The position numbers and the translations under genes are program-made. From Actinacidiphila paucisporea (lineage in GTDB: Bacteria; Actinomycetota; Actinomycetes; Streptomycetales; Streptomycetaceae), in NCBI RefSeq assembly GCF_900142575.1, contig NZ_FRBI01000035.1, forward strand, positions 1-64,000: DNA of 64,000 nucleotides, written 5' to 3'. Within the stretch, counting starts at the first letter, position 1. Each line of letters begins with the position of its first letter. Below, in pieces: positions 1 through 64,000 of this stretch. The notes under the pieces were generated by a model, which was given only the letters and a program-made list of their open reading frames with translations, was not told where the DNA came from and made no database searches.

Positions 1-287
1 GTCAGCACCGTCTTGGCCCGCACACCATTGCGGGAGTTGCCGCTGCCCGCACCGGCCGGGTCGTGTTTTTCGTAGCCGAGGTGGTCGGTGATCTCGCCCT
101 CCAGGGCGGACTCCAGCACCCGCTTGGTCAGCTGCTGCAACAGCCCGCCCTCACCGGTCAACTGCAGCCCACCTGCACGGGCCCGGTCCACCAACTGGCC
201 GATCAACTGCTCGTCCAGCACATCCGCCGGCAACTCGACCGGGCGTACATCCTCAGCCGCCTCGACAGAGGCGATCACGTCGCTCAT
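1..287 (-). CDS. IS256-family (mutator-type) transposase, N-terminal part, cut by window edge
   Basis: Reading leftward from ATG at 287, the first 95 residues contain the stretch ITDHLGYEKHDPAG followed by a NSRNG motif, which is characteristic of the N-terminal region of IS256/mutator transposases. A good ribosome binding site (AGGAAG) precedes the ATG. The catalytic DDE domain would lie beyond base 1, so whether the element is intact cannot be judged. The protein would cut and join the ends of its own insertion sequence. The terminal inverted repeat on the right side should lie within about 300 bases of the start, but I could not delimit it by eye. Its position marks the left edge of an accessory region. 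Confidence 0.85.
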   Translation of the reverse strand, partial: MSDVIASVEAAEDVRPVELPADVLDEQLIGQLVDRARAGGLQLTGEGGLLQQLTKRVLESALEGEITDHLGYEKHDPAGAGSGNSRNGVRAKTVL

Positions 288-616
288 CAGGTGCTTCCTT
301 GATCAGGAGATACACCGGTCACCGTACAGACCCGGTCGAGGCCCTCAAATTCGCCGACCACCAGCTCGGCCATCTGCCGCCCCACGACTGGTCGGCCTGA
401 GACGGTTCATGATCTCCACTCAGCCCGACAGGCAGACCAGCGGCCCGACCCGACACCCGCGTCCCGGCCGGTCACGGGCCTCTGACCGGTGGGTGCGGTC
501 GAGCGAGGCGCGCAACGCCTGTACGCCCGCCCCAAGGACCGCAGCACACCGCCGCGGTCCTTGAATGCGTCAGCCCTATGAATTCGGTGGTGGGCCGCTG
601 ATCCGGACGGCTCTGT
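288..616. other. Non-coding stretch behind the IS256 gene
   Basis: About 330 bases between the transposase start and the stop of the next leftward gene. Bases 311-400 read as an open frame that ends ...HLPPHDWSA then stop, which could be the tail of an eroded gene. I do not recognise it. No convincing promoter or hairpin was seen. Confidence 0.4.
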
Positions 617-1075
617 CTAGCTATTGGGGTTGAGGGCGCCGTCGAACTCGAAGACGGGGTTGGGGACGTCCTTGCCCGTCTTGTCGGTGATGGTGGCCTG
701 GCCGATGAGCTTGGAGGGGCCGCCGGCGACGTAGCTGGAATCCGCCTTAATCTGGAGCTCGAACTTGCCGGTCTGGACCTTGTTGTGGTCGTCGTGGAAG
801 GTGATCTTGCAGATCCAGTCGGCGCCGGAGCCCACGTCGGCGACCTTCGGACCGCCGCGGTCGCACTTGGCGGAGGGGGCGATGCCCGTCACGGTGATGC
901 CGGGGATGCCGAGAATGTGGGCCCGTTGGACATACAGGTTGGCGAACGTGGGGGCCAGGGCTCGTTCGACACGGACCTTGGTCACGTCAGGGCTTCCTGC
1001 GGCGGTGGTGGCGGTGATCGCCGCGGCTGCGGCGGCCAGGCTCAGGCCGACCTTGAGGATGCGGGTGCGGTTCAT
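617..1075 (-). CDS. Small secreted protein linked to an ABC-2 exporter
   Basis: A 152-residue protein with an N-terminal signal peptide: a positively charged start (MNRTRILK) followed by an Ala/Thr-rich hydrophobic stretch to about residue 26. The mature part contains two cysteines (in SAKCDRG and DWICKI) that could form a disulfide. No catalytic motif is visible. It follows the permease gene after only three bases, so it is almost certainly the last gene of the same operon (ATPase, permease, secreted protein). It may be the cargo or a helper of the exporter, but this is inference from position. I do not recognise a named family. Confidence 0.75.
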   Translation of the reverse strand: MNRTRILKVGLSLAAAAAAITATTAAGSPDVTKVRVERALAPTFANLYVQRAHILGIPGITVTGIAPSAKCDRGGPKVADVGSGADWICKITFHDDHNKVQTGKFELQIKADSSYVAGGPSKLIGQATITDKTGKDVPNPVFEFDGALNPNS

Positions 1076-1078
1076 GGG

Positions 1079-1963
1079 TCAGCCTCCGGTGATGTCGCGG
1101 CGACGCAGGGAGAAGAAGGCGAAGCCCAGGCACACGACTGTCCACGCGGCGCTGACGCCCAGTCCGAAGGTGAGCGGGCCGTAGAAGGGGGGCTCGGTGA
1201 GCAGGCCGTGCCAGGAGTCCAGCGGGGTGGTCAGCAGGAACCGGCGGGTGAGGTCGAATCCGCCGATGGTGCCGAGCAGGCCCATGACCAGGCCGAGAAC
1301 CACGGGCGCCGCGACGCCGGCGGAGGGGTTGCGGGTGACGACGGACAGCAGGATGGCCAGTGTGGTGAAGCCGATCAGCGGCGGCAGGGCGGTGGCCCAA
1401 CTGGCGATGACGAGTTGCAGCGCGTGCGCGGACGCGAGGGGCTGGCCGCTGAGACCACTCAGGGGCTGGGTCCCGATGAGGAGCATGCTGGCGACGATCG
1501 TGGTGGCGGCGAGGACGACGATCTCGGCAATGGTGAACATTATCGCGGTGACGGTCTTGGCCCAGAAGATCTGGCTGCGGCTGACCGAGCGGGTCAGGAT
1601 CGTCTTCCAGGTGCCGTGCTGGTCCTCGTTGGCGAAGATGTCGCCGGCGACCAGGGACGCCAGCACGGGAAAGATCCACTGCGAGGCGAAGGCGAGCAGG
1701 AACAGTGGCATCGCGTAGCCGCTGGTGTGGATCTGCCGGCCGTAGATCGTGTCGCTGGGCGTGGTCTGCTGCCCGTTGAAGATCAGCACGATGGCAATGG
1801 GGCCGAGCACGCAGCCCAGCAGGGTGTAGCGGCTGCGGGCCTGCGCGGCGAGCTTGGTGATCTCCCAACGCAGGACGGTGGCCGTGCCCGGTCGGCGGGC
1901 CGGCCTCAGTGCTTCGGGGGCCGTCTGCGGGGCGTCGGGCGCGGTGAGGGTGGATGCGTTCAC
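1079..1963 (-). CDS. ABC-2 type transporter permease
   Basis: A 294-residue polytopic membrane protein with about six hydrophobic segments (for example around TLLGCVLGPIAIVLIFNG and the segment following TVTAIMFTIAEIVVLA). It begins with GTG at 1963, overlapping the stop of the upstream ATPase gene by four bases, which indicates translational coupling. The N-terminal 30 residues are cytosolic and Pro/Ala-rich. The family forms the membrane half of exporters for peptides, lipids or drugs. The substrate is not evident. A two-component system lies directly upstream in the same direction, a common arrangement for antimicrobial-peptide or envelope-stress exporters. Confidence 0.88.
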   Translation of the reverse strand: MNASTLTAPDAPQTAPEALRPARRPGTATVLRWEITKLAAQARSRYTLLGCVLGPIAIVLIFNGQQTTPSDTIYGRQIHTSGYAMPLFLLAFASQWIFPVLASLVAGDIFANEDQHGTWKTILTRSVSRSQIFWAKTVTAIMFTIAEIVVLAATTIVASMLLIGTQPLSGLSGQPLASAHALQLVIASWATALPPLIGFTTLAILLSVVTRNPSAGVAAPVVLGLVMGLLGTIGGFDLTRRFLLTTPLDSWHGLLTEPPFYGPLTFGLGVSAAWTVVCLGFAFFSLRRRDITGG

Positions 1964-2922
1964 TGGTGTGCTCCGCTGGTGGCCGGGGTGGCGCCGTCGA
2001 GTGCGGCCGTGTGGGTCGCGGGTTCGGTGAGCATGAAGAACAGGGCTTCCAGCGGGGTCTCGTCCAAGCTCAGCCCGCGCATGGCTATCCCCGCACCGAC
2101 GATGTCCGCGACGAGGCTGTCGATGCGGTCCTGCGTGCCGCGCACCGCGAGGCCCTCCTCGGTACGGGTGACGTCCAGGTCCCGGGCGCGGGCGAGTTTC
2201 TCCGCGGCGTCGTCATCGGTGGTCGCGATGCGGTGCGCCTGTGCGGGCGCCTGCTCACGCAGCGCGGCGATCGAGCCGTGGTAGACGACCGATCCGGTGC
2301 GCATGATGGTGACGTCGTCGCAGATGTGCTCGACCTCGCCCATGTCGTGGCTGCTGAGCAGCACTGTCAGACCACTGGCGGCCAGGCGCTTGACCAGCGC
2401 GCGCATATCGCGGATACCCGCGGGGTCGAGGCCGTTGGCAGGTTCGTCCAGTACGAGCAGCCTGGGGTCGCGCAGCAGGGAGGCGGCGACACCGAGTCGC
2501 TGGCGCATCCCGAAGGAGTAGCCGCCGACCTTCCGGCGCTGCCGCTCGGTGAGGTCGACGGTGTCGAGGACCTCGTCGATACGGGTGGGCGTGGTTCCGC
2601 CGTCCAGACCGGCCAGGAGTTCCAGGTTCTTGCGGCCGGTCAGTCCGGGATAGAACTTCGGGCTCTCGATGAACCCTGCGACGCCCTCCAAGACACCGAT
2701 GCCATGGGACTCCCAGGAGCGGCCGAACACCTGCAAGGTTCCGCTGTCGGGGCGGATCAGTCCGAACAGCATCCGCAGGAAGGTCGTTTTGCCCGCGCCG
2801 TTGGGGCCCAGGATCCCGTAGACCTCGCCCTCGGCGACCTGGACGCTGATCCCGCCCAACGCGGTCACGTTACCGTAGATTTTGGTGAGGTCGGCGGCAT
2901 CAACCGCCAGCACTTCGCTCAT
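1960..2922 (-). CDS. ABC transporter ATP-binding protein (CcmA/DrrA-like)
   Basis: A 320-residue nucleotide-binding subunit. Walker A GPNGAGKTT is at residues 39-47, the signature is SFGMRQR, and Walker B is LLVLDEPANGLDP near residue 160, followed by an H-loop (SSHDMGE). The C-terminal 100 residues form the extension common in drug and lantibiotic exporter ATPases. It starts with ATG at 2922 and couples to the permease by a four-base overlap. It would power the 1079-1963 permease. The 120-base gap upstream separates it from the histidine kinase gene and could hold its own promoter. Expression may be controlled by the adjacent response regulator, judged only by position. Confidence 0.93.
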   Translation of the reverse strand: MSEVLAVDAADLTKIYGNVTALGGISVQVAEGEVYGILGPNGAGKTTFLRMLFGLIRPDSGTLQVFGRSWESHGIGVLEGVAGFIESPKFYPGLTGRKNLELLAGLDGGTTPTRIDEVLDTVDLTERQRRKVGGYSFGMRQRLGVAASLLRDPRLLVLDEPANGLDPAGIRDMRALVKRLAASGLTVLLSSHDMGEVEHICDDVTIMRTGSVVYHGSIAALREQAPAQAHRIATTDDDAAEKLARARDLDVTRTEEGLAVRGTQDRIDSLVADIVGAGIAMRGLSLDETPLEALFFMLTEPATHTAALDGATPATSGAHQ

Positions 2923-3045
2923 GCGCCCGGACGCTAGAGATCGGACATGAAAGTGCGATGAAGCCCAGCGGCGCGCCAGACGGCCGGGACCGACCCCGTA
3001 GCGTCCGACAGAACCGGCGCGACGTGATTGCGGGCAATTCGGGGA

Positions 3046-4575
3046 TCAGGCCGTGGCCATCGGCAGGACGACGGTGACCGTGGTCCCCGTGCCCGGATGG
3101 CGACAGGTCGGGTGGGCGGGGTGTCCTGCCCCGTGGTGGTGTGCGGTACCGGAACACATGCGCAGCTCGCCGTGGTGGGCCCGCACGATGGATTCGACCA
3201 GGGACAGCCCCAGTCCGCTGCCTGGCGAGGTGCGGGAGGCGTCCGCACGGCTGAAGCGTTCGGTGGCGTGCGGAAGGAATTGCGGCTCCATGCCGGAGCC
3301 GTTGTCGTGCACCGTGATCACGGCCAAGTTTTCCTCCTCGCGGGTGATGACGCTGACGGTTCCCGTGCCGTGGCGCATGGCGTTGTCCAGGAGATTGGTG
3401 ACCACCTGTCCCAGCCGGGCGGTGTCGCCGTGCACGATCAGTCCGCGCGCCGTGTCGGCGAGCACCAGCCTGTCCCGGTGGGAGGCGGAGGCACGGTGGC
3501 GGTCGACGAACCCCTCCATGAGCCGGCCGAGATCGATCGCGGGCGCCGTGCGGCTGTCGAAGCTCTCGACGCCGACGCTGAGCAGCATCTCCGCCAGCGT
3601 GATGAGGTCGGCGGTGTCCGCGGCCGCGGCCCGCAGTGTGTGCTCCATCTCCTCCGCGGTGCGCGGCCGGCGCAGCGCGAGCTCCAGCTCGGTCGACAGC
3701 AAAGTAAGCGGGGTGCGCAGTTCGTGGCTGGCGTCGTTGACGAACCGCCGCTCGCGCTCCACGGCGTCTTCCAGCGCAGAAAGCATGTCGTTGAGGGTTC
3801 GCCCGAGGCGTGCGACCTCGTCCTGGGCGGTGTCGGGCACGGCCAGCCGCACCCCGGTGGCGCCGCCGGCGATCCGGGCGGCCTCCACCCGGTAGCGCTC
3901 CACCGGCAGTAGGGCGGCACGGGCAAGCCGGTACCCAACCAGCGACGCTATGACGAGCGTGGCGACATCGGCCAAGGCCAGCTGACCGATCAGCTCGCGC
4001 AGCGCCTCGTCGCGCTGATCCCGGCGGACCGCGACCACCACGACGGCAGGCCGTCCCGCAGGCGGCCTGGCTCCTGCTCCCAGTGGCACGGCGTACAGGC
4101 GCTGTGGTCTGGCGCTGATCGGGAGCAGCGCCCCGCGGTCCCGCCGCTGAGGCCGCCCCAGCGCCGAAGCCAGCTCCCGCGGGCGCAGGAGGGAGGTGTT
4201 GACGACGCCGGGGCCGTGGGCCATGACCCGGTTGCTGGAGTCAAGGACCTGGAAGTAGGAGCGGATGGCCGTCGCGTCGGTGACGGTTCCCCGTACCGGT
4301 GAGACGTGTGCTGCCACCAGCTGCGCTTCGTCGCTCAGGTCTTCGTTCAGCCGCAGGTCCAGCGCGTACTGCACGCGCAGGTAGACGAACGCGCCGGCGC
4401 CGCTGAGGACCAGCAGGATGGCCACGCAGAAGCCGGCCACCAACCGGACCCTCAGCGGGAGACGCCCCCAGGACGGCAGCAACCGTGCCCGGCGGGGCAT
4501 CCACCGGCGGCGGCGCAGCGCCGCCTCTGGGGTGGTGGGCAGGGCGGTGTCCGGGACCGCGGCCACGTCAGCCAC
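3046..4575 (-). CDS. Membrane sensor histidine kinase
   Basis: A 509-residue kinase if it starts at GTG 4575, which overlaps the end of the response regulator gene. An ATG at 4500 is the alternative. TM1 is at about residues 45-66, an extracytoplasmic sensor domain of about 130 residues follows, TM2 is near 199-219, then a HAMP linker. The phospho-accepting His is about residue 284 in DASHELRTPLTLL. The ATPase domain has the N-box NLLDNAMRHG, G1 box DNGSGM and G2 box GLGLSLVESIVRAHHG. It autophosphorylates and passes phosphate to the OmpR-type regulator encoded just upstream. The same frame stays open to 5073, but that extension only shadows the regulator gene. Confidence 0.9.
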   Translation of the reverse strand: MADVAAVPDTALPTTPEAALRRRRWMPRRARLLPSWGRLPLRVRLVAGFCVAILLVLSGAGAFVYLRVQYALDLRLNEDLSDEAQLVAAHVSPVRGTVTDATAIRSYFQVLDSSNRVMAHGPGVVNTSLLRPRELASALGRPQRRDRGALLPISARPQRLYAVPLGAGARPPAGRPAVVVVAVRRDQRDEALRELIGQLALADVATLVIASLVGYRLARAALLPVERYRVEAARIAGGATGVRLAVPDTAQDEVARLGRTLNDMLSALEDAVERERRFVNDASHELRTPLTLLSTELELALRRPRTAEEMEHTLRAAAADTADLITLAEMLLSVGVESFDSRTAPAIDLGRLMEGFVDRHRASASHRDRLVLADTARGLIVHGDTARLGQVVTNLLDNAMRHGTGTVSVITREEENLAVITVHDNGSGMEPQFLPHATERFSRADASRTSPGSGLGLSLVESIVRAHHGELRMCSGTAHHHGAGHPAHPTCRHPGTGTTVTVVLPMATA

Positions 4576-5245
4576 CGTCGGGCTGGAGGCGGTATCCGGC
4601 GCCGCGCAGCGTTTCGATGGCGTGCCGTCCGAAGGGCCTGTCGACCTTGGCCCGCAGACTGGCGATGTATACGTCGATGACATTGGATTTGAGATCGGTC
4701 TCGCCGTCCCACACCTCGCTGAGGATCTCGTACCGGGTGACGCAGCGGCCGGCCCGGCTGAGCAGCAGGACCAGCACGTCGAATTCTCGTGCCGAGAGGA
4801 CCACTTCTGTCTCGCCGCGGAAGACCCGACGGCGGCCGGGGTCGAGGACGAGGTCACCGGCGTGCAGGTCGGCGGCGGTCGCGTCGACGGCGCGCCGGTG
4901 GAGCGCCCGCAGCCGGGCGAGCAGTTCGTCGAAGGAGAACGGCTTCGGCAGGTAGTCGTCGGCACCGGCATCCAGGCCGGCGACCCGGTCGGGTATGCCG
5001 CCACGGGCGGTGAGCATGAGCACCGGCACGCCGCGGCCGCGGTTCCGTATCTCCTGGCAGACGGCGATGCCATCCAGCCCTGGCAGCATCACGTCCAGCA
5101 CCACGCTGTCATGGTCGCCGCTCAGCGCGGCCTGCAGCCCCTCGGGACCGGTGTGCCGTACGTCCACGATGTGCCCGGCCTCACGCAGACCACGAGCGAG
5201 CAGGTCCGCCAGACGCGGCTCGTCTTCCACTACAAGAACGCGCAC
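4568..5245 (-). CDS. OmpR/PhoB-family response regulator
   Basis: A 225-residue regulator starting at GTG 5245 (VRVLVVEDEPRL). Upstream in-frame starts to 5488 give an unconserved, low-complexity leader and are rejected. The receiver domain (1-115) has the acidic pair ED near residue 8, phospho-acceptor D51 in VVLDVMLPG, and K101 in YLPKPFSFDELL. The winged-helix DNA-binding domain (about 128-222) includes LSAREFDVLVLLL and VIDVYIASLRAKVD. It is the partner of the kinase at 3046-4575, with an eight-base gene overlap. The likely target is the ABC exporter operon downstream, inferred from position. Confidence 0.93.
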   Translation of the reverse strand: MRVLVVEDEPRLADLLARGLREAGHIVDVRHTGPEGLQAALSGDHDSVVLDVMLPGLDGIAVCQEIRNRGRGVPVLMLTARGGIPDRVAGLDAGADDYLPKPFSFDELLARLRALHRRAVDATAADLHAGDLVLDPGRRRVFRGETEVVLSAREFDVLVLLLSRAGRCVTRYEILSEVWDGETDLKSNVIDVYIASLRAKVDRPFGRHAIETLRGAGYRLQPDGG

Positions 5246-5396
5246 CGCACCGCCCCCCGTGCGTCCCGATTCTCCTCGGCGAGTTCCAATATCCGTTCCG
5301 AATCCTGCAGAGCACGGCCAGGGTCTGCAGGAGCGGCGCGCAGGCACTCCCCGGTGATGTTCATGGACGGCAGCATATGGAGCGTCGGGTCCCGGG

Positions 5397-6617
5397 TCAG
5401 TGGTGGCCGTGACGATTTCCGACATGCCCGCCTGCCGAAGAACGCTGCCCATTCTCATGGGTGTGGCCCGCCTGGTGGTGGCCGGCATCGGGTGAGCCGC
5501 CCATCATGCGCAGCATCGCCGTGCCGCCGGTGCGGAAGAACCGCCACAGCAGGACCGCGGCCAGGGCGAGGAAGGCGATGTTCAGCACGGAGGTGTAGTT
5601 CCAGGTGACGCCCTGCATGGGGACTTTGGCGGCGGCCAGGTCGGGGATGAGGCCGAGGCCGCCGAAGACCAGCTCGACCACGTAGCCGGCCACGACCATG
5701 GCGGCGTAGAACGTGCCGAGCAGGAACAGCGCCATGCGGGCGCCGTAGTACTTCCGGTAGATGTTCAGGATCGGCAGGATCAGCAGGTCGGCGAAGATGA
5801 ACGCGACCACGCCGCCGAAGCTGATGCCGCCCTTCCACAGCACCACGGCCAGCGGCACGTTCCCGATCGAGCACACGAACGAGGCGATCGCGACCAGCGG
5901 GCCCACGAGCGGCCCCCACACCTTGGACGCCAGCGGGTGACCTGAAAAGAAGAAGTGCCGCCAGAACGCGTCCGGGACCCAGGCTGCGATCGCCCCGGCG
6001 ATGAGCAGGCCGATCACCAGGTCCCGCAGGATCGCGGCCCACTCCATGACGAAGACGTGGGCGGTGGAGGTGAAGCCCTCGCGCGACAGCAGCCTGCGGG
6101 CGAAGGAGCCCTGCCGCTGGACGGACATGTCCATCGCGGCGTGGCCCTCCATCGACCCGGCGACGCCGCGTTCAGCCTGCTCGCGGGCCTGGTGCAGCAG
6201 GCGCTCGCGCAGCAGCAGCCGGAACAGCACGGCCAGCACGACGATCATGACGGGGCCGCCGACGAACTCCGCGAGCGTGAACTGCCAGCCCATCAGCAGC
6301 GCCAGAATCACCCCGAGCTCGACGACCAGGTTGGTCGAGGCGATCTCGAAGGCCATCGCCGCGGTGAAGTTCGCGCCCTTGCGGAACAGCGAACGCGCCA
6401 GCGCAACCGCGGCGTAGGAGCACGAGGACGACGCCATGCCCAGGCCGGCCGAGACCGCCAGCGTCTTCGGACGGTCGTCGCCGAGTAGGGAGACGATCGT
6501 GGACCTGCGGACCACCGCCTGCACGACGGCGGACAGGGCGAAGCCCAAGATCAGCGCCCAAGTGATCTCCCAAGTCATCGAACCGGTGATCGACAGCGCG
6601 TGCAAGATCGCGTGCAT
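5397..6617 (-). CDS. YraQ/ArsP-type (DUF318) permease with His-rich tail
   Basis: A 406-residue membrane protein with about eight hydrophobic segments in two halves. Each half carries a conserved small-residue and cysteine stretch: SSSCSYAAVALARSLFRKGA in the first and VCSIGNVPLAVVLWKGG in the second. These are hallmarks of the UPF0718/YraQ permease family, which includes the arsenite/organoarsenical permease ArsP. The last 30 residues are rich in His (GHHQAGHTHE ... NRHGHH), suggesting metal binding in the cytosol. A central cytosolic loop (about 145-180) contains a Met/His patch. The likely role is export of a metal or metalloid species. The substrate is unproven. The upstream neighbour is a Met/His-rich lipoprotein. 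Confidence 0.85.
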   Translation of the reverse strand: MHAILHALSITGSMTWEITWALILGFALSAVVQAVVRRSTIVSLLGDDRPKTLAVSAGLGMASSSCSYAAVALARSLFRKGANFTAAMAFEIASTNLVVELGVILALLMGWQFTLAEFVGGPVMIVVLAVLFRLLLRERLLHQAREQAERGVAGSMEGHAAMDMSVQRQGSFARRLLSREGFTSTAHVFVMEWAAILRDLVIGLLIAGAIAAWVPDAFWRHFFFSGHPLASKVWGPLVGPLVAIASFVCSIGNVPLAVVLWKGGISFGGVVAFIFADLLILPILNIYRKYYGARMALFLLGTFYAAMVVAGYVVELVFGGLGLIPDLAAAKVPMQGVTWNYTSVLNIAFLALAAVLLWRFFRTGGTAMLRMMGGSPDAGHHQAGHTHENGQRSSAGGHVGNRHGHH

Positions 6618-6695
6618 GTGTCAAAGCCTCCCCAGCATGACGGGCGGGACACCGCCCCGGCACTCCCAGTACAGGGTGGCGTGGGGGCGCGTCGG

Positions 6696-6732
6696 GGCGG
6701 GGGCGCCGTCCCAGACGGGCGGCGCCCCCGCC
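6696..6732 (-). terminator. Hairpin terminator after the Met/His-rich lipoprotein gene
   Basis: A perfect 12-bp inverted repeat: 6696-6707 GGCGGGGGCGCC pairs with 6721-6732, with a 13-base loop. It lies seven bases past the lipoprotein stop codon on the minus strand. There is no clear U-tract, as is common in high-G+C actinobacteria. Confidence 0.7.
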
Positions 6733-6738
6733 TGTGGT

Positions 6739-7689
6739 TCAGCCGACGTTCATGGTGAGCGCGGCGGTGTGCAGGGTGCCGGCGGTCTGAAACTGCAGGA
6801 ACAGCCGCCAGTTGCCGGCCTTGGGCAGTTGCGCGTGGAAGGACAGGTCCGGGCCGCCGTGGTCGCCGTCGACCATCGTCGTCGGGTGAAGGTGCGCGAA
6901 CGCGGCGTCGCCGGCGTGGAAGGCCGTCAGGTGGGCGTAGGTGTCCAGGTACGGTTGCAGGTCGGTGACGGGCTTGCCGCCCTTGGTGATCGTCACGGTC
7001 AGCGGGTGCTCCATCCCGGCCCTCAGCTCACCATTGACGGTCACGGTGTACCCGTCGACCGTCGTGGAGCCCGCGGCCGCCGGCAGCGGGGTCTGCGAGG
7101 CGCTGCCGGGGACGGTGACGGTGCGCGAGAGGACGAACGCGGTGCCCTTGCCGGGGCCGCTGTCGGGGGTGAAGGAGGCGAACACCCGCCACGCCCCGGG
7201 CGTGAGCGCATCCAGGGACGCGGTCCAGGTGCCGTCCTTGGCCATGGTCGGGTGGAAGTGCTGGAAGCCGGTCAGGTCCGAGCGGATGGCGTAGAAGTGC
7301 AGCCGCTTGGTCTGGTCGACCGCGTACGCGGTCACCGGAGAGCCGTCCGGACCGGTCACCGAGAACCGGTACGACGCCTTCGTCCCCACGGGAAGCGTGG
7401 CGGTACTGCTGGTGAGGCGGTAGCCGTTCTGGGAGTCGGACAGGCCGTTGCCGCCGGCCATCTTGTCCATGCCCGGCATGGACGGGTCTTCGTGCGAGGA
7501 TCCTGCAGGCGAGGGCATGGCGCCGGTGGTCGAAGGCATCACGCCGTGGTCCATTCCTGGCATGGACGAGGAGTCGTGGGACGAGGAGCCGCAGGCCACC
7601 AGGATGAGCGAGAGCGCGGCGGTCAGGCCGGTCGCCGCGAGGATCCGGAGACGCTGGGCTGGACGAGAAGATCGTGCAGAAGCAGACAT
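6739..7689 (-). CDS. Met/His-rich lipoprotein, probable metal-associated
   Basis: A 316-residue lipoprotein starting at ATG 7689; the frame is open further upstream but shows no conserved sequence there. The signal peptide ends in lipobox LVAC with Cys33. A low-complexity linker follows with repeated SMPGMDHG and SMPGMDK motifs (about 42-78), rich in Met, His and Asp, typical of extracytoplasmic copper or silver ligands. Two beta-rich modules follow, each with a histidine cluster: GFQHFHPTM (around 145) and FAHLHPTTM (around 270). It acts outside the membrane, probably in metal binding or delivery. The YraQ-type permease downstream and the DUF6153-like protein upstream support this. No metal has been demonstrated. 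Confidence 0.78.
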   Translation of the reverse strand: MSASARSSRPAQRLRILAATGLTAALSLILVACGSSSHDSSSMPGMDHGVMPSTTGAMPSPAGSSHEDPSMPGMDKMAGGNGLSDSQNGYRLTSSTATLPVGTKASYRFSVTGPDGSPVTAYAVDQTKRLHFYAIRSDLTGFQHFHPTMAKDGTWTASLDALTPGAWRVFASFTPDSGPGKGTAFVLSRTVTVPGSASQTPLPAAAGSTTVDGYTVTVNGELRAGMEHPLTVTITKGGKPVTDLQPYLDTYAHLTAFHAGDAAFAHLHPTTMVDGDHGGPDLSFHAQLPKAGNWRLFLQFQTAGTLHTAALTMNVG

Positions 7690-7790
7690 GGCAGTGAGGT
7701 CTTTCCGGGTGGGCGCGCCTTCCCGGCGCGCGAAACTGATCAGGGGAGCCGTGGCCGCCCGACCTCTTGGCCGGTACGACAGAGCCCTGA

Positions 7791-8255
7791 TCAGGTCCGC
7801 GCGACGCTCACCTGGAGCAGGAGGCCGCGCCCGCCTGGTGGCGGTGGCCCGCGACGGGTCGCTCTGCCACGTACCAGCACACGGCCGGCAAGCCCCGCCA
7901 GCGCCTGGGCCGCGACGATCACCGTCAGCGCCCTGAACGGCAGCACGGGACGCCCATGGGCGGGAGTGGACAGACACGTCACGCCGTGCGCCATCGGCGG
8001 CGCCCCAGCTCGTACGGCCTGTCCGCTGCCGGGATGCGTCATCGCTTCATGGCTGCCGAACGCCGCGGAAGGCGGTGCGGTGCCAGGGTCACTTCCCGCG
8101 GACATGGGAACGGACATGGATGCGGAGAGGTCGCCGTGGCAGCCGTTGGCGGCGGAGGCCGGGGAACCGTGCATCAGGAACAGGCCTGCCAGGACGACAC
8201 AGATCGCGAGCACCCGGGCAGTGCCCCGCCTGCCGACCTGCCTGCTGCCCTTCAT
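7791..8255 (-). CDS. Small membrane protein, DUF6153-like
   Basis: A 154-residue protein starting at ATG 8255 (MKGSRQVGRR), preceded by an AAAGAGG ribosome site; the upstream frame to 8351 is not conserved in character. The N-terminal hydrophobic helix (VLAICVVLAGLFLMHGSPAS) is followed by an extracytoplasmic loop with Cys, Met and His residues (NGCHGD, SMSVPM, MAHGVTC). A second hydrophobic segment lies near the C-terminus (LTVIVAAQALAGLAG). This layout matches the uncharacterised DUF6153 group of actinobacteria, which I recall as small membrane proteins with metal-ligand-like residues. It probably belongs with the neighbouring lipoprotein and permease genes. Confidence 0.65.
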   Translation of the reverse strand: MKGSRQVGRRGTARVLAICVVLAGLFLMHGSPASAANGCHGDLSASMSVPMSAGSDPGTAPPSAAFGSHEAMTHPGSGQAVRAGAPPMAHGVTCLSTPAHGRPVLPFRALTVIVAAQALAGLAGRVLVRGRATRRGPPPPGGRGLLLQVSVART

Positions 8256-8585
8256 GGCCCGCGCCTCTTTACTCGTCTCGACCCGGCCCGCGCCCGAGGG
8301 CGACGGCGGATGCGACCATACCCCGCCCCGGTAACAGGCGCCCGGGCACATTGCGCAGCCCGGCCTCGCGGAAGCCGCCTTCGCTCAGCCGTTCAGCAGG
8401 CGATGTGGTGGGCGAGCCGAGCGTGCGGGTCGTCTACGGCGTTGGGGTGTGGAGATCTAATGCCTCGACTTCTCCCGATATAGCTCGTGTCGCCACGCCA
8501 TCGCGACGGCAGGCGGACCGTGGCGCCGGCGATCCTTTTCGAGAACTAAGTAATTTCCGTTTTCCCCCTGCCTGCCACCATTCAG
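8256..8585. other. Non-coding gap between the metal-type block and integrase 1
   Basis: 330 bases. The left 90 bases should hold the promoter of the DUF6153-like gene. The part near 8545-8565 is locally A/T-rich, just past the integrase stop, and could be its transcript end. No duplicated attachment site, tRNA fragment or inverted repeat of note was seen. Confidence 0.4.
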
Positions 8586-9974
8586 CTACTGATCCGCGCC
8601 CGAGGGTGCGTCGTAGGCGCTGAGTAGGTTTTCGATGCGTTGGTTGTTGATGGATTGGCGGTCGTAGAGGCATTTGGCGTAGCGGGTGAGGAGGACTTCG
8701 ACGCTGTTGCCGGCGCGTTGGGCGACTTCGGCGGGGTCGGCGCCGGCTGCGAGCCAGGTCGACAGGGCGGAATGGCGCAGGTCGTAGGGGCGTTTGCCGA
8801 GCGGTGTCGCGGCGAGTTCGGGAGGCAGGGCGAGAGCGCGGGCGTCTTTCCAGGCGCGGTGCAAGGTGGTGTAGCCCAGGATGGCGCCGCGTTCGGTGAA
8901 GAACAGCCGCCCGTCCGGTGCGGTGCCGAACATCCGGACGCTGCCGCGCCAAATAGCCACCAGATAGGGTGGGAGGGGGACGATGCGGACCTCTCCGGGC
9001 GGGCGGCTCTTCAAGCCGCGGTCGTCGTGCATCTCACCCGAGTCGGTCCACCTCTTGCCCGCCTGCGGACGGGTACGGTGCAGAACCAGCCGGCCCCAGC
9101 CGCTGACGGGCAAGGTGCAGTCCGCCAGGGTCACCGCGACGGCTTCCTCGGGTCGCAGCCCGGCGTAGTACATGCCCGCGAACAGTCCGACCAGCCGGCG
9201 CCCCCTGGCCCGCTTGAACCCGCCGACGTAGGACAGCGCGGCCAGCAGATCCCCGGCCTGCTGGGGATTGACCACCACCCGCGGGTCGACCGCACTGGCC
9301 TGCTTCGGTACCCGCCACCGGATCCGGTCCAGCGGGTTGCTGCCCAGCTCCCCCTGCTCGATCGCGTGATACAGGGCGTTCACCAGGATCCGGCGCTTGC
9401 GGCTCACCGTGTCCGGCGCCGCGGGACCTCCGTCGCGCTTCAGCGACAGCGCCTCGAGCACACCGCGGGCGACGGCCGGGTCATACAGGTCGATCAGCGG
9501 CCGGGACGCCTTCGCTACCCACGCCAGCACCAGCCGGTCCTGCGCCGGTATCTCCCGCGCCTCCGCACCCGGCACCACGAACGCCCACGAGCGCAGCGCA
9601 CGGTGGAGCACTGTCTCGCCCGGCCGACCGGGAATGTCCCACAGCATGGACCGGGTCACCAGCGTCAACGCCTCGCTCGTGCTGTTCCGCGTGGTCGCCG
9701 CCCGCCCTACCCACCGGTCCCAGGCGTAGGCGGTGGCGAACGCGTACCACGTCAGGTCCGACGGACCCCGCAGCCCGTACACACCCTGCCCGGCCGGCAA
9801 CAGGCTCGCCCGCAGCGCACGCGCCAGCTCCGCACCGAACTCCCCCGCCACCGCGGCAACACCCCGGCCCCGCTCCACCGGAACGTCATGCCGGAACTCC
9901 CGCCCCCGCCGGCGACCGATCACCAGACCGCCACCCGGCACCGCCATCCCACCCTGCACCAACTGCTGCACCAT
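8586..9974 (-). CDS. Tyrosine recombinase / integrase (copy 1)
   Basis: A 462-residue site-specific recombinase starting at ATG 9974 with ribosome site GAGGGG. The frame continues to 10121 without conserved sequence. The catalytic domain occupies about 235-450. The visible active-site residues are R274 in AGLRPEEA, the box YDLRH (397-401) in which the usual first His is Tyr, N423 in AGNS where His or Trp is usual, and the nucleophile Y432 in TRYAK. The arginine pair and the tyrosine are kept, so it may still be active. It carries no partner excisionase gene nearby. It probably belonged to a separate mobile element from the one next to the tRNA gene. Confidence 0.9.
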   Translation of the reverse strand: MVQQLVQGGMAVPGGGLVIGRRRGREFRHDVPVERGRGVAAVAGEFGAELARALRASLLPAGQGVYGLRGPSDLTWYAFATAYAWDRWVGRAATTRNSTSEALTLVTRSMLWDIPGRPGETVLHRALRSWAFVVPGAEAREIPAQDRLVLAWVAKASRPLIDLYDPAVARGVLEALSLKRDGGPAAPDTVSRKRRILVNALYHAIEQGELGSNPLDRIRWRVPKQASAVDPRVVVNPQQAGDLLAALSYVGGFKRARGRRLVGLFAGMYYAGLRPEEAVAVTLADCTLPVSGWGRLVLHRTRPQAGKRWTDSGEMHDDRGLKSRPPGEVRIVPLPPYLVAIWRGSVRMFGTAPDGRLFFTERGAILGYTTLHRAWKDARALALPPELAATPLGKRPYDLRHSALSTWLAAGADPAEVAQRAGNSVEVLLTRYAKCLYDRQSINNQRIENLLSAYDAPSGADQ

Positions 9975-10823
9975 GCCAGTCCCCTCACGTCGAGAAGGAA
10001 GGACTGCCCACCCACACCCCCGCTCGCCCGGGCGCGCAGAAGCACACACCGGCGCGAAAGCACCAACCACACTCCCCTCACCAGGGCCGCAGACATGCGT
10101 CAGCCCAGGTAGACGCTCCACGGGAGGCCAGGGACATCACACCGTGTGATCACCCTTGCATGGGGGCCGCTCCGCCCTGCCTCACATCGACTGCAAAGGC
10201 GGGACTTCCAGGACGCCGGCCGGGTATACATGACCCGAGACCACCAGAAGAGAACCAGCTGACGGAAAATCAGATACGACGTCGGAGCGCGTGGCGTATT
10301 TGTGGCGCGAAATGCATGACGAAGCATCAGAGAAAGCTGTGGCCTGCGGAAACTCCGGAAAGAGCGCCGGCTCCGAGTCGTTGCTCCTGAAAAACGGGCT
10401 CTGTGTGACGCGAAGTTTGTAGGGTTACAACAGGCCTTCGCCGCTTCGCGTCTTAGCACGTAGGACACCGCAATGAGGAGTAGACAGGGGCCTATTTACA
10501 CTGTTGGCCGAGCGCTCAGCGGCGACGCGCTGCGCTGTGTGGGTGAGGAAGACGAGGGATGCCCCCTTGCCACTTCACCGAGCTGGCGGTATCGCAGGGT
10601 GCGGAGAGTCGGCAGTGCGGTGCACTCGCTGTCGGTAGCGGCAGGTCGTCCAGACCCTGGTCCGGCGCCAGCGGCACGCTCCCGCTCCTCACCCGCCTCC
10701 ACAGTCCAGCGACACCGCACCGTAGGGCTCTACCCAACCAACGCCCCGTTTGCTGGACATCGATGGAATAACGGTTGAGAGGACGTCCCTGCCAGGCCGG
10801 TGGCACTGGGCTAGTACCGGAAC
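9975..10823. other. Long gene-free stretch upstream of integrase 1 and the pentapeptide gene
   Basis: 849 bases between divergent genes. Several short open frames exist on both strands, but none has a recognisable product or a good start. Bases about 10250-10450 look noticeably less G+C-rich than the surroundings, a hint of foreign origin. A 15-bp palindrome lies at 10136-10150. The promoters of integrase 1 and of the pentapeptide-repeat gene should be here. Confidence 0.45.
10136..10150. promoter_or_regulatory. Perfect palindrome, candidate operator upstream of integrase 1
   Basis: ATCACAC-C-GTGTGAT is a perfect 7-bp inverted repeat around a single base, about 160 bases upstream of the integrase start. 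Its form is that of a dimeric repressor site. No cognate regulator gene is adjacent. Confidence 0.4.
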
Positions 10824-12821
10824 ATGACTTCCACTGCGTCTGCTTCGTGGACTTCTTGCGGCGATGGTGCGGGAACGGCGGATCCCTACGCGGGATGCAG
10901 CGGGGTCACGGTCGCCCTTTCTCCTCGGTGCCTGGCCCATGCCGCCGCCACGGAGCAGTCGGCATACCTGGCGTCTCTGTCCCCGGGCGCCAACCTGGAC
11001 CTTCGGGGGACCACCATCACCGGGGACATGCTGAGGCGGATCCTGAAGCATCTGACCGAGCCCATAACCGGAAACGCGACCATAGGAACGGCCCGGTTCG
11101 ACATGGCCGCCTTCAGCGAGGCAGCCGCGTTCGACTCGGTCACCTTCACCGGTGACGCCTCGTTCCGATCGGCCACCTTCAGCAGCACCACGCGGTTCCG
11201 GTCGACCACCTTCGGCGGGAACGCCGTGTTCGACGCAGCCACCTTCAGCAGCGGCGCCTGGTTCGGGTCGGCCGCCTTCGGCGGGAACGCCGAGTTCCGG
11301 TCGGCCACCTTCAGTACGGAGGCCAGGTTCAGCCTGGCCACCTTCAGCGCGGACGCGGTCTTCGAAGCCGCCACTTTCGGCGGGGACGCCGTCTTTGAGG
11401 GCACCACCTTCTACGGAGACGCCGTGTTCAAGGCCGCGGCCTTCAGCACGGACGCCTGGTTCGACTTCGCCGTCTTCAACGCGAAGGTGGGGCTCGGCTT
11501 GGCCACCTTCACGGGGAATGCCATGTACAGGTCGGCCACCTTCAGCGCGGACGCGGTCTTCGAGACTGCCGCTTTCGACGGGGACGCCCTCTTCGAGGCC
11601 GCCACCTTCTACGGAGACGCCGTGTTCACATCGGCCACCTTCGGTGCAGGCACCAGGTTCGAAAGGGCCGCCTTCCGCCGGAACGCCATATTCGGATCGG
11701 CGGTCTTCGAGAGCGCTGACGAGCTGGGACCACTGATGTGCGCGGAGACGCTGGACTTCTCCGTAGCGTCGTTCTCCGCTCCGGTCACGGTGCGGGCCGC
11801 GGCGAAAAGAGTGGTGTGCCGACGGACGCGATGGAGGGAAAAGGCCACAGTGTGGCTGCGTTATGCCGAGCTAGACCTGAGCGATGCTGTCTTCGATCGC
11901 CCTCTGACCGTCGCCGGGCGACCGCGCCCTTTCCCCACCGCCATGGGAATACCGATGGACGACAGTGCATTGGCCGCCGTGCAGGAACGGGCGCGGGTCG
12001 CTTCGGTACGCGGCGTCGATGCCGCCCAGTTGGTCTTGGCCGATGTTGACCTGACCGGCTGCTTGTTGGCCGGCACGGTCCATCTCGACCAGCTCCGCCT
12101 GGGCGGCGACTGCCTGTTCGCGAGCACGCCGGCCGGTATCCACTGGCGCGGCTGGTGGCCGGTGCGGCAAACCCGCCGCAGCACCGTGGCAGACGAGCAG
12201 CACTGGCGCCACACGCAGCCCCGCACTGTGCCCGGATGGATGCCCGCACCCCCCGGAGGCGCGATCGACATCGTCCAGCCCGCGGCACTGGCAACCATGT
12301 ACCGGGACCTGCGCAAGTCGTACGAGGACAACAGCAACGAGCCGGGGGCAGCGGACTTCTACTACGGCGAAATGGAGATGCGTCGCGCCGATGCCCGTAC
12401 CGCTCCAGCCGAACACGCCCTGCTGACCGCCTACTGGGCATTGTCCGGCTACGGTCTTCGCGCCACCCGCGCCCTGGGCTGGCTGCTGGTGGCCGTCACC
12501 CTCACCATGCTGCTGATGACGACCTGGGGACTACCCCGCAACGACACTCCCACGACAAGCACCGGCACCCTCACGGGCCAACGCATCGCCTTGACCACGG
12601 TCAACCCCGACCCGGCCAATCCCAGCGGGCCGGTCACGCACCGCCTGACCAGGCAACGGCTTGAAAAGAGCCTGCGCGTCGTCATCAACTCCGTCATCTT
12701 CCGCTCCTCCGGACAAGACCTCACCACCGCCGGCACCTACACCGAAATGCCCGCTCGCCTCACTGAACCCGTCCTCCTCGGACTTGCTGCTCTCGCCGTC
12801 CGCAGCCGCATCAAACGCTGA
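10824..12821 (+). CDS. Pentapeptide-repeat membrane protein
   Basis: A 665-residue protein. Residues 1-85 form a leader domain with three cysteines (WTSCGDG, AGCSG, SPRCLAH) and the stretch GANLDLRGTTITGDML. Residues about 90-300 are a long run of pentapeptide repeats of the type ATFSGDAVFDAATF, predicted to form a right-handed beta helix. After a mixed region, hydrophobic segments at about 545-570 (ALGWLLVAVTLTMLLMTTW) and at the extreme C-terminus point to membrane attachment. The start ATG 10824 has only a weak ribosome site. The biochemical function is unknown. It lies just upstream of the hydrolase-WD40 gene in the same direction, inside the region flanked by two integrases. Confidence 0.82.
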   Translation: MTSTASASWTSCGDGAGTADPYAGCSGVTVALSPRCLAHAAATEQSAYLASLSPGANLDLRGTTITGDMLRRILKHLTEPITGNATIGTARFDMAAFSEAAAFDSVTFTGDASFRSATFSSTTRFRSTTFGGNAVFDAATFSSGAWFGSAAFGGNAEFRSATFSTEARFSLATFSADAVFEAATFGGDAVFEGTTFYGDAVFKAAAFSTDAWFDFAVFNAKVGLGLATFTGNAMYRSATFSADAVFETAAFDGDALFEAATFYGDAVFTSATFGAGTRFERAAFRRNAIFGSAVFESADELGPLMCAETLDFSVASFSAPVTVRAAAKRVVCRRTRWREKATVWLRYAELDLSDAVFDRPLTVAGRPRPFPTAMGIPMDDSALAAVQERARVASVRGVDAAQLVLADVDLTGCLLAGTVHLDQLRLGGDCLFASTPAGIHWRGWWPVRQTRRSTVADEQHWRHTQPRTVPGWMPAPPGGAIDIVQPAALATMYRDLRKSYEDNSNEPGAADFYYGEMEMRRADARTAPAEHALLTAYWALSGYGLRATRALGWLLVAVTLTMLLMTTWGLPRNDTPTTSTGTLTGQRIALTTVNPDPANPSGPVTHRLTRQRLEKSLRVVINSVIFRSSGQDLTTAGTYTEMPARLTEPVLLGLAALAVRSRIKR

Positions 12822-13054
12822 CCCCCCGACCCGCGGGACGCGGGACCGGCACCCCCCGCGTCGACCGGAGCGGTAGTGCTGCGAGACCGCCGCATCAGAC
12901 CGTTGCGGATCGCTCGCGCGAGTGTGGTCAATTCACCGATCGGGGCAGCGCGGGTCAGCGGGCGTCAGCGACGATGTGTCCGGGCGGTCCGGGCAGCGGC
13001 GGTGGGGCCGGGCCGATAACGTGTCGGATCAGGACAGGGGTGGAAGGGCGCGTG

Positions 13055-14860
13055 ATGGTGGGGGACGACCGGTTAGGTGTGGTGCTGGTCCACGGCTTCA
13101 ACTCCGGGCCGCAGACCTGGGGACTGCTGCGGGAGCAGATCGAGCAGGACCGCACGCTGGGCTTCGCGCGGGTGCTGCCCTTCGCGTTCGCCACGGGAGC
13201 CGCCCGGTGGAACCCGCTGCGGCCGCTGCAGGTGCTTCCGGAGATCAGCACCGTGGCCGACAGCCTCAAGGAGTACCTGCAGACCGAAGGCGGCCAGTTC
13301 ACCGATCTGGTCGTGATCACGCACAGCAGGGGCAGGCTGGTCGTCCAGCGGTACCTGGCGCGGATGCTCACTGACGGCCACGGCCGCGAGCTGGCCCGGA
13401 TCCGCAGGGTGGTGATGCTGGCCTGCCCCAACGACGGATCCCAACTGCTGCTGTCACTGCGCCGTGTCGTCTTCGGCCGCTCCGGCAGGCACCCGCAGGA
13501 AAGAGATCTTCGGCCGCTAAGCGACCAGGTCATCGACACCCGCCGGATCATCGTCAACAGCGTGCTGCACGCAGCCGACGTCACCGACCGGACGTGCCCC
13601 ATCCCGTTCTACGTCTACGCCGGAGAGAGCGACCGCGTCGTGCCGGTGGCCTCGGCCCGGTCCGTCTTCCCCGACGCCGCCGTCCTGCCCGGGGACCACT
13701 TCAGCATCCTCGCAACCAGCACCACCGAGCACCGCACCTTCACCACGGTTCGCCGTCATCTGCACGAGACCGCAGTCCTCACCGGCAAGCCCATCGGCGC
13801 CGCCGCCCCTCCCGCGCCTCCCTCGGCAGCCGACCGGGGAACTCGACCCGGCCCGCTGGTGCCAGCCCCCGAGCCTGCGGTTCCCAGCGTCCTGAAGGCA
13901 GTACAGCGCCTCCTGCGCCCACCGGCCGCCCCTATCTCCGCCAGCAGCAGCGCACCGGCGCACCAGCATCACCGGCCCTACACACTGCTTGCCGAACTGA
14001 CGGGCCACACACACGCCGTCTCCGGTCTCGCGTTCTCCCCCGACGGCAGCGTGCTGGCCTCCGCCGGCTACGACGCGAGAGTGCGGCTGTGGAACCTGGT
14101 CACCCTCCGCCCCGTGGACCCTCTCCTGGACCACTCCGGCTTGGTGGGCGCGGTGGCGATCTCACCCGACGGAAGGCTGCTGGCCACCCGCTGCGGGGGC
14201 ACAGTGCAGCTGTGGGACCCCTCGACGCATCAGCGGCTTGGCAACCCCTTGCGCGGTCGGATCGCCTGGCATGTCACCGCGCTGGCGTTCTCCCCCGAAG
14301 GAGGCCTGGCCATCGCGAGCAGCAAAAAAGTGCGCCTGTGGGACACCGCCGCACGCAAGCCCGTCACCGAGCCCCTCGCCGGCCACACAGGTTCTATCAG
14401 CTCGTTGGCGTTCTCCCCCGACGGCCGCCTCCTGGCCACCGCAAGCCGTGATCGCACCGTGCGGCTGTGGGACACCGCCACCGGCCAGCCGGCCGGAGAC
14501 CCTCTTACCGGCCACACCCGTGCAGTCAATGCGGTGGCGTTCTCCCCCGACGACAGCCTCCTGGCCACCGCAAGCGACGACGAGAAGGTGCGACTGTGGG
14601 ATCCCGTCACCCGCCAACCCGTGGCGGCCCCCCTCGCCCACACCCGTTCGGTCAACGCGGTGGCGTTCTCCCCCGACGGTAGCCTCCTGGCCACCGCAAG
14701 CAATGACAGCACAGTGCGGCTGTGGGACCCGGGCACCTGTCAGCCCGCCGGGGAGCCCCTCACCCACACCGATTGGGTCAAGGCGGTGGCGTTCTCCCCC
14801 GACGGCAGCCTCCTGGCCACCGCCTGCGACGACAGCACGGTGCGGCTGTGGCAGACATAG
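13055..14860 (+). CDS. Alpha/beta-hydrolase fused to a seven-blade WD40 propeller
   Basis: A 601-residue protein; the start is ATG 13055 or GTG 13052, behind a GGAAGGG site. Residues 1-245 are a lipase/PGAP1-like alpha/beta hydrolase: LVHGFNSGPQTW oxyanion region, nucleophile S91 in THSRGRL, D193 in GESDRVVP and H215 in PGDHFSIL complete a triad. A Pro/Ala-rich linker (about 246-310) leads to seven WD40 repeats (312-601), most with AFSPDGSLLATAS and VRLWD motifs. The last four blades are almost identical to each other, so the array probably expanded recently; blades 2 and 3 are degenerate. The enzyme could act on lipid, ester or peptide substrates, and the propeller should recognise a partner. 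The family role is unproven. Confidence 0.88.
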   Translation: MVGDDRLGVVLVHGFNSGPQTWGLLREQIEQDRTLGFARVLPFAFATGAARWNPLRPLQVLPEISTVADSLKEYLQTEGGQFTDLVVITHSRGRLVVQRYLARMLTDGHGRELARIRRVVMLACPNDGSQLLLSLRRVVFGRSGRHPQERDLRPLSDQVIDTRRIIVNSVLHAADVTDRTCPIPFYVYAGESDRVVPVASARSVFPDAAVLPGDHFSILATSTTEHRTFTTVRRHLHETAVLTGKPIGAAAPPAPPSAADRGTRPGPLVPAPEPAVPSVLKAVQRLLRPPAAPISASSSAPAHQHHRPYTLLAELTGHTHAVSGLAFSPDGSVLASAGYDARVRLWNLVTLRPVDPLLDHSGLVGAVAISPDGRLLATRCGGTVQLWDPSTHQRLGNPLRGRIAWHVTALAFSPEGGLAIASSKKVRLWDTAARKPVTEPLAGHTGSISSLAFSPDGRLLATASRDRTVRLWDTATGQPAGDPLTGHTRAVNAVAFSPDDSLLATASDDEKVRLWDPVTRQPVAAPLAHTRSVNAVAFSPDGSLLATASNDSTVRLWDPGTCQPAGEPLTHTDWVKAVAFSPDGSLLATACDDSTVRLWQT

Positions 14861-14998
14861 ACAGCCGAATGCCCCCTGCCGTCGGACCGTGATCACCAGC
14901 GCACCACCCCGGAAGCAGGTGGCCACCGGGGTCGGTTGTCTCCAAGCAGCACTCCACCCGGCGCAACCCCGAGGGTCGTTTGCTCCTAAGCAACGGGG

Positions 14999-15304
14999 GT
15001 GTACCTGCGCGAACACACCACTCTGGCAAAGATCGCTGCCGGGTTCGGGATCGGCGAGTCCACCGCCCACACCCACATCAGCGGGGTCGTTGGCCTGCTC
15101 GCCGAACGTGAACCGGGCCTACTGAAGACGCTGCGCGAGCATGAGCCTGACTTCGTCCTTCTCGACGGGACTCTCGCCGAGTGCGACCGGGTCGGCGACG
15201 GCCGGGCCGACTACTCCCACAAGCACCGGCGCCACGGCGTGAACGTGCAGGTCCTCACCGATCCCGGCGGCCGGCTGCTGTGGCTCTCGCTCGCCCTGCC
15301 GGGC
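14999..15304 (+). pseudogene. Truncated DDE transposase remnant
   Basis: Translation from 14999 gives YLREHTTLAKIAAGFGIG, a helix-turn-helix region, then FVLLDGTLAECDRV, SHKHRRHGVNVQVLTDP and LLWLSLALPG. This is the middle of a DDE_Tnp_4-type (IS5-like) transposase. The expected N-terminus is absent, and the match stops sharply after the codon at 15302-15304. The second and third catalytic acids would lie beyond that point, so it is inactive. It marks an old insertion and deletion between the WD40 gene and integrase 2. Confidence 0.7.
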
Positions 15305-15401
15305 CTCCTCGCCTATTTGATCAAGACTCGGACAGGCCCCTTCATGAAAATCCGAGGCCAGACCGGCCCGACGGTCACCCCTCGGCCGAAGGGCGGCCTG
15401 A

Positions 15402-16628
15402 TTGCCCTACCGCCACCAACTCCCCATCGCAGTGGACCTGTCATCTGATATCGAGCACCGCCCCGGCCGGGCGCTCCCCTACAGGGCCCGCGTGCGATGG
15501 ATAGACCCCCACACCAAACGGCGCACGTCGCTCTCCCAATCCCACTCGACCGAGGACGACGCGAAGGAGTGGCTCGACGCACTCCTGAGCTCAGCTGCCC
15601 GCGGAATCGACCCCACAGCCGCCACCCAGACCCTCGCCGAGTACGGCAACACCCACATGACACTGGCCCTACCGGGCCTCGAACCGAAGACCACCGACCC
15701 CTACCTGGGCGGATGGCGCCTGCGCGTCGTGCCGGCACTGGGGCACCTTCCGGTGACCATGGTGACCAACGGAGCCGTCGACCGCACCACCTACGCCTGG
15801 ATAGCCGACGGCGAAGGCCGCTCCACCGTCAAGAACACCCTCGCCGTCCTGGTCCGCGTCATGGAGCAGGCCGTCCGAGATGGGCTGATCACCACCAACC
15901 CCGCCCGCATCAAGGGCTGGCAGCGCCAGTACCAGCTGGCCGAGGACGAACTCGACGACCCCCGCTCGCTCGCCCTGCGCGACTGGGCCGCCCTGCAAGA
16001 ACTCGCCACCGCCCTGGTCGCCCGCTCCCATGAGCAGTACCCCGGCTGGGGCGACGTGGTCACCTTCGCCGCCTGCACCGCCGCCCGCATCGGGGAAGTC
16101 TCCGGAGTGAGGGTCAAGGACATCGACACCAGGAACTGGATCTGGACGCTGCGCCGTCAGAACACCCCCTCCCCCGGCGGCCTCGCCGACAAGAACACCA
16201 AAGGCAAGACCGCCCGCCGCGTCCCCCTCATCGAGGAGATACGCCCCTTGGTCGCCCAACGCATGCTCGTACTGCGGGACAAGCCCGACGCCCGCCTGTT
16301 CACCGGACCACGCGGCGGACGCATCACCACCGCCGTCCTGCGCGACGCCACCCACTGGGACGAAGTCGTCCACTCACTCGGCTACGACCACCTGCGCCGC
16401 CACGACCTCCGCCACACCGGCCTGACATGGATGGCCGACGCCGGAGTGCCCCTGCACGTCCTGCGATTGATCGCCGGACACGGCTCCCTGCACACCACCC
16501 AGCGCTACCTCCACCCCGACCTGCACACCGTCATGCACGCCGGCCGCACCATCAGTACCCACCTGACCAAGTCGCCCGCACTGCCGCCGCCCTCCCCCGG
16601 GCTGTCGGCAACCCTCCGCCGCTTGTAG
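15402..16628 (+). CDS. Tyrosine recombinase / integrase (copy 2, next to tRNA-Pro)
   Basis: A 408-residue integrase with a complete active site: R229 in TAARIGEVSG, H334-D-L-R337-H338, the AGHGS box (H360) and nucleophile Y369 in TQRYLHP. The N-terminal part (about 75-180) is the SAM-like core-binding domain. The chosen start is TTG at 15402; no better in-frame start is visible, and a later GTG would cut the arm-binding domain. It ends 195 bases from the 3' end of a tRNA-Pro gene lying on the opposite strand. This placement is typical of integrases of tRNA-targeting elements such as pSAM2, which also uses a tRNA-Pro. No rep, tra or excisionase genes accompany it. Confidence 0.92.
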   Translation: MPYRHQLPIAVDLSSDIEHRPGRALPYRARVRWIDPHTKRRTSLSQSHSTEDDAKEWLDALLSSAARGIDPTAATQTLAEYGNTHMTLALPGLEPKTTDPYLGGWRLRVVPALGHLPVTMVTNGAVDRTTYAWIADGEGRSTVKNTLAVLVRVMEQAVRDGLITTNPARIKGWQRQYQLAEDELDDPRSLALRDWAALQELATALVARSHEQYPGWGDVVTFAACTAARIGEVSGVRVKDIDTRNWIWTLRRQNTPSPGGLADKNTKGKTARRVPLIEEIRPLVAQRMLVLRDKPDARLFTGPRGGRITTAVLRDATHWDEVVHSLGYDHLRRHDLRHTGLTWMADAGVPLHVLRLIAGHGSLHTTQRYLHPDLHTVMHAGRTISTHLTKSPALPPPSPGLSATLRRL

Positions 16629-16663
16629 GAACCGCACAATCCGCTCCCCCACGGCGTGATCAT

Positions 16664-16728
16664 GGTCCCCAGCGAAACAGGCTCTGATCTGCGGCTTTTC
16701 CTGAGCCGAGGTCCCCCAGTGGTCCCCC
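16664..16728. repeat. Three direct copies of GGTCCCC between integrase 2 and tRNA-Pro
   Basis: GGTCCCC occurs at 16664-16670, 16710-16716 and 16721-16727. Short direct repeats at this place can be arm-type integrase binding sites of an attachment region. The assignment is inference only. Confidence 0.35.
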
Positions 16729-16772
16729 GCTACTGACCCGTCATCAGACGAACATCGTTGCCATAAAAAGCA

Positions 16773-16814
16773 AGAGGCCCACTGACCTGGCAAAATGCCA
16801 GTCAGTGGGCCTCT
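16773..16814 (-). terminator. Rho-independent terminator of tRNA-Pro
   Basis: A strong hairpin: 16773-16792 pairs with 16796-16814 with a single bulged base and a three-base loop. On the minus strand it is followed by TTGCTTTTTA, a proper U-tract. It lies nine bases past the tRNA 3' end. Confidence 0.9.
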
Positions 16815-16822
16815 GTGCACCG

Positions 16823-16896
16823 TCGGGACGACAGGATTTGAACCTGCGACCCCCTGACCCCCAGTCAGGTGCGCTACCAAGCTGCGCCACGTCCCG
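16823..16896 (-). tRNA. tRNA-Pro (anticodon GGG)
   Basis: A 74-base cloverleaf on the minus strand. Acceptor arm CGGGACG pairs with CGTCCCG plus discriminator A. The D-loop is GCAGCTTGGTAGCGC, the anticodon stem-loop CTGACTGGGGGTCAG has anticodon GGG, and the T-loop is GTTCAAATCC. The 3' CCA is not encoded. It decodes CCC (and CCU) proline codons. Its 3' end points at integrase 2, so the 3' part of the gene probably serves as the attachment sequence of the neighbouring element. Confidence 0.97.
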
Positions 16897-16993
16897 GTGC
16901 TTGGCCGGTCCCGGGTTGTTGTTCCGGGGAGGCCGTGCACGAGAACAATACCTCACGTCGGGAGGTGTTCGCTCGCACGCCGGGGGTGGGGGG

Positions 16994-17572
16994 TCACGCC
17001 TCGTGGTCGGGGGGTGACGCGGGGGGGATCGAGGCGGGTGCGGGTGGGGTCTGGGTGGGCTTCGGCGGGGTGGGGGTGGGCTTCGGGAGGCGTGGGACGG
17101 ACTCGCGGCGGGCGTCTTCCGCGCTGTTCTGGGCGCCCAGGGAGCCGAAGTAGAAGCCGGCGACCGTGGCCAGGACGGTCATCAGGGAGGTCACGATGGT
17201 CTTGCGGAGGTCGCCGGAGTCGGGGCCCGAGGAGAGCATCGCGACTGCCAGGGCGAAGCCGACCAGGGCGAGGATGAGGACGGCGATGATGCTGCGGGTC
17301 AGGCCGCGGACGCCGCGGGGTTCGCGCAGGTCGCGGAGGAAGTCGCGGATCTCGTGGTCGGTGGCCGCGCGGTCGATCAGCTGGTCGGTGAGCTGGCGGC
17401 GCCAGGCGGTGGCCCGGCGGACGTCCATGATCAGCGGTACGACGGCCACCGCGGCGGCGACCACGACCACGATCGCGATCAGGATGAAGGCCGAGCCGCC
17501 CGTGAGGCCGCTGATCGGCTCGGCGGCGGCGGCCGTCGATGTGACCGCCGTCACGGCGGGTGAGTGAGTCAT
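16994..17572 (-). CDS. Membrane protein of unknown function with Pro/Thr tail
   Basis: A 192-residue protein with three hydrophobic segments: about 27-48 (SAFILIAIVVVVAAAVAVVP), about 93-113 (SIIAVLILALVGFALAVAML) and about 127-148 (SLMTVLATVAGFYFGSLGAQ). A cytosolic loop between the first two carries charged residues. The last 40 residues are a Pro/Thr repeat (PTPTPPKPTQTPP). I do not recognise a named family. It is a single leftward gene between the tRNA gene and the divergent beta-galactosidase gene, and its context gives no functional clue. The start ATG 17572 is preceded by a G-rich stretch (GGGGGG). Confidence 0.75.
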   Translation of the reverse strand: MTHSPAVTAVTSTAAAAEPISGLTGGSAFILIAIVVVVAAAVAVVPLIMDVRRATAWRRQLTDQLIDRAATDHEIRDFLRDLREPRGVRGLTRSIIAVLILALVGFALAVAMLSSGPDSGDLRKTIVTSLMTVLATVAGFYFGSLGAQNSAEDARRESVPRLPKPTPTPPKPTQTPPAPASIPPASPPDHEA

Positions 17573-17795
17573 CGAGCTGTCCCCCCAGTCATTTCGGGCG
17601 GGCAGGATCCCAGTGGCCCGACAGGGCGGTCAAGTCCGTTGCCCGGCAGTGGTGTTCGGATTCCGGGGGGCGGTCGGCGGAAATCGATGATCGTTACATC
17701 TAGCGGCGGGCCCGCCACCTCAGCAGAATCGGTACCGGGGATCGACCGGGCCGGACCGGAGCGGCGCGTTCGACACCAGCGGATCCGGGAACTGA

Positions 17796-21436
<3,641 letters not shown>

Positions 21437-21517
21437 TGACCGGAGGGCCTCGTAACGGCCGGTCCGGGCCGACGTCGTAGCGTTCCCGAACGCCGGCCGT
21501 GGGCGTACGGCCGCCGG

Positions 21518-22738
21518 CTACTCGGGGCGGGCCGCCTCGAAGCCGCCGGCCGCGTGTTCGGTCCCGGCGCCGACCGGGCGCTCGGCCCCGGTACCGGCCG
21601 TACGCTCCGGGTGCGCGGGCCAGCCGCCCGCCGGGACGACGGCGACCTCGCGCCACCACCAGTCGTCGGGCTGCGGGTCGGCGGGCTCGAAGGGCGCGCC
21701 GACCCGAGGGACGGCGATCTTCGAGCCGGTTCCGCGGGCCGCGGCCACCGTGCCCTCGGCGGGGTCGGCCCAGGCGTGCTGGGCGAGGTTGAAGGTGCCC
21801 CAGTGGATGGGCAGCATCACGCCGCGCGGGGTGCCGCCCGACAGGTCGGTGTGCGCCCGCATGCCCTCGGCCGGGGTCATGTGGATGTCGGGCCAGAACT
21901 CGCTGTAGGCGCCGACCTGGATCATCGTGGCGTCGAAGGGGCCGTGCTCGGCGCCGATGTCGGCGAAGCCGGGGAAGTAGCCGGTGTCGCCGCTGTGGAA
22001 GATCCGGTGGGTGCCGTCGGTGACCGCCCAGGACGCCCACAGGGTCTGCTGCCGGCCGCGCAGGCCGCGCCCGCAGAAGTGCCGGGCGGGGGTGGCGGTC
22101 AGGTGCAGGCCGGCGATCTCGGTGGACTCGTTCCAGTCCAGCTCGTGCAGCCGGGCCGCGGGCACTCCCCAGTGCTCCAGGTGCGCGCCGACGCCCAGCG
22201 GGACCGCGAACACGACGTCGCTGCGGACGAGTTCGAGGATGCTCGGCATGTCGAGGTGGTCGTAGTGGTCGTGCGAGATCACCACGACGTCGAGTCCGGT
22301 CAGCGAGCCGAGCGGGACCGGCGCGGGGTGCATGCGCCGCGGGCCGGCGAAGGGGAAGGGAGAACAGCGCTCGCCCCACACCGGGTCGAACAGCACCCGG
22401 CGGCCGCCGATCTCGGCCAGCACGGTGGAGTGGCCCATCCAGGTCAGCCGCAGCCCGGACGCGGGCGGCACCGCGATGTCGGCGAGCGTCGTGGGGTGCA
22501 CCGGGATCGGCCTGGCCGGCTTCCTCGGCACCCGGGCCTCCTTGCGGAGGGTCGCGGGCAGTGACTTGAAGAATTCGCTTCCAGGGCCGGGGCGGGCGCC
22601 GACCGGGTTCACGAAAGCGCCGTCCGCGTAGTTCGGCGACCGAAGGATACGGTCGAGGCGCGCGCCCGTGGGGTCGGCCCCGAACGCCGCGGGGCGCGCT
22701 TTCACGAGGCGGGACGGCTGACGGCCGGCGCCGGTCAC
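21518..22738 (-). CDS. Metallo-beta-lactamase-fold hydrolase (NAPE-PLD/UlaG-like)
   Basis: A 406-residue protein started at GTG 22738, which has an excellent GGAGGAA ribosome site; the open frame to 22885 is a low-complexity extension. The metal-binding motif SHDHYDHLD sits near residue 165, further His/Asp ligands are in ATPARHFCGRG and HSGDTGYF, and IHWGTFN gives the last histidine. An N-terminal extension of about 80 residues (SPNYADGAFVNPVG) and the fold resemble NAPE-hydrolysing phospholipase D-like and RomA-like proteins. It is probably a zinc phosphodiesterase or lactonase in the cytosol. The last 40 residues are Gly/Ala-rich and not conserved in character. Confidence 0.88.
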   Translation of the reverse strand: MTGAGRQPSRLVKARPAAFGADPTGARLDRILRSPNYADGAFVNPVGARPGPGSEFFKSLPATLRKEARVPRKPARPIPVHPTTLADIAVPPASGLRLTWMGHSTVLAEIGGRRVLFDPVWGERCSPFPFAGPRRMHPAPVPLGSLTGLDVVVISHDHYDHLDMPSILELVRSDVVFAVPLGVGAHLEHWGVPAARLHELDWNESTEIAGLHLTATPARHFCGRGLRGRQQTLWASWAVTDGTHRIFHSGDTGYFPGFADIGAEHGPFDATMIQVGAYSEFWPDIHMTPAEGMRAHTDLSGGTPRGVMLPIHWGTFNLAQHAWADPAEGTVAAARGTGSKIAVPRVGAPFEPADPQPDDWWWREVAVVPAGGWPAHPERTAGTGAERPVGAGTEHAAGGFEAARPE

Positions 22739-23146
22739 GTTTCCTCCAGGTACACAGACGTCCTGATCGGCGGAATATCCGCCTGTTCCATTATGCGGGC
22801 GCGACCGGATCTTCACGGAGGCGCCCCGCGGCGCCCGCCCGGGCCCCGCGGCACTGCTCGGGCGCGGGCTCTGCGCGGCGCCCACCCGGCTCCCGCGGCG
22901 CCGCTCAGGCGGGGGGCCCTGCGCGGTGCGCTGCCTGCCCGCGGCCGGGTCGTGCGGGCGCGGGAAGACCGGGCCTGGTGGCGCATCTGCCCGGGTCGAG
23001 GGCAGACGTGCTGGTCACAGCCGTGCCGACCGCGGGTCAGATGGCGCAACACAGTGGCAACACCATCCGGGCGCGCTCGTCGGTATGGTCCGTGCACGGC
23101 GGCGACGTCGCCGTGGGAGCGGGACGAGACCGAAGCGGAGAAGTCG
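22739..23146. other. Divergent promoter region, MBL hydrolase / GntR operon
   Basis: 408 very G+C-rich bases. A short dyad GGCGGA-ATA-TCCGCC at 22769-22783, 31 bases upstream of the hydrolase start, could be an operator. The middle part (22800-22970) has low-complexity GC-rich sequence without a supported gene. The promoter of the GntR operon should lie in the right third. Confidence 0.4.
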
Positions 23147-23908
23147 ATGGCAGCCGACCGCACGCAGCAGCGTCCCGCGGGCGCCGCGCGGCGGCGGCTG
23201 CGGGCGGACCAGGCACGGCAGTTGGCGGATCTGCTGCGGCAGCAGGTGCTCGGGCAGGTCTTCGCGGGCGGCGTGCTGCCGCACGAGGACGCGCTCGGGG
23301 CGGAGTACGGGGTGTCGCGGAACACCGTGCGGCAGGCGCTGGACCTGCTGCGCGCCGAGCACCTGGTGGAGCGGGTTCCGGGGCTGGGCACGGTCGCCGT
23401 GGGGCAGAAGTATCCGCACGGTCTCGACCGGCTGATGGGGCTGGCGGAGACGCTGCACGGGCACGGGCAGGTCAGCAACGAGGTGCGCGCGCTCGGCCCG
23501 GTGCGCGCGCCGGCCGCGGTCGCGTCGCGGCTGCGGATCAAGGAGCACGACGACGTGCTCTACATCGAGCGGTTGCGGCGGCTCGACGGCCTCCCGCTGT
23601 CGCTCGACCTCACCTACATCCCGATGGACCTGGGCATCGGCCTGCTCGATGCCGATCTGGAGAACAACGACGTCTTCCGGCTGCTGGAGCAGGTCGCGGG
23701 CCGGCCGCTCGGCACCGCCGAGATCACGCTGGAGGCGGTCAGCGCCGACCTGCACTCCGCGACCGTGCTCGAAGCGCCGCGCGGCGCCGCCCTGTTGATG
23801 CTGGAACGGCTCACCCATCTGTCCGACGGCCGCCCGGTGGACCTGGAGTTCGTCCGCTTCCGCGGCGACCGGATCACCATGCGCGGACTGCTGCACCGCA
23901 GCTCCTGA
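23147..23908 (+). CDS. GntR/UTRA-family transcriptional regulator
   Basis: A 253-residue regulator starting at ATG 23147, eight bases past a GGAG site. The winged helix (about 20-85) shows LLRQQVLGQVFAGG and YGVSRNTVRQALDLLRAEH. The ligand-binding UTRA domain (about 95-248) includes VLYIERLRRLDGLPLSLDLT and ends in DLEFVRFRGDRITMR. It heads a rightward operon (ferredoxin, binding protein, permease, ATPase, flavoprotein) and is separated from the ferredoxin gene by only 42 bases. It likely represses the operon until a small effector, perhaps the imported substrate, binds. This is inferred from family behaviour. Confidence 0.9.
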   Translation: MAADRTQQRPAGAARRRLRADQARQLADLLRQQVLGQVFAGGVLPHEDALGAEYGVSRNTVRQALDLLRAEHLVERVPGLGTVAVGQKYPHGLDRLMGLAETLHGHGQVSNEVRALGPVRAPAAVASRLRIKEHDDVLYIERLRRLDGLPLSLDLTYIPMDLGIGLLDADLENNDVFRLLEQVAGRPLGTAEITLEAVSADLHSATVLEAPRGAALLMLERLTHLSDGRPVDLEFVRFRGDRITMRGLLHRSS

Positions 23909-23950
23909 CCACCACCTGAGCGCCACCACACCCCCTTCCTGGAGACAGCC

Positions 23951-24178
23951 ATGCCTGTCGTGCCGCAGCGCGCCGACGTGCCCGTGACCATCGACGAGTC
24001 CCTGTGCATCGACGGCTGCACGCTGTGCGTCGACATGTGCCCGCTGGACTCCCTGGCGATCAACCCGGAGAGCGGCAAGGCCTTCATGCACGTCGACGAG
24101 TGCTGGTACTGCGGCCCGTGCGCGGCCCGCTGTCCGACCGGTGCGGTGACCGTCAACATGCCCTATCTGCTGCGTTGA
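23951..24178 (+). CDS. Two-cluster [4Fe-4S] ferredoxin, AprB-like
   Basis: A 75-residue iron-sulfur protein. Cysteines 19, 23, 26, 30 (CIDGCTLCVDMCP) and 51, 54, 57, 61 (CWYCGPCAARCP) provide ligands for two [4Fe-4S] clusters. The segment between them (INPESGKAFMHVDECWYC) resembles the beta subunit of dissimilatory adenylylsulfate reductase, where KAF and ECW-C motifs occur in the same order. The longer C-terminal tail of true AprB is absent. It should shuttle electrons to or from the flavoprotein encoded at the end of the operon. Ribosome site GGAGACAG precedes the ATG. Plain bacterial ferredoxin is the alternative reading. Confidence 0.88.
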   Translation: MPVVPQRADVPVTIDESLCIDGCTLCVDMCPLDSLAINPESGKAFMHVDECWYCGPCAARCPTGAVTVNMPYLLR

Positions 24179-24189
24179 GAGGTGCTCGG

Positions 24190-25614
24190 ATGCGCAAGAT
24201 CCTGGTGGCGGCGGGTGCCGCCGCCCTCCTGCTGCCGCTGGCCGGCTGCGGCTCGGACGCGGGTGGCGGGAGCGGCTCGAAGACCGTGACCGTGCACGTC
24301 GGGTACCAGTCCAAGACCATCAACACGGTGACTGCGGGAACCCTGTTGCGTTCCCTCGGTTATTTCGAGCAGCAGCTCAAGGCGCTCGGGCAGCGCGACG
24401 GGACGACGTACAAGGTCGACTGGCAGGACTACGCGACCGGTGCGCCGATCACCGCGCAGATGGTGGCGGGGAAGATCGACGTCGGGTCGATGGGCGACTT
24501 CCCGCTGCTGATCAACGCAGCCCGCGGGGTGCAGCTGCGGCAGCCCACCGAGCTGGTGTCGGTGACCGGCTACAACCTGCGCGGTGGGCTCAACATGGTG
24601 GTGACCGCGCCGGATTCGAAGCTGACCGACCTGTCGGGCCTGCGCGGCGGCAAGGTGTCGACCAGCATCGGCTCCGCGGCCGACGGCACGCTCGTACGGG
24701 CCCTGCGGCAGCGCGGCATTGACGCGGACCACGATCTGCACAAGCTCAACCAGCAGCCGGCGGTGGGAGCTTCGGCGCTCCAGGCGGGCAGCGTGGACGC
24801 GCTGTCGCAGTTCGTCGCCTGGCCTGGGCAGTTGGTCTTCGACGGCAAGGCGAAGGCGCTCTACGACGGGGCGGCGCTGAATCTGCCGACCTTCCACGGG
24901 GTGGCCGTGCGCAGGGCCTTCGCCGAGCAGCGGCCCGCGGTGGTGGACGCCTTCCTGGCGGCGCAGGTCGAGGCCACCGACTACCTGCACGCCCATCCGC
25001 TGGACGCCGCGCAGAAGGTCGCCACCGCCACCGGCCTGCCGCCCGAGGTGGTCTACCTCTACAACGGCCCCGGCGGCATCGCCACCTTCGACCCGACGAT
25101 CAAGAAGCAGCTGCTGGACGCGTTCGCCGAGGACGTGCCGGTGCTGGCCTCGGAGAAGCTCGTCGGGAAGATCGACATCAGCCACTTCGCCGACGACAGC
25201 TTCATCCGGCGGGCGGTCGGCGCCGACTACGACCGGCAGGCCGCCTCACTGGCCAACCCGGCGCCGGTGACCGGCACCGACCCGCTGTGCGGGGGGAAGG
25301 TGGCCGACCCGGCGACGGCGAGCGAGGCGTGGCCGGCCGGGCAGCAGCGGACGGTGCCTTTCACCACCCCGAGCTGCCTGCTGCGGTATCTGCGGCAGCA
25401 TCCGGGATCCGCGGTACGTGCCGCGTACGTGCCCGACGCGCTGACCGGGACGCGGTGGTTCGCCGACCGCGCGGTGTGGGCGACCGATCCGGCGGCCGGG
25501 GCCGCCGACCGCTTCCAGCCGTTCACGACCCAGGAGAACGCCGCGAAGTGGCTGGCCGCCCATCCGGGTTGGCACCTGGTGGACTTCGCGCGGGCCGTCG
25601 AGGGCGCGTCGTGA
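24190..25614 (+). CDS. ABC importer substrate-binding lipoprotein with NosL-like C-terminal domain
   Basis: A 474-residue lipoprotein; lipobox LAGC places the lipid on Cys20. Residues 32-350 form a periplasmic-binding fold of the nitrate/sulfonate/taurine (TauA/SsuA) class: VHVGYQSKTINTVTAG, a helix with MVAGKIDVGSMGDFPLL, then ALQAGSVDALSQF. After a short linker, about 358-474 form an extra domain with Cys367 (DPLCGGKV), Cys396 (TTPSCLLRYL), the strand AAYVPDALTGTRWF and FTTQENAAKWLAAHPG. Its order resembles NosL, a copper-binding lipoprotein domain. I know of no standard sulfonate binding protein with this extension. It starts at ATG 24190, eleven bases past the ferredoxin stop. Confidence 0.87.
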   Translation: MRKILVAAGAAALLLPLAGCGSDAGGGSGSKTVTVHVGYQSKTINTVTAGTLLRSLGYFEQQLKALGQRDGTTYKVDWQDYATGAPITAQMVAGKIDVGSMGDFPLLINAARGVQLRQPTELVSVTGYNLRGGLNMVVTAPDSKLTDLSGLRGGKVSTSIGSAADGTLVRALRQRGIDADHDLHKLNQQPAVGASALQAGSVDALSQFVAWPGQLVFDGKAKALYDGAALNLPTFHGVAVRRAFAEQRPAVVDAFLAAQVEATDYLHAHPLDAAQKVATATGLPPEVVYLYNGPGGIATFDPTIKKQLLDAFAEDVPVLASEKLVGKIDISHFADDSFIRRAVGADYDRQAASLANPAPVTGTDPLCGGKVADPATASEAWPAGQQRTVPFTTPSCLLRYLRQHPGSAVRAAYVPDALTGTRWFADRAVWATDPAAGAADRFQPFTTQENAAKWLAAHPGWHLVDFARAVEGAS

Positions 25615-26543
25615 CCGGCGAGGCGCGGGCGTACCGCTACCTGCTGCGTACGGTCTCGCTGCTGGCCTTCCTCGGCGCGTGGCAGGCGGTGACCGCGCTG
25701 CGGGTCCATCTGTGGGTGCACTTCGAGCAGTTGCCGACGGTGGTGCAGGTCGGCAAGGAGTTCGGGCACCGGCTCGGGACCGGCGCCTACTGGCAGGATC
25801 TCGGCGACAGCCTGGACCGCATCCTCACCGGCTTCGGTCTCGCCGCGGTGCTGGGGGTGGCCTTCGGGGTCGCCATCGGGCGCTCACGGCTCGCCGAGGA
25901 CCTGCTCGGTCCGATCGTCGAACTGCTGCGGCCCATACCGGCGATCGCGCTGGTGCCGGTGGCGATCCTGCTCTTCCCGAGCAACGAGCAGGGCATCGTC
26001 TTCATCACCTTCTCGGCCGCCTTCTTCCCGGTCCTGGTCAGCACCCGGCACGCGGTGCGCGCGCTGACCCCGGTGTGGGAGGAGGCCGTGCTGACCATGG
26101 GCGGCGGCCGGTGGCGGGTGCTCGCACAGGTCGTGCTGCCCGGCGCGCTGCCGGGCATCTTCGGCGGCCTGTCGGTCGGCATCGGCGTGGCGTGGATCTG
26201 CGTGATCTCCGCGGAGATGATCTCCGGTCAGTACGGGGTCGGCTACCGCACCTGGCAGGACTACACGGTGGTCGACTACCCGGGTGTGCTGGTCGGCATG
26301 GTCACCATCGGGCTGCTGGGCCATCTCACCTCCTCGGCGGTGGAGTTCGCGGGCCGCCGGGCCACCCGCTGGCTGCCGCGCACCGAACAGGGCGCGGACC
26401 GCGGCGCGATACGCCGCCGGGCTCGCACGTCCCCCGCGCCGGTGCGCGGTTCCCTCTCCGCGCCGGAAGGCGTGAGCGAGGACAGGCCGCGGACCGATCC
26501 CGTGCCCGTGCCCGTACCCGACTCCGCAACTCCCGGCAGGTGA
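25611..26543 (+). CDS. ABC importer permease (SsuC/TauC type)
   Basis: A 310-residue inner-membrane subunit starting with GTG 25611, overlapping the binding-protein stop. It has about six transmembrane segments and the coupling helix EEAVLTMGGGRWRVLAQVVL in the cytosolic loop that contacts the ATPase. The motif ELLRPIPAIALVPVAILLF is typical of nitrate/sulfonate/taurine permeases. The last 60 residues are a charged, Pro-rich cytosolic tail that is longer than usual. It forms a binding-protein-dependent importer with its neighbours at 24190 and 26549. Confidence 0.93.
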   Translation: MTGEARAYRYLLRTVSLLAFLGAWQAVTALRVHLWVHFEQLPTVVQVGKEFGHRLGTGAYWQDLGDSLDRILTGFGLAAVLGVAFGVAIGRSRLAEDLLGPIVELLRPIPAIALVPVAILLFPSNEQGIVFITFSAAFFPVLVSTRHAVRALTPVWEEAVLTMGGGRWRVLAQVVLPGALPGIFGGLSVGIGVAWICVISAEMISGQYGVGYRTWQDYTVVDYPGVLVGMVTIGLLGHLTSSAVEFAGRRATRWLPRTEQGADRGAIRRRARTSPAPVRGSLSAPEGVSEDRPRTDPVPVPVPDSATPGR

Positions 26544-26548
26544 CCGCG

Positions 26549-27340
26549 ATGACGCTCTCCGCCCCCTCCACCCCCTCCCGCGTCCCGCGGCCGCCCGCCG
26601 CGGACGGCGCCCGGCTCACGCTTCGCGACGCGGTGCTGGGGCGGCGCGGCGCCCCGGTGCTCGCCGGTGTCGGGCTCGACGTGGTGCCCGGCGAGGTGCT
26701 GGCCGTGGTCGGCGCCTCCGGGTGCGGCAAGTCGACGCTGCTGCGCACCCTCGCCGGGCTGCTGCCGCCGCTCGGCGGTGAGGTGGCCGAGGACGGCCGC
26801 CCGCTGACCGGGCCGGGCGGTGGGCGGGCGCTGGTCTTCCAGGATGACGGGCTGCTGCCCTGGCGCACCGCCCGCGCGAACGTCGAACTCCCGCTGGCCA
26901 TCGGCAAGATGCCCAGGTCGCAGCGCAGGGCGCGGGCGGTGGAGTGGCTGGGGCGGGTCGGCCTCACGGGCTGCGAGGACCGGTTGCCGCACCGGCTGTC
27001 CGGCGGGCAGCGGCAGCGGGTGCAGCTGGCCAGGGCTCTGGCCGGGCGGCCCAGGGCGCTGCTGATGGACGAGCCGTTCGGGGCGCTGGACGCCCAGACC
27101 CGCGCGGGGATGCAGCAGTTGCTCGTCGACGTGCTGCGCTCGACCCGCGCGACGGTCGTCTTCGTGACCCATGACGTGGACGAGGCGCTCTTCCTCGGCG
27201 ACCGGGTGGCGCTGCTCGGCTCGTCGCCTGCCGCGCCGGTACGGCTGGTCGCGGTGCCGCGGCCGCGCGACCGGGCCGCGCACGACACGGCCGCGACCGC
27301 CGCCGTACGCCGTGACCTCCTCGAATCGCTGGCCAGTTGA
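26549..27340 (+). CDS. ABC importer ATP-binding protein (SsuB/TauB type)
   Basis: A 263-residue ATPase. Walker A GASGCGKSTLL is near residue 55, the Q-loop is VFQDDGLLPW, the signature LSGGQRQRVQLARAL, Walker B ALLMDEPFGALD and the H-loop FVTHDVDEALFL. These match the nitrate/sulfonate/taurine importer class. ATG 26549 is chosen because AGGTGA precedes it at a suitable distance; a GTG at 26540 that overlaps the permease stop is possible. It energises import of the operon's substrate. The stop is 26 bases ahead of the flavoprotein start. Confidence 0.93.
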   Translation: MTLSAPSTPSRVPRPPAADGARLTLRDAVLGRRGAPVLAGVGLDVVPGEVLAVVGASGCGKSTLLRTLAGLLPPLGGEVAEDGRPLTGPGGGRALVFQDDGLLPWRTARANVELPLAIGKMPRSQRRARAVEWLGRVGLTGCEDRLPHRLSGGQRQRVQLARALAGRPRALLMDEPFGALDAQTRAGMQQLLVDVLRSTRATVVFVTHDVDEALFLGDRVALLGSSPAAPVRLVAVPRPRDRAAHDTAATAAVRRDLLESLAS

Positions 27341-27366
27341 CGCCGCCGACCTCCGAAAGGCCATCG

Positions 27367-30087
27367 ATGGACATCCCCGAGCTGACCGACGCCGAGGAAT
27401 TCGGCTGCGACGTGCTGGTGATCGGCGGCGGAACGGCCGGGACCATGGCCGCGCTGACCGCCGCGCAGAACGGCGCCGACGTACTGCTGCTGGAGAAGGC
27501 GCACGTACGGCACTCGGGCGCGCTGGCGATGGGCATGGACGGGGTCAACAACGCGGTCGTGCCGGGGCGGGCGGAACCGGACGACTACGTCGCCGAGATC
27601 ACCCGCGCCAACGACGGCATCGTCAACCAGGCGACCGTCCGGCAGACCGCGACCCGCGGCTTCGCCATGGTGCAGCGGCTGGAGCGCTACGGCGTGAAGT
27701 TCGAGAAGGACGAGCACGGGCAGTACGCGGTCCGGCAGGTGCACAGGTCCGGCAGCTACGTGCTGCCGATGCCGGAAGGCAAGGACGTCAAGAAGGTCCT
27801 CTACCGGGTGCTGCGGCGGCGCGAGAACCGCGAGCGGATCCGGATCGAGAACCGGGTGATGCCGGTGCGCGTACTGACCGCCGGCGGGCGGGCGGTGGGC
27901 GCGGCGGGCTTCAACACCCGCACCGGGCGCTTCGTCACCGTACGGGCGGGCTCGGTGATCCTGGCGACCGGTGCGGCGGGCCGTCTCGGCCTGCCCGCCA
28001 GCGGCTACCTGTACGGGACGTACGAGAACCCCACCAACGCCGGTGACGGGCACGCGATGGCCTACCACGCCGGCGCCGAACTCAGCGGGATCGAGTGCTT
28101 CCAGATCAACCCGCTCATCAAGGACTACAACGGGCCCGCGTGCGCCTACGTCGCAAACCCCTTCGGGGGCTACCAGGTCAACCGGCACGGCGAGCGGTTC
28201 GTGGACTCCGACTACTGGTCGGGCCGGATGATGAGCGAGTTCGCGGCCGAGGTCGCCTCGGAGCGCGGCCCGGTCTACCTCAAGCTCAGCCATCTGCCGG
28301 AGGAGTCGGTGGCGGCCCTGGAGACCATCCTGCACTCCACCGAGCGGCCCACCCGCGGCACCTTCCACGCCGGGCGCGGCCACGACTACCGCACGCACGA
28401 CGTGGAGATGCACATCTCCGAGATCGGCCTGTGCGGGGGCCATTCGGCGTCCGGGGTCTGGGTGGACGAGCACGCCCGCACCACCGTGCCCGGGCTCTAC
28501 GCGGCCGGCGATCTGGCCTGCGTGCCGCACAACTACATGATCGGGGCCTTCGTCTACGGCGAGTTGGCGGGCGCGGACGCGGCCGGCCGGCCGCGCTACG
28601 AGGGGCCCTTGCCCGCCGACCAGTTGGCGGCGGCGCACGAGCTGGTCTACCGGCCGCTGCGGCACCCGGAGGGGCCGCCGCAGACCCAGGTCGAGTACAA
28701 GCTGCGGCGCTTCGTCAACGACTACGTGGCGCCGCCCAAGAGCGGGGCCAGGCTGTCGCTGGCGGTCGAGTCGTTCGAGCGGATGCGCGGCGAGATCGAG
28801 GCGATGGGCGGGCACACCCCGCACGAGCTGATGCGGTGCGCCGAGGTGTCCTTCATCCGGGACTGCGCCGAGATGGCGGCGCGGTCGTCGCTGGCCCGCA
28901 CCGAGAGCCGCTGGGGGCTCTACCACGAGCGGACCGACCACCCCTCGCGGGACGACGCGGGGTGGCTGCACCACCTCAACCTCCGCAAGGGGGCGGGCGG
29001 GTCGATGGAATTCCTCACCCGGCCGGTGGCGCCCTACGTAGTGCCCGTGGAGGGCTTCGCACCGGCCGGCGGTGAGGTGCGGGTCATCGGGGAGGTGCGG
29101 CCCGAGCAGGTCGCGACGGCCGGTCGGCGGGAGGTCCCGCCACTCGACCCCGGGGCGGTGGCAGCGCGGCCTTCCGGGTCCGCCTCCGCCTCCGCGGCGG
29201 GCGGCTCGCCGCGGATCCTCGCGCTGCTCGAACTCGCCGAGCGGGAACCGGCGCTGGCGGACCTCGCGCCGTATCTCGCCGACGGCGACGCGTCGGTACG
29301 GCGTGCCGCCGTCGACCTGCTGACCGAGACGGTCCCCGCAGGCACCGGTCCGGCGCTGGCCGCGGCACTCGCCGACCCGGACGCCGGGGTGCGGGGCACC
29401 GCGGGGGCCGGGCTGCTGGAACTGGTGGAGGTCCTGCCGCCCACGCCGGAGCTGGGCGCCGCGCTGGCCGCGGCGATGGGCCACCCCGACCCTGCCGCCA
29501 GGGCCGCCGCCGCGGGCACGCTGCGGGAGCTGCGCCTCGGCGAGGCCGCCCTCTTCGCCGACGCGCTCGGCGACGCCGAACCGCGGGTGCGGTTGGAGGC
29601 GGTGCGCGGGCTCGTCGCGCTGGACGCGGCCGACGCCCTCGCCGTCGTCGCGGACGACGCGTCGCGCGAGGTGCGGGTGGCCCTTGCCAAGGGGCTCGCG
29701 GCCGTACGGGCCGCCGGCGCGGTCGCCCTGCTCGGGCGGCTGGCGGTGGACCCGGACCCGCTGGTGCGGGCCGCGGCTCTGGAGTCCGCCGGGGCCGTCG
29801 GCTGCCCGCCGCCGCTCGACGCGGTCGCGGTGAGCGCGGGTGCCGACGCGTCGTGGCGGGTGCGGAAGGGGGCGGCTCTCGCGCTCGCCCCGGTCGGCCG
29901 GGAGATCGCTCTCCCGGTCCTGCTGCCGGCCGCGGCCGACCCGCACGCCGATGTGCGGCGGGCCGCCGTCACCGCGCTCGGCCGGCATGCGCCTTTGCCT
30001 GACGTCCGTGCCGTTCTCGCCGGGGCGGCCGCCAACGACCCGGACCCCGATGTCCGCGCCTTCGCCAGCCGCGCCCTCACCCCCTGA
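27367..30087 (+). CDS. AprA-like flavoprotein oxidoreductase fused to HEAT repeats
   Basis: A 906-residue protein starting at ATG 27367 behind GAAAGG. Residues 1-590 belong to the FAD-dependent fumarate reductase/succinate dehydrogenase/APS reductase superfamily: GGGTAGTMAALTAAQNGADV binds FAD at 20-39, RHSGALAMGMDGVNNAV resembles the AprA signature, and GLYAAGDLACVPHNYM closes the FAD site. After a Ser/Ala linker (about 595-612), residues 613-906 are HEAT/PBS-lyase-type repeats (ADPDAGVRGTA, DAEPRVRLEAVRGL, DPDPLVRAAAL). The AprB-like ferredoxin in the same operon is the obvious electron partner. The reaction is unknown; oxidation or reduction of a sulfur compound is the leading idea from the importer class. 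Confidence 0.85.
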   Translation: MDIPELTDAEEFGCDVLVIGGGTAGTMAALTAAQNGADVLLLEKAHVRHSGALAMGMDGVNNAVVPGRAEPDDYVAEITRANDGIVNQATVRQTATRGFAMVQRLERYGVKFEKDEHGQYAVRQVHRSGSYVLPMPEGKDVKKVLYRVLRRRENRERIRIENRVMPVRVLTAGGRAVGAAGFNTRTGRFVTVRAGSVILATGAAGRLGLPASGYLYGTYENPTNAGDGHAMAYHAGAELSGIECFQINPLIKDYNGPACAYVANPFGGYQVNRHGERFVDSDYWSGRMMSEFAAEVASERGPVYLKLSHLPEESVAALETILHSTERPTRGTFHAGRGHDYRTHDVEMHISEIGLCGGHSASGVWVDEHARTTVPGLYAAGDLACVPHNYMIGAFVYGELAGADAAGRPRYEGPLPADQLAAAHELVYRPLRHPEGPPQTQVEYKLRRFVNDYVAPPKSGARLSLAVESFERMRGEIEAMGGHTPHELMRCAEVSFIRDCAEMAARSSLARTESRWGLYHERTDHPSRDDAGWLHHLNLRKGAGGSMEFLTRPVAPYVVPVEGFAPAGGEVRVIGEVRPEQVATAGRREVPPLDPGAVAARPSGSASASAAGGSPRILALLELAEREPALADLAPYLADGDASVRRAAVDLLTETVPAGTGPALAAALADPDAGVRGTAGAGLLELVEVLPPTPELGAALAAAMGHPDPAARAAAAGTLRELRLGEAALFADALGDAEPRVRLEAVRGLVALDAADALAVVADDASREVRVALAKGLAAVRAAGAVALLGRLAVDPDPLVRAAALESAGAVGCPPPLDAVAVSAGADASWRVRKGAALALAPVGREIALPVLLPAAADPHADVRRAAVTALGRHAPLPDVRAVLAGAAANDPDPDVRAFASRALTP

Positions 30088-30507
30088 CGGACCGCGGCCC
30101 GCCCCCGCTCTCCCCGCCGATCCGCTCTGCCCCGGAGCTGCGCCTGGTGGCCCAGGAGGGCTGCCCCTCGCGGAGACGCCGCTTGCTTTCCCGCCTGTTC
30201 GGCGGGGGCGCGCAGTTCCCCGCGCCCCTGAAAGACGCCGCCCCTGCGGAGGGCGCTGCCTACCTACCCGTGCCCCTAAAAGGCGCTGCCCCTGCGGAGA
30301 CGCTGCTTGCCAACCCGCCTGTTCGGGCGGGGCGCGCAGTTCCCCGCGCCCCTGAAAGGCGCTGCCCTCCGCGGCGGAGTTCGGCGGGAGGGCGCGTCCG
30401 AAGGGGCGCGGGACAGGCGTGCTCGGCCGCGGTGGGGGACGCAAGGCACCGGGAGGGTGTCGCCCCGGGCCGGCGGGGAGTCGGGTGCCTGCCCGGGGGG
30501 TGCGGCG
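30088..30507. repeat. Gene-free stretch with direct copies of a G+C-rich intergenic repeat
   Basis: A segment of about 73 bases at 30178-30250 recurs at 30301-30373 with few changes. Both copies contain the core GCGCGCAGTTCCCCGCGCCC, which on the other strand reads GGGGCGCGGGGAACTGCGCG. I recall this as a frequent intergenic repeat in Streptomyces genomes. Shorter pieces (CCCCTGCGGAG) occur near 30161, 30241 and 30290. The palindromic core could fold in RNA and end transcription of the flavoprotein operon. No gene is supported here. Confidence 0.7.
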
Positions 30508-30762
30508 TCAGCCGCTTTTGCGGCGGAATTCGCGGGGGCCGCCCGCGCGTCCGTGGGCGCCGTGGATCTTGGACTGGTCGGGGCCGGTCCCGGTGCCGCC
30601 GGCCCCGCGGCGAGCGCCCTGCTTGCGTTCGAGCGCTTCGCGGAACTTCCGCTTCACCTCGTCCTCGTCCTCGTCCGTGGCGGGAGCCGCGACCTGGGGT
30701 TCGTCGGTGGAAGGTTCGGCGGCCGCGGGGGCCGCGGCGGGCTGGTGCTGTTGATCGGTCAT
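30508..30762 (-). CDS. DUF5302 small protein
   Basis: An 84-residue hydrophilic protein starting at ATG 30762. An acidic, Ala/Pro-rich N-terminus leads to [20 protein letters not shown], predicted helical, and a basic C-terminus [21 protein letters not shown] region. The order of an acidic helix, the SKIHGAHG motif and a terminal RRKSG identifies the DUF5302 family, widespread in Streptomyces and of unknown function. The charge pattern suggests an interaction with nucleic acid or another protein, but nothing is established. It is divergent from the reductase gene, with a shared 100-base promoter region. Confidence 0.85.
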
Positions 30763-30864
30763 GGGACCAGAGTCGCACGCCGCGGGCGCACCGCCCACCC
30801 GATATCGCCGACGCGGGCCGCGCGTGTACGGTTCCGGTCAGGCCCTCGGAGAAGGATCACACCC

Positions 30865-31899
30865 ATGACCTGGCTGTTGTACGGCGCCACCGGCTACACC
30901 GGCCGGCTGGTCGCGCGCCGCGCTGTCGCCCTCGGGATGCGCCCCGTCCTGGCGGGCCGCAGTGCCGCGAAGGTGGTGCCGTTGGCGGCCGAACTCGGCT
31001 TGGAGCACCGGGTTTTCGGCTTGCAGGAGCCGGGCACGATACGCCGTGCGCTGGACGGTGTGGAGAGCGTCGCGCACTGTGCGGGACCCTTCACGCGCAC
31101 CGCTCTGCCGATGGCGGCGGCCTGCGTGGAGACCGGCACCGGCTATCTGGACATCACCGGTGAGATCGACGTCTTCGAGTCGCTGTACGCGCTGGGCGGA
31201 CGGGCGGCGGCGGCCGGGGTGACGCTGCTGCCCGGCGCGGGCTTCGACGTCGTCCCGACCGACTGCGTGGCGGCGCTGCTGGCGGCCCGGCTGCCGGACG
31301 CGACGCAGTTGGACCTGGCCTTCGTCACCCGCGGTGGGGCGAGCCCCGGCACGGTGCGTACGGCGGTGGAGAGTGCGGCGGACGGCGGGCGGATCAGGTC
31401 CGGCGGGGAGATCCGTACCGTGCCGTTCGCGTCGCGGCAGGTGCGGGCGGCCTTCCCCTCGGGGGCGCGGACGGTGGTGTCGGTGCCGTGGGGAGACGTC
31501 AGTACGGCGTACCACTCGACGGGTATCCCGGACATCACCACGTATACGGCGGTGCCGGCGCCCGCGCTGGCCGCGACCCGGATGCTGCGGCTGGGCCCGC
31601 TGCGGGGCGTGGTCGGCGGGGCGGTGGGGCGGCTGGTGCGGGGGCCGGGCGAGCGGGCGCTGAACGGCACCGGTACGGGCTGCGAGGTCTGGGGGCGCGC
31701 CAGGGACGCGGCGGGGAACACGGTCTCGGCGACGCTCACCGGACCCAACCCGTACAAGCTGACGGTGGACGCGGTGCTGCGGATCGTCCAGCGGCTGCCG
31801 GAGTTGGCGGCGGGCTTCCAGACGCCGTCGCGCGCGCTGGGCGCGGACTTCGCGTCCACGCTGGACGGTGTGACGGTCACCATGGCGGCGCTGCGCTGA
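30865..31899 (+). CDS. Saccharopine-dehydrogenase-like NAD(P)-binding reductase
   Basis: A 344-residue protein with an N-terminal Rossmann fold: LLYGATGYTGRLVARRAV at residues 4-21 binds the dinucleotide, and SVAHCAGPFTRTALPM follows as in saccharopine-reductase-like proteins. The middle part (LLPGAGFDVVPTDCVAALLA) is typical of the trans-acting enoyl reductase and saccharopine dehydrogenase C-terminal-like group in actinobacteria. It is probably a cytosolic reductase of an unknown carbonyl or enoyl substrate. The start ATG 30865 has ribosome site GGAGAAGGA. It is a single-gene unit. Confidence 0.87.
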   Translation: MTWLLYGATGYTGRLVARRAVALGMRPVLAGRSAAKVVPLAAELGLEHRVFGLQEPGTIRRALDGVESVAHCAGPFTRTALPMAAACVETGTGYLDITGEIDVFESLYALGGRAAAAGVTLLPGAGFDVVPTDCVAALLAARLPDATQLDLAFVTRGGASPGTVRTAVESAADGGRIRSGGEIRTVPFASRQVRAAFPSGARTVVSVPWGDVSTAYHSTGIPDITTYTAVPAPALAATRMLRLGPLRGVVGGAVGRLVRGPGERALNGTGTGCEVWGRARDAAGNTVSATLTGPNPYKLTVDAVLRIVQRLPELAAGFQTPSRALGADFASTLDGVTVTMAALR

Positions 31900-31933
31900 C
31901 AGCGCCGGAGTCGGTGCCGGTGTGGTCGGGCGA

Positions 31934-31965
31934 CGGCCGAGCAGTCCGAGATGACCGCTCGGCCG
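31934..31965. terminator. Hairpin between convergent genes
   Basis: CGGCCGAGC at 31934-31942 pairs with GCTCGGCCG at 31957-31965. It lies between the reductase stop (31899) and the methyltransferase stop (31987), so it can serve both directions. Confidence 0.6.
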
Positions 31966-31986
31966 CCGTCCTTCCCTTCCCCGGTG

Positions 31987-32802
31987 TTAGTTGGTCTGTG
32001 GTTTGCGGCCGACGCCGCCGTAGACGCCGATCTTCCGCAGCTCCTCCGGCCCGGGCTCCGCTCCGTCCGGGTGCCACAGCGGCACCAGGACCAGGCCGGG
32101 GTCGAGCAGGTCGAAGCCGTCGAAGAAGGCCAGGACGTCGTCGTACGACCGCAGGCTGAGGTTCGCGGTGGCCTTGCGGTAGACCGAGACCGCCTCGCCG
32201 ACGGTGTCGGGGTGGAAGTCGGCCGTGCCGTGCGAGAGCACGAGGTGGCTACCGGCGGGCAGCGCGTCCCTCAGCAGGGCGATGGTGCCGGCCGGGTCCT
32301 CGTCGTCGCTGACGAAGTGCAGGACGGAGACGAGCATGACCGCGACCGGCTCGGTGAAGTCGATCAGGCCGCTGACGGCCGGGTGGTCGAGGATGCTCCG
32401 GGGGTTGCGCATGTCGGCGAGCCCGAAGGCGGTGTTGCCGGCCCTGAGCAGCCGGGCCCCGGCGTGGGCGGCCACGATCGGATCGTTGTCGATGTACGCG
32501 ATCCGGGCGTCGGGGTCCACGGACTGGGCTGTCTCATGGGTGTTGGGTGACGTGGGGATTCCGGTGCCGATGTCGATGAACTGCCGGATGCCGCTCCTGG
32601 CCAGGTGCCTGACGGCACGCCGCAGGAACTCGCGGTTGGCGACCGCGCTGTCCACGACCTCGGGCGAGGCTTCGATGACCTGCTGGGCCGCCTCGCGGTC
32701 GACCCAGTAGTTGTCCCTGCCGCCGAGGTAGTAGTCGTACATCCGGGCCGGGTGCGGCCTGCTGGTGTCTATCCCCCCAGCGAGGAATCCCTGTTCGGTC
32801 AA
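31987..32802 (-). CDS. SAM-dependent methyltransferase, DUF574 family (copy C)
   Basis: A 271-residue protein starting with TTG at 32802, behind GGAGGACGGAG. It opens with the family signature DTSRPHPARMYDYYLGGRDNY. The SAM-binding loop is FIDIGTGIPTSPNTHE, and the acidic residue after strand 2 is in IAYIDNDPIV. The DUF574 (Methyltransf_19) family is abundant in Streptomyces, and most members have no known substrate. It is the last of three tandem paralogues. It is separated from the middle copy by a 98-base spacer filled with degenerate short repeats. Confidence 0.92.
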   Translation of the reverse strand: MTEQGFLAGGIDTSRPHPARMYDYYLGGRDNYWVDREAAQQVIEASPEVVDSAVANREFLRRAVRHLARSGIRQFIDIGTGIPTSPNTHETAQSVDPDARIAYIDNDPIVAAHAGARLLRAGNTAFGLADMRNPRSILDHPAVSGLIDFTEPVAVMLVSVLHFVSDDEDPAGTIALLRDALPAGSHLVLSHGTADFHPDTVGEAVSVYRKATANLSLRSYDDVLAFFDGFDLLDPGLVLVPLWHPDGAEPGPEELRKIGVYGGVGRKPQTN

Positions 32803-32825
32803 CTCCGTCCTCCGGCTCCTTCGAC

Positions 32826-32895
32826 GCGGTGCGGGTGCGGATGCGGTACGGGTAGGGGTACGGGTTCTGGTCCTGGTTCCGGTCCTGGTGTTCGA
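32826..32895. repeat. Degenerate 6-base tandem repeat in the methyltransferase spacer
   Basis: A run of GGTNCN-like units (GGTACGGGTAGGGGTACGG, then GGTCCTGGTTCCGGTCCTGG) between two methyltransferase genes. It has no coding meaning that I can see. Confidence 0.5.
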
Positions 32896-32900
32896 GGGGC

Positions 32901-33719
32901 TCAGACCTTGATGCCGATCCCGCCGTAGGTGCCGACGTGGCTCAGCTCCTCCGCGGTCGGCGTCGGGCCGTCCGGGCGCCAGAGCGGGATCTGGACCAGG
33001 CCGGGGTCGACCAGGTCGAAGCCGTCGAAGAACGGCAGGACCTGCTCGTACGGCCTGGTGGTGACGGTCGCGGTCGCCTCGCGGTCCTTGTAGACGTCCT
33101 TGGCGTCCTCCACGCCCGTCTCCGGGGGGTGGAAGTCGCTGGTGGCGTGGCTGATGACCATCATGCTGCCGGCGGGCAGCACGTCGCGGTAGGCGGCGAC
33201 CAGCGCCGCCGGGTCCTCGTCGTCGCGGACGAAGTGCAGGACGGCCACCAGCATCAGGCCGATCGGCTGGTCGAAGTCGATCAGCTTGCCGATGGTCGGG
33301 TGTCCGAGGATGGTGGCGGGTTCGCGCAGGTCGGCCAGGAAGAAGCCGGTGTTGCCCGCGCCCAGCAGGTGCGCCCCGGCGTGCGTCGCCACGATCGGGT
33401 CGTTGTCGATGTACGCCACCCGGACGTCCGGCGACACCTCGTGCGCGACCTGGTGGGTGTTGGGGGCGGTGGGGATGCCGGTGCCGATGTCGATGATCTG
33501 CCGGATACCGCTCTGCGCCAGGTGCCGCACCGTCCGGTGCATGAAGCGGCGGTTGGCCCTGGTGGTGGGCACGATGTCCGGGAAGATGTCGACGACCCGC
33601 TGGGCCGCTTCCCTGTCGACCTCGTAGTTGTCCCTGCCGCCGAGGAAGAAGTCGTACATCCGGGCCGGGTGCGGCCTGCTGGTGTCGATCTCCCTGACGG
33701 AGAAGCCCTGCTCTGTCAT
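32901..33719 (-). CDS. SAM-dependent methyltransferase, DUF574 family (copy B)
   Basis: A 272-residue protein; ATG 33719 overlaps the stop of the upstream copy by four bases, showing translational coupling. Signature DTSRPHPARMYDFFLGGRDN, SAM loop IIDIGTGIPTAPNTHQ and VAYIDNDPIVATHAG are all present. It is closely related to copy A (33716-34546), with the same length and motif spacing, so the two are likely products of a recent duplication. The C-terminal 60 residues (VTTRPYEQVLPFFDGFDL) are shared by all three copies. The substrate is unknown. Confidence 0.93.
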   Translation of the reverse strand: MTEQGFSVREIDTSRPHPARMYDFFLGGRDNYEVDREAAQRVVDIFPDIVPTTRANRRFMHRTVRHLAQSGIRQIIDIGTGIPTAPNTHQVAHEVSPDVRVAYIDNDPIVATHAGAHLLGAGNTGFFLADLREPATILGHPTIGKLIDFDQPIGLMLVAVLHFVRDDEDPAALVAAYRDVLPAGSMMVISHATSDFHPPETGVEDAKDVYKDREATATVTTRPYEQVLPFFDGFDLVDPGLVQIPLWRPDGPTPTAEELSHVGTYGGIGIKV

Positions 33720-34546
33720 GCCGTCCTCCCGTTCTTGACGCCGACGCCGCCGTAGAAACCGACGTGGGAAATCTCCTGCTCGGAGGGCACGGGGCCGTCC
33801 GGGCGCCACAGCGGCGGCTGGACCAGGCCGGGGTCGACCAGGTCGAAGCCGTCGAAGAAGCGCAGCACCTCTGCGTGGGACCGCAGGGTCAAGGTGGCGG
33901 TCGCCCTCTTGTCCCGGTAGACGTCCCTGGCCTCCCCCGCGTCGCCGTCCAGCTGGTGGAAGTCGCCGGTCGTGTGGCTGAGGATCAGGTAGCTGCCGTC
34001 GGGCAGCGCGTCGCGGTAGGCGGCGACCAGCCCCATCGGGTCCTCGTCGTCCGTGACGAAGTGCAGGATGGCCATCAGCATCAGCCCGACCGGCTGGTCG
34101 AAGTCGATCATCTCGCTGATGGTCGGGTGCTGCAGGATGCTCTGCGGCTCGCGCACGTCGCCGAGGAAGAAGCCGGTGTTCCCGGCGTTCAGCAGGTGCG
34201 CCCCGGCGTAGGTCGCCACGATCGGGTCGTTGTCCACGTAGGCGACACGGGCGTCGGGCGCGATCTTCTGCGCGACCTGGTGGGTGTTGGGGGCGGTGGG
34301 GATGCCGGTGCCGATGTCGATGAACTGCCGGACACCGCTCTCCGCCAGGAACCGCACAGCCCTGTGCATGAAACGACGGTTGCCCTGCGCCATGGGCACG
34401 ATGTCCGGGAAGAGGTCGATCACCTTCTGGGCGGCGTCGCGGTCCACTTCGTAGTTGTCTCTGCCGCCCAGGTAGAAGTCGTACATGCGGGCCGGATGGG
34501 GCCTACTGGTGTCTATCTTCCCCGCGGGGAATCCCTGCTCGGTCAC
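33716..34546 (-). CDS. SAM-dependent methyltransferase, DUF574 family (copy A)
   Basis: A 276-residue protein starting with GTG at 34546. It has DTSRPHPARMYDFYLGGRDN at the start, SAM loop FIDIGTGIPTAPNTHQ and VAYVDNDPIVATYAG. First of the three tandem paralogues. Upstream, after about 100 bases that contain a heptamer tandem repeat, lie the DUF397 and XRE genes in the same direction, so the regulator pair may be co-transcribed with the methyltransferases. No substrate can be inferred from sequence. Confidence 0.93.
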   Translation of the reverse strand: MTEQGFPAGKIDTSRPHPARMYDFYLGGRDNYEVDRDAAQKVIDLFPDIVPMAQGNRRFMHRAVRFLAESGVRQFIDIGTGIPTAPNTHQVAQKIAPDARVAYVDNDPIVATYAGAHLLNAGNTGFFLGDVREPQSILQHPTISEMIDFDQPVGLMLMAILHFVTDDEDPMGLVAAYRDALPDGSYLILSHTTGDFHQLDGDAGEARDVYRDKRATATLTLRSHAEVLRFFDGFDLVDPGLVQPPLWRPDGPVPSEQEISHVGFYGGVGVKNGRTA

Positions 34547-34574
34547 GGCCGCCCTCCGGTGCCTCTGCGTCCTG

Positions 34575-34636
34575 CGTCATGCGTGGTGCGTGGTGCGTGG
34601 TGCGTCATCGATCGTGCGTCGTGCATGCGTCGTGCG
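34575..34636. repeat. Heptamer tandem repeat in the spacer upstream of methyltransferase copy A
   Basis: GCGTGGT occurs three times in perfect tandem at 34581-34601, followed by degenerate units GCGTCAT, CGATCGT and GCGTCGT to about 34636. It sits between the DUF397 stop and the start of copy A. Confidence 0.65.
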
Positions 34637-34650
34637 TGCGTACGCGGTGC

Positions 34651-34932
34651 TCAGCCGAGCAGGAAGTCCGCCTCGCCGGCCTTGGCGCCCAGGATGAACG
34701 TGGTGATCTCGTGGTTGCTGTAGATCAGCGCCGGGCCGTCGGGGTCGGTGGACTGGCGCAGCGCCACCCTGCCGTCGTTGAGTCGCTTGGCCTCGACGCA
34801 CGAGCCGCCGTTGCCGCCGCTCCACGGTTTCCGCCAGCCCTCGACGCCGAGTTGGTTGGCGGGCATACCGTTGTAGATTCCGTCGTATATGTCCTCGTAC
34901 CCGCATATGCCGTCATTGCCGACGCGATCCAT
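34651..34932 (-). CDS. DUF397 small protein
   Basis: A 93-residue protein; ATG 34932 has a good AAGGAGAT site four bases past the XRE gene stop. The DUF397 core is visible as WRKPWSGGNGGSCVEAKRL, the strand VALRQSTDPDGPALIYS and FILGAKAGEADF. DUF397 proteins are almost always paired with a DUF5753 XRE regulator, as here. In the WhiJ-type systems of Streptomyces the pair modulates development and antibiotic production, with the small protein thought to act on the regulator. The first 30 residues (GYEDIYDGIYNGM) are longer than in most members. Confidence 0.9.
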   Translation of the reverse strand: MDRVGNDGICGYEDIYDGIYNGMPANQLGVEGWRKPWSGGNGGSCVEAKRLNDGRVALRQSTDPDGPALIYSNHEITTFILGAKAGEADFLLG

Positions 34933-34935
34933 CGT

Positions 34936-35811
34936 TCAGATCTCCTTGCGCATGCCATCGAGGATGGCTTTGGTGCTCTGTGCTGGCGCGGCCTGCGCGC
35001 ACATCCGGTCGAGCGCTTCCAGGAACGTCGACACGTCGTCGCGTTCGTCGAAGTAAGAGCCGCCCACCAGGCTTTCCGCGTAGGCGATGTCCGGGATCTC
35101 CTGGAGCTGGAACCGGAAGATGTGGAACGGCCCGTACATGGCCGGATGCGGTCCAGCCGCGAACGGCATGATCTGCAGCCTGACGTTGGGCAGCTCGGTG
35201 GCCTCCATCAGGCGTTCCATCTGCTCGCGCATCACCCGCCAGCCGCCGATCGGGCGGCGCAGCACGGTCTCGTCCATCACGATCCACAGCAGCGGCGCGT
35301 CGGCCCGCGTGACCAGGGTCTGGCGTTCGGTCCGCAGGGTGAGCAGCCGGTCGATCTCCTCGTCCGCCGCGTGCGGAAGCCCGGCGCGCAGCGTGGCCCT
35401 GGCGTAGTCGGCAGTCTGCAGCAGGCCGGGCACGTAGGCCGGTTCGTACGCGCGGATGACCGCGGCCTCGCCTTCGAGGCTGACGAAGGCGCTGAACCAG
35501 TCGGGCAGGACGTCGCGGAAGCTGTGCCACCAGCCGGGCCTGTTGGCCTCGCGGGCGAGCGCGAGGAAGCCGCTGATCTCCTCGGGTGCGGTGATTCCGT
35601 ATGTGACGAGCAGCTTCTCGACATACGGGATCTTCAGCCCGACTTCGGCCTTCTCCATGCGGCGGACGGTGGCATGCGTGACGTCCAGCGCCCGGCCGGC
35701 CTCTTCCAGGCTGATTCCGGCCCGCTCCCGCAGATCCTGAAGGCGCTTGCCGAGCACCATGCGCAGGACGGTCGGGGCTCCTCCCGGCCGGGGGTCCATC
35801 ACGTGGCTCAT
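34936..35811 (-). CDS. XRE-family regulator with DUF5753 domain (WhiJ-like)
   Basis: A 291-residue regulator. The helix-turn-helix is at about 20-75 (LGKRLQDLRERAGISLEEAG, VTHATVRRMEKAEVG). DUF5753 fills about 100-285 (AYEPAYVPGLLQTADYARA, IVMDETVLRRPIGG, LPNVRLQIMPF). ATG 35811 is preceded by AGGAAG. It faces the RsbW-like ATPase gene across a 91-base intergenic region with clear inverted repeats, probably its own operator. XRE-DUF5753, DUF397 and an ATPase form the conserved abaA/whiJ-type trio of actinomycetes, of which many paralogues exist per genome. The signal is unknown. Confidence 0.93.
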   Translation of the reverse strand: MSHVMDPRPGGAPTVLRMVLGKRLQDLRERAGISLEEAGRALDVTHATVRRMEKAEVGLKIPYVEKLLVTYGITAPEEISGFLALAREANRPGWWHSFRDVLPDWFSAFVSLEGEAAVIRAYEPAYVPGLLQTADYARATLRAGLPHAADEEIDRLLTLRTERQTLVTRADAPLLWIVMDETVLRRPIGGWRVMREQMERLMEATELPNVRLQIMPFAAGPHPAMYGPFHIFRFQLQEIPDIAYAESLVGGSYFDERDDVSTFLEALDRMCAQAAPAQSTKAILDGMRKEI

Positions 35812-35853
35812 CCTCCAACTTCCTTGGCTGAGAAGCAGTCTGTCATGTTGTCA

Positions 35854-35920
35854 GCGCACGCAACAGCATGTAGCAGCGATTCTGTAAATTACAGATCGGA
35901 CCTTGCCATGTGTTGCGCAC
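35854..35920. promoter_or_regulatory. Candidate operator region between XRE and ATPase genes
   Basis: A perfect palindrome TCTGTAA-A-TTACAGA is at 35881-35895. It is flanked by two inverted copies of a CATG(C)TGTTGCG element: 35854-35870 (on the minus strand) and 35907-35920 (on the plus strand). The whole is roughly symmetrical in the divergent promoter and is the natural binding place for the XRE protein. Confidence 0.55.
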
Positions 35921-36397
35921 GAGCCTCATAGTTACGGAGTGGTTCCTTCACCTGACGCCCTTCGGCGCGAGCGCCGAGACGGTGTCGGCGACCCCGGCCG
36001 CCGTGACGTGTTCAGGCTGCCCGCGCTCAGTGCGTCCGTCGCGGACGCCCGCGGGCGGATACGAGCACGTCTGCGGGAATGGGGCGCCGGCGCGGAACTG
36101 CGCGATGACGCGAGCCTGGTGGTGACCGAACTGTTCACCAACGCCGTGCGGCACACGGACAGCGAGAAGATCACCTGTGTGCTGCACGACTGCGGCAGCG
36201 TCGTACGGGTCGAAGTGACCGATCAGGGCCGGGGAACGGGCGTGCCGGCGCCCGGAGTCGCCGGTGCCGATGAGGAGGGCGGGCGGGGGCTGCTGCTGGT
36301 CAGCGTGCTCTCGCTGGCATGGGGGTCGGACCCGGCGGAGGACGGCGCGGGCCGCGTGGTGTGGGCTGAACTGGCCGCACACCGCGCGCCCCACTGA
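35903..36397 (+). CDS. RsbW-like ATP-binding protein (HATPase_c_2)
   Basis: A protein of up to 164 residues with a single GHKL ATPase domain. N-box SLVVTELFTNAVRHTDS is near residue 75, G1 VEVTDQGRGTG and G2 GGRGLLLVSVLSLAWG follow. Such stand-alone domains act as anti-sigma kinases or partners in WhiJ-type loci. The start is uncertain: TTG 35903 is the longest, and GTG 35939 is also possible. The conserved domain starts with VFRLPALSASVADARGRI at about residue 36. Divergent from the XRE gene. Confidence 0.85.
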   Translation: MPCVAHEPHSYGVVPSPDALRRERRDGVGDPGRRDVFRLPALSASVADARGRIRARLREWGAGAELRDDASLVVTELFTNAVRHTDSEKITCVLHDCGSVVRVEVTDQGRGTGVPAPGVAGADEEGGRGLLLVSVLSLAWGSDPAEDGAGRVVWAELAAHRAPH

Positions 36398-36495
36398 AGC
36401 GCCGCCTCCGCCGGGCCCGATGACTTCCGCCCGATCCGTCGCCCGAGTACGCCTGCCGGCCCGCCCGGTGCGCGGCCCCGGCGCGTAACTCCGCC

Positions 36496-37317
36496 CTAGG
36501 GCAAGGGCAGCAGGTCGGGGCGCTTGGGTTCGACGTGGTCGCCCGAGGACTCGCCGCGCAACCGGCGCCCGATCCACGGCACCAGATACTCCCGCGCCCA
36601 CTGGATGTTGTCCCTGCGCACCTCCGACGGCAGCCGCGGGTCCTGCGGCGGCCAGGGCTGGTCGGGGTCGGCGGGCACGTCGAGGCCGAGCACCTGCGCG
36701 GCGCGCAGCGCGACCCGGGTGTGGCCCTCGGGCGACAGGTGCAGCCGGTCGCTGCTCCAGGCCCTGCGGTCCTGGACACAGCGCAGCGACCACAGGTCGA
36801 GAACCGGACATCCGTGGCGGTCGGCGATCGCCCGCACGTGCGCGGTGTACGTGGCGATCTTCCCGCGCAGGTGGCGCAGTACGGGCACCCCGCGGGTGTC
36901 GAAGCCGGTGCAGACGAGCACCGTGCCGACCGCGCCGGCCAGATCCGCGACGGCTGCCTCGAAGCGCTCCGCGACGGCGTCGGGGTCGCCGCCCGGCCGC
37001 AGGATGTCGTTGCCGCCGGCGCAGAAGGTGACCAGGTCCGGGGCCAGTTCGACGGCCCGCGGCACCTGTTCCGCCACGATCTGGTCGAGCAGCCGGCCGC
37101 GCACGGCGAGGTTGGCGTAGCGGAAGGTGTGCTCGTCGCGCCGGTCGGCGAGCAGGACCGCGAGCCGGTCGGCCCAGCCGACGAAGTCGCCGCCGGGGCC
37201 GGGGTCCCCGACGCCCTCGGTGAAGCTGTCCCCCACCGCGGCGTACGACCCGATCACGCCCCTGTCGAGTTGCCGGTGTCCCCTGCGCCCCTGATTACCC
37301 TGCGAATCGTCAGCCAC
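36496..37317 (-). CDS. SGNH/GDSL hydrolase
   Basis: A 273-residue cytosolic esterase-like protein without signal peptide, starting with GTG at 37317. Block I is AAVGDSFTEGVGDPG with the nucleophile serine near residue 31, block III is FCAGGNDILRPGG, and block V is SSDRLHLSPEGH with the Asp/His pair. This is the SGNH fold, which hydrolyses acyl or acetyl esters. The C-terminal 60 residues contain a conserved-looking WAREYLVPWIGRRLRG stretch found in actinobacterial members. The substrate is unknown. It is convergent with the RsbW-like ATPase gene and stands alone. Confidence 0.9.
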   Translation of the reverse strand: MADDSQGNQGRRGHRQLDRGVIGSYAAVGDSFTEGVGDPGPGGDFVGWADRLAVLLADRRDEHTFRYANLAVRGRLLDQIVAEQVPRAVELAPDLVTFCAGGNDILRPGGDPDAVAERFEAAVADLAGAVGTVLVCTGFDTRGVPVLRHLRGKIATYTAHVRAIADRHGCPVLDLWSLRCVQDRRAWSSDRLHLSPEGHTRVALRAAQVLGLDVPADPDQPWPPQDPRLPSEVRRDNIQWAREYLVPWIGRRLRGESSGDHVEPKRPDLLPLP

Positions 37318-37396
37318 GTCGGGTCATCTTTCTCCTTTCCCTGTGGCTTACGCGACCGTAAGAAGGGGTTGACGCGACGTGATTCATCCCACCGAG

Positions 37397-39511
37397 TCAA
37401 AGTCGGCGCAGATGGAATACGGCGGCGTCCAGGTCGCCGGCCAGCGTGGTGCGCAGGCCGCGCTCCGCCAGGACCGCCCCGCGCTGGACGACGCCGGTGG
37501 TCACGTCGCGGTAGGACGCGTCCCGGTCGAGGCCGCGCAGCCGCAGCGGCGGAACGGGTGCGCCGAAGGCCTGCGCGGGCAGCCAGGCCAGCACGACGGT
37601 GTCGGCGCCGAGCACGTACTGGACGGCGCTCAGGCCGCCCTCGCCGGGCGGGCGGAGCCGGTAGAGGTCGCCGTGCTGCACGACCGGGCGGACCGTCTTG
37701 TACAGCGCCACCCAACTGGCCGCCTCGGCTCGCTCCCCGGCGCTCCAGTGCAGCAGGTCGCCGCCGATGCCCAGCACGCCGGCCATGGCGCTGACGAAGC
37801 GGAAGCGCAGCGAGCTGCGGCGGTGGTTGAGCATCGGGCTGGGGCTGTCGGTGACCCAGGCGGCCATCACCCGGGCGGGGTGCAGCTGGCTGAAGCCGTG
37901 CTGGATGTGCAACCGGTCGAGCGGGTCGGTGTTGTCGGAGGTCCACACCTGGTCGGTGCGGGCCAGGATGCCCAGGTCGACCCGGCCGCCGCCGCCCGAG
38001 CAGGACTCGAAGGCCACCCCGGGGTGCGCGGCCCGCAGCCGGTCGATCAGCTCGTACAGCCCCTCGACGTGTGCGGTCCACAGCCGCTCGGGATAGCGGT
38101 CTCCCGGCCACCCGGGGTCGGTGAAGCAGCGGTTGAAGTCCCACTTCACGTAGTCCACGGGCGCGCTGTGCAGCAGGGCGTCGAGCTGCTCCGCGAGGTG
38201 CTCGCGTACGTCGGTACGCGCCAGGTTGAGCACCAGCTGGTGGCGGTACTCGGTGGTGCGGCGGCCCGGGCGGTGCTGGACCCAGTCGGGGTGGGCGCGG
38301 TAGAGATCGCTGTCGGGGTTGACCATCTCCGGCTCGACCCAGATGCCGAACTGCATGCCGAGCGCGTGCACCTCGTCGGAGAGCGGTTTCAGGCCGTTCG
38401 GGAAGCGGTCCCTGTTGGGTGTCCAGTCGCCCAGGCCGGCCCGGTCGCTGGCCCGGTCGCCGAACCAGCCGTCATCCACCACGAAGAGCTCCACGCCCAT
38501 CGCGGCGGCCCGCCGGGCCAGTTCGCGCTGCTGCCGCTCGCCGACGTCGAAGCCGGTGGCCTCCCAGGAGTTGTAGAGCACCGGGCGGGGCCGCCGCCCC
38601 TCGGGCACCACATGGTCCAGCTGGTAGGTGTGCCAGGCCCGGCTGGCGGCGCCGAAGCCGCCGTCGGTCCACAGGCCCGCGAAGACCGGGCTGGTGTAGG
38701 TGGCGCCGGGCTCCAGGCGTACCAGCCCCGCGTCGTCGTGGCCGGCGCCGCCGGTGGCCTGGACCCGGCCGTCGGGCAGCGCGGCGACGGCGATCCGCCA
38801 GGAGCCCGACCAGGCCAGCGCGCCGGTCCACACCTCGCCGTGCTCCTCCCCCGCGTCGCCCGCGTCCAGCGCGAACCACGGCAGGTGCTGGTGGCCGGTG
38901 TGGCCGCGGCGGCTGCCGATCACCCGCTCGCCCGGCGTCAGCGGACCGCGTACCAACCGGCTCTCCGCGCCCCAGCGGCCGTGCAGCTGGGACATCCGCC
39001 AGCCGTCGCGGTACGGCAGCGTCCAGGTGGCGGCGTCGGCCCGCAGCAGCTCCAGGGGGCCGCCGCGGCCGCCGGGCACGTGGGTGGCGGTGGTCCAGCG
39101 CTCGACGACGTCGCAGCCGGGGCGCAGGCGGTAGTGGAGGGTGAGGTCGAGGTGGTGCAGGGAGTCGTGGAAGTGCAGCCGCAGTTCGTGCCCGGTGGCG
39201 GGGTCGACGGCGGTCTCGTACTCCTCGAAGCACCATTCGGTGCCGCGCACCTGGCTGGAGCGCACCGACAGGGCGGGGCGCACGAAGCGCGGGCCGCCCT
39301 CGACGGGGTATTCCTCGTGGCCGTCGAGCGCGGACTCGAAGGGGCGCTCCGCGGGCAGCGGGTCGGCGGCCAGTGCCTCGGCGTCGCGGAGCGCCATGCG
39401 GCGGCCCCAGTGCAGGTGCAGCAGCTCATCGCGTTCCGTGACGTGCAGGGCGTAGCTGCTGCCCGGCCCGGAGAGCAGCCAGAGCCGGCCGGACCCGCCC
39501 GTCTCGATCAT
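37397..39511 (-). CDS. Alpha-galactosidase (glycoside hydrolase family 36)
   Basis: A 704-residue enzyme of the usual GH36 length, without signal peptide. An N-terminal beta-sandwich domain (1-290) precedes the TIM barrel. The catalytic nucleophile is D458 in VDYVKWDFNR and the acid/base D526 in WTSDNTDPLDR. The substrate-site motif ESCSGGGGRVDLGIL lies between them and VDDGWFGDR at the barrel start. It removes terminal alpha-galactose from oligosaccharides such as melibiose or raffinose. It is a single gene, 20 kb from the beta-galactosidase, with no transporter adjacent. Confidence 0.95.
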   Translation of the reverse strand: MIETGGSGRLWLLSGPGSSYALHVTERDELLHLHWGRRMALRDAEALAADPLPAERPFESALDGHEEYPVEGGPRFVRPALSVRSSQVRGTEWCFEEYETAVDPATGHELRLHFHDSLHHLDLTLHYRLRPGCDVVERWTTATHVPGGRGGPLELLRADAATWTLPYRDGWRMSQLHGRWGAESRLVRGPLTPGERVIGSRRGHTGHQHLPWFALDAGDAGEEHGEVWTGALAWSGSWRIAVAALPDGRVQATGGAGHDDAGLVRLEPGATYTSPVFAGLWTDGGFGAASRAWHTYQLDHVVPEGRRPRPVLYNSWEATGFDVGERQQRELARRAAAMGVELFVVDDGWFGDRASDRAGLGDWTPNRDRFPNGLKPLSDEVHALGMQFGIWVEPEMVNPDSDLYRAHPDWVQHRPGRRTTEYRHQLVLNLARTDVREHLAEQLDALLHSAPVDYVKWDFNRCFTDPGWPGDRYPERLWTAHVEGLYELIDRLRAAHPGVAFESCSGGGGRVDLGILARTDQVWTSDNTDPLDRLHIQHGFSQLHPARVMAAWVTDSPSPMLNHRRSSLRFRFVSAMAGVLGIGGDLLHWSAGERAEAASWVALYKTVRPVVQHGDLYRLRPPGEGGLSAVQYVLGADTVVLAWLPAQAFGAPVPPLRLRGLDRDASYRDVTTGVVQRGAVLAERGLRTTLAGDLDAAVFHLRRL

Positions 39512-39707
39512 CGATACGCCCCCTGTCGCGATCGGGTCCGGACATCATCGGCCCAGCCCCCGCGGAGGGGCAATGGTTGCACCCCGGGCAGTGGTCCAAC
39601 GGACACATACCGGCCGGTACGTCGTTACTCCGGCTGCCGTATCGTCTGGGGTGGCCCAGCATGAATTGCCCCAGCATGGGCCGTGAGCGAGCAATGGAGG
39701 AGCGCCG

Positions 39708-40544
39708 GTGACGCAGGAAGTGCGGCAGTCGAGCCCGACCGGACCAGAGGCAGAGCCCGAGCTGACCGGTGTGCGCAATTTCCGGGACGTCGGAGGTCTG
39801 CCCGCCACCGACGGCCGCCGGGTCAGGCACGGCGTGCTGTTCCGCAGCGGCCACCTCGCGCACGCCACCGCCCAGGACGCCGCCTTCCTTGAAGGGCTCG
39901 GCCTGCACACCGTCTTCGACTTCCGCAACACCGACGACATCGCCCTGGAGGGCCCGGACACCGCTCTGGCGGGCACCCGCAACGTGAACATGCCGCTCAA
40001 CGACCCCGCCGACAGCGCCGACTTCTGGCAGACGGTACGGGACGGCGACGTCGCCTCGCTGCAGGCGGTGCTGGGCGGGGGCCGCGGCGCGCAGCGGATG
40101 GTCGCCGCCTACCGCAAGCTGATCCTGGAGCGCACCGCGGAGCACGCCAAGATGCTGGACCTGCTCACCGACCCGGGCGAGCCCGCCGTCCCCGCCCTGC
40201 TGCACTGTGCCGCGGGCAAGGACCGGGCCGGGACGTCGATCGCGATCATCCTGCTGGCGCTGGGCGTACGGCGGTCCGCGATCGAGGCGGACTACCTGGA
40301 GAGCAACGCCAGGCACCGCCGCTACAAGGTGGTGCGCGGCGACGGCAGCACCGGCACGGCCATCGCCCCCGAGGTGCGGGAGCTGCTCAACCCGCTGTTC
40401 GAGGCACGGGTGGAGTATCTGCGGGCGGCCTTCGACACCATCGAGGAGCACTGGGGCAGCGTCGACCGCTATCTCGCCGAGGGCCTCGGGCTGACCCCGG
40501 AGCGCCGGGACCGGCTGCGCGAGCGCCTGCTGACCGCGGACTGA
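39708..40544 (+). CDS. Tyrosine/serine phosphatase, PtpB-like (Y_phosphatase3)
   Basis: A 278-residue phosphatase starting with GTG 39708 behind GGAGGAGCG. The N-terminal GVRNFRDVGGLPATDGRRVR is the family signature, and the P-loop HCAAGKDRAGTS (around residue 167) supplies the catalytic Cys and Arg with the Asp-containing CX5R form of atypical dual-specificity phosphatases. The C-terminal helices (YLESNARHRRY, EHWGSVDRYLAEGLGL) match the lipid/tyrosine phosphatase PtpB group. No signal peptide. Convergent with the hopanoid operon end. Confidence 0.92.
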   Translation: MTQEVRQSSPTGPEAEPELTGVRNFRDVGGLPATDGRRVRHGVLFRSGHLAHATAQDAAFLEGLGLHTVFDFRNTDDIALEGPDTALAGTRNVNMPLNDPADSADFWQTVRDGDVASLQAVLGGGRGAQRMVAAYRKLILERTAEHAKMLDLLTDPGEPAVPALLHCAAGKDRAGTSIAIILLALGVRRSAIEADYLESNARHRRYKVVRGDGSTGTAIAPEVRELLNPLFEARVEYLRAAFDTIEEHWGSVDRYLAEGLGLTPERRDRLRERLLTAD

Positions 40545-40549
40545 ACCGC

Positions 40550-40580
40550 GGCGCGGCCTGCCGCCACAGCGGGCCGCGCC
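40550..40580. terminator. Hairpin between the phosphatase and the hopanoid operon end
   Basis: GGCGCGGCC at 40550-40558 pairs with GGCCGCGCC at 40572-40580. It sits six bases past the phosphatase stop and eleven bases past the aminotransferase stop, so it can end both transcripts. Confidence 0.65.
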
Positions 40581-40590
40581 CACGTTCGGG

Positions 40591-42078
40591 CTAGCGGTTG
40601 GCGACCGCCTGCTTGACCAGGGTCTTGCCGAAGTCCCACATCAGCCCGCCGCCACCGTGCGCGTCGTCCATCACCTCGGTGAAGGCGGTCACGAAGCGGT
40701 CGACGTCGGCCTCGTCGAAGACCAGCGGCGGGATCAGCTTGATGATCTCCACGTGGTCACCGGAGACCTGGGTGAGGATGTGGTGCCGCTGGAGCAGCGG
40801 CACCACGACCATCTGGGCGAACAGGCCCTTGCGCGCGGCTTGGAGCATCGTCCAGCGGCTGCGCAGACCCAGCGACTTGGGGCGGCCGAATTCGATGCCG
40901 ACCATCAGGCCGCGGCCGCGCACCTCCTTGAGCAGTTCGTACCGGTCGGTGAGCGCGGCCAGCCGGGTGCGCAGCAGGTCGCCCATCACCCGCGCGTTCT
41001 CGACCAGCCGCTCGTCCTCGACCACGGCGAGGGTCGCCAGTCCCGCGGTCATCGCCTGCGCGTTGGAGCCGAAGCTCGCCGAGTGCACCAGCACCCGGTC
41101 CATGGAGGAGTAGACCTTCTTGAAGATCCAGTCCCGGCCGAGCGTGGCGCCCACCGGGACGTACCCGCCGGAGAGCGTCTTGGCCACCGTGACCAGGTCG
41201 GGCTCCACGCCCTCCTCGTGCTGGTAGGCGTAGAAGGCGCCGGTGCGGCCGATGCCGGTCTGCACCTCGTCGCAGATCAGCAGCGCCTTGTGCCGGTGCA
41301 GCAGCTCCTGGGCGGCACGCAGGTAGCCGGGCGGCGGGATGTAGACGCCGTGGCCCTGGATGGGCTCGATGATCATCGCGGCCACGTCGCCGCGGCTCAG
41401 CTCCCTGGCGAGGGCGTCGAGATCGCCGACCTCGATGGCGGTGTCCGGCAGCAGCGGCGCGAAGCCCTCCTGGAAGCCGGCCTCGCCGTTGACCGACAGC
41501 GAGCCGGTGGTCAGGCCGTGGAAGGAGTGCTTGCAGTACAGGACGCGCTGCCTGCCGGTGGCGTAGCGGGCGAATTTCAGCGCCGTCTCGACGGCCTCGG
41601 TGCCGCTGTTGCCGAAGAAGACCCGGTCCAGGTGCGGGGTGTGGCTGAGCAGCTTCTCGGCGAGCAGGCCCGGCAGCGGCTGGCAGTCGAAGCGGGTGAG
41701 GTCGGCGAGCCCGGCGTCCAGCACGTCGTGCAGCGCCTTGCGTACCACCGGGTGGTGCCGGCCCAGGCCCATCACACCGAAGCCGGCCAGCATGTCGAGG
41801 TAGTCGTTGCCCTCGGCGTCCCAGAAGTGCGCGCCCTCGGCCCGCTCGTAGACCTTGTCGAAGCCGATGGTGTGCAGCATGCGGGGCAGCTGGTGGTTGA
41901 GGTACCTGCTGTGCAGGTCGTACCGCTCGCCGCCGCGTTCGGCGAGCAGCGTCGCCAGGTCGAAGCCCTTGGGCTGCCCGCCGGGCAGGTCCTGGGCCAC
42001 GGGCCCGCCCGCCACGGGCTCCCCCGCGGCGGGCTCCGCACCGATCGGCTGCTTACCGGTCGGTTCAGACGATGTCAT
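40591..42078 (-). CDS. hpnO: Class III aminotransferase of the hopanoid cluster (HpnO-like)
   Basis: A 495-residue PLP enzyme. The cofactor lysine is K300 in [30 protein letters not shown] holds the Asp that contacts the pyridine ring, and [19 protein letters not shown] binds the phosphate. In hopanoid producers, HpnO makes the terminal amine of aminobacteriohopanetriol from ribosyl- or formyl-hopane; Streptomyces coelicolor is known to make that lipid. The N-terminal 37 residues are a low-complexity extension. ATG 42078 overlaps the dxs stop by four bases, confirming the operon. The alternative is an ornithine/acetylornithine-type aminotransferase, less likely here. Confidence 0.85.
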
Positions 42079-44060
42079 CGCTCAGCTGCTCCTTGCTTAC
42101 GGGGGATGCCGCTCCCGGCAGTATGCGGCGCGGGGATCATCGGGGTGCCCTCGGGGTCGGCGGCGCCGCCCGCGCTCCCGGCGTTGATACGCAGCAGGGC
42201 CGCGCCGATGCCGCCGGCGACCTCGGCGGGCGTCAGTCCGAGGTCGGCGAGCAGCTCGCCGCGCTTGGCGTGGCCGAGGAACTGCTGGGGGATGCCGAAG
42301 TCCCGTACGGGCACGTCCACGCCGGCGTCCCGCAGCGCCTGCGCGACGGCCGAACCGACGCCGCCGACCCGCCCGTTGTCCTCGACCACGGCCACCATGC
42401 GGTGCCCGGCGGCGAGTTCGGGCAGCGCGGGGTCGACCGGCTTGACCCAGCGGGGGTCGACCACGGTCACGCCGATCCGGCGCCCGGCGAGCAGTTCCGC
42501 GGCCGAGACGCCGCAGCCCGCGAGCGCGCCGACCGCGACCAGCAGCACGTCGTCGCCGTGGCCGTCGGCGGGGCGGCGCAGCACGTCCATGCCGCCGACC
42601 CGGTCGATGGCGGGCAGCGCCTCGCCGGCGGTCTCCTTGGGGAAGCGGACCACGGTGGGGGCGTCCTCGACCGCGACGGCCTCGCGCAGCTGGGCGCGCA
42701 GCTGGTCGGCGTCGCGCGGGGCGGCGATCCGCAGGCCGGGCACGACCTGGAGGATCGACATGTCCCACATGCCGTTGTGCGAGGCGCCGTCCACACCGGT
42801 CACGCCGGCCCGGTCCAGCACGAAGGTGACGCCGCACTTGTGCAGGGCGACGTCCATCAGCACCTGGTCGAAGGCCCGGTTGAGGAAGGTCGCGTAGACC
42901 GCGACGACCGGGTGCAGCCCGCCGGTGGCCAGGCCCGCGGCGGAGGTGGCGGCGTGCTGCTCGGCGATGCCGACGTCGAAGACCCGCCGCGGGTAGGCGC
43001 GGGCGAAGGGGCCGAGGCCGACCGGCTCCAGCATGGCGGCGGTGATGGCGACCACGTCGGGCCGCTCCGCGCCGATCGCGACCATCTCCTCACCGAAGAC
43101 CGAGGTCCAGGAGGGCCCGCCGGAGGGGGCCAGCGGCCGGCAGGTGGCCGGGTCCATCGCGCCGACGGTGTGGAAGTGGTCGGCCTCGTCCTGCTCGGCG
43201 GCGGGGTAGCCGCGGCCCTTCTCGGTCAGGCAGTGCACCAGCACGGGGCCGTGGAAGCGGCGGGCGCGGCGCAGTGCCGACTCCACGGCCTCGATGTCGT
43301 GGCCGTCGATCGGGCCGACGTACTTCAGGCCCAGGTCCTCGAACATGCCCTGCGGCGCGAAGGCGTCCTTGAAGCCCTTCTTGGCGCCGTGCAGCGACTC
43401 GTAGAGCGGCTGGCCGATCACCGGGGTCTGCTGGAGCAGCTGCTTGCCCCAGGACAGGAAGCGCTCGTAGCCGTCGGTGGTGCGCAGGGTGGCGAGGTGG
43501 TTGGCGAGGCCGCCGATGGTGGGCGCGTAGGAGCGCTCGTTGTCGTTGACGACGATGATCAGCGGCCGGTCCCTGGCGGCGGCGATGTTGTTCAGCGCCT
43601 CCCAGGCCATGCCGCCGGTCAGCGCACCGTCGCCGATGACGGCGACGACGTGGTCGTCACGCCCCTGGACCTCGTTGGCCTTGGCCAGGCCGTCGGCCCA
43701 GCCCAGCACGGTGGAGGCGTGGCTGTTCTCGATCACGTCGTGCTCGGACTCGGCGCGCGAGGGGTAGCCGGACAGGCCGCCCTTGCTGCGGAGCTTGGAG
43801 AAGTCCTGGCGTCCGGTGAGGAGTTTGTGCACGTAGCTCTGGTGACCGGTGTCCCACAGGATCCGGTCGGCGGGCGAGTCGAAGACGCGGTGCAGCGCGA
43901 TGGTCAGCTCCACCACGCCGAGGTTCGGTCCCAGGTGACCGCCGGTCCTGGCCACTGCCTGGACGAGGAAGTGGCGGATGTCGGCGGCCAGTTCGTCCAG
44001 CCGGCCGTCGGGCAGCGCCTTCAGATCGCGCGGGCCCTTGATGTTCTCCAGCATCGACAT
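42075..44060 (-). CDS. dxs: 1-deoxy-D-xylulose-5-phosphate synthase
   Basis: A 661-residue thiamine diphosphate enzyme that joins pyruvate and glyceraldehyde 3-phosphate, the first step of the MEP pathway. The N-terminal active-site His is in [14 protein letters not shown], the TPP motif runs from [15 protein letters not shown] to [15 protein letters not shown], and the transketolase pyrimidine domain has [20 protein letters not shown]. The C-terminal domain ends in [16 protein letters not shown]. As part of the hopanoid cluster it is probably a dedicated copy, with another dxs expected elsewhere in the genome. A hairpin separates it from hpnH upstream. Confidence 0.96.
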
Positions 44061-44125
44061 GCAACAGACCTCGTTCCTGCCGGGTTCGCTCTGGGCCGCC
44101 GGCAGCTCACCGGCCGGCGGCAGTG

Positions 44126-44174
44126 CCGGGTACGAGCCGCCGGCCGCTTGCCCCGGCCGGTGGCTCGTACCCGG
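44126..44174 (-). terminator. Large hairpin between hpnH and dxs
   Basis: A 21-bp stem (44126-44146 with 44154-44174, one G-U pair, seven-base loop) begins 13 bases past the hpnH stop. There is no U-tract. A smaller hairpin (GCCGCCGG/CCGGCGGC) follows near 44097-44123. It may end or attenuate transcription, or stabilise the upstream mRNA. Confidence 0.7.
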
Positions 44175-44186
44175 TTTACCTGGAGG

Positions 44187-45215
44187 TCACTTCACGCGGT
44201 TGGACGCGACGGTCTCCCGCGCGGCGCGGATGGTCTCCTTGAGCGAGCCCATGGTGGCCAGGACCGCCGTCGGCTCGTAGCCGCAGTGGGCCATGCAGTT
44301 CTCGCAGCGGTCGTCCTTGCCGCGGCCGTACTTGTCCCAGTCGGTCTTGTCGATCAGCTCCTGGTACGTCGGCACGTAGCCGTCCGCCATCAGGTAGCAG
44401 GGGCGCTGCCAGCCGAAGAGCGAGTAGTTGGGGATCGCCCAGGCGGTGCAGGGGAAGTCGGCCTTGCCCTCCAGGAAGTCCAGGAAGAGCGGGCTGTGGT
44501 TGAGCCGCCACTTGCGCCGGTTGCCGCCTTCGAAGGCCTTCTTGAACAGCTCCCTGGTCTGGGTGACGCCCAGGAAGTGGTCCTGGTCGGGGGCCTTCTC
44601 GTAGGCGTACGCGGGCGACAGCATCATCTCCTCGACCTTGAGATCGTCATTGAGGTAGTTCATGACCTCGATGATCGTCTGCGGGGTGTCGGTGTTGAAG
44701 AAGGTCGAGTTGGTGGTCACCCGGAATCCGCGGCGCTGCGCTTCCTTGATCGCCGCGACCGCCTCGTCGAAGGTGCCTTCCTTGGCCACCGATTCGTCGT
44801 GCCGCTCCCGCATGCCGTCAATATGTACGGTGAACGCGAAGTAGGGCGACGGGGTGAATTTTTCGATCTTCTTACGCAGGAGCAGCGCGTTGGTGCAGAG
44901 GAAGACGAACTTCTTCTTCGCGACCAGCTGGCGCACGATCTCGTCGATCTGCGGGTGCATGAGCGGCTCGCCGCCGGCGATGGAGACCATGGGGGCCCCG
45001 GACTCCAGCACCGCCCCGACCGCTTGCGCCACCGGCATGCGCTGCTTGAGCACTCCTGCCGGATGCTGGATCTTGCCGCAGCCCTCGCACGCGAGGTTGC
45101 ACGCGAAAAGAGGTTCGAGCTCGACGATGAGCGGGAACTTTTCGCGCCGCCGGACCATTTTCTGTTCGAAGAGGTACGACGCGATACGGACGGTCTGACG
45201 AAGCGGCATAGCCAT
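44187..45215 (-). CDS. hpnH: Adenosyl-hopene transferase HpnH (radical SAM)
   Basis: A 342-residue radical SAM enzyme that adds adenosyl to diploptene/hopene, starting the C35 side chain. The [4Fe-4S] ligands are C39, C43 and C46 in ACNLACEGCGK, and the GGEPLMHP motif follows near residue 80. The C-terminal region has a further Cys cluster RCENCMAHCGYEP as in HpnH. The length matches the family. ATG 45215 follows a near-perfect GGAGGTGA site, and the hpnG stop is directly adjacent. Membrane-associated hopanoid synthesis takes place at the cytoplasmic membrane. Confidence 0.96.
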   Translation of the reverse strand: MAMPLRQTVRIASYLFEQKMVRRREKFPLIVELEPLFACNLACEGCGKIQHPAGVLKQRMPVAQAVGAVLESGAPMVSIAGGEPLMHPQIDEIVRQLVAKKKFVFLCTNALLLRKKIEKFTPSPYFAFTVHIDGMRERHDESVAKEGTFDEAVAAIKEAQRRGFRVTTNSTFFNTDTPQTIIEVMNYLNDDLKVEEMMLSPAYAYEKAPDQDHFLGVTQTRELFKKAFEGGNRRKWRLNHSPLFLDFLEGKADFPCTAWAIPNYSLFGWQRPCYLMADGYVPTYQELIDKTDWDKYGRGKDDRCENCMAHCGYEPTAVLATMGSLKETIRAARETVASNRVK

Positions 45216-45824
45216 CTAGCTCACCTCCGGGGGAGCAGCGGTAGTGCGGTGCCAATCGAGAAAGGCGGGTACAAGATCTCTGAGCACCCGGAATGCGATG
45301 ATCCCGGTGCGAAGCGTTCCGACGCGCACGAGTTCGTATTCGGGCGTGTCGACCACGACGCGGGCCGCGGCGATGTGCTGCGCTCCTTCTGCGAGCGCGG
45401 CACGCCGCATGGCGGCCGATTCCATGTCGACGGCGATGGCACCTGTCGCCGCCAGTGCGGTGCGCTCGGCACCGCGTACGACATGGTCGGACTCGGCGAG
45501 GGGGCCGGTGTGCACGGTGTGCCCGGCGGCTTTCAGCGCGGCGGCCAGCGCCGGGCTGTCGTGCCCCTCGTCGGAGACCACGATGTCACCGGGCCGCATG
45601 CCGGGGGCAAGGCCCGCGCAGAAGCCGGTGGTGACGACGGCCGCACCGCGCAGCGCCGGGTCGTGCAGCGCCGTGCGTACGGCCTCCTCCGCAGCCGTGG
45701 GCCCCATGCCGGTACGCAGCACGGTGACCGGGTGTGCGGCGCCCCTGGCCGCTCCCCTGCGCAGCGCGAAACGCTCGATGCGCAGGGCGCACACCACCAG
45801 CAGCGGTGGTCGGGTGTGACCCAC
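45216..45824 (-). CDS. hpnG: Adenosylhopane nucleoside phosphorylase HpnG
   Basis: A 202-residue protein of the nucleoside phosphorylase fold, starting with GTG at 45824. Visible are the N-terminal LLVVCALRIERFAL, the phosphate/base loop VTTGFCAGLAPGMRPGDIVV and the ribose-binding acidic motif AVDMESAAMRRAAL. HpnG removes adenine from adenosylhopane to give phosphoribosylhopane or ribosylhopane. Its place between shc and hpnH is the standard order in Streptomyces. The protein is slightly shorter than other purine phosphorylases, as usual for HpnG. Confidence 0.92.
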   Translation of the reverse strand: MGHTRPPLLVVCALRIERFALRRGAARGAAHPVTVLRTGMGPTAAEEAVRTALHDPALRGAAVVTTGFCAGLAPGMRPGDIVVSDEGHDSPALAAALKAAGHTVHTGPLAESDHVVRGAERTALAATGAIAVDMESAAMRRAALAEGAQHIAAARVVVDTPEYELVRVGTLRTGIIAFRVLRDLVPAFLDWHRTTAAPPEVS

Positions 45825-45827
45825 GAA

Positions 45828-47846
45828 CTAAGCCCCCTTTCCTGCGGCTGCGGCCGGGATGTGGCCCGCGGCACCGAAGGGCTCGCTGCGGGCGTAGCGC
45901 CCGAGCGCGGTGAGCGGGAAGACCATCCGGTAGAGGTGGTAGTTGATGGAGAAGTCCCGCGGGAAGCCCGTACCGGTGAAGTAGGGCTCGTCCCACGAGC
46001 CGTCCGGCAGCTGGGTCTCGGCCAGCCAGCGCACCCCGCGCTCGACGGCTGGGGTGTCCCGGCGGCCGGCCGCGAGCAGCGCCATCAGGGCCCAGGCGGT
46101 CTGCGAGGCGGTGGAGTGCCCGCGTCCCGCCCATTCCAGGTCGGAGTAGGAGCGCAGGTCCTCGCCCCAGCCGCCGTCGGCGTTCTGCACCGACTCCAGC
46201 CAGCTGACGGCCCGGCGGATCGCCGGGTGGTCGACGGGCAGGCCGGCCGCGGCCAGCGCGGGGACCGCGGAGCCGGTGCCGTAGATGTAGTTGACACCCC
46301 AGCGGCCGAACCAGGAGCCGTTCTCCTCCTGTTCGGCCAGCAGCCAGTCGATGCCGCTGCGGGCGTGCGGGTCGTTCTCGACGCCGAGGGCGGCGAGCAT
46401 CTCCACCACGTGGGCGGTCACGTCGGCCGACGGCGGGTCGATGACCTCGCCGAAGTCGCAGAAAGGCAGCCGGTTGGGGAAGGGACTGGTGTTGTCGGCG
46501 TCGAAGGCGCCCCAGGCGCCGTTCCTGGACTGCATGCCGACCGTCCAGCGCACCGCCCGCTCCACTGCGGTGTCCACCCGGGCCTGGTCGGGGTGGGCGA
46601 CCCGGCGCAGGGCGAGTACGACCTCGGCGGTGTCGTCGATGTCGGGGTAGTTGTCGTTGTGGAATTCGAACGCCCAGCCGCCGGGGGTGAGCTGCGGCCG
46701 CTGCACGGACCAGTCGCCGGGTCTGGTGATCTGCTCGTCCAGCATCCAGTCCGCCGCCTTGACGAGTGCGGGGTGGTCGGCGGGCAGGCCCGCGTCGGCC
46801 AGCGCGATCGCGGCCAGGCAGGTGTCCCAGACCGGGGACTGGCAGGCCTCGATCATCCGGACGCCGTCCTCGGGCCATACGGCGAAACGATCCAGCGAGT
46901 CCAGACCGGCCTTGAGCACCGGGTGGTCGAGGTCGTAGCCGAGCAGGTGCAGGGCGATCACCGAGTAGACCGCGGGCGGCTGGATGCCGCCCCAGCAGCC
47001 GTCGGCCTCCTGGCGTTCGATGATCCAGCGGGCGCAGGCGTTCATGGCGCCGCGCCGCACCGGCCGGGGGCTGAACTTGCGGTAGACGTGCAGCACCTGG
47101 TCGAGCCGCTGGAAGACGCCGTCCCAGCTGGTGATGGGCGCCCGGCGCTGCTTGGGGTTGGGCCGCTCCGGGTCGAGGTGCAGCTCCTCGATGCCGAAGG
47201 GCGCGGGACGCACCGGGCGCAGCGCGCCGACGACGGTCAGCGGCACGATGGTCTGCCGGGCCCAGCAGCCGAACGAGTAGATGTTCAGCGGCATCCACTT
47301 GGGCAGATAGATGACCTCCGGCGGCAGTTCCGGCAGGTCGTCCCAGTCCCACCAGCCGAAGAGAGCGAGCCAGATCCGGGTGAAGACCCGGGTGGCCGCG
47401 ACCCCTCCCTCGCCGCGCGACCACTTGGCGGCCAGCGACATGTGCGCCTCGTCCGGGGAGTCCCCGGCGAGCCGCAGCGCCACGTAGGCCTCGACGGTGG
47501 CCGACAGGTCGCCGGGGCCGCCGTGGAAGGTGGGCCAGGCGCCGTCCTCCCGTTGCTGGGAGCGGATCCAACGGGCGGAGGCAGCGGTGGTGCGGGCGTC
47601 CTGGATGCCGAGGAACTGACGCAGCAGCAGGTCCTCGGCGTCCATCGTCACATTGGTTTCGAGGTCGCCTTTCCACCATCCGTCGGGGTGCTGCCGTGCC
47701 AGAAGGTGGTCTGCGGCGCGCTGCACGGCACGCTGCGCCGCCGCCTCGGTGTCACCGGATGGAACAGGATCCGGGTCCGAGGTGCTGCTGGCCGAGGGTG
47801 TCCGGTGTGTCGGCGTACCTGGACTGCCATCGGTCGTCGCTGTCAT
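45828..47846 (-). CDS. shc: Squalene-hopene cyclase
   Basis: A 672-residue class II triterpene cyclase that turns squalene into hopene and hopanol. ATG 47846 has ribosome site AAGGGGAAG; a longer frame to 47903 is disfavoured. The proton-donor motif DIDDTA is at 402-407. QW repeats are seen as QSRNGAWGAFDADN, QEENGSWFGRWGV, QNADGGWGEDL and QLPDGSWDEPYF. The aromatic lining GWWDWDD and FGCWARQ is present. The monotopic membrane enzyme draws squalene made by HpnC/D/E from the same operon. The stop is separated from the hpnG start by three bases. Confidence 0.97.
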   Translation of the reverse strand: MTATTDGSPGTPTHRTPSASSTSDPDPVPSGDTEAAAQRAVQRAADHLLARQHPDGWWKGDLETNVTMDAEDLLLRQFLGIQDARTTAASARWIRSQQREDGAWPTFHGGPGDLSATVEAYVALRLAGDSPDEAHMSLAAKWSRGEGGVAATRVFTRIWLALFGWWDWDDLPELPPEVIYLPKWMPLNIYSFGCWARQTIVPLTVVGALRPVRPAPFGIEELHLDPERPNPKQRRAPITSWDGVFQRLDQVLHVYRKFSPRPVRRGAMNACARWIIERQEADGCWGGIQPPAVYSVIALHLLGYDLDHPVLKAGLDSLDRFAVWPEDGVRMIEACQSPVWDTCLAAIALADAGLPADHPALVKAADWMLDEQITRPGDWSVQRPQLTPGGWAFEFHNDNYPDIDDTAEVVLALRRVAHPDQARVDTAVERAVRWTVGMQSRNGAWGAFDADNTSPFPNRLPFCDFGEVIDPPSADVTAHVVEMLAALGVENDPHARSGIDWLLAEQEENGSWFGRWGVNYIYGTGSAVPALAAAGLPVDHPAIRRAVSWLESVQNADGGWGEDLRSYSDLEWAGRGHSTASQTAWALMALLAAGRRDTPAVERGVRWLAETQLPDGSWDEPYFTGTGFPRDFSINYHLYRMVFPLTALGRYARSEPFGAAGHIPAAAAGKGA

Positions 47847-47945
47847 GGCTTCCCCTTTGCAGTTGAGACTTCTGCGGTGTTGGGGGCGGCCGTCGGCCGT
47901 CACATGCGAGGGACCGGCGACGTCAGCGCTCCACGTTGGTGTTCT

Positions 47946-49016
47946 TTACTTCTCGCGGACCACCACAAAATCCGCAAGACCTACGAGCTTACGATTGATT
48001 TCTTCCGGCATATCCATTTTGTCCAGCGCGGCGACGGCGGTCGCGTACTGCCTTCTGGCTTCCTGGGAAGTCCACTCCCGCCCACCGGCTTCTTCGATCA
48101 ACGCCGCGCGCATGGCGAACTCTTCCTCGTTGAAGGCATCGTTCTCAGGATTCTTCGCATCCGCCGCCAGCAGTTCACCCAGCCGCTCGGAAGCGGGACC
48201 GCCGGCGGCCAGCGCGGCCACCACGGGAAGCGACTTCTTGCGCTGCCGCAGGTCGCTCCAGGTCTGCTTGCCGGTGCTCGCCGGGTCGCCCCAGATGCCC
48301 AGCAGGTCGTCCACCGCCTGGAAGGCAAGGCCCAGGTGGTAGCCGTACTCCTCCAGCGCGTCGGCGTCCGCGTCGGACGCGCCGCCGAGCACCGCGCCGA
48401 TGGAGGCGGCGCAGGCCAGCAGCGAGCCGGTCTTGTTGCCCTCCATGTCCAGGCACTCCTGGACCGAGACGCGCTCCAGGTGCTCGAAGGTGATGTCCTG
48501 AGCCTGACCGTCGATCAGCTTGCGGGTGGCGGTGGTCAGCCGGCGGGTGGCCCGGCCGGCCTCCGGGGTGCCCTGCTCCAGCAGCACCTCGTTGGCCAGT
48601 GCGAAGAGCGCGTCGCCGACCAGGATCGCCTGGGCGGGGCCGTGCACCTTCCACACCGTGTCGCGGTGCCGCCGCTGCTCGTCGCCGTCGATCAGGTCGT
48701 CGTGCAGCAGCGAGAAGTTGTGCACCAGCTCCACCGCGACCGCGCCGGGGATACCGGTCTCGGCCGGGGCGCCGGCCGCCTCCGCGGTCAGCAGCGCCAG
48801 CGCGGGCCGTACGGCCTTGCCGCCGTCGCCGTCAGCGGGGCGCCCGGTCTGGTCGATCCATCCGAAGTGGTAGGACGCCACGGTGTCCATCGGGGGTGCG
48901 AGGCGAGCTACTGCCGCGCGGAGCACTGGGGTGGTCAGGATGCGGCCGTTCTCCAGCAGCGCGATGACGCCGGCAGCGGTCACGTTCTCTCCTCTGGTTG
49001 CACCGATAGCACTCAT
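47946..49016 (-). CDS. Polyprenyl diphosphate synthase of the hopanoid cluster
   Basis: A 356-residue trans-prenyltransferase. The first aspartate-rich motif is DDLID (106-110) followed by EQRRHRDT, and the second is FQAVDDLLGIWGD near 235-245. GKAVRPALALLTAEA (66-80) binds IPP. It is likely to make farnesyl diphosphate for HpnC/HpnD, as the cluster needs a C15 donor; longer chains are possible because the residues before the first motif (VHNFSLLH) are not bulky enough to be certain. ATG 49016 overlaps the hpnE stop by four bases. An additional copy may exist elsewhere in the genome. Confidence 0.93.
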   Translation of the reverse strand: MSAIGATRGENVTAAGVIALLENGRILTTPVLRAAVARLAPPMDTVASYHFGWIDQTGRPADGDGGKAVRPALALLTAEAAGAPAETGIPGAVAVELVHNFSLLHDDLIDGDEQRRHRDTVWKVHGPAQAILVGDALFALANEVLLEQGTPEAGRATRRLTTATRKLIDGQAQDITFEHLERVSVQECLDMEGNKTGSLLACAASIGAVLGGASDADADALEEYGYHLGLAFQAVDDLLGIWGDPASTGKQTWSDLRQRKKSLPVVAALAAGGPASERLGELLAADAKNPENDAFNEEEFAMRAALIEEAGGREWTSQEARRQYATAVAALDKMDMPEEINRKLVGLADFVVVREK

Positions 49017-50422
49017 GCCGCCTCCAGGACGCGGTTGTCAACCGGCAGGCCGAGGGCGGACAAAGCTTCGCGAGAGGCGTGCAGACCGCTGCGCACCGCG
49101 CTCTCCATGGTCGCGGGCCAGCCCGTCGCGGTCCACGCCCCGGCCAGGAACAGGCCGGGCGCGCGGGTGACGGGACCCGGCCGCAGCGCGCCCACGCCAG
49201 GGGTGGGCGCGAAGGTCGCGGTGCGTTCGCGGGTGACGAAGACGTCGCGCACGACGGCACCGCGGGCGGCGGGCAGGACGCGTTCCAGCTCCGGCAGGTA
49301 CCGGTCGCGCAGGTCGGCGACGGGCAGGTCGATCTCGTGTTCGACGGCGGACTGGGACACGGCCACATACTGGCCGCCACCGGTCAGGCCGGAGCTTTCC
49401 GTACGGTCGAAGACCCACTGGACGGGGCTGCCGAGAGCCGCCAGAAACGGCTGCCGGAGCACCTGTCTGTCGTAGATCACATGGACATTGAGGATCGGGG
49501 CGGTGCCGATCCGCAACAGCTTTTCCGGATGCTGGACAGCACCTTCCGGCAGCAGGGCGTGCGCCTCGCGCTGGGGGACGGCCAACACCACGATGTCGGC
49601 GCCCAGTTGCTCACCGCGGCCCGGTCCGGTCTCCAGGGCGACCTGCCAACCTCCGTCGGCGGACCGCTCGATGCCGGTGGTGCGGGTGCGCAGCAGCGTA
49701 CGCACCCCCGCTGCGTCCAGCGCCTTGCGGGCGCGGCCGTCGTGCAGGTCGCCGAGCGGGGCCGAGGCCCAGCCGATGTCGGCGGCGCCGGGGTCGGTCA
49801 GCAGGCCGGTCTTGAAGACCATCGCGGCCAGGCCCAGCGAGGAGCGCGCGGCCGTGGCATTGAGCGTCGCCACGCCGACCAGGTCCCACAGCGCCTCGAT
49901 GGTGCGGGGGGACTGCCCGCGGCCGGCCAGCCAGCTGCCGAAGTCGACGTCGTCCAGGGCCGGATCGGCCAGGTCCAGGGCGCGCAGCGCCAGGGCGGCC
50001 CGGCCGACCGAGGCCCGCTCGCGCAGCGACAGGTGCGGGTAGCGGGCGAGGGACGCGGCCAGGTGCAACGGGACCGGCAGGGCCGCCCTGCTCAGCCGGC
50101 CGGTCCTGCCGGTGTTCGCGTCGACCACGGGCACGTCGAGGCGGTCCTGCACGGTGACCAGGTCGCGGGCGGCGATCCGGTCGAGGAACCACTGGTAGGC
50201 GGTGCAGCAGCGCAGGAAGACGTGCTGGCCGTTGTCGACGGTCAGGTCGCCGCGCTTGAAGGAGAAGGCCAGACCGCCCAGCCGCGGACGGGCCTCGGCG
50301 AGGGTGACCCGCAGCCCGGCACCTGCCAGTTCGAGCGCGGCGGTGATGCCGGCCAGGCCGCCGCCGACGACCACGGCGGTGCGGTCGGGCGGCTGCGGCG
50401 ATCCGCCCTGCGACCTCGTCAT
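49013..50422 (-). CDS. hpnE: Hydroxysqualene dehydroxylase HpnE (FAD)
   Basis: A 469-residue flavoprotein of the amine oxidase/phytoene desaturase superfamily. The dinucleotide motif is AVVVGGGLAGITAALELAGA (16-35), followed by RPRLGGLAFSF, and the C-terminal FAD contact is APGLFLAGAWTATGWPATME. HpnE converts hydroxysqualene to squalene, the last step of the HpnCDE route. ATG 50422 with GAGGG upstream is taken as the start; the same frame stays open through the 160-base gap to hpnD and GTG codons there cannot be excluded. Its end overlaps the prenyl synthase start. Confidence 0.94.
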   Translation of the reverse strand: MTRSQGGSPQPPDRTAVVVGGGLAGITAALELAGAGLRVTLAEARPRLGGLAFSFKRGDLTVDNGQHVFLRCCTAYQWFLDRIAARDLVTVQDRLDVPVVDANTGRTGRLSRAALPVPLHLAASLARYPHLSLRERASVGRAALALRALDLADPALDDVDFGSWLAGRGQSPRTIEALWDLVGVATLNATAARSSLGLAAMVFKTGLLTDPGAADIGWASAPLGDLHDGRARKALDAAGVRTLLRTRTTGIERSADGGWQVALETGPGRGEQLGADIVVLAVPQREAHALLPEGAVQHPEKLLRIGTAPILNVHVIYDRQVLRQPFLAALGSPVQWVFDRTESSGLTGGGQYVAVSQSAVEHEIDLPVADLRDRYLPELERVLPAARGAVVRDVFVTRERTATFAPTPGVGALRPGPVTRAPGLFLAGAWTATGWPATMESAVRSGLHASREALSALGLPVDNRVLEAA

Positions 50423-50582
50423 TCGCCCTCCCCTCGGGCCGGGCGCCGCGGACTGCGGCGCGCCGTCGCGGGAAGTGACGCGGTGCACGGGTACGGGGTT
50501 GCCTGATGCCGCGGGTGGCGCATCCGGTGACGGTTCGTCTGCTGTGCCGCGTGCCGTGGACCCGCGCCCTCGCGGGTGGGTC

Positions 50583-51527
50583 TCACCTGTCCTCCCGGGG
50601 GTTGCGGGCGGTGCGGCGCGCGTCCAGGCCTGCCAGTCCGCGGACGGCGACATAGGCCTTCTGGTGCACGGGCAGTGACACCCGGCCGCGCAGGACGGCG
50701 TCGGGGTCGGCGGCGATCCGGTCGAGCAGCCGGCGGTAGATGCCGGCCATGGCGGCCACGCAGGCCCCGCTGCGCCGGTCCAGCATCGGCAGCAGCCGGT
50801 AGCCGGTGGCGAAGAGGCTGCGGGCCCGGCGCACCTCGAATTCCACCAGTCCGGCGAAATCCGATCCGGGCGGTGCGGTGTCGCTGTGGAATCCGGCGGC
50901 GCAGCCGAATTTCGCGAGGTCCTGGGCGGGCAGATAGGTCCGTCCGTTGCCGGCGTCCTCCCGGACGTCGCGCAGGATGTTGGTGAGTTGCAGGGCAAGG
51001 CCGAGAGTATCGGCATATTCGGCGGCACGTGCCTGATCGTGCCCATTCGCGGTGCCGAACACGCCCAGCGAGAGCCGTCCGATGGCGCCGGCGACACAGC
51101 GGCAGTAAACCGCCAGGTCGTCCCACGTCTCGTACGTCTCGCCTCGAACATCCATCAGAACACCGTCGATGAGTTCGTCCAGGCCTTCGAGCGGAAGGGG
51201 GAACACCCGGGCGGCGTCGGCGAGCGCGACCGCGACGGGATCGGTGTCGTCCTCGCGGATCTCGCCGCTCCTGACCCGGGTGAGCAGCTGCCGGGTGGCG
51301 TCGAGCCGCACGGCTTTCTCCGCGGGCGGGAGATCACCGTCGCCGATGTCGTCGACGCGCCGGGAGAACGCGTAGAGAGCCGACATCGCCTGCCGTTTGG
51401 CGGTGGGCAGCAGACGGATGCCGTACGCGAAGTTGCGGGCCTCGTGGCCGGTCACGGTCTCGCAGTACCTGTATGCGGCAAGGACCGGTCCGGACGTGTG
51501 GGCGGAACCGTTCACGGTCCGGCTCAC
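50583..51527 (-). CDS. hpnD: Presqualene diphosphate synthase HpnD
   Basis: A 314-residue squalene/phytoene synthase-fold protein starting with GTG at 51527, overlapping the hpnC stop by four bases. Aspartate-rich motifs are SRRVDDIGDGDL (near 57) and NILRDVREDAGNGRTYLP (near 185). It condenses two farnesyl diphosphates to presqualene diphosphate, which HpnC converts to hydroxysqualene. The order hpnC, hpnD, hpnE is the standard hopanoid layout and separates it from plant-type phytoene synthase. Confidence 0.95.
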   Translation of the reverse strand: MSRTVNGSAHTSGPVLAAYRYCETVTGHEARNFAYGIRLLPTAKRQAMSALYAFSRRVDDIGDGDLPPAEKAVRLDATRQLLTRVRSGEIREDDTDPVAVALADAARVFPLPLEGLDELIDGVLMDVRGETYETWDDLAVYCRCVAGAIGRLSLGVFGTANGHDQARAAEYADTLGLALQLTNILRDVREDAGNGRTYLPAQDLAKFGCAAGFHSDTAPPGSDFAGLVEFEVRRARSLFATGYRLLPMLDRRSGACVAAMAGIYRRLLDRIAADPDAVLRGRVSLPVHQKAYVAVRGLAGLDARRTARNPREDR

Positions 51528-52411
51528 CCCTTTCTTCGCAATGTCGACCCCACTTCGCGCAGCAGGCCGCTCTTGGTGGCTTTCGGCGAACCCGCCAGGA
51601 CATCGAATTTGGCACGCTCGACCGACGCCAGCGCCGCGCGCCCACCGCCGACGAATCCCGCGAGCAGCAGCCGAAGCCTGCCACGGACGCTACCCACCAG
51701 GGGGGTACCTTCATTCAACAGCTCGCGGGCGCGTTCGGCCTCGAACGCGACCAGTGCCTTGACCTTCGGGCCTGCCTGCGGTGCTGCCAGGTCGGCCTCA
51801 TCCACGGCGTAGCGTTTCATGTCCTCCGCCGGCAGATACACCCGGTCCCTCGCAAGGTCCTCCGCGACGTCCTGCAGGTGCTCGACGATCTGCAGCGCGG
51901 TGCACACCGCGTCGGAATGGCGGACCCGCTCGGGCGTCGAGGTACCGGTGATGGACAGCACCAGCCGGCCGACCGGGTTCGCCGACAGCTCGCAGTACGC
52001 GAGCAGGTCGTCGTAGGTGCCGTAGCGGGCCACCTGCTGGTCCTGGCGGTTGGCGGCGATCAGCCCGAGGAAGGGGTCGGGGGTCAGCTCGCGGCGGCGG
52101 ACGGTGGGCTGCAGGGCGAGCAGCAGCGGGTGGCGTGGGGTGCCGTCGAAGACCCGGCGCAGGTCCGCCTCGAAGGCGTCCAGCATCGCGACACGGTCGC
52201 CGGCCGCCGCCGGGTCCAGGCCCAGGCGCACCGCGTCGTCGCGGCCGCCGGCGGCCAGGTCGCCGTCACCGATGTCGTCCACCAGCCGGGCGAAACCGTA
52301 GACGGCCATCAGGTCCTGTCGCCAGGCGCGCGGCAGGAAGACCGGCGCCACCGGGAAGTTCTCGCGCGCGGCCTTGTCCAGCACGGCCCGGGACGTGTCG
52401 TCCCCGGTCAC
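51524..52411 (-). CDS. hpnC: Hydroxysqualene synthase HpnC
   Basis: A 295-residue member of the squalene/phytoene synthase family starting with GTG at 52411, the first gene of the hopanoid operon. The N-terminal ENFPVAPVFLPRAWRQDLMA is a hallmark of HpnC. Aspartate-rich motifs are RLVDDIGDGDLA and HLQDVAEDLARDRVYLP. It converts presqualene diphosphate to hydroxysqualene. The upstream 230 bases to the hairpin at 52646 should hold the operon promoter. Confidence 0.95.
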   Translation of the reverse strand: MTGDDTSRAVLDKAARENFPVAPVFLPRAWRQDLMAVYGFARLVDDIGDGDLAAGGRDDAVRLGLDPAAAGDRVAMLDAFEADLRRVFDGTPRHPLLLALQPTVRRRELTPDPFLGLIAANRQDQQVARYGTYDDLLAYCELSANPVGRLVLSITGTSTPERVRHSDAVCTALQIVEHLQDVAEDLARDRVYLPAEDMKRYAVDEADLAAPQAGPKVKALVAFEAERARELLNEGTPLVGSVRGRLRLLLAGFVGGGRAALASVERAKFDVLAGSPKATKSGLLREVGSTLRRKG

Positions 52412-52645
52412 CGCGAGCTGCCCGGCGCACCGGCGGGATACGTGCCCCGGAGCAGGATGGTCCCGTTCGTCATGGCCGCCACATCCCCCGTTCTACACCG
52501 CCCGGTCGGATCTTCCCATTTCGGACACGCCGCCGCGCCGGGCGTCGCACACCCGGTATCGATCATCAGAGGGCTCCCAGCACCGGTACAGCTTACGTCG
52601 GGCCACTGTCAGGCGTACGCCGGGGGCGCGTAGGAGGCACGCGCG

Positions 52646-52690
52646 ACGACCGCGGCCCCCGCCGGATGCTCCGGCGGGGGCCGCGGTCGT
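52646..52690 (-). terminator. Perfect 21-bp hairpin ending the envelope export operon
   Basis: 52646-52666 pairs perfectly with 52670-52690 around a three-base loop. It lies 20 bases past the stop of the ABC ATPase gene (52711) on the minus strand and ahead of the hopanoid promoter, thus separating the two leftward operons. Confidence 0.85.
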
Positions 52691-52710
52691 GTCCGACGCG
52701 GTGGCGGCGG

Positions 52711-53517
52711 CTACTTGGTGTGCTTCTCGTAGGCCTTGATGACCTCGTCGGTCGGGCCGTCCATCAGCAGCTCGCCCTTCTCCAGCCACACCACCCGGTC
52801 GCAGGTGTCGCGGATGGAGTTGTTGTTGTGGCTGACCAGGAAGACCGTGCCGGCCTCCTTGCGCAGCTCCCGGATGCGTTCCTCGGAGCGGCGCTGGAAG
52901 GCCCGGTCACCGGTGGCCAGGGCCTCGTCGATCATCAGCACGTCGTGGTTCTTGGCCGCCGCGATGGAGAACCGCAGCCGGGCCGCCATACCCGAGGAGT
53001 AGGTGCGCATCGGCAGCGAGATGAAGTCGCCCTTCTCGTTGATCCCGGAGAAGTCGACGATGCCCTGATACCGCCCGCGCACCTCCTCCCGCGACATGCC
53101 CATCGCCAGGCCGCCGAGGATCACGTTGGTCGCGCCGGTCAGGTCGTTCATCAGCGCCGCGTTCACGCCCAGCAGCGACGGCTGGCCATCGGTGTAGACC
53201 CGGCCGCGCTCCGGCGGCAGCAGGCCCGCGATGGCCCGCAGCAGGGTGGACTTGCCCGAGCCGTTGGAGCCGATGATGCCGATCGCCTCGCCGCGGTAGG
53301 CGGTGAAGGTCACGCCCTTGACGGCGTGCACCCGGCGTACGTTCGGCGAGCCGCGGCGCAGCAGCAGGCGGCCGAGGGCCGCGGTGGCGCTGCCCTTGCC
53401 GGTGCCTGCGCCGTAGACCTTGTAGACGATGTGCACATCGTCCACGATCACGGTCGGGACGCGGGCGTCGGCCTTCTGCGCGGGCGTTTCCAGGGACTGC
53501 TGCTCAGCCACGGCCAT
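52711..53517 (-). CDS. Polysaccharide/teichoic acid exporter ATPase (Wzt/TagH type)
   Basis: A 268-residue ATPase. Walker A GSNGSGKST is at 83-91, the signature TYSSGMAARLRFSIA near 170, and Walker B DVLMIDEALATGD. The SSGM signature and the AVKGVTFTAYRGEAIGIIG lead-in are typical of TagH, Wzt and RfbE exporters of teichoic acid or O-antigen type glycans. It lacks the C-terminal carbohydrate-binding domain of some Wzt proteins. Start ATG 53517 lies inside the end of the permease gene, a 14-base overlap. It is the last gene of the operon. Confidence 0.92.
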   Translation of the reverse strand: MAVAEQQSLETPAQKADARVPTVIVDDVHIVYKVYGAGTGKGSATAALGRLLLRRGSPNVRRVHAVKGVTFTAYRGEAIGIIGSNGSGKSTLLRAIAGLLPPERGRVYTDGQPSLLGVNAALMNDLTGATNVILGGLAMGMSREEVRGRYQGIVDFSGINEKGDFISLPMRTYSSGMAARLRFSIAAAKNHDVLMIDEALATGDRAFQRRSEERIRELRKEAGTVFLVSHNNNSIRDTCDRVVWLEKGELLMDGPTDEVIKAYEKHTK

Positions 53518-54442
53518 ACTGCTCCTCCGCCTTCCAGAAGTAGATGTAGCCGCCGACGCCCACCAGCAGCGCCCAGGCCAGCGCGCTGATCCACACGTGC
53601 GGCGGGAGCTGCGAGGAGGTGACGCTGTCGATGAGTGCGAAACGGGCGAGGTCGATGTAGACCGCGGCGGGGTTGATGTCCAGCAGGACCCGGACGAAGT
53701 GCGGGGCCTTCGAGGTCAGGTTCTCGATGCTGTACATGACGCCCGAGGTGTACATCCAGGTGCGGAGCATGAACGGCATGAGCTGCGCGAGGTCGGTCAT
53801 CTTGCTGCCGAGCCTGGCCACGATCATCGCCAGGCCGGTGTTGAAGACCCACTGGGTGAGCAGCGCCGGGATGAGCAGCAGCCAGGACGCGTCCGGCACC
53901 TCGCCGGTCATCAGCACGATGGCGATCAGCACGAACATCGACATCATCAGCTGCTGGAGCTGCATCAGCGTGAAGGCGATGGGCATCGAGGCGCGCGGGA
54001 AGTGCAGTGCCCGGATCAGCCCCAGGTTGCCGGCCACCGCCCGCACGCCGCTCATCACCGAGGACTGGGTGAAGGTGAAGATGAAGATGCCGGTGACCAG
54101 GAAGGCGATGAAGTTGTCGACGCCTTTCCTGGTGCCGATCAGCACACCGAAGATCAGGTAGTAGACGGCCGCGTTCAGCAGCGGTGTCATGACCTGCCAG
54201 AGCTGGCCGAGGCGGGCCTGGGTGTACTGCGCCGCAGTACGTGCCTTGGCGAACTCGTTGATGAAATGTCGGCGGCCCCACAGCTGCCGGGTGTATTCCG
54301 CCAGGCCCGGGCGGGCGCCGCTGACGCTCAGCCCGTACTTGGCGGCGAGCTGGGAGGGACTGAGGCCGTCGTCGGCCGCGGGCGCCGGCGGGGCACCGAC
54401 GGCGACCGCACCATTGTGCGTTGTCTCGCTCACAGTTGACAC
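53504..54442 (-). CDS. Polysaccharide/teichoic acid exporter permease (Wzm/TagG type)
   Basis: A 312-residue ABC-2 permease with six hydrophobic segments (for example AAVYYLIFGVLIG and FIAFLVTGIFIFTFTQSSV). An N-terminal cytosolic extension of about 50 residues (DGLSPSQLAAKYGL) precedes the amphipathic FAKARTAAQYTQARLGQLWQ helix. GTG 54442 is chosen because GAGGACGAAA lies directly ahead; a TTG at 54454 is possible. Together with the 52711 ATPase it should export an undecaprenyl- or lipid-linked glycan or phosphodiester polymer. Confidence 0.92.
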   Translation of the reverse strand: MSTVSETTHNGAVAVGAPPAPAADDGLSPSQLAAKYGLSVSGARPGLAEYTRQLWGRRHFINEFAKARTAAQYTQARLGQLWQVMTPLLNAAVYYLIFGVLIGTRKGVDNFIAFLVTGIFIFTFTQSSVMSGVRAVAGNLGLIRALHFPRASMPIAFTLMQLQQLMMSMFVLIAIVLMTGEVPDASWLLLIPALLTQWVFNTGLAMIVARLGSKMTDLAQLMPFMLRTWMYTSGVMYSIENLTSKAPHFVRVLLDINPAAVYIDLARFALIDSVTSSQLPPHVWISALAWALLVGVGGYIYFWKAEEQYGRG

Positions 54443-54515
54443 TTTCGTCCTCAAGGTGCGCGCCGGGTGCAGGGGAATTCCCGGGCTGCGCCTGATGCTC
54501 TCAGGTCCGAGCTTG

Positions 54516-55400
54516 TCAGATGATCGGGGGTCGGCCCAGCCGGGTCAACCGCCAGACCGTCCGCCATTTCATCGGCCGCCGCTCACCGCAGTCGGTGGCC
54601 CAGCCCTCGCGGAAGCCGCCGAGCCAGGCGCGCAGCGCCGGGCGGGACGGCCGCCGCAGGAGCGTGAGGGCGAACCAGACTCCGAGGTAGACCGGGACCA
54701 GCAGCCATGGCAGATTGCGCCGGGCCAGCCACACCCGGTTACGGGCCACCATCCGGTGGTAGACCACGTGCCGGGCGGGCGAGGTCGCCGGGTGGTGCAG
54801 TACGAGGTCGGAACGGTAGTCGATCATCCAACCGGCGTCGAGCGCGCGCCAGGCCAGATCCGTCTCCTCGTGGGCGTAGAAGAACTCCGCGGGCAGCGGA
54901 CCGACCTGCTGGATCACCGCGCTGCGGACCGCGCACGCGCCGCCGAGGAAGGTCGTGACGCGGGAGTTGCGCATCGGGTCGGCGGCGCGCAGCCGGGGGA
55001 CGTGGCGGCGCTGGGTGACCCCGGTGTCGGGGTCGGCGATCCGGAAGCTGATGATGCCGAGCTGGGGGTCGGCGGCGAAGGCCGCCCTGACCAGCTCGGC
55101 GGTGTCGTCGCCGGGCAGCAGCCCGTCGTCGTCCAGGAAGAGCACCGCGTCGACGTCGGCGGCCGCCGGGCCGAACAGGTCGATGCCGACGTTGCGGCCG
55201 CCGGGGATGCCCAGGTTCTCCGGCAGTTCCGCGGTGCGGACTCCGTCGGGCAGCTCGGGCAGCGGAGAGCCGTTGCCGACCACGGCGACCTCGACCCGGG
55301 GACCCTGCTGCTTGGCGACCGAGTCCAGCAGGTCCTGCAGTTCCAGCGGCCGGTTGCCCATGGTGATGATGACCGCGCCGAGTTTCAGCGGTTCGCTCAT
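54516..55400 (-). CDS. Family 2 glycosyltransferase
   Basis: A 294-residue GT-A enzyme. The N-terminal strand is LGAVIITMGNRPLELQDLLD, the metal-binding motif is VLFLDDDGLLPGDD near residue 90, and the acceptor-side acid is in FFYAHEETDLAWRALDAGW. A C-terminal amphipathic segment (WLLVPVYLGVWFALTLL) could anchor it at the membrane. It transfers a sugar from a nucleotide donor, most likely to the lipid or polymer backbone made by the neighbouring CDP-alcohol transferases. It follows the CDP-alcohol transferase gene after seven bases. Confidence 0.93.
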   Translation of the reverse strand: MSEPLKLGAVIITMGNRPLELQDLLDSVAKQQGPRVEVAVVGNGSPLPELPDGVRTAELPENLGIPGGRNVGIDLFGPAAADVDAVLFLDDDGLLPGDDTAELVRAAFAADPQLGIISFRIADPDTGVTQRRHVPRLRAADPMRNSRVTTFLGGACAVRSAVIQQVGPLPAEFFYAHEETDLAWRALDAGWMIDYRSDLVLHHPATSPARHVVYHRMVARNRVWLARRNLPWLLVPVYLGVWFALTLLRRPSRPALRAWLGGFREGWATDCGERRPMKWRTVWRLTRLGRPPII

Positions 55401-55407
55401 GCCCGCC

Positions 55408-56187
55408 TCACTTCAACCGGCTGGACGCGAGCACCGACACGAGATGCAGCAGCGTCTGCACGAGGGCGATCGCGGCCAGGACGGCCACGCCGAGCCGGGT
55501 GAAGAACAGGTCGCCGCGGATCTGGTCGGCGAAGGCCAGCAGCAGGATGAGCAGTGAGGCCTCGACGCCCAGCACGAGGCGGTGGAACTGCAGCGCGGCG
55601 GCGGCCTTGCGGGCCAGCGCGAGACCCGAGGACCGCGGCTCGGACGCCGCCTCCTTGACCGGCGGCAGGCCGCCCTGGTGGCGGGCCACCCCGACCAGGT
55701 CCGTCTCGGCCTTGATCAGGATCGCGCCGAGCGCGGCGAGGGTGCCCAGGAAGGCCCACAGCCAGTCGATCCGGCCGCTGCCCCACAGGTCGGCGGCGCG
55801 CATGCCGAAGCCGACCAGCACCGCGGCGTCGCACAGGTAGGCGCCGACCCGGTCGAGGTAGACGCCGCTCAGCGAGAACTGCTGCTTCCAGCGGGCGATC
55901 TCGCCGTCGACGCAGTCGAGCAGCAGGTACAGCTGCACCATCAGTACGCCGAGCACGGCGCCGGTGATCCCCGGCACGAGCAGCGCCGGGGCGGCGAGCA
56001 CGCCGAAGACGGTCATCAGGTACGTGAGCTGGTTGGGCGTGATCCGGGTCGGAGCCAGATGCCGGTCTATGCGCAGCGACAGCTCGCGCATGTAGAGCCG
56101 CCCGGCCCAGTGCTCGCCGCTGCGCCGGTCCTTGACACCCGGGGGGTGAACGACCGGGCGCAGTTCAGCTACTGATGGTTTTGGCAT
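55408..56187 (-). CDS. CDP-alcohol phosphatidyltransferase family protein
   Basis: A 259-residue integral membrane enzyme starting at ATG 56187, inside the end of the dehydrogenase gene (23-base overlap). The catalytic motif is DCVDGEIARWKQQFSLSG followed by VYLDRVGAYLCDA. The first three acidic positions of the canonical D-x2-DG-x2-AR-x8-G-x3-D-x3-D pattern are kept, but the last Asp is Ala, with another Asp four residues on. About five further hydrophobic segments follow. It should transfer a phospho-alcohol from a CDP-linked donor. Which alcohol is used is unknown; glycerol-1-phosphate or inositol derivatives are plausible from its neighbours. Confidence 0.88.
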   Translation of the reverse strand: MPKPSVAELRPVVHPPGVKDRRSGEHWAGRLYMRELSLRIDRHLAPTRITPNQLTYLMTVFGVLAAPALLVPGITGAVLGVLMVQLYLLLDCVDGEIARWKQQFSLSGVYLDRVGAYLCDAAVLVGFGMRAADLWGSGRIDWLWAFLGTLAALGAILIKAETDLVGVARHQGGLPPVKEAASEPRSSGLALARKAAAALQFHRLVLGVEASLLILLLAFADQIRGDLFFTRLGVAVLAAIALVQTLLHLVSVLASSRLK

Positions 56188-57226
56188 AGTCGGCGTATGC
56201 GTCCCTGATGTCGGTGGCGGACAGGTCGAGGTGTTCCAGGATCGTGAAGCGGCCCGGGCGGGTCTGCGGGGCGTACTCCACCGCGGCGGCGAACTCCGCT
56301 TCGGTGAAACCCATCTCCGAGGGCAGCACGGGCAGCCCGTGCCGGCGCAGCGTCTCGGCGACCAGGCCCGACTCCTCGTGGGCGCCACGCAGGTGCATGG
56401 CGAAGGCGGCACCGAGGCCGACCTGCTCGCCGTGCGCGGCGGCCCGCCTGGGGAAGAGCAGGTCGAAGGCGTGGCTGATCTCGTGGCAGGCACCCGAGGA
56501 CGGCCGGGTGTCGCCGCTGATCGACATGGCGATCCCCGACAGCACCAGGCCCTCGGCGAGCGTGCCGAGGAAGCCGTCGTCGCCGACGCCGCCGGGGTGC
56601 CGCAGGACGGCCTCGCCGGCGCTGCGGGCCATGGCGGCGGCCAGTCCGTCGATCGGTTCACCGGTCTCGCGGTGCGACAGCTCCCAGTCGGCGATGGCCG
56701 ACAGGTTGGACACCGCGTCGCCGATCCCGGCCCGTACGAAGCGGGCCGGGGCCGCCCTTATCACGTCGAGGTCGATGACCACGGCGATCGGGGTGGGGAC
56801 GCCGTAGGAACCGCGGCCGTTGTCGTTGTCCAGGGTGGAGACCGGGGAGCAGATGCCGTCGTGCGAGAGGTTGGTGGCGACCGCGACCATCGGCAGGCCG
56901 ACCCGGGCGGCGGCGTATTTGGTGACGTCGATGATCTTGCCGCCGCCGAGGCCGACGACGGCGTCGTAGCGCTTGCCCCGGATGGAGTCGGCGAGGCTGA
57001 CGGCCGCGTCGATGGTGCCGCCGCGGACCTCGAACCAGTCGGCTCCGGGCAGCTCGGACGCGAGCGTCTCGCGCAGCCGGGCTCCCGAGCCGTCGCTGAC
57101 GGCCAGCGCGAGCTTGCCCGAGGTGGAGATCCGCTGGTCGGCGAGCAGCCGGGACAGGTCGGCGAGCGCCCCTGCCCTGATGTCCACGACGACCGGCGAG
57201 GGGATCAGCCGGGTCAGTACTGGCAC
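56165..57226 (-). CDS. Glycerol-1-phosphate dehydrogenase-like iron-containing alcohol dehydrogenase
   Basis: A 353-residue NAD(P)-dependent dehydrogenase of the Fe-ADH_2 (G1PDH/AraM/EgsA) group, starting with GTG at 57226. The dinucleotide motif is VVGLGGGKIIDVTKYAA near residue 90. Substrate and metal residues appear in NLSHDGICSPVS, RAGIGDAVSNLSAIADW, ACHEISHAFDLLFP and AAAHGEQVGLGAAFA, giving the Asp-His-His metal triad. G1PDH reduces dihydroxyacetone phosphate to sn-glycerol-1-phosphate, rare in bacteria and used in archaeal-type lipids or in heptaprenylglyceryl phosphate. 3-dehydroquinate-synthase-like relatives are the alternative. It lies between a nucleotidyltransferase and a CDP-alcohol transferase. 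Confidence 0.85.
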   Translation of the reverse strand: MPVLTRLIPSPVVVDIRAGALADLSRLLADQRISTSGKLALAVSDGSGARLRETLASELPGADWFEVRGGTIDAAVSLADSIRGKRYDAVVGLGGGKIIDVTKYAAARVGLPMVAVATNLSHDGICSPVSTLDNDNGRGSYGVPTPIAVVIDLDVIRAAPARFVRAGIGDAVSNLSAIADWELSHRETGEPIDGLAAAMARSAGEAVLRHPGGVGDDGFLGTLAEGLVLSGIAMSISGDTRPSSGACHEISHAFDLLFPRRAAAHGEQVGLGAAFAMHLRGAHEESGLVAETLRRHGLPVLPSEMGFTEAEFAAAVEYAPQTRPGRFTILEHLDLSATDIRDAYADYAKTISS

Positions 57227-57966
57227 GCGATCTCCCGGCCCTTGGCGAGGTCGTCGTTGTTGTCGATCTCGACCCAGGCGACGTCCCCGATGGGGGCGAC
57301 GTCCACGGTCAGGCCGCGGTCCACCATCTCCTGGTAGCCGTCCTCGTAGTAGAGGTCGGGGTCGCGCTCGAAGGTGGCCTTCAGGGCGTCGGCGAGGTCG
57401 GCGGCCGCCTCGGCCTCGATGAGGGTCACCCCGATGTACTCGCCGGTGGCGTCGGCCGGGTCCATCAGCTTGGTGATCCGCCGCACGCCCTTGCCGGGCT
57501 CCGTGACGACCTTCATCTCCTCGTCGGCGAGCCGCTTGACGGTGTCCAGCGCCAGGATCACCCGCCGGCCCTCACCGCGGGCGGCGAGCAGGGTCTGCTC
57601 GACCGAGACGGGGTGGACGGTGTCGCCGTTGGCCAGGATCACTCCCTGGTGCAGCACGTCGCGGGCGCACCAGAGGGAGTAGGCGTTGTTCCACTCCTCG
57701 GCCTTGTCGTTGTCGATCAGCGTCAGCTTGAGGCCGTAGCGCTCCTCGAGAGCCGCTTTGCGCGCGTAGACCGCCTCCTTGCGGTAGCCGACGACGACGG
57801 CGACCTCGGTGAGTCCGACCGCGGCGAAGTTCGCCAGGGTGAGGTCGAGCACCGTCAGGCTGTCCCGCGCGCCCTCGGGGCCGACCGGGACCAGTGCCTT
57901 GGGCAGCGTGTCAGTGTGGGGACGCAGGCGCCTGCCTGCGCCGGCCGCCAGCACGAGGCCGATCAT
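57214..57966 (-). CDS. Sugar-/alcohol-phosphate nucleotidyltransferase (LicC-like)
   Basis: A 250-residue NTP transferase. The activation loop is LVLAAGAGRRLRPHTDTLPK (4-23). NNAYSLWCARDVL and VILANGDTVHP resemble the cytidylyltransferases LicC and inositol-1-phosphate cytidylyltransferase. It would make a CDP-alcohol for the membrane transferases encoded on both sides. In archaea and some bacteria the same activity is fused to a CDP-alcohol transferase, which supports this reading. Its stop overlaps the dehydrogenase start by 13 bases, and its start overlaps the DUF5941 stop. Confidence 0.9.
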   Translation of the reverse strand: MIGLVLAAGAGRRLRPHTDTLPKALVPVGPEGARDSLTVLDLTLANFAAVGLTEVAVVVGYRKEAVYARKAALEERYGLKLTLIDNDKAEEWNNAYSLWCARDVLHQGVILANGDTVHPVSVEQTLLAARGEGRRVILALDTVKRLADEEMKVVTEPGKGVRRITKLMDPADATGEYIGVTLIEAEAAADLADALKATFERDPDLYYEDGYQEMVDRGLTVDVAPIGDVAWVEIDNNDDLAKGREIACQY

Positions 57967-59948
57967 ATGAGTTCTCCTGATTCGTCATGTACGGCGGCGG
58001 CCCCCGAGGACACCCAGAAGCGGATGCTCTCGGTCAGGACCAGCAGCGCGATGGCCAGGGCGAGCACCGTCAGCGTGGCCGTGAAGCCCGTGCGGCCCGC
58101 GGCGACCGCGGCAGCCAGGGCCACGATCAGCGTGCGGCCCTCGTGGCCGCCGGCGCTTCGCGTCACCGCCCGCGGCGGCGCTCCGGCGCCACCGCGTATG
58201 CGGTACACCGTGTCGTAGTGATGGTAGGCGACGGCGGCAACCAGACCGAAAGCGGCGGGCAACGCTCCGTTCACCTCGGAGACGGCGGCCAGTGCCAGCA
58301 CCGTGCCGTACTCCCCCGCCCTGAACATCGGCGGTACGAGCCAGTCGAGCGCGCCCTTGAGCGGCAGCGCGACGGCGAAGGCCGAGGTGAGGACGTAGAC
58401 CGCGGCGGCCACCACCGGATACCAGCTGCCGGGCGGGGCGAGCGCGGCGGTCGTGACCACCCCGGCGGCAGCGAGCACCGCCACGGCGGGCGCGGCGAAG
58501 GCCGGCGCCCGGCGGGCGAGCGGGCGCACGAGCCCGGCCAGGGCCTCGGCGAGCGGGCCGCTGTCGGCCAGGTCGTCCAGGGCCTGCGCGGCCCGGTCGG
58601 TCCTGACGGCCTTGCGGGCCAGCGAGCGCAGCACCCGGCCCGCGGTGGTGTAGCAGGCGGCGAGCGCGCAGCCGACCAGCAGCACCACGAAGGTGATCCG
58701 CGGGGTGCTGACCGCGGTGAGCACCGCTATCAGCGCCCAGCGCTCGCCGATTGGCAGCACTATCATCCGGCGCACCCAGACCGTCCAGCCGACGCTGTCC
58801 AGCTTGTCGGACAGCGCCGCGGTGGGGCTGGTGTTGGCGGTGGCGTCGTGGTTGGCCTCGTTGAAGGCGAAGTCCACGACGTGGCGGCAGGTCTGCAGCA
58901 CCATGGCGCCCAGCGCGAGCGCCCACACGTCGTCGCCGCCGCGGGCCGCGCCCAGGGCCAGACCGGCGTAGTAGGCGTACTCCTTGGCCCGGTCGAAGGT
59001 GGCGTCCAGCCAGGCGCCGAGCGTCGAATACTGCAGCGAGTAGCGGGCCAGCTGGCCGTCGGTGCAGTCCAGCACGAACGAGCCGAGCAGCAGCACGCCG
59101 GCGGCGGCGAAGCCGGCCCGGGTGCCGGTGGCCGCGCAGCCGGCGGCGATCAGCGCGACCAGCAGCGAGGCGGTGGTCACCTGGTTCGGGGTCAGCCCGC
59201 GGCGGGCGCACCAGCGGGCCAGGTAGCGCGAGTAGGGGCTGACGCAGTGCGTGGTGAAGAAGCCGTCGCGCGCCTTGACCGCGCCGCGCAGCCGTACGGA
59301 CTCCTCGTCCACGGCGGCGACCGCGGCGGCCGCGGCCTCGGCGCCGCCCCGGTCGGTCGGCACCTCGGCGACCAGCACGCCCAGCTCGGGACGGTGCGGT
59401 AGGTCGCCCGCGGCGGCCAGCCCCGCGGCCAGCGCGTCGGGCAGCACGTCGTCCGCCGCGCCGCGGCGAGGGGCGGGCAGCGGTACGGGGCCGGCTGCTC
59501 CGCCGTGGGTCAGGGTGGAGCCGGGCGCGGCGGCGGCCGCGGCGCCGGTCGGGGTCGCGGGGCCGGGCACGGACGGGGCGCCGGCAGCCGGCGTCGTGTC
59601 GGCGGCGGACCGGCCGGGGCCGCCCGCGGGCGTGAAGGAACCGGCCGGGAGGGCCGCCAGGGCGCGGGTCAGGGCGGCGCGGGCGGCGGGGCGGGCGGTC
59701 ACGGCGCCGCGGACCGCCGCGGTGTCGAAGCGCGGGTCGGTCAGGGCCAGCCGCAGCGCGTGCCGGTGGCCGCGGAAGCGGCGGTCCACCACGGCCACCC
59801 GGTCGCCGGCCGGGACCGCGGCGATCCGGGCCGCCACGGCGTCCGGCGTGTCCGCCTCGACGACCTGGAACCCCAGTGCCCGCAGGTCGTCCGCCAGCGG
59901 TGACGGCGACCCCGCAGCGGGCGGGCCGGTGAGAATAGCGGTCGGCAG
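57963..59948 (-). CDS. DUF5941-type membrane protein with CDP-alcohol phosphatidyltransferase domain
   Basis: A large protein with an N-terminal Rossmann-like part (residues 1-160, PTAILTGPPAAGSPSPLADD), a low-complexity Ala/Pro linker, then a CDP-alcohol transferase domain whose motif DCTDGQLARYSLQYSTLG then AWLDATFD is fully canonical. About ten hydrophobic segments follow to the C-terminus. The start is unclear: the only GTG is at 60065, giving an unconserved leader and lying next to a dyad, whereas CTG 59948 aligns with the conserved LPTAILTG start and has AGGGAG upstream. It is the first gene of the envelope operon. The substrate is unknown. Confidence 0.82.
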   Translation of the reverse strand: MPTAILTGPPAAGSPSPLADDLRALGFQVVEADTPDAVAARIAAVPAGDRVAVVDRRFRGHRHALRLALTDPRFDTAAVRGAVTARPAARAALTRALAALPAGSFTPAGGPGRSAADTTPAAGAPSVPGPATPTGAAAAAAPGSTLTHGGAAGPVPLPAPRRGAADDVLPDALAAGLAAAGDLPHRPELGVLVAEVPTDRGGAEAAAAAVAAVDEESVRLRGAVKARDGFFTTHCVSPYSRYLARWCARRGLTPNQVTTASLLVALIAAGCAATGTRAGFAAAGVLLLGSFVLDCTDGQLARYSLQYSTLGAWLDATFDRAKEYAYYAGLALGAARGGDDVWALALGAMVLQTCRHVVDFAFNEANHDATANTSPTAALSDKLDSVGWTVWVRRMIVLPIGERWALIAVLTAVSTPRITFVVLLVGCALAACYTTAGRVLRSLARKAVRTDRAAQALDDLADSGPLAEALAGLVRPLARRAPAFAAPAVAVLAAAGVVTTAALAPPGSWYPVVAAAVYVLTSAFAVALPLKGALDWLVPPMFRAGEYGTVLALAAVSEVNGALPAAFGLVAAVAYHHYDTVYRIRGGAGAPPRAVTRSAGGHEGRTLIVALAAAVAAGRTGFTATLTVLALAIALLVLTESIRFWVSSGAAAVHDESGELI

Positions 59949-60044
59949 AGGAACCCACTCCCTGGAAGCGTGCGGAGACCGTGCCCGTGGGCGGCCGGCG
60001 GCGGAGCAGCCGTGCCGCCCGGCACGACGGCAGAGGCTATCGGA

Positions 60045-60064
60045 TGAACGACAGCGGTCGTTCA
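60045..60064. promoter_or_regulatory. 8-bp perfect dyad upstream of the envelope operon
   Basis: TGAACGAC at 60045-60052 and GTCGTTCA at 60057-60064 form a perfect inverted repeat with a four-base spacer, 97 bases upstream of the CTG start. It is a candidate operator for the 59948-52711 operon. The rest of the 420-base gap to the CDF gene at 60368 holds no supported gene. Confidence 0.45.
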
Positions 60065-60367
60065 CCGACTATTCGACCAGACTTGGTGCGCACGGTGTGA
60101 TCATCATGCGTGATCGGCGCCGCCCCGACAACCAGCATCCCCCCTACGCCGTACGAGTGACCTCGCGGTGACTTCCCGCACGCTTCCCGCGTGGCTCATC
60201 ACCGCAGGTCACCGCACATGACAACGGTCTCCAGTACCGGCTTGCCCACAGCGGGTGACCGGTGTGACCCTGGACCACCGCGGGCGGAAGGCCCGAGCCC
60301 GGGACATCCGGCGGCGGCCCGAACACAGAACGGCACATCACCGCGCAAAAGGGAAGGGGACGCGCCG

Positions 60368-61303
60368 ATGGGGGCAGGGCACGGCCACGGGCACGGCCAC
60401 GCGCACGGCGGCATCACCGCGACCGCCGCGCACCGCGGCCGGCTGCTGGTGGCGCTGGGCATCACCCTGCTGGTGCTGGCAACCGAGGTCGTCGGCAGCG
60501 CGCTGACCGACTCGCTGGCGCTGCTCGCCGACGCCGGGCACATGGCGACCGACGCCGCGGGCATCGCCATGGCCCTGCTCGCCGTCCACATCGCGGGCCG
60601 CCCGGCGAGCGACCAGCGGACGTTCGGCTACGCGCGCGCCGAGATCCTGGCCGCGGTGATCAACGCGGTGCTGCTCTTCGGCGTCGGCGCCTTCATCTTC
60701 GCCGAGGGCATCAGCCGGCTGATCACCCCGCAGCACTTCGACGGCGCCGCCACCATCGTCTTCGGCCTGGTCGGCATGGTCGCCAACACGGTGTCGCTGC
60801 TGGTCCTGATGCGCGGGCAGCGGGAGAGCCTGAACGTGCGCGGCGCCTTCCTTGAGGTGATGGCCGACGCGCTGGGCTCGCTGGCGGTCGTGGTGGCGGC
60901 CGCGGTATTCCTGGCCACCGGCTGGCAGCAGGCCGACGCGGTCGCGTCGCTGCTGATCGGCCTGCTGATCGTGCCGCGCACCTGGCGGCTGCTGCGCGAG
61001 GCGGTGGACGTGCTGCTCGAAGCGGCGCCCAAGGACGTGGACATGGCGGCGGTGCGGCTCCACATCGAGGGGCTCAAGGGCGTGGAGGGCCTGCACGACC
61101 TGCACGCCTGGACGATCACCTCGGGGATGCCGGTGCTGTCCGCGCACGTGGTGGTCAGCCAGGAGATCCTCGACGAGGTGGGCTACGAGAAGATGCTGCA
61201 CGACCTGCAGGGCTGCCTCGGCGCGCACTTCGACGTCGAGCACTGCACCTTCCAGCTGGAGCCGGTCGGGCACGCGGAGCACGAGGCCCGGCTGTGCCAC
61301 TGA
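60368..61303 (+). CDS. Cation diffusion facilitator (Zn/Co/Cd efflux)
   Basis: A 311-residue CDF-family metal/proton antiporter starting at ATG 60368 behind AAGGGAAGGGG. The N-terminus is a His cluster GHGHGHGHAHGG. Six hydrophobic segments follow, with metal ligands in TM2 (LADAGHMATDAAG) and TM5 (EVMADALGSLAVV), the H-x3-D/D-x3-D type usual for zinc. The cytosolic C-terminal domain (GVEGLHDLHAWTI, HCTFQLEP) is complete. It exports divalent cations. The neighbour downstream is idi, with no obvious functional tie. Confidence 0.93.
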   Translation: MGAGHGHGHGHAHGGITATAAHRGRLLVALGITLLVLATEVVGSALTDSLALLADAGHMATDAAGIAMALLAVHIAGRPASDQRTFGYARAEILAAVINAVLLFGVGAFIFAEGISRLITPQHFDGAATIVFGLVGMVANTVSLLVLMRGQRESLNVRGAFLEVMADALGSLAVVVAAAVFLATGWQQADAVASLLIGLLIVPRTWRLLREAVDVLLEAAPKDVDMAAVRLHIEGLKGVEGLHDLHAWTITSGMPVLSAHVVVSQEILDEVGYEKMLHDLQGCLGAHFDVEHCTFQLEPVGHAEHEARLCH

Positions 61304-61338
61304 CCGTACGGCTGTGCCAGTGGCCGTACGGCTGTGCG
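61289..61338 (+). repeat. 20-bp tandem repeat across the CDF stop codon
   Basis: CGGCTGTGCCACTGACCGTA at 61289-61308 is followed by a near-identical copy (61309-61328, two changes) and a partial third. The stop TGA lies in the first unit. Confidence 0.65.
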
Positions 61339-61416
61339 CGCGAATACGGTGTCCGCGGCCGCTGGCACTTCGCGTGAGGCAGACTGAGGACTTGCCGTCG
61401 AACGCGAAGGATGGTT

Positions 61417-62028
61417 ATGCCCAGCAGTCCTGCCACCGCCCGACCCGGCTCCGCCGTCGCAGCCACGCCGCCGGGCGGGACCGATGAGCCGATCATGCTC
61501 GAACTGGTCGATGAGAACGGTGTGACGACCGGCACAGCGGAGAAGCTGTCGGCGCACCAGGCGCCCGGCCGGCTGCACCGGGCCTTCTCGGTCTTCCTCT
61601 TCGACGACGAGGGCCGGCTGCTGCTGCAGCGCAGGGCACTGGGCAAATACCATTCGCCCGGCGTGTGGTCCAACACCTGCTGCGGGCACCCCTATCCGGG
61701 CGAGCAGCCCTTCGTCGCCGCCGCCCGGCGCACCGCCGAGGAACTGGGCGTCGCACCCGCGCTGATGCGCGAGGCGGGGACCGTGCGCTACAACCACCCG
61801 GACCCCGCCTCGGGCCTGGTGGAGCAGGAGTTCAACCACCTCTACGTGGGCCTGGTCAGCGGCCCGCTGGCCCCGGACCCCGCGGAGATCGAGGACACCG
61901 CCTTCGCGGGTCCGGCCGAGCTGGCGAAGCTGCGGGCCGAGGGCGTCTTCTCCGCGTGGTTCGGCTCGGTGCTCGACGCGGCGCTGCCCGCGGTGCGCGA
62001 GGTGACCGGGGGCCGGGCCGGCTGGTAG
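61417..62028 (+). CDS. idi: Isopentenyl-diphosphate delta-isomerase, type I
   Basis: A 203-residue Nudix-fold enzyme that interconverts IPP and DMAPP. The catalytic Cys is in WSNTCCGHPYPGEQP (near 85), the metal-binding Glu residues are in RRTAEELGV and EQEFNHLYVG, and the N-terminal LHRAFSVFLFDDEGRLLLQR is typical. ATG 61417 is preferred over 61411 because GAAGG lies at the right distance. It balances the prenyl precursor pool, useful for the hopanoid cluster on the other side of the envelope operon. Convergent with the next gene at eight bases. Confidence 0.95.
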   Translation: MPSSPATARPGSAVAATPPGGTDEPIMLELVDENGVTTGTAEKLSAHQAPGRLHRAFSVFLFDDEGRLLLQRRALGKYHSPGVWSNTCCGHPYPGEQPFVAAARRTAEELGVAPALMREAGTVRYNHPDPASGLVEQEFNHLYVGLVSGPLAPDPAEIEDTAFAGPAELAKLRAEGVFSAWFGSVLDAALPAVREVTGGRAGW

Positions 62029-62035
62029 CCGCCGG

Positions 62036-62521
62036 TCAGCGGGCGGGCGGTTGCAGCGGCAGGGCGGCCCAGATCACCTTGCCGCCGGTCGAGGTCTGCG
62101 CGACGTCGCAGCTGCCGCCCGCCTCGGTGGTGATCGTCTTGACCAGCAGCAGCCCGCGTCCGCCGGTCCTGCCGTGGTCGGCCTCCAGCGCCTTGGGGCG
62201 GTAGGGGTGCTGGTCCTCGACGGCGACCCGGATCCAGTCCTGGCCGACGGCGACCTCGACGCCCAGTTCCGGTGACAGCACCGCCGCGTGCCTGACGGCG
62301 TTGGTGACCAGCTCGGAGACGATCACCAGCAGCCCGTAGAGGATGTCGTCGTCGACCGGCACCGCCAGGTCGGCGACCAGGGCGCGCACCCCGTGCCGCA
62401 CCTGCGGGACCGAGGAGTCCACGGCGGGGGCCGTGAAGCGCCAGACACCCTCGTACGGTCCCGGCGCCGGAGCCTGATCGTGCGGGACGCTCCCGCGGAC
62501 CTCCATGACCGCACCCACCAT
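62036..62521 (-). CDS. RsbW-like ATP-binding protein (HATPase_c_2)
   Basis: A 161-residue single GHKL domain. N-box LLVIVSELVTNAVRHAAVLS is at about 65-84, G1 VAVEDQHPYRP and G2 GGRGLLLVKTITTEAGGS follow. Such proteins are anti-sigma or regulatory kinases in Streptomyces. The start is ATG 62521 or ATG 62506. It is a monocistronic, leftward gene between idi and the enoyl-CoA hydratase gene. Confidence 0.87.
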   Translation of the reverse strand: MVGAVMEVRGSVPHDQAPAPGPYEGVWRFTAPAVDSSVPQVRHGVRALVADLAVPVDDDILYGLLVIVSELVTNAVRHAAVLSPELGVEVAVGQDWIRVAVEDQHPYRPKALEADHGRTGGRGLLLVKTITTEAGGSCDVAQTSTGGKVIWAALPLQPPAR

Positions 62522-62749
62522 CGCCTTCGCGTACGTGTCCCCGCAGGCCCCGCCGGACTCCCGGTGGATTCCGCCTCATCGGATCGAGTGTCCGCAAAGC
62601 CGGGGCCGGGGCAGGCCGGAAACCGTAAGTCCGCACCTTTCAGCGTTTCGCGACCGGTGACGACCGGTAATGTCGCCGCGGCGACCGCTTCCGATCGCCC
62701 GCTGCCGCATTCGTGCCGTCCAGGCGCCCGTCCTGCCCGAGGAGTCGCC

Positions 62750-63541
62750 ATGACCGTGCCGCCGGGACTGACGGCCGCCGTAGCGGACGGCACCGCGACC
62801 GTCACGATCGCCAACCCGGCCCGCCGCAACGCCATGACACCCGCCATGTGGGCGGCGCTGCCCGGGCTGCTGGCGCCGCTCGCCGCGGATCCCGCGGTGC
62901 GGGTGCTGGTGCTGACCGGGGCCGGCGACACCTTCTGCGCGGGCGCCGACATCAGCGGCTTCACCGACGCGGCCGGGCTGCGCGCCGCGCAGGAGGCCGC
63001 GGTCGCGGCCGAGGAGGCGCTGGCTTCCTTCCCCAAGCCGACGCTCGCCGCCGTACGCGGCCACTGCGTCGGCGGCGGCTGCCAGCTCGCGGTGGCCTGC
63101 GACCTGCGCTTCGCAGCCGAGAGCGCGACCTTCGGGGTGACTCCGGCCCGGCTCGGCATCGTCTACCCGGCGTCCTCCACCCGGCGGCTGGTCCGGCTGA
63201 CCGGCCCGGCCACGGCGAAGCACCTGCTCTTCTCGGCCGAGCTGATCGACCACGAGCGGGCGCTGCGCACCGGCCTGGTCGACGAGGTGTGGCCGCCCGG
63301 CGCCCTCGCCGCCCGGGTCCGCGACTACGCCGCCCTGCTCGCCACCCGCTCCCGGCTGACCCAGCACGCGGCCAAGGACTTCACCGCCGACCCTCCCGCT
63401 CCGGGCCGCGAGCCCTACTGGTCCGCACAGGCCGCCGCCAGCCCCGACCCGCTGGAGGGCGCGACCGCCTTCCTCACCCGCCGCCCCCCGCGCTTCACCT
63501 GGACCCCGGACGGCACCTCCCCGCCGGACGGCGCCGCCTAG
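62750..63541 (+). CDS. Enoyl-CoA hydratase/isomerase family protein
   Basis: A 263-residue crotonase-fold protein, ATG 62750 behind GAGGAG. The oxyanion-hole segments are DTFCAGADISGF (near 63) and VGGGCQLAVACDLR (near 105). The first catalytic Glu of true hydratases, normally in a PE-x-LG motif, is not conserved: the sequence is FGVTPARLGIVYPASST. It may therefore be an isomerase, a hydrolase or a hydratase using another base. C-terminal DHERALRTGLVDEVWPPG is typical. Single gene. Confidence 0.9.
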   Translation: MTVPPGLTAAVADGTATVTIANPARRNAMTPAMWAALPGLLAPLAADPAVRVLVLTGAGDTFCAGADISGFTDAAGLRAAQEAAVAAEEALASFPKPTLAAVRGHCVGGGCQLAVACDLRFAAESATFGVTPARLGIVYPASSTRRLVRLTGPATAKHLLFSAELIDHERALRTGLVDEVWPPGALAARVRDYAALLATRSRLTQHAAKDFTADPPAPGREPYWSAQAAASPDPLEGATAFLTRRPPRFTWTPDGTSPPDGAA

Positions 63542-64000
63542 GGGCTGTCCCCGGCCAGCGCGGCGATCGCGCCGGGCGAGGCGGTGGCCGCGCCGCGCCG
63601 GTAGGCACGGTCGTACCCGTCGTCGCCGAGTGCCGAGCGCACCGCGGCTTCGCACCGCTCGCGCACCGCCTTCAGCTCCGGGGTGCCGCGCTGGGCGTGG
63701 CCGACACCGCGCCACAGGGTGCCGCTGGTGCCGTACGCGATCGCCGCCGCCTCCGGCCTGCCGTCCGCGGCGAGAGCGGCGGCGAGCACGTCGAGGCCGA
63801 GGGCCAGGCCGAAGGAGTCGCCGAGGGCGCGCTTGGCATTGAGCATCATGCGCGCGTGCCGCACCGCGTCGCCTGCGGCCGACCGGCCCAGTGCGATGAG
63901 CGCGAGCTGGTAGTCCAGGTAGGAGCGGGTCCACACCTCGTCCATGAGCACGCAGTGCTCCCGCAGTTCGTAGGCCGTGCGGCTCGCCCGGTCCAGGTCG
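63538..64000 (-). CDS. C-terminal part of a large AfsR/LuxR-type ATPase regulator, cut by window edge
   Basis: Continuous frame from the window edge to TAG at 63538, 154 residues seen. Helical repeats (SYLDYQLALIALGRSAAGDA, ALGLDVLAAALAADGRPEAA) are TPR-like. The end ALGDDGYDRAYRRGAATASP matches the C-terminus of AAA/TPR regulators of the SARP/LAL type in actinomycetes. It has convergent overlap of four bases with the enoyl-CoA hydratase gene. The DNA-binding and ATPase domains lie outside. Confidence 0.75.
   Translation of the reverse strand, partial: DLDRASRTAYELREHCVLMDEVWTRSYLDYQLALIALGRSAAGDAVRHARMMLNAKRALGDSFGLALGLDVLAAALAADGRPEAAAIAYGTSGTLWRGVGHAQRGTPELKAVRERCEAAVRSALGDDGYDRAYRRGAATASPGAIAALAGDSP

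Follow-up and report, generated by a model that had tools for sequence, protein, structure and literature searches.

Within the 64,000-nucleotide stretch of Actinacidiphila paucisporea DNA analysed here (hereafter, the window), the lipoprotein receptor of a putative ABC importer continues for more than a hundred residues beyond a complete substrate-binding fold. This layout raises the question of what the extra domain is and whether, as the first-pass annotation proposed, it supplies a copper or thiolate ligand site, which would hint that the imported substrate is a metal complex or a thiol. The fold and homology of the domain, its conservation across phyla, the loss of two methionines, the presence of its cysteines as both or none, and the conserved gene cluster around the receptor (Table 1) are all computed results; the substrate and the role of the domain are matters of interpretation and are treated as such below.

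Table 1. Coordinates of the receptor, its parts and the adjoining genes in the window.
Feature	Coordinates	Strand	Basis
GntR/UTRA regulator	23165..23908	+	Pfam GntR and UTRA above cut-off; 24/24 relatives
Small ferredoxin with two 4Fe-4S motifs	23951..24178	+	Pfam; 24/24 relatives
Receptor lipoprotein, 474 aa, with an SsuA/TauA-like substrate-binding part and a C-terminal NosL-fold domain	24190..25614	+	Frame translation, Pfam, model
Substrate-binding part, residues ~31-350	24280..25239	+	Foldseek, alignment with TauA
NosL-fold domain, residues 357-474	25258..25611	+	Predicted model, structure and profile comparison
Cys367, at the position of the CXM cysteine in NosL; methionine missing	25288..25290	+	Joint alignment
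Cys396, occurring solely together with Cys367; probable disulfide partner	25375..25377	+	Alignment, tree
ABC permease, 4-base overlap with the receptor gene	25611..26543	+	BPD_transp_1, 69.8 bits; 23/24 relatives
ABC ATPase	26549..27340	+	ABC_tran, 107.2 bits; 22/24 relatives
SdhA/AprA-like flavoprotein fused to HEAT repeats	27337..30087	+	PRK13800, 1546.7 (cut-off 1196), HEAT_2; 22/24 relatives

The receptor and its C-terminal domain

The translation, Pfam and Foldseek bear out the layout given in the first-pass annotation, namely, about 115 extra residues after a TauA/SsuA-type fold, the cysteines at positions 367 and 396, the strings AAYVPDALTGTRWF and FTTQENAAKWLAAHPG, and the stated length. 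The receptor cysteines are residues 20 (lipobox), 367 and 396; AAYVPDALTGTRWF begins at residue 411 and FTTQENAAKWLAAHPG at residue 445, and residue 357 corresponds to base 25258. The cut-offs of two Pfam families are passed (NMT1_2, 46.1 bits with a cut-off of 24.7; NMT1, 35.1 bits with a cut-off of 20.5), and in the Foldseek search with the model of the full receptor (pLDDT 80.6, pTM 0.81), SsuA and TauA are the top matches. The residues up to about 350 are thus predicted by the model to adopt the fold of sulfonate- and taurine-type receptors. In TauA, Gln30 contacts the sulfonate (PMC6906117). The glutamine of the window receptor that aligns with it, Gln40, is kept in all 53 aligned receptors, and Thr234, His236 and Gly237 are likewise invariant, TauA having the threonine alone of these three. 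The fold and the sulfonate-contacting glutamine are therefore common to SsuA, TauA and the window receptor, which differs from both in the added C-terminal domain and in scoring below the respective NCBIfam cut-offs (SsuA_fam, 123.7 vs 163.5; taurine model, 67.5 vs 304.25).

The model of the domain, produced with AlphaFold2 for residues 357-474 from 23 sequences (pLDDT 90.6, pTM 0.85), was aligned with the 247 chains ranked highest by Foldseek. Among these, the closest structure is that of NosL (7og7; Z 12.7, 112 residues, 2.5 A), the copper chaperone of nitrous oxide reductase. The first five rows of the comparison are NosL chains and rows 6-14 (Z 6.8-8.8) are MerB and one further NosL; MerB, the organomercurial lyase, in the fold of which soft ligands are handled, reaches Z 8.8, and other folds follow only from Z 3.5 downward. 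The comparison with NosL- and MerB-like folds that had been suggested for the domain thus places NosL best and MerB next.

The domain of the window receptor itself matches the Pfam NosL family (PF05573) with E 0.0084 and 16.9 bits, below the cut-off of 24. The family model also matches the domains of 13 out of 23 close orthologues (E limit 10; best 3.3e-6) and of 20 out of 31 diverse members (E limit 1; best 2.5e-8), and a distant actinobacterial member, L049, exceeds the cut-off with 33.1 bits. A Pfam NosL scan of the whole genome containing the window, at E <= 10, gave no match and missed the window's own domain too; with a profile of the receptor-fused domains (hereafter, SBP domains), the window's copy is the sole match in this genome. 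This profile, built from 31 SBP domains hand-picked for diversity out of the 53 aligned proteins, was compared with a profile of eight NosL proteins, six of them annotated as NosL in plasmid records and two found with the Pfam NosL model. The hhalign score was 97.3% (E 2e-11) over 102 columns and 97.35% in a scripted rerun, compared with at most 0.43% for 50 column-shuffled NosL alignments and 0.86% for the reversed one. A sequence-profile search of the PDB chains with the domain found no NosL, the best match being a nanobody (E 0.28). Given the structural match and a profile score far above those of the shuffled and reversed controls, the domain and NosL very likely share descent, and the NosL-like assignment made from the sequence at the outset holds.

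The megaplasmid of Cupriavidus metallidurans carries a stand-alone NosL-like frame, next to a permease-like frame (L078), that weakly matches the SBP-domain profile (E 1.7e-4); this match serves as a cross-check of the kinship between the domain and NosL.

Distribution of the fusion and the metal ligands

The receptor fusion with a NosL-fold domain is widespread, being found in Actinomycetota, proteobacteria and cyanobacteria; a search for other binding proteins of this architecture, proposed in the first-pass annotation, returned many from several phyla. Conservation of the domain in orthologues, which the same annotation had set as a test, holds in the sets compared, with a tblastn match in 24 out of the 24 relatives represented by genome contigs and retention in all 53 aligned proteins, again from several phyla. 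Among 396 sampled actinobacterial genomes, 15 (including that of the window) encode the domain, at 17 places and in frames that are all at least 388 residues long; the receptor part also matches at each of these 17 loci. The receptor matches 45 plasmid records, in 39 of which one place covers at least 80% of the query, and the listed matches include rhizobia, Methylobacterium, Paraburkholderia, Cupriavidus, Variovorax, Acinetobacter and cyanobacteria. When the domain alone was the query, 11 plasmid records were found, of which 10 recur among the listed receptor matches and the last carries the annotation 'substrate-binding protein'. All these domain matches sit on receptors and, therefore, no other architecture was found in the plasmid records.

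Three copies depart from the full-length form. In plasmid pLAtc3 of Acidithiobacillus caldus (L061, 5938-6936), the gene for an ISL3-type transposase shares bases with the final part of the receptor gene, and the receptor terminates ahead of the NosL-like domain. Two of the 24 genome-contig relatives have an interrupted frame: the Saccharopolyspora copy (L019, 8001-9392) is broken by an internal stop, and the Kibdelosporangium copy (L024, 8001-9226) is frameshifted, defects that may be either sequencing errors or signs of decaying genes.

Conserved features of the NosL family are a CXM motif and a second methionine (Bennett et al. 2019, PMC6530538). All eight NosL proteins have both methionines in the joint alignment, and neither is found in any of the 31 SBP domains, 24 of which, including that of the window, are entirely free of methionine. 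Judging by this alignment, the copper ligands of NosL are lost from the receptor-fused domain. What the domain has kept in common with NosL, apart from the fold and detectable descent, is a core Asp (30 of the 31 SBP domains), a core Phe (31 of the 31), each present in all eight NosL proteins, and an Ala/Ser position. Across the 53 aligned proteins, Trp381 and Phe445 of the domain are invariant, and Asp416 is present in 52.

Cys367 and Cys396 occur together in 18 of the 53 proteins and are both missing in the remaining 35, with no case of a single cysteine. The 53-protein table is exclusive of L019 (internal stop), L024 and L039 (frameshift), L029 (the window itself), the matches from the NosL search (L047-L050) and the later finds (L061-L066). 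On visual inspection, the cysteine pair is present in L019 and L024 and entirely missing from L049, which is the same gene as L039. On a tree built by a quick method from the receptor part alone, and including some long branches, the cysteine pair requires five changes, at least four of which are forced by well-supported branches. Because joint gain or loss is the expectation for a disulfide between extracytoplasmic cysteines, Cys367 and Cys396 probably form an optional disulfide bond. The catalytic residues of MerB are Cys-Asp-Cys. The domain has the same core fold as MerB, and both of its cysteines are missing in 35 of the 53 proteins.

With the methionine ligands lost and the cysteine pair absent in most of the proteins, a copper or thiolate site on the domain is unsupported and was rejected. 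The suggestion of a metal complex or a thiol as the substrate, which had been derived from such a site, loses its support accordingly.

Gene neighbourhood, substrate and possible roles of the domain

The regulator, the ferredoxin and the receptor with its domain follow in the same order in all 24 genome-contig relatives; the permease is present in 23, and the ATPase, the flavoprotein and the HEAT part in 22 (L003 reaches the contig end, and L019 is without these genes). Beyond these relatives, the neighbours were surveyed at 17 annotated plasmid loci with incomplete gene tables, the receptor regions L051, L056, L063 and L066 falling outside the survey for want of annotation. The permease and the ATPase adjoin the receptor at 16 of the 17 loci, the exception being L061, and the flavoprotein and the ferredoxin are found at 14 (all except L042, L043 and L061). 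At these 14 loci, the HEAT repeats are encoded by a separate gene in 13 and, judged by length, in a fusion in one (L052). An arylsulfatase gene lies near the receptor in L042 and L043, accompanied in L043 by a formylglycine-generating enzyme and a SulP transporter. Overall, organosulfur genes are next door to the receptor at seven of the 17 loci (L042, L043, L044, L046, L060, L062 and L065) as a raw count, and none was seen at the other 10, within the limits of the incomplete tables. The same incomplete tables of the 17 loci contain no annotated nos, copper or mer gene; the fused domain thus differs from NosL, as well as from MerB, in its genomic setting, which consists of importer and flavoprotein genes rather than nos genes.

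The SsuA/TauA-like fold, the conservation of Gln40 in all 53 receptors and the neighbouring genes favour an organosulfur anion as the substrate class, which is where these features point instead of a metal complex or a thiol. The NCBIfam models for SsuA and the taurine receptor are not passed and, therefore, the substrate could be another anion. The reading that we prefer, with about even confidence, is that the protein serves as receptor in the ABC import of an organosulfur anion and is equipped with a metal-free NosL-fold accessory module involved in docking or gating. The N-terminal Venus-flytrap part would bind the anion, a sulfonate or a sulfate ester, and the C-terminal domain, having lost the copper ligands, would act as the accessory module; in the most speculative step, this module would most likely dock on or gate the receptor or its permease.

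Three other roles have to be weighed against an accessory module. It is highly unlikely that the domain retains a NosL-like copper or thiolate site for loading or sensing a metal or a thiol: the NosL fold and homology are genuine, Cys367 aligns with the CXM cysteine and the 18 proteins with both cysteines may possess a two-thiolate site, but this is opposed by the loss of the methionines in all 31 SBP domains, by the 35 proteins without the cysteines and by the gene tables just described, incomplete as they are, with their lack of nos, copper and mer genes. The domain might instead be a second ligand site, using residues that do not correspond to the copper ligands to bind or pass on a sulfur compound, such as the substrate, a thiol or sulfite. 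This appears unlikely, even though the same fold accommodates soft ligands in NosL and MerB and Trp381, Phe445 and Asp416 are nearly or fully invariant; the Asp and the Phe belong to the core shared with NosL, so their conservation can be structural.

Retention of the domain in all of the aligned proteins, across several phyla, is hard to reconcile with the third role, that of an inert leftover of gene fusion with no effect other than stabilising the protein, and this explanation seems rather improbable. Two observations fit it nevertheless: the domain diverges faster than the receptor part (mean identity per column among close orthologues of 54%, compared with 66% over the full-length protein), and the receptor has a Paenibacillus relative (L063) that ends without the domain and manages without it. 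A further reading, to which we assign a low probability, is that recruitment of the NosL/MerB fold took place early, prior to dispersal over multiple phyla, and made it a metal-free second site on an organosulfur receptor, recognising or gating a sulfur compound prior to import and working with the APS-reductase-like flavoprotein and the ferredoxin inside the cell. If true, this early recruitment would imply an undescribed system for organosulfur uptake and processing.

In the literature searched, outside of which most subscription papers lie, no binding protein with a NosL domain was found described. On this ground, the combination of a sulfonate-type receptor and a NosL-fold domain free of metal is considered new, both parent families being known. 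The expectation of novelty in the first-pass annotation is thus upheld as far as a published description is concerned, and is qualified by the finding that the fusion is not rare and occurs in several phyla. A fold associated with the chemistry of copper and mercury appears to be reused without the metal ligands in a large family of receptors, the members of which are annotated just as 'ABC transporter substrate-binding protein', so that a match to NosL alone should not be equated with copper binding. The analysis also flags a conserved, poorly named gene cluster that is probably involved in sulfur scavenging.

The flavoprotein and comparison with the Asf and Sao systems

The flavoprotein in the window, apart from its match to PRK13800, a family for which we know of no tested function, matches the model of the APS-reductase alpha subunit (PRK06854) with 265.6 bits, under the cut-off of 557. 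In the actinobacterial loci, the flavoprotein and the HEAT part form one fused protein; in those proteobacterial and cyanobacterial loci that have the flavoprotein, the HEAT part has a gene of its own. At 13 annotated loci of the latter kind, the HEAT protein, the flavoprotein and the ferredoxin are separate genes, joined in several cases by a DUF971 gene. Fusion in actinobacteria and co-location as separate genes elsewhere suggest that the HEAT part and the flavoprotein work together.

The cluster resembles the asf cluster (asfRABC), which is linked to aromatic sulfonates (PMC4267179): both combine a flavoprotein or reductase, a ferredoxin, a binding protein and a transporter. Because the genome paper on C. 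metallidurans names AsfA/AsfB in this strain (PMC2864759), the megaplasmid of C. metallidurans was searched with the window flavoprotein. No close homologue was found in this unannotated record (best match, 31% identity, E 5e-25), which is also not among the 51 records that match the flavoprotein at E <= 1e-60; a ferredoxin-like frame lies alongside L075, which is one of the two best matches on the megaplasmid. With merely distant matches on the megaplasmid, identification of the flavoprotein as AsfA was dropped, and the cluster can therefore be called Asf-like in layout only.

Sao is an organometal system. The best NCBIfam match of the permease is SaoP, and SaoA is among the best matches of the ATPase, all far below the cut-offs (SaoX, 32.9 vs 300; SaoP, 127.5 vs 295; SaoA, 185.5 vs 360). 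Identity with the Sao system (PMC10418091) was rejected on these scores, and the SaoP and SaoA matches perhaps reflect general kinship among importers only.

Upstream of the cluster, the translations indicate a beta-galactosidase-like gene (17808-20822, + strand), a GNAT-like gene (20819-21436, + strand) and a gene for a protein resembling the metallo-beta-lactamase fold (21518-22885, - strand). Of the 24 genome-contig relatives, only the two closest, L001 and L002, have these three genes (17808-22885) next to the cluster.
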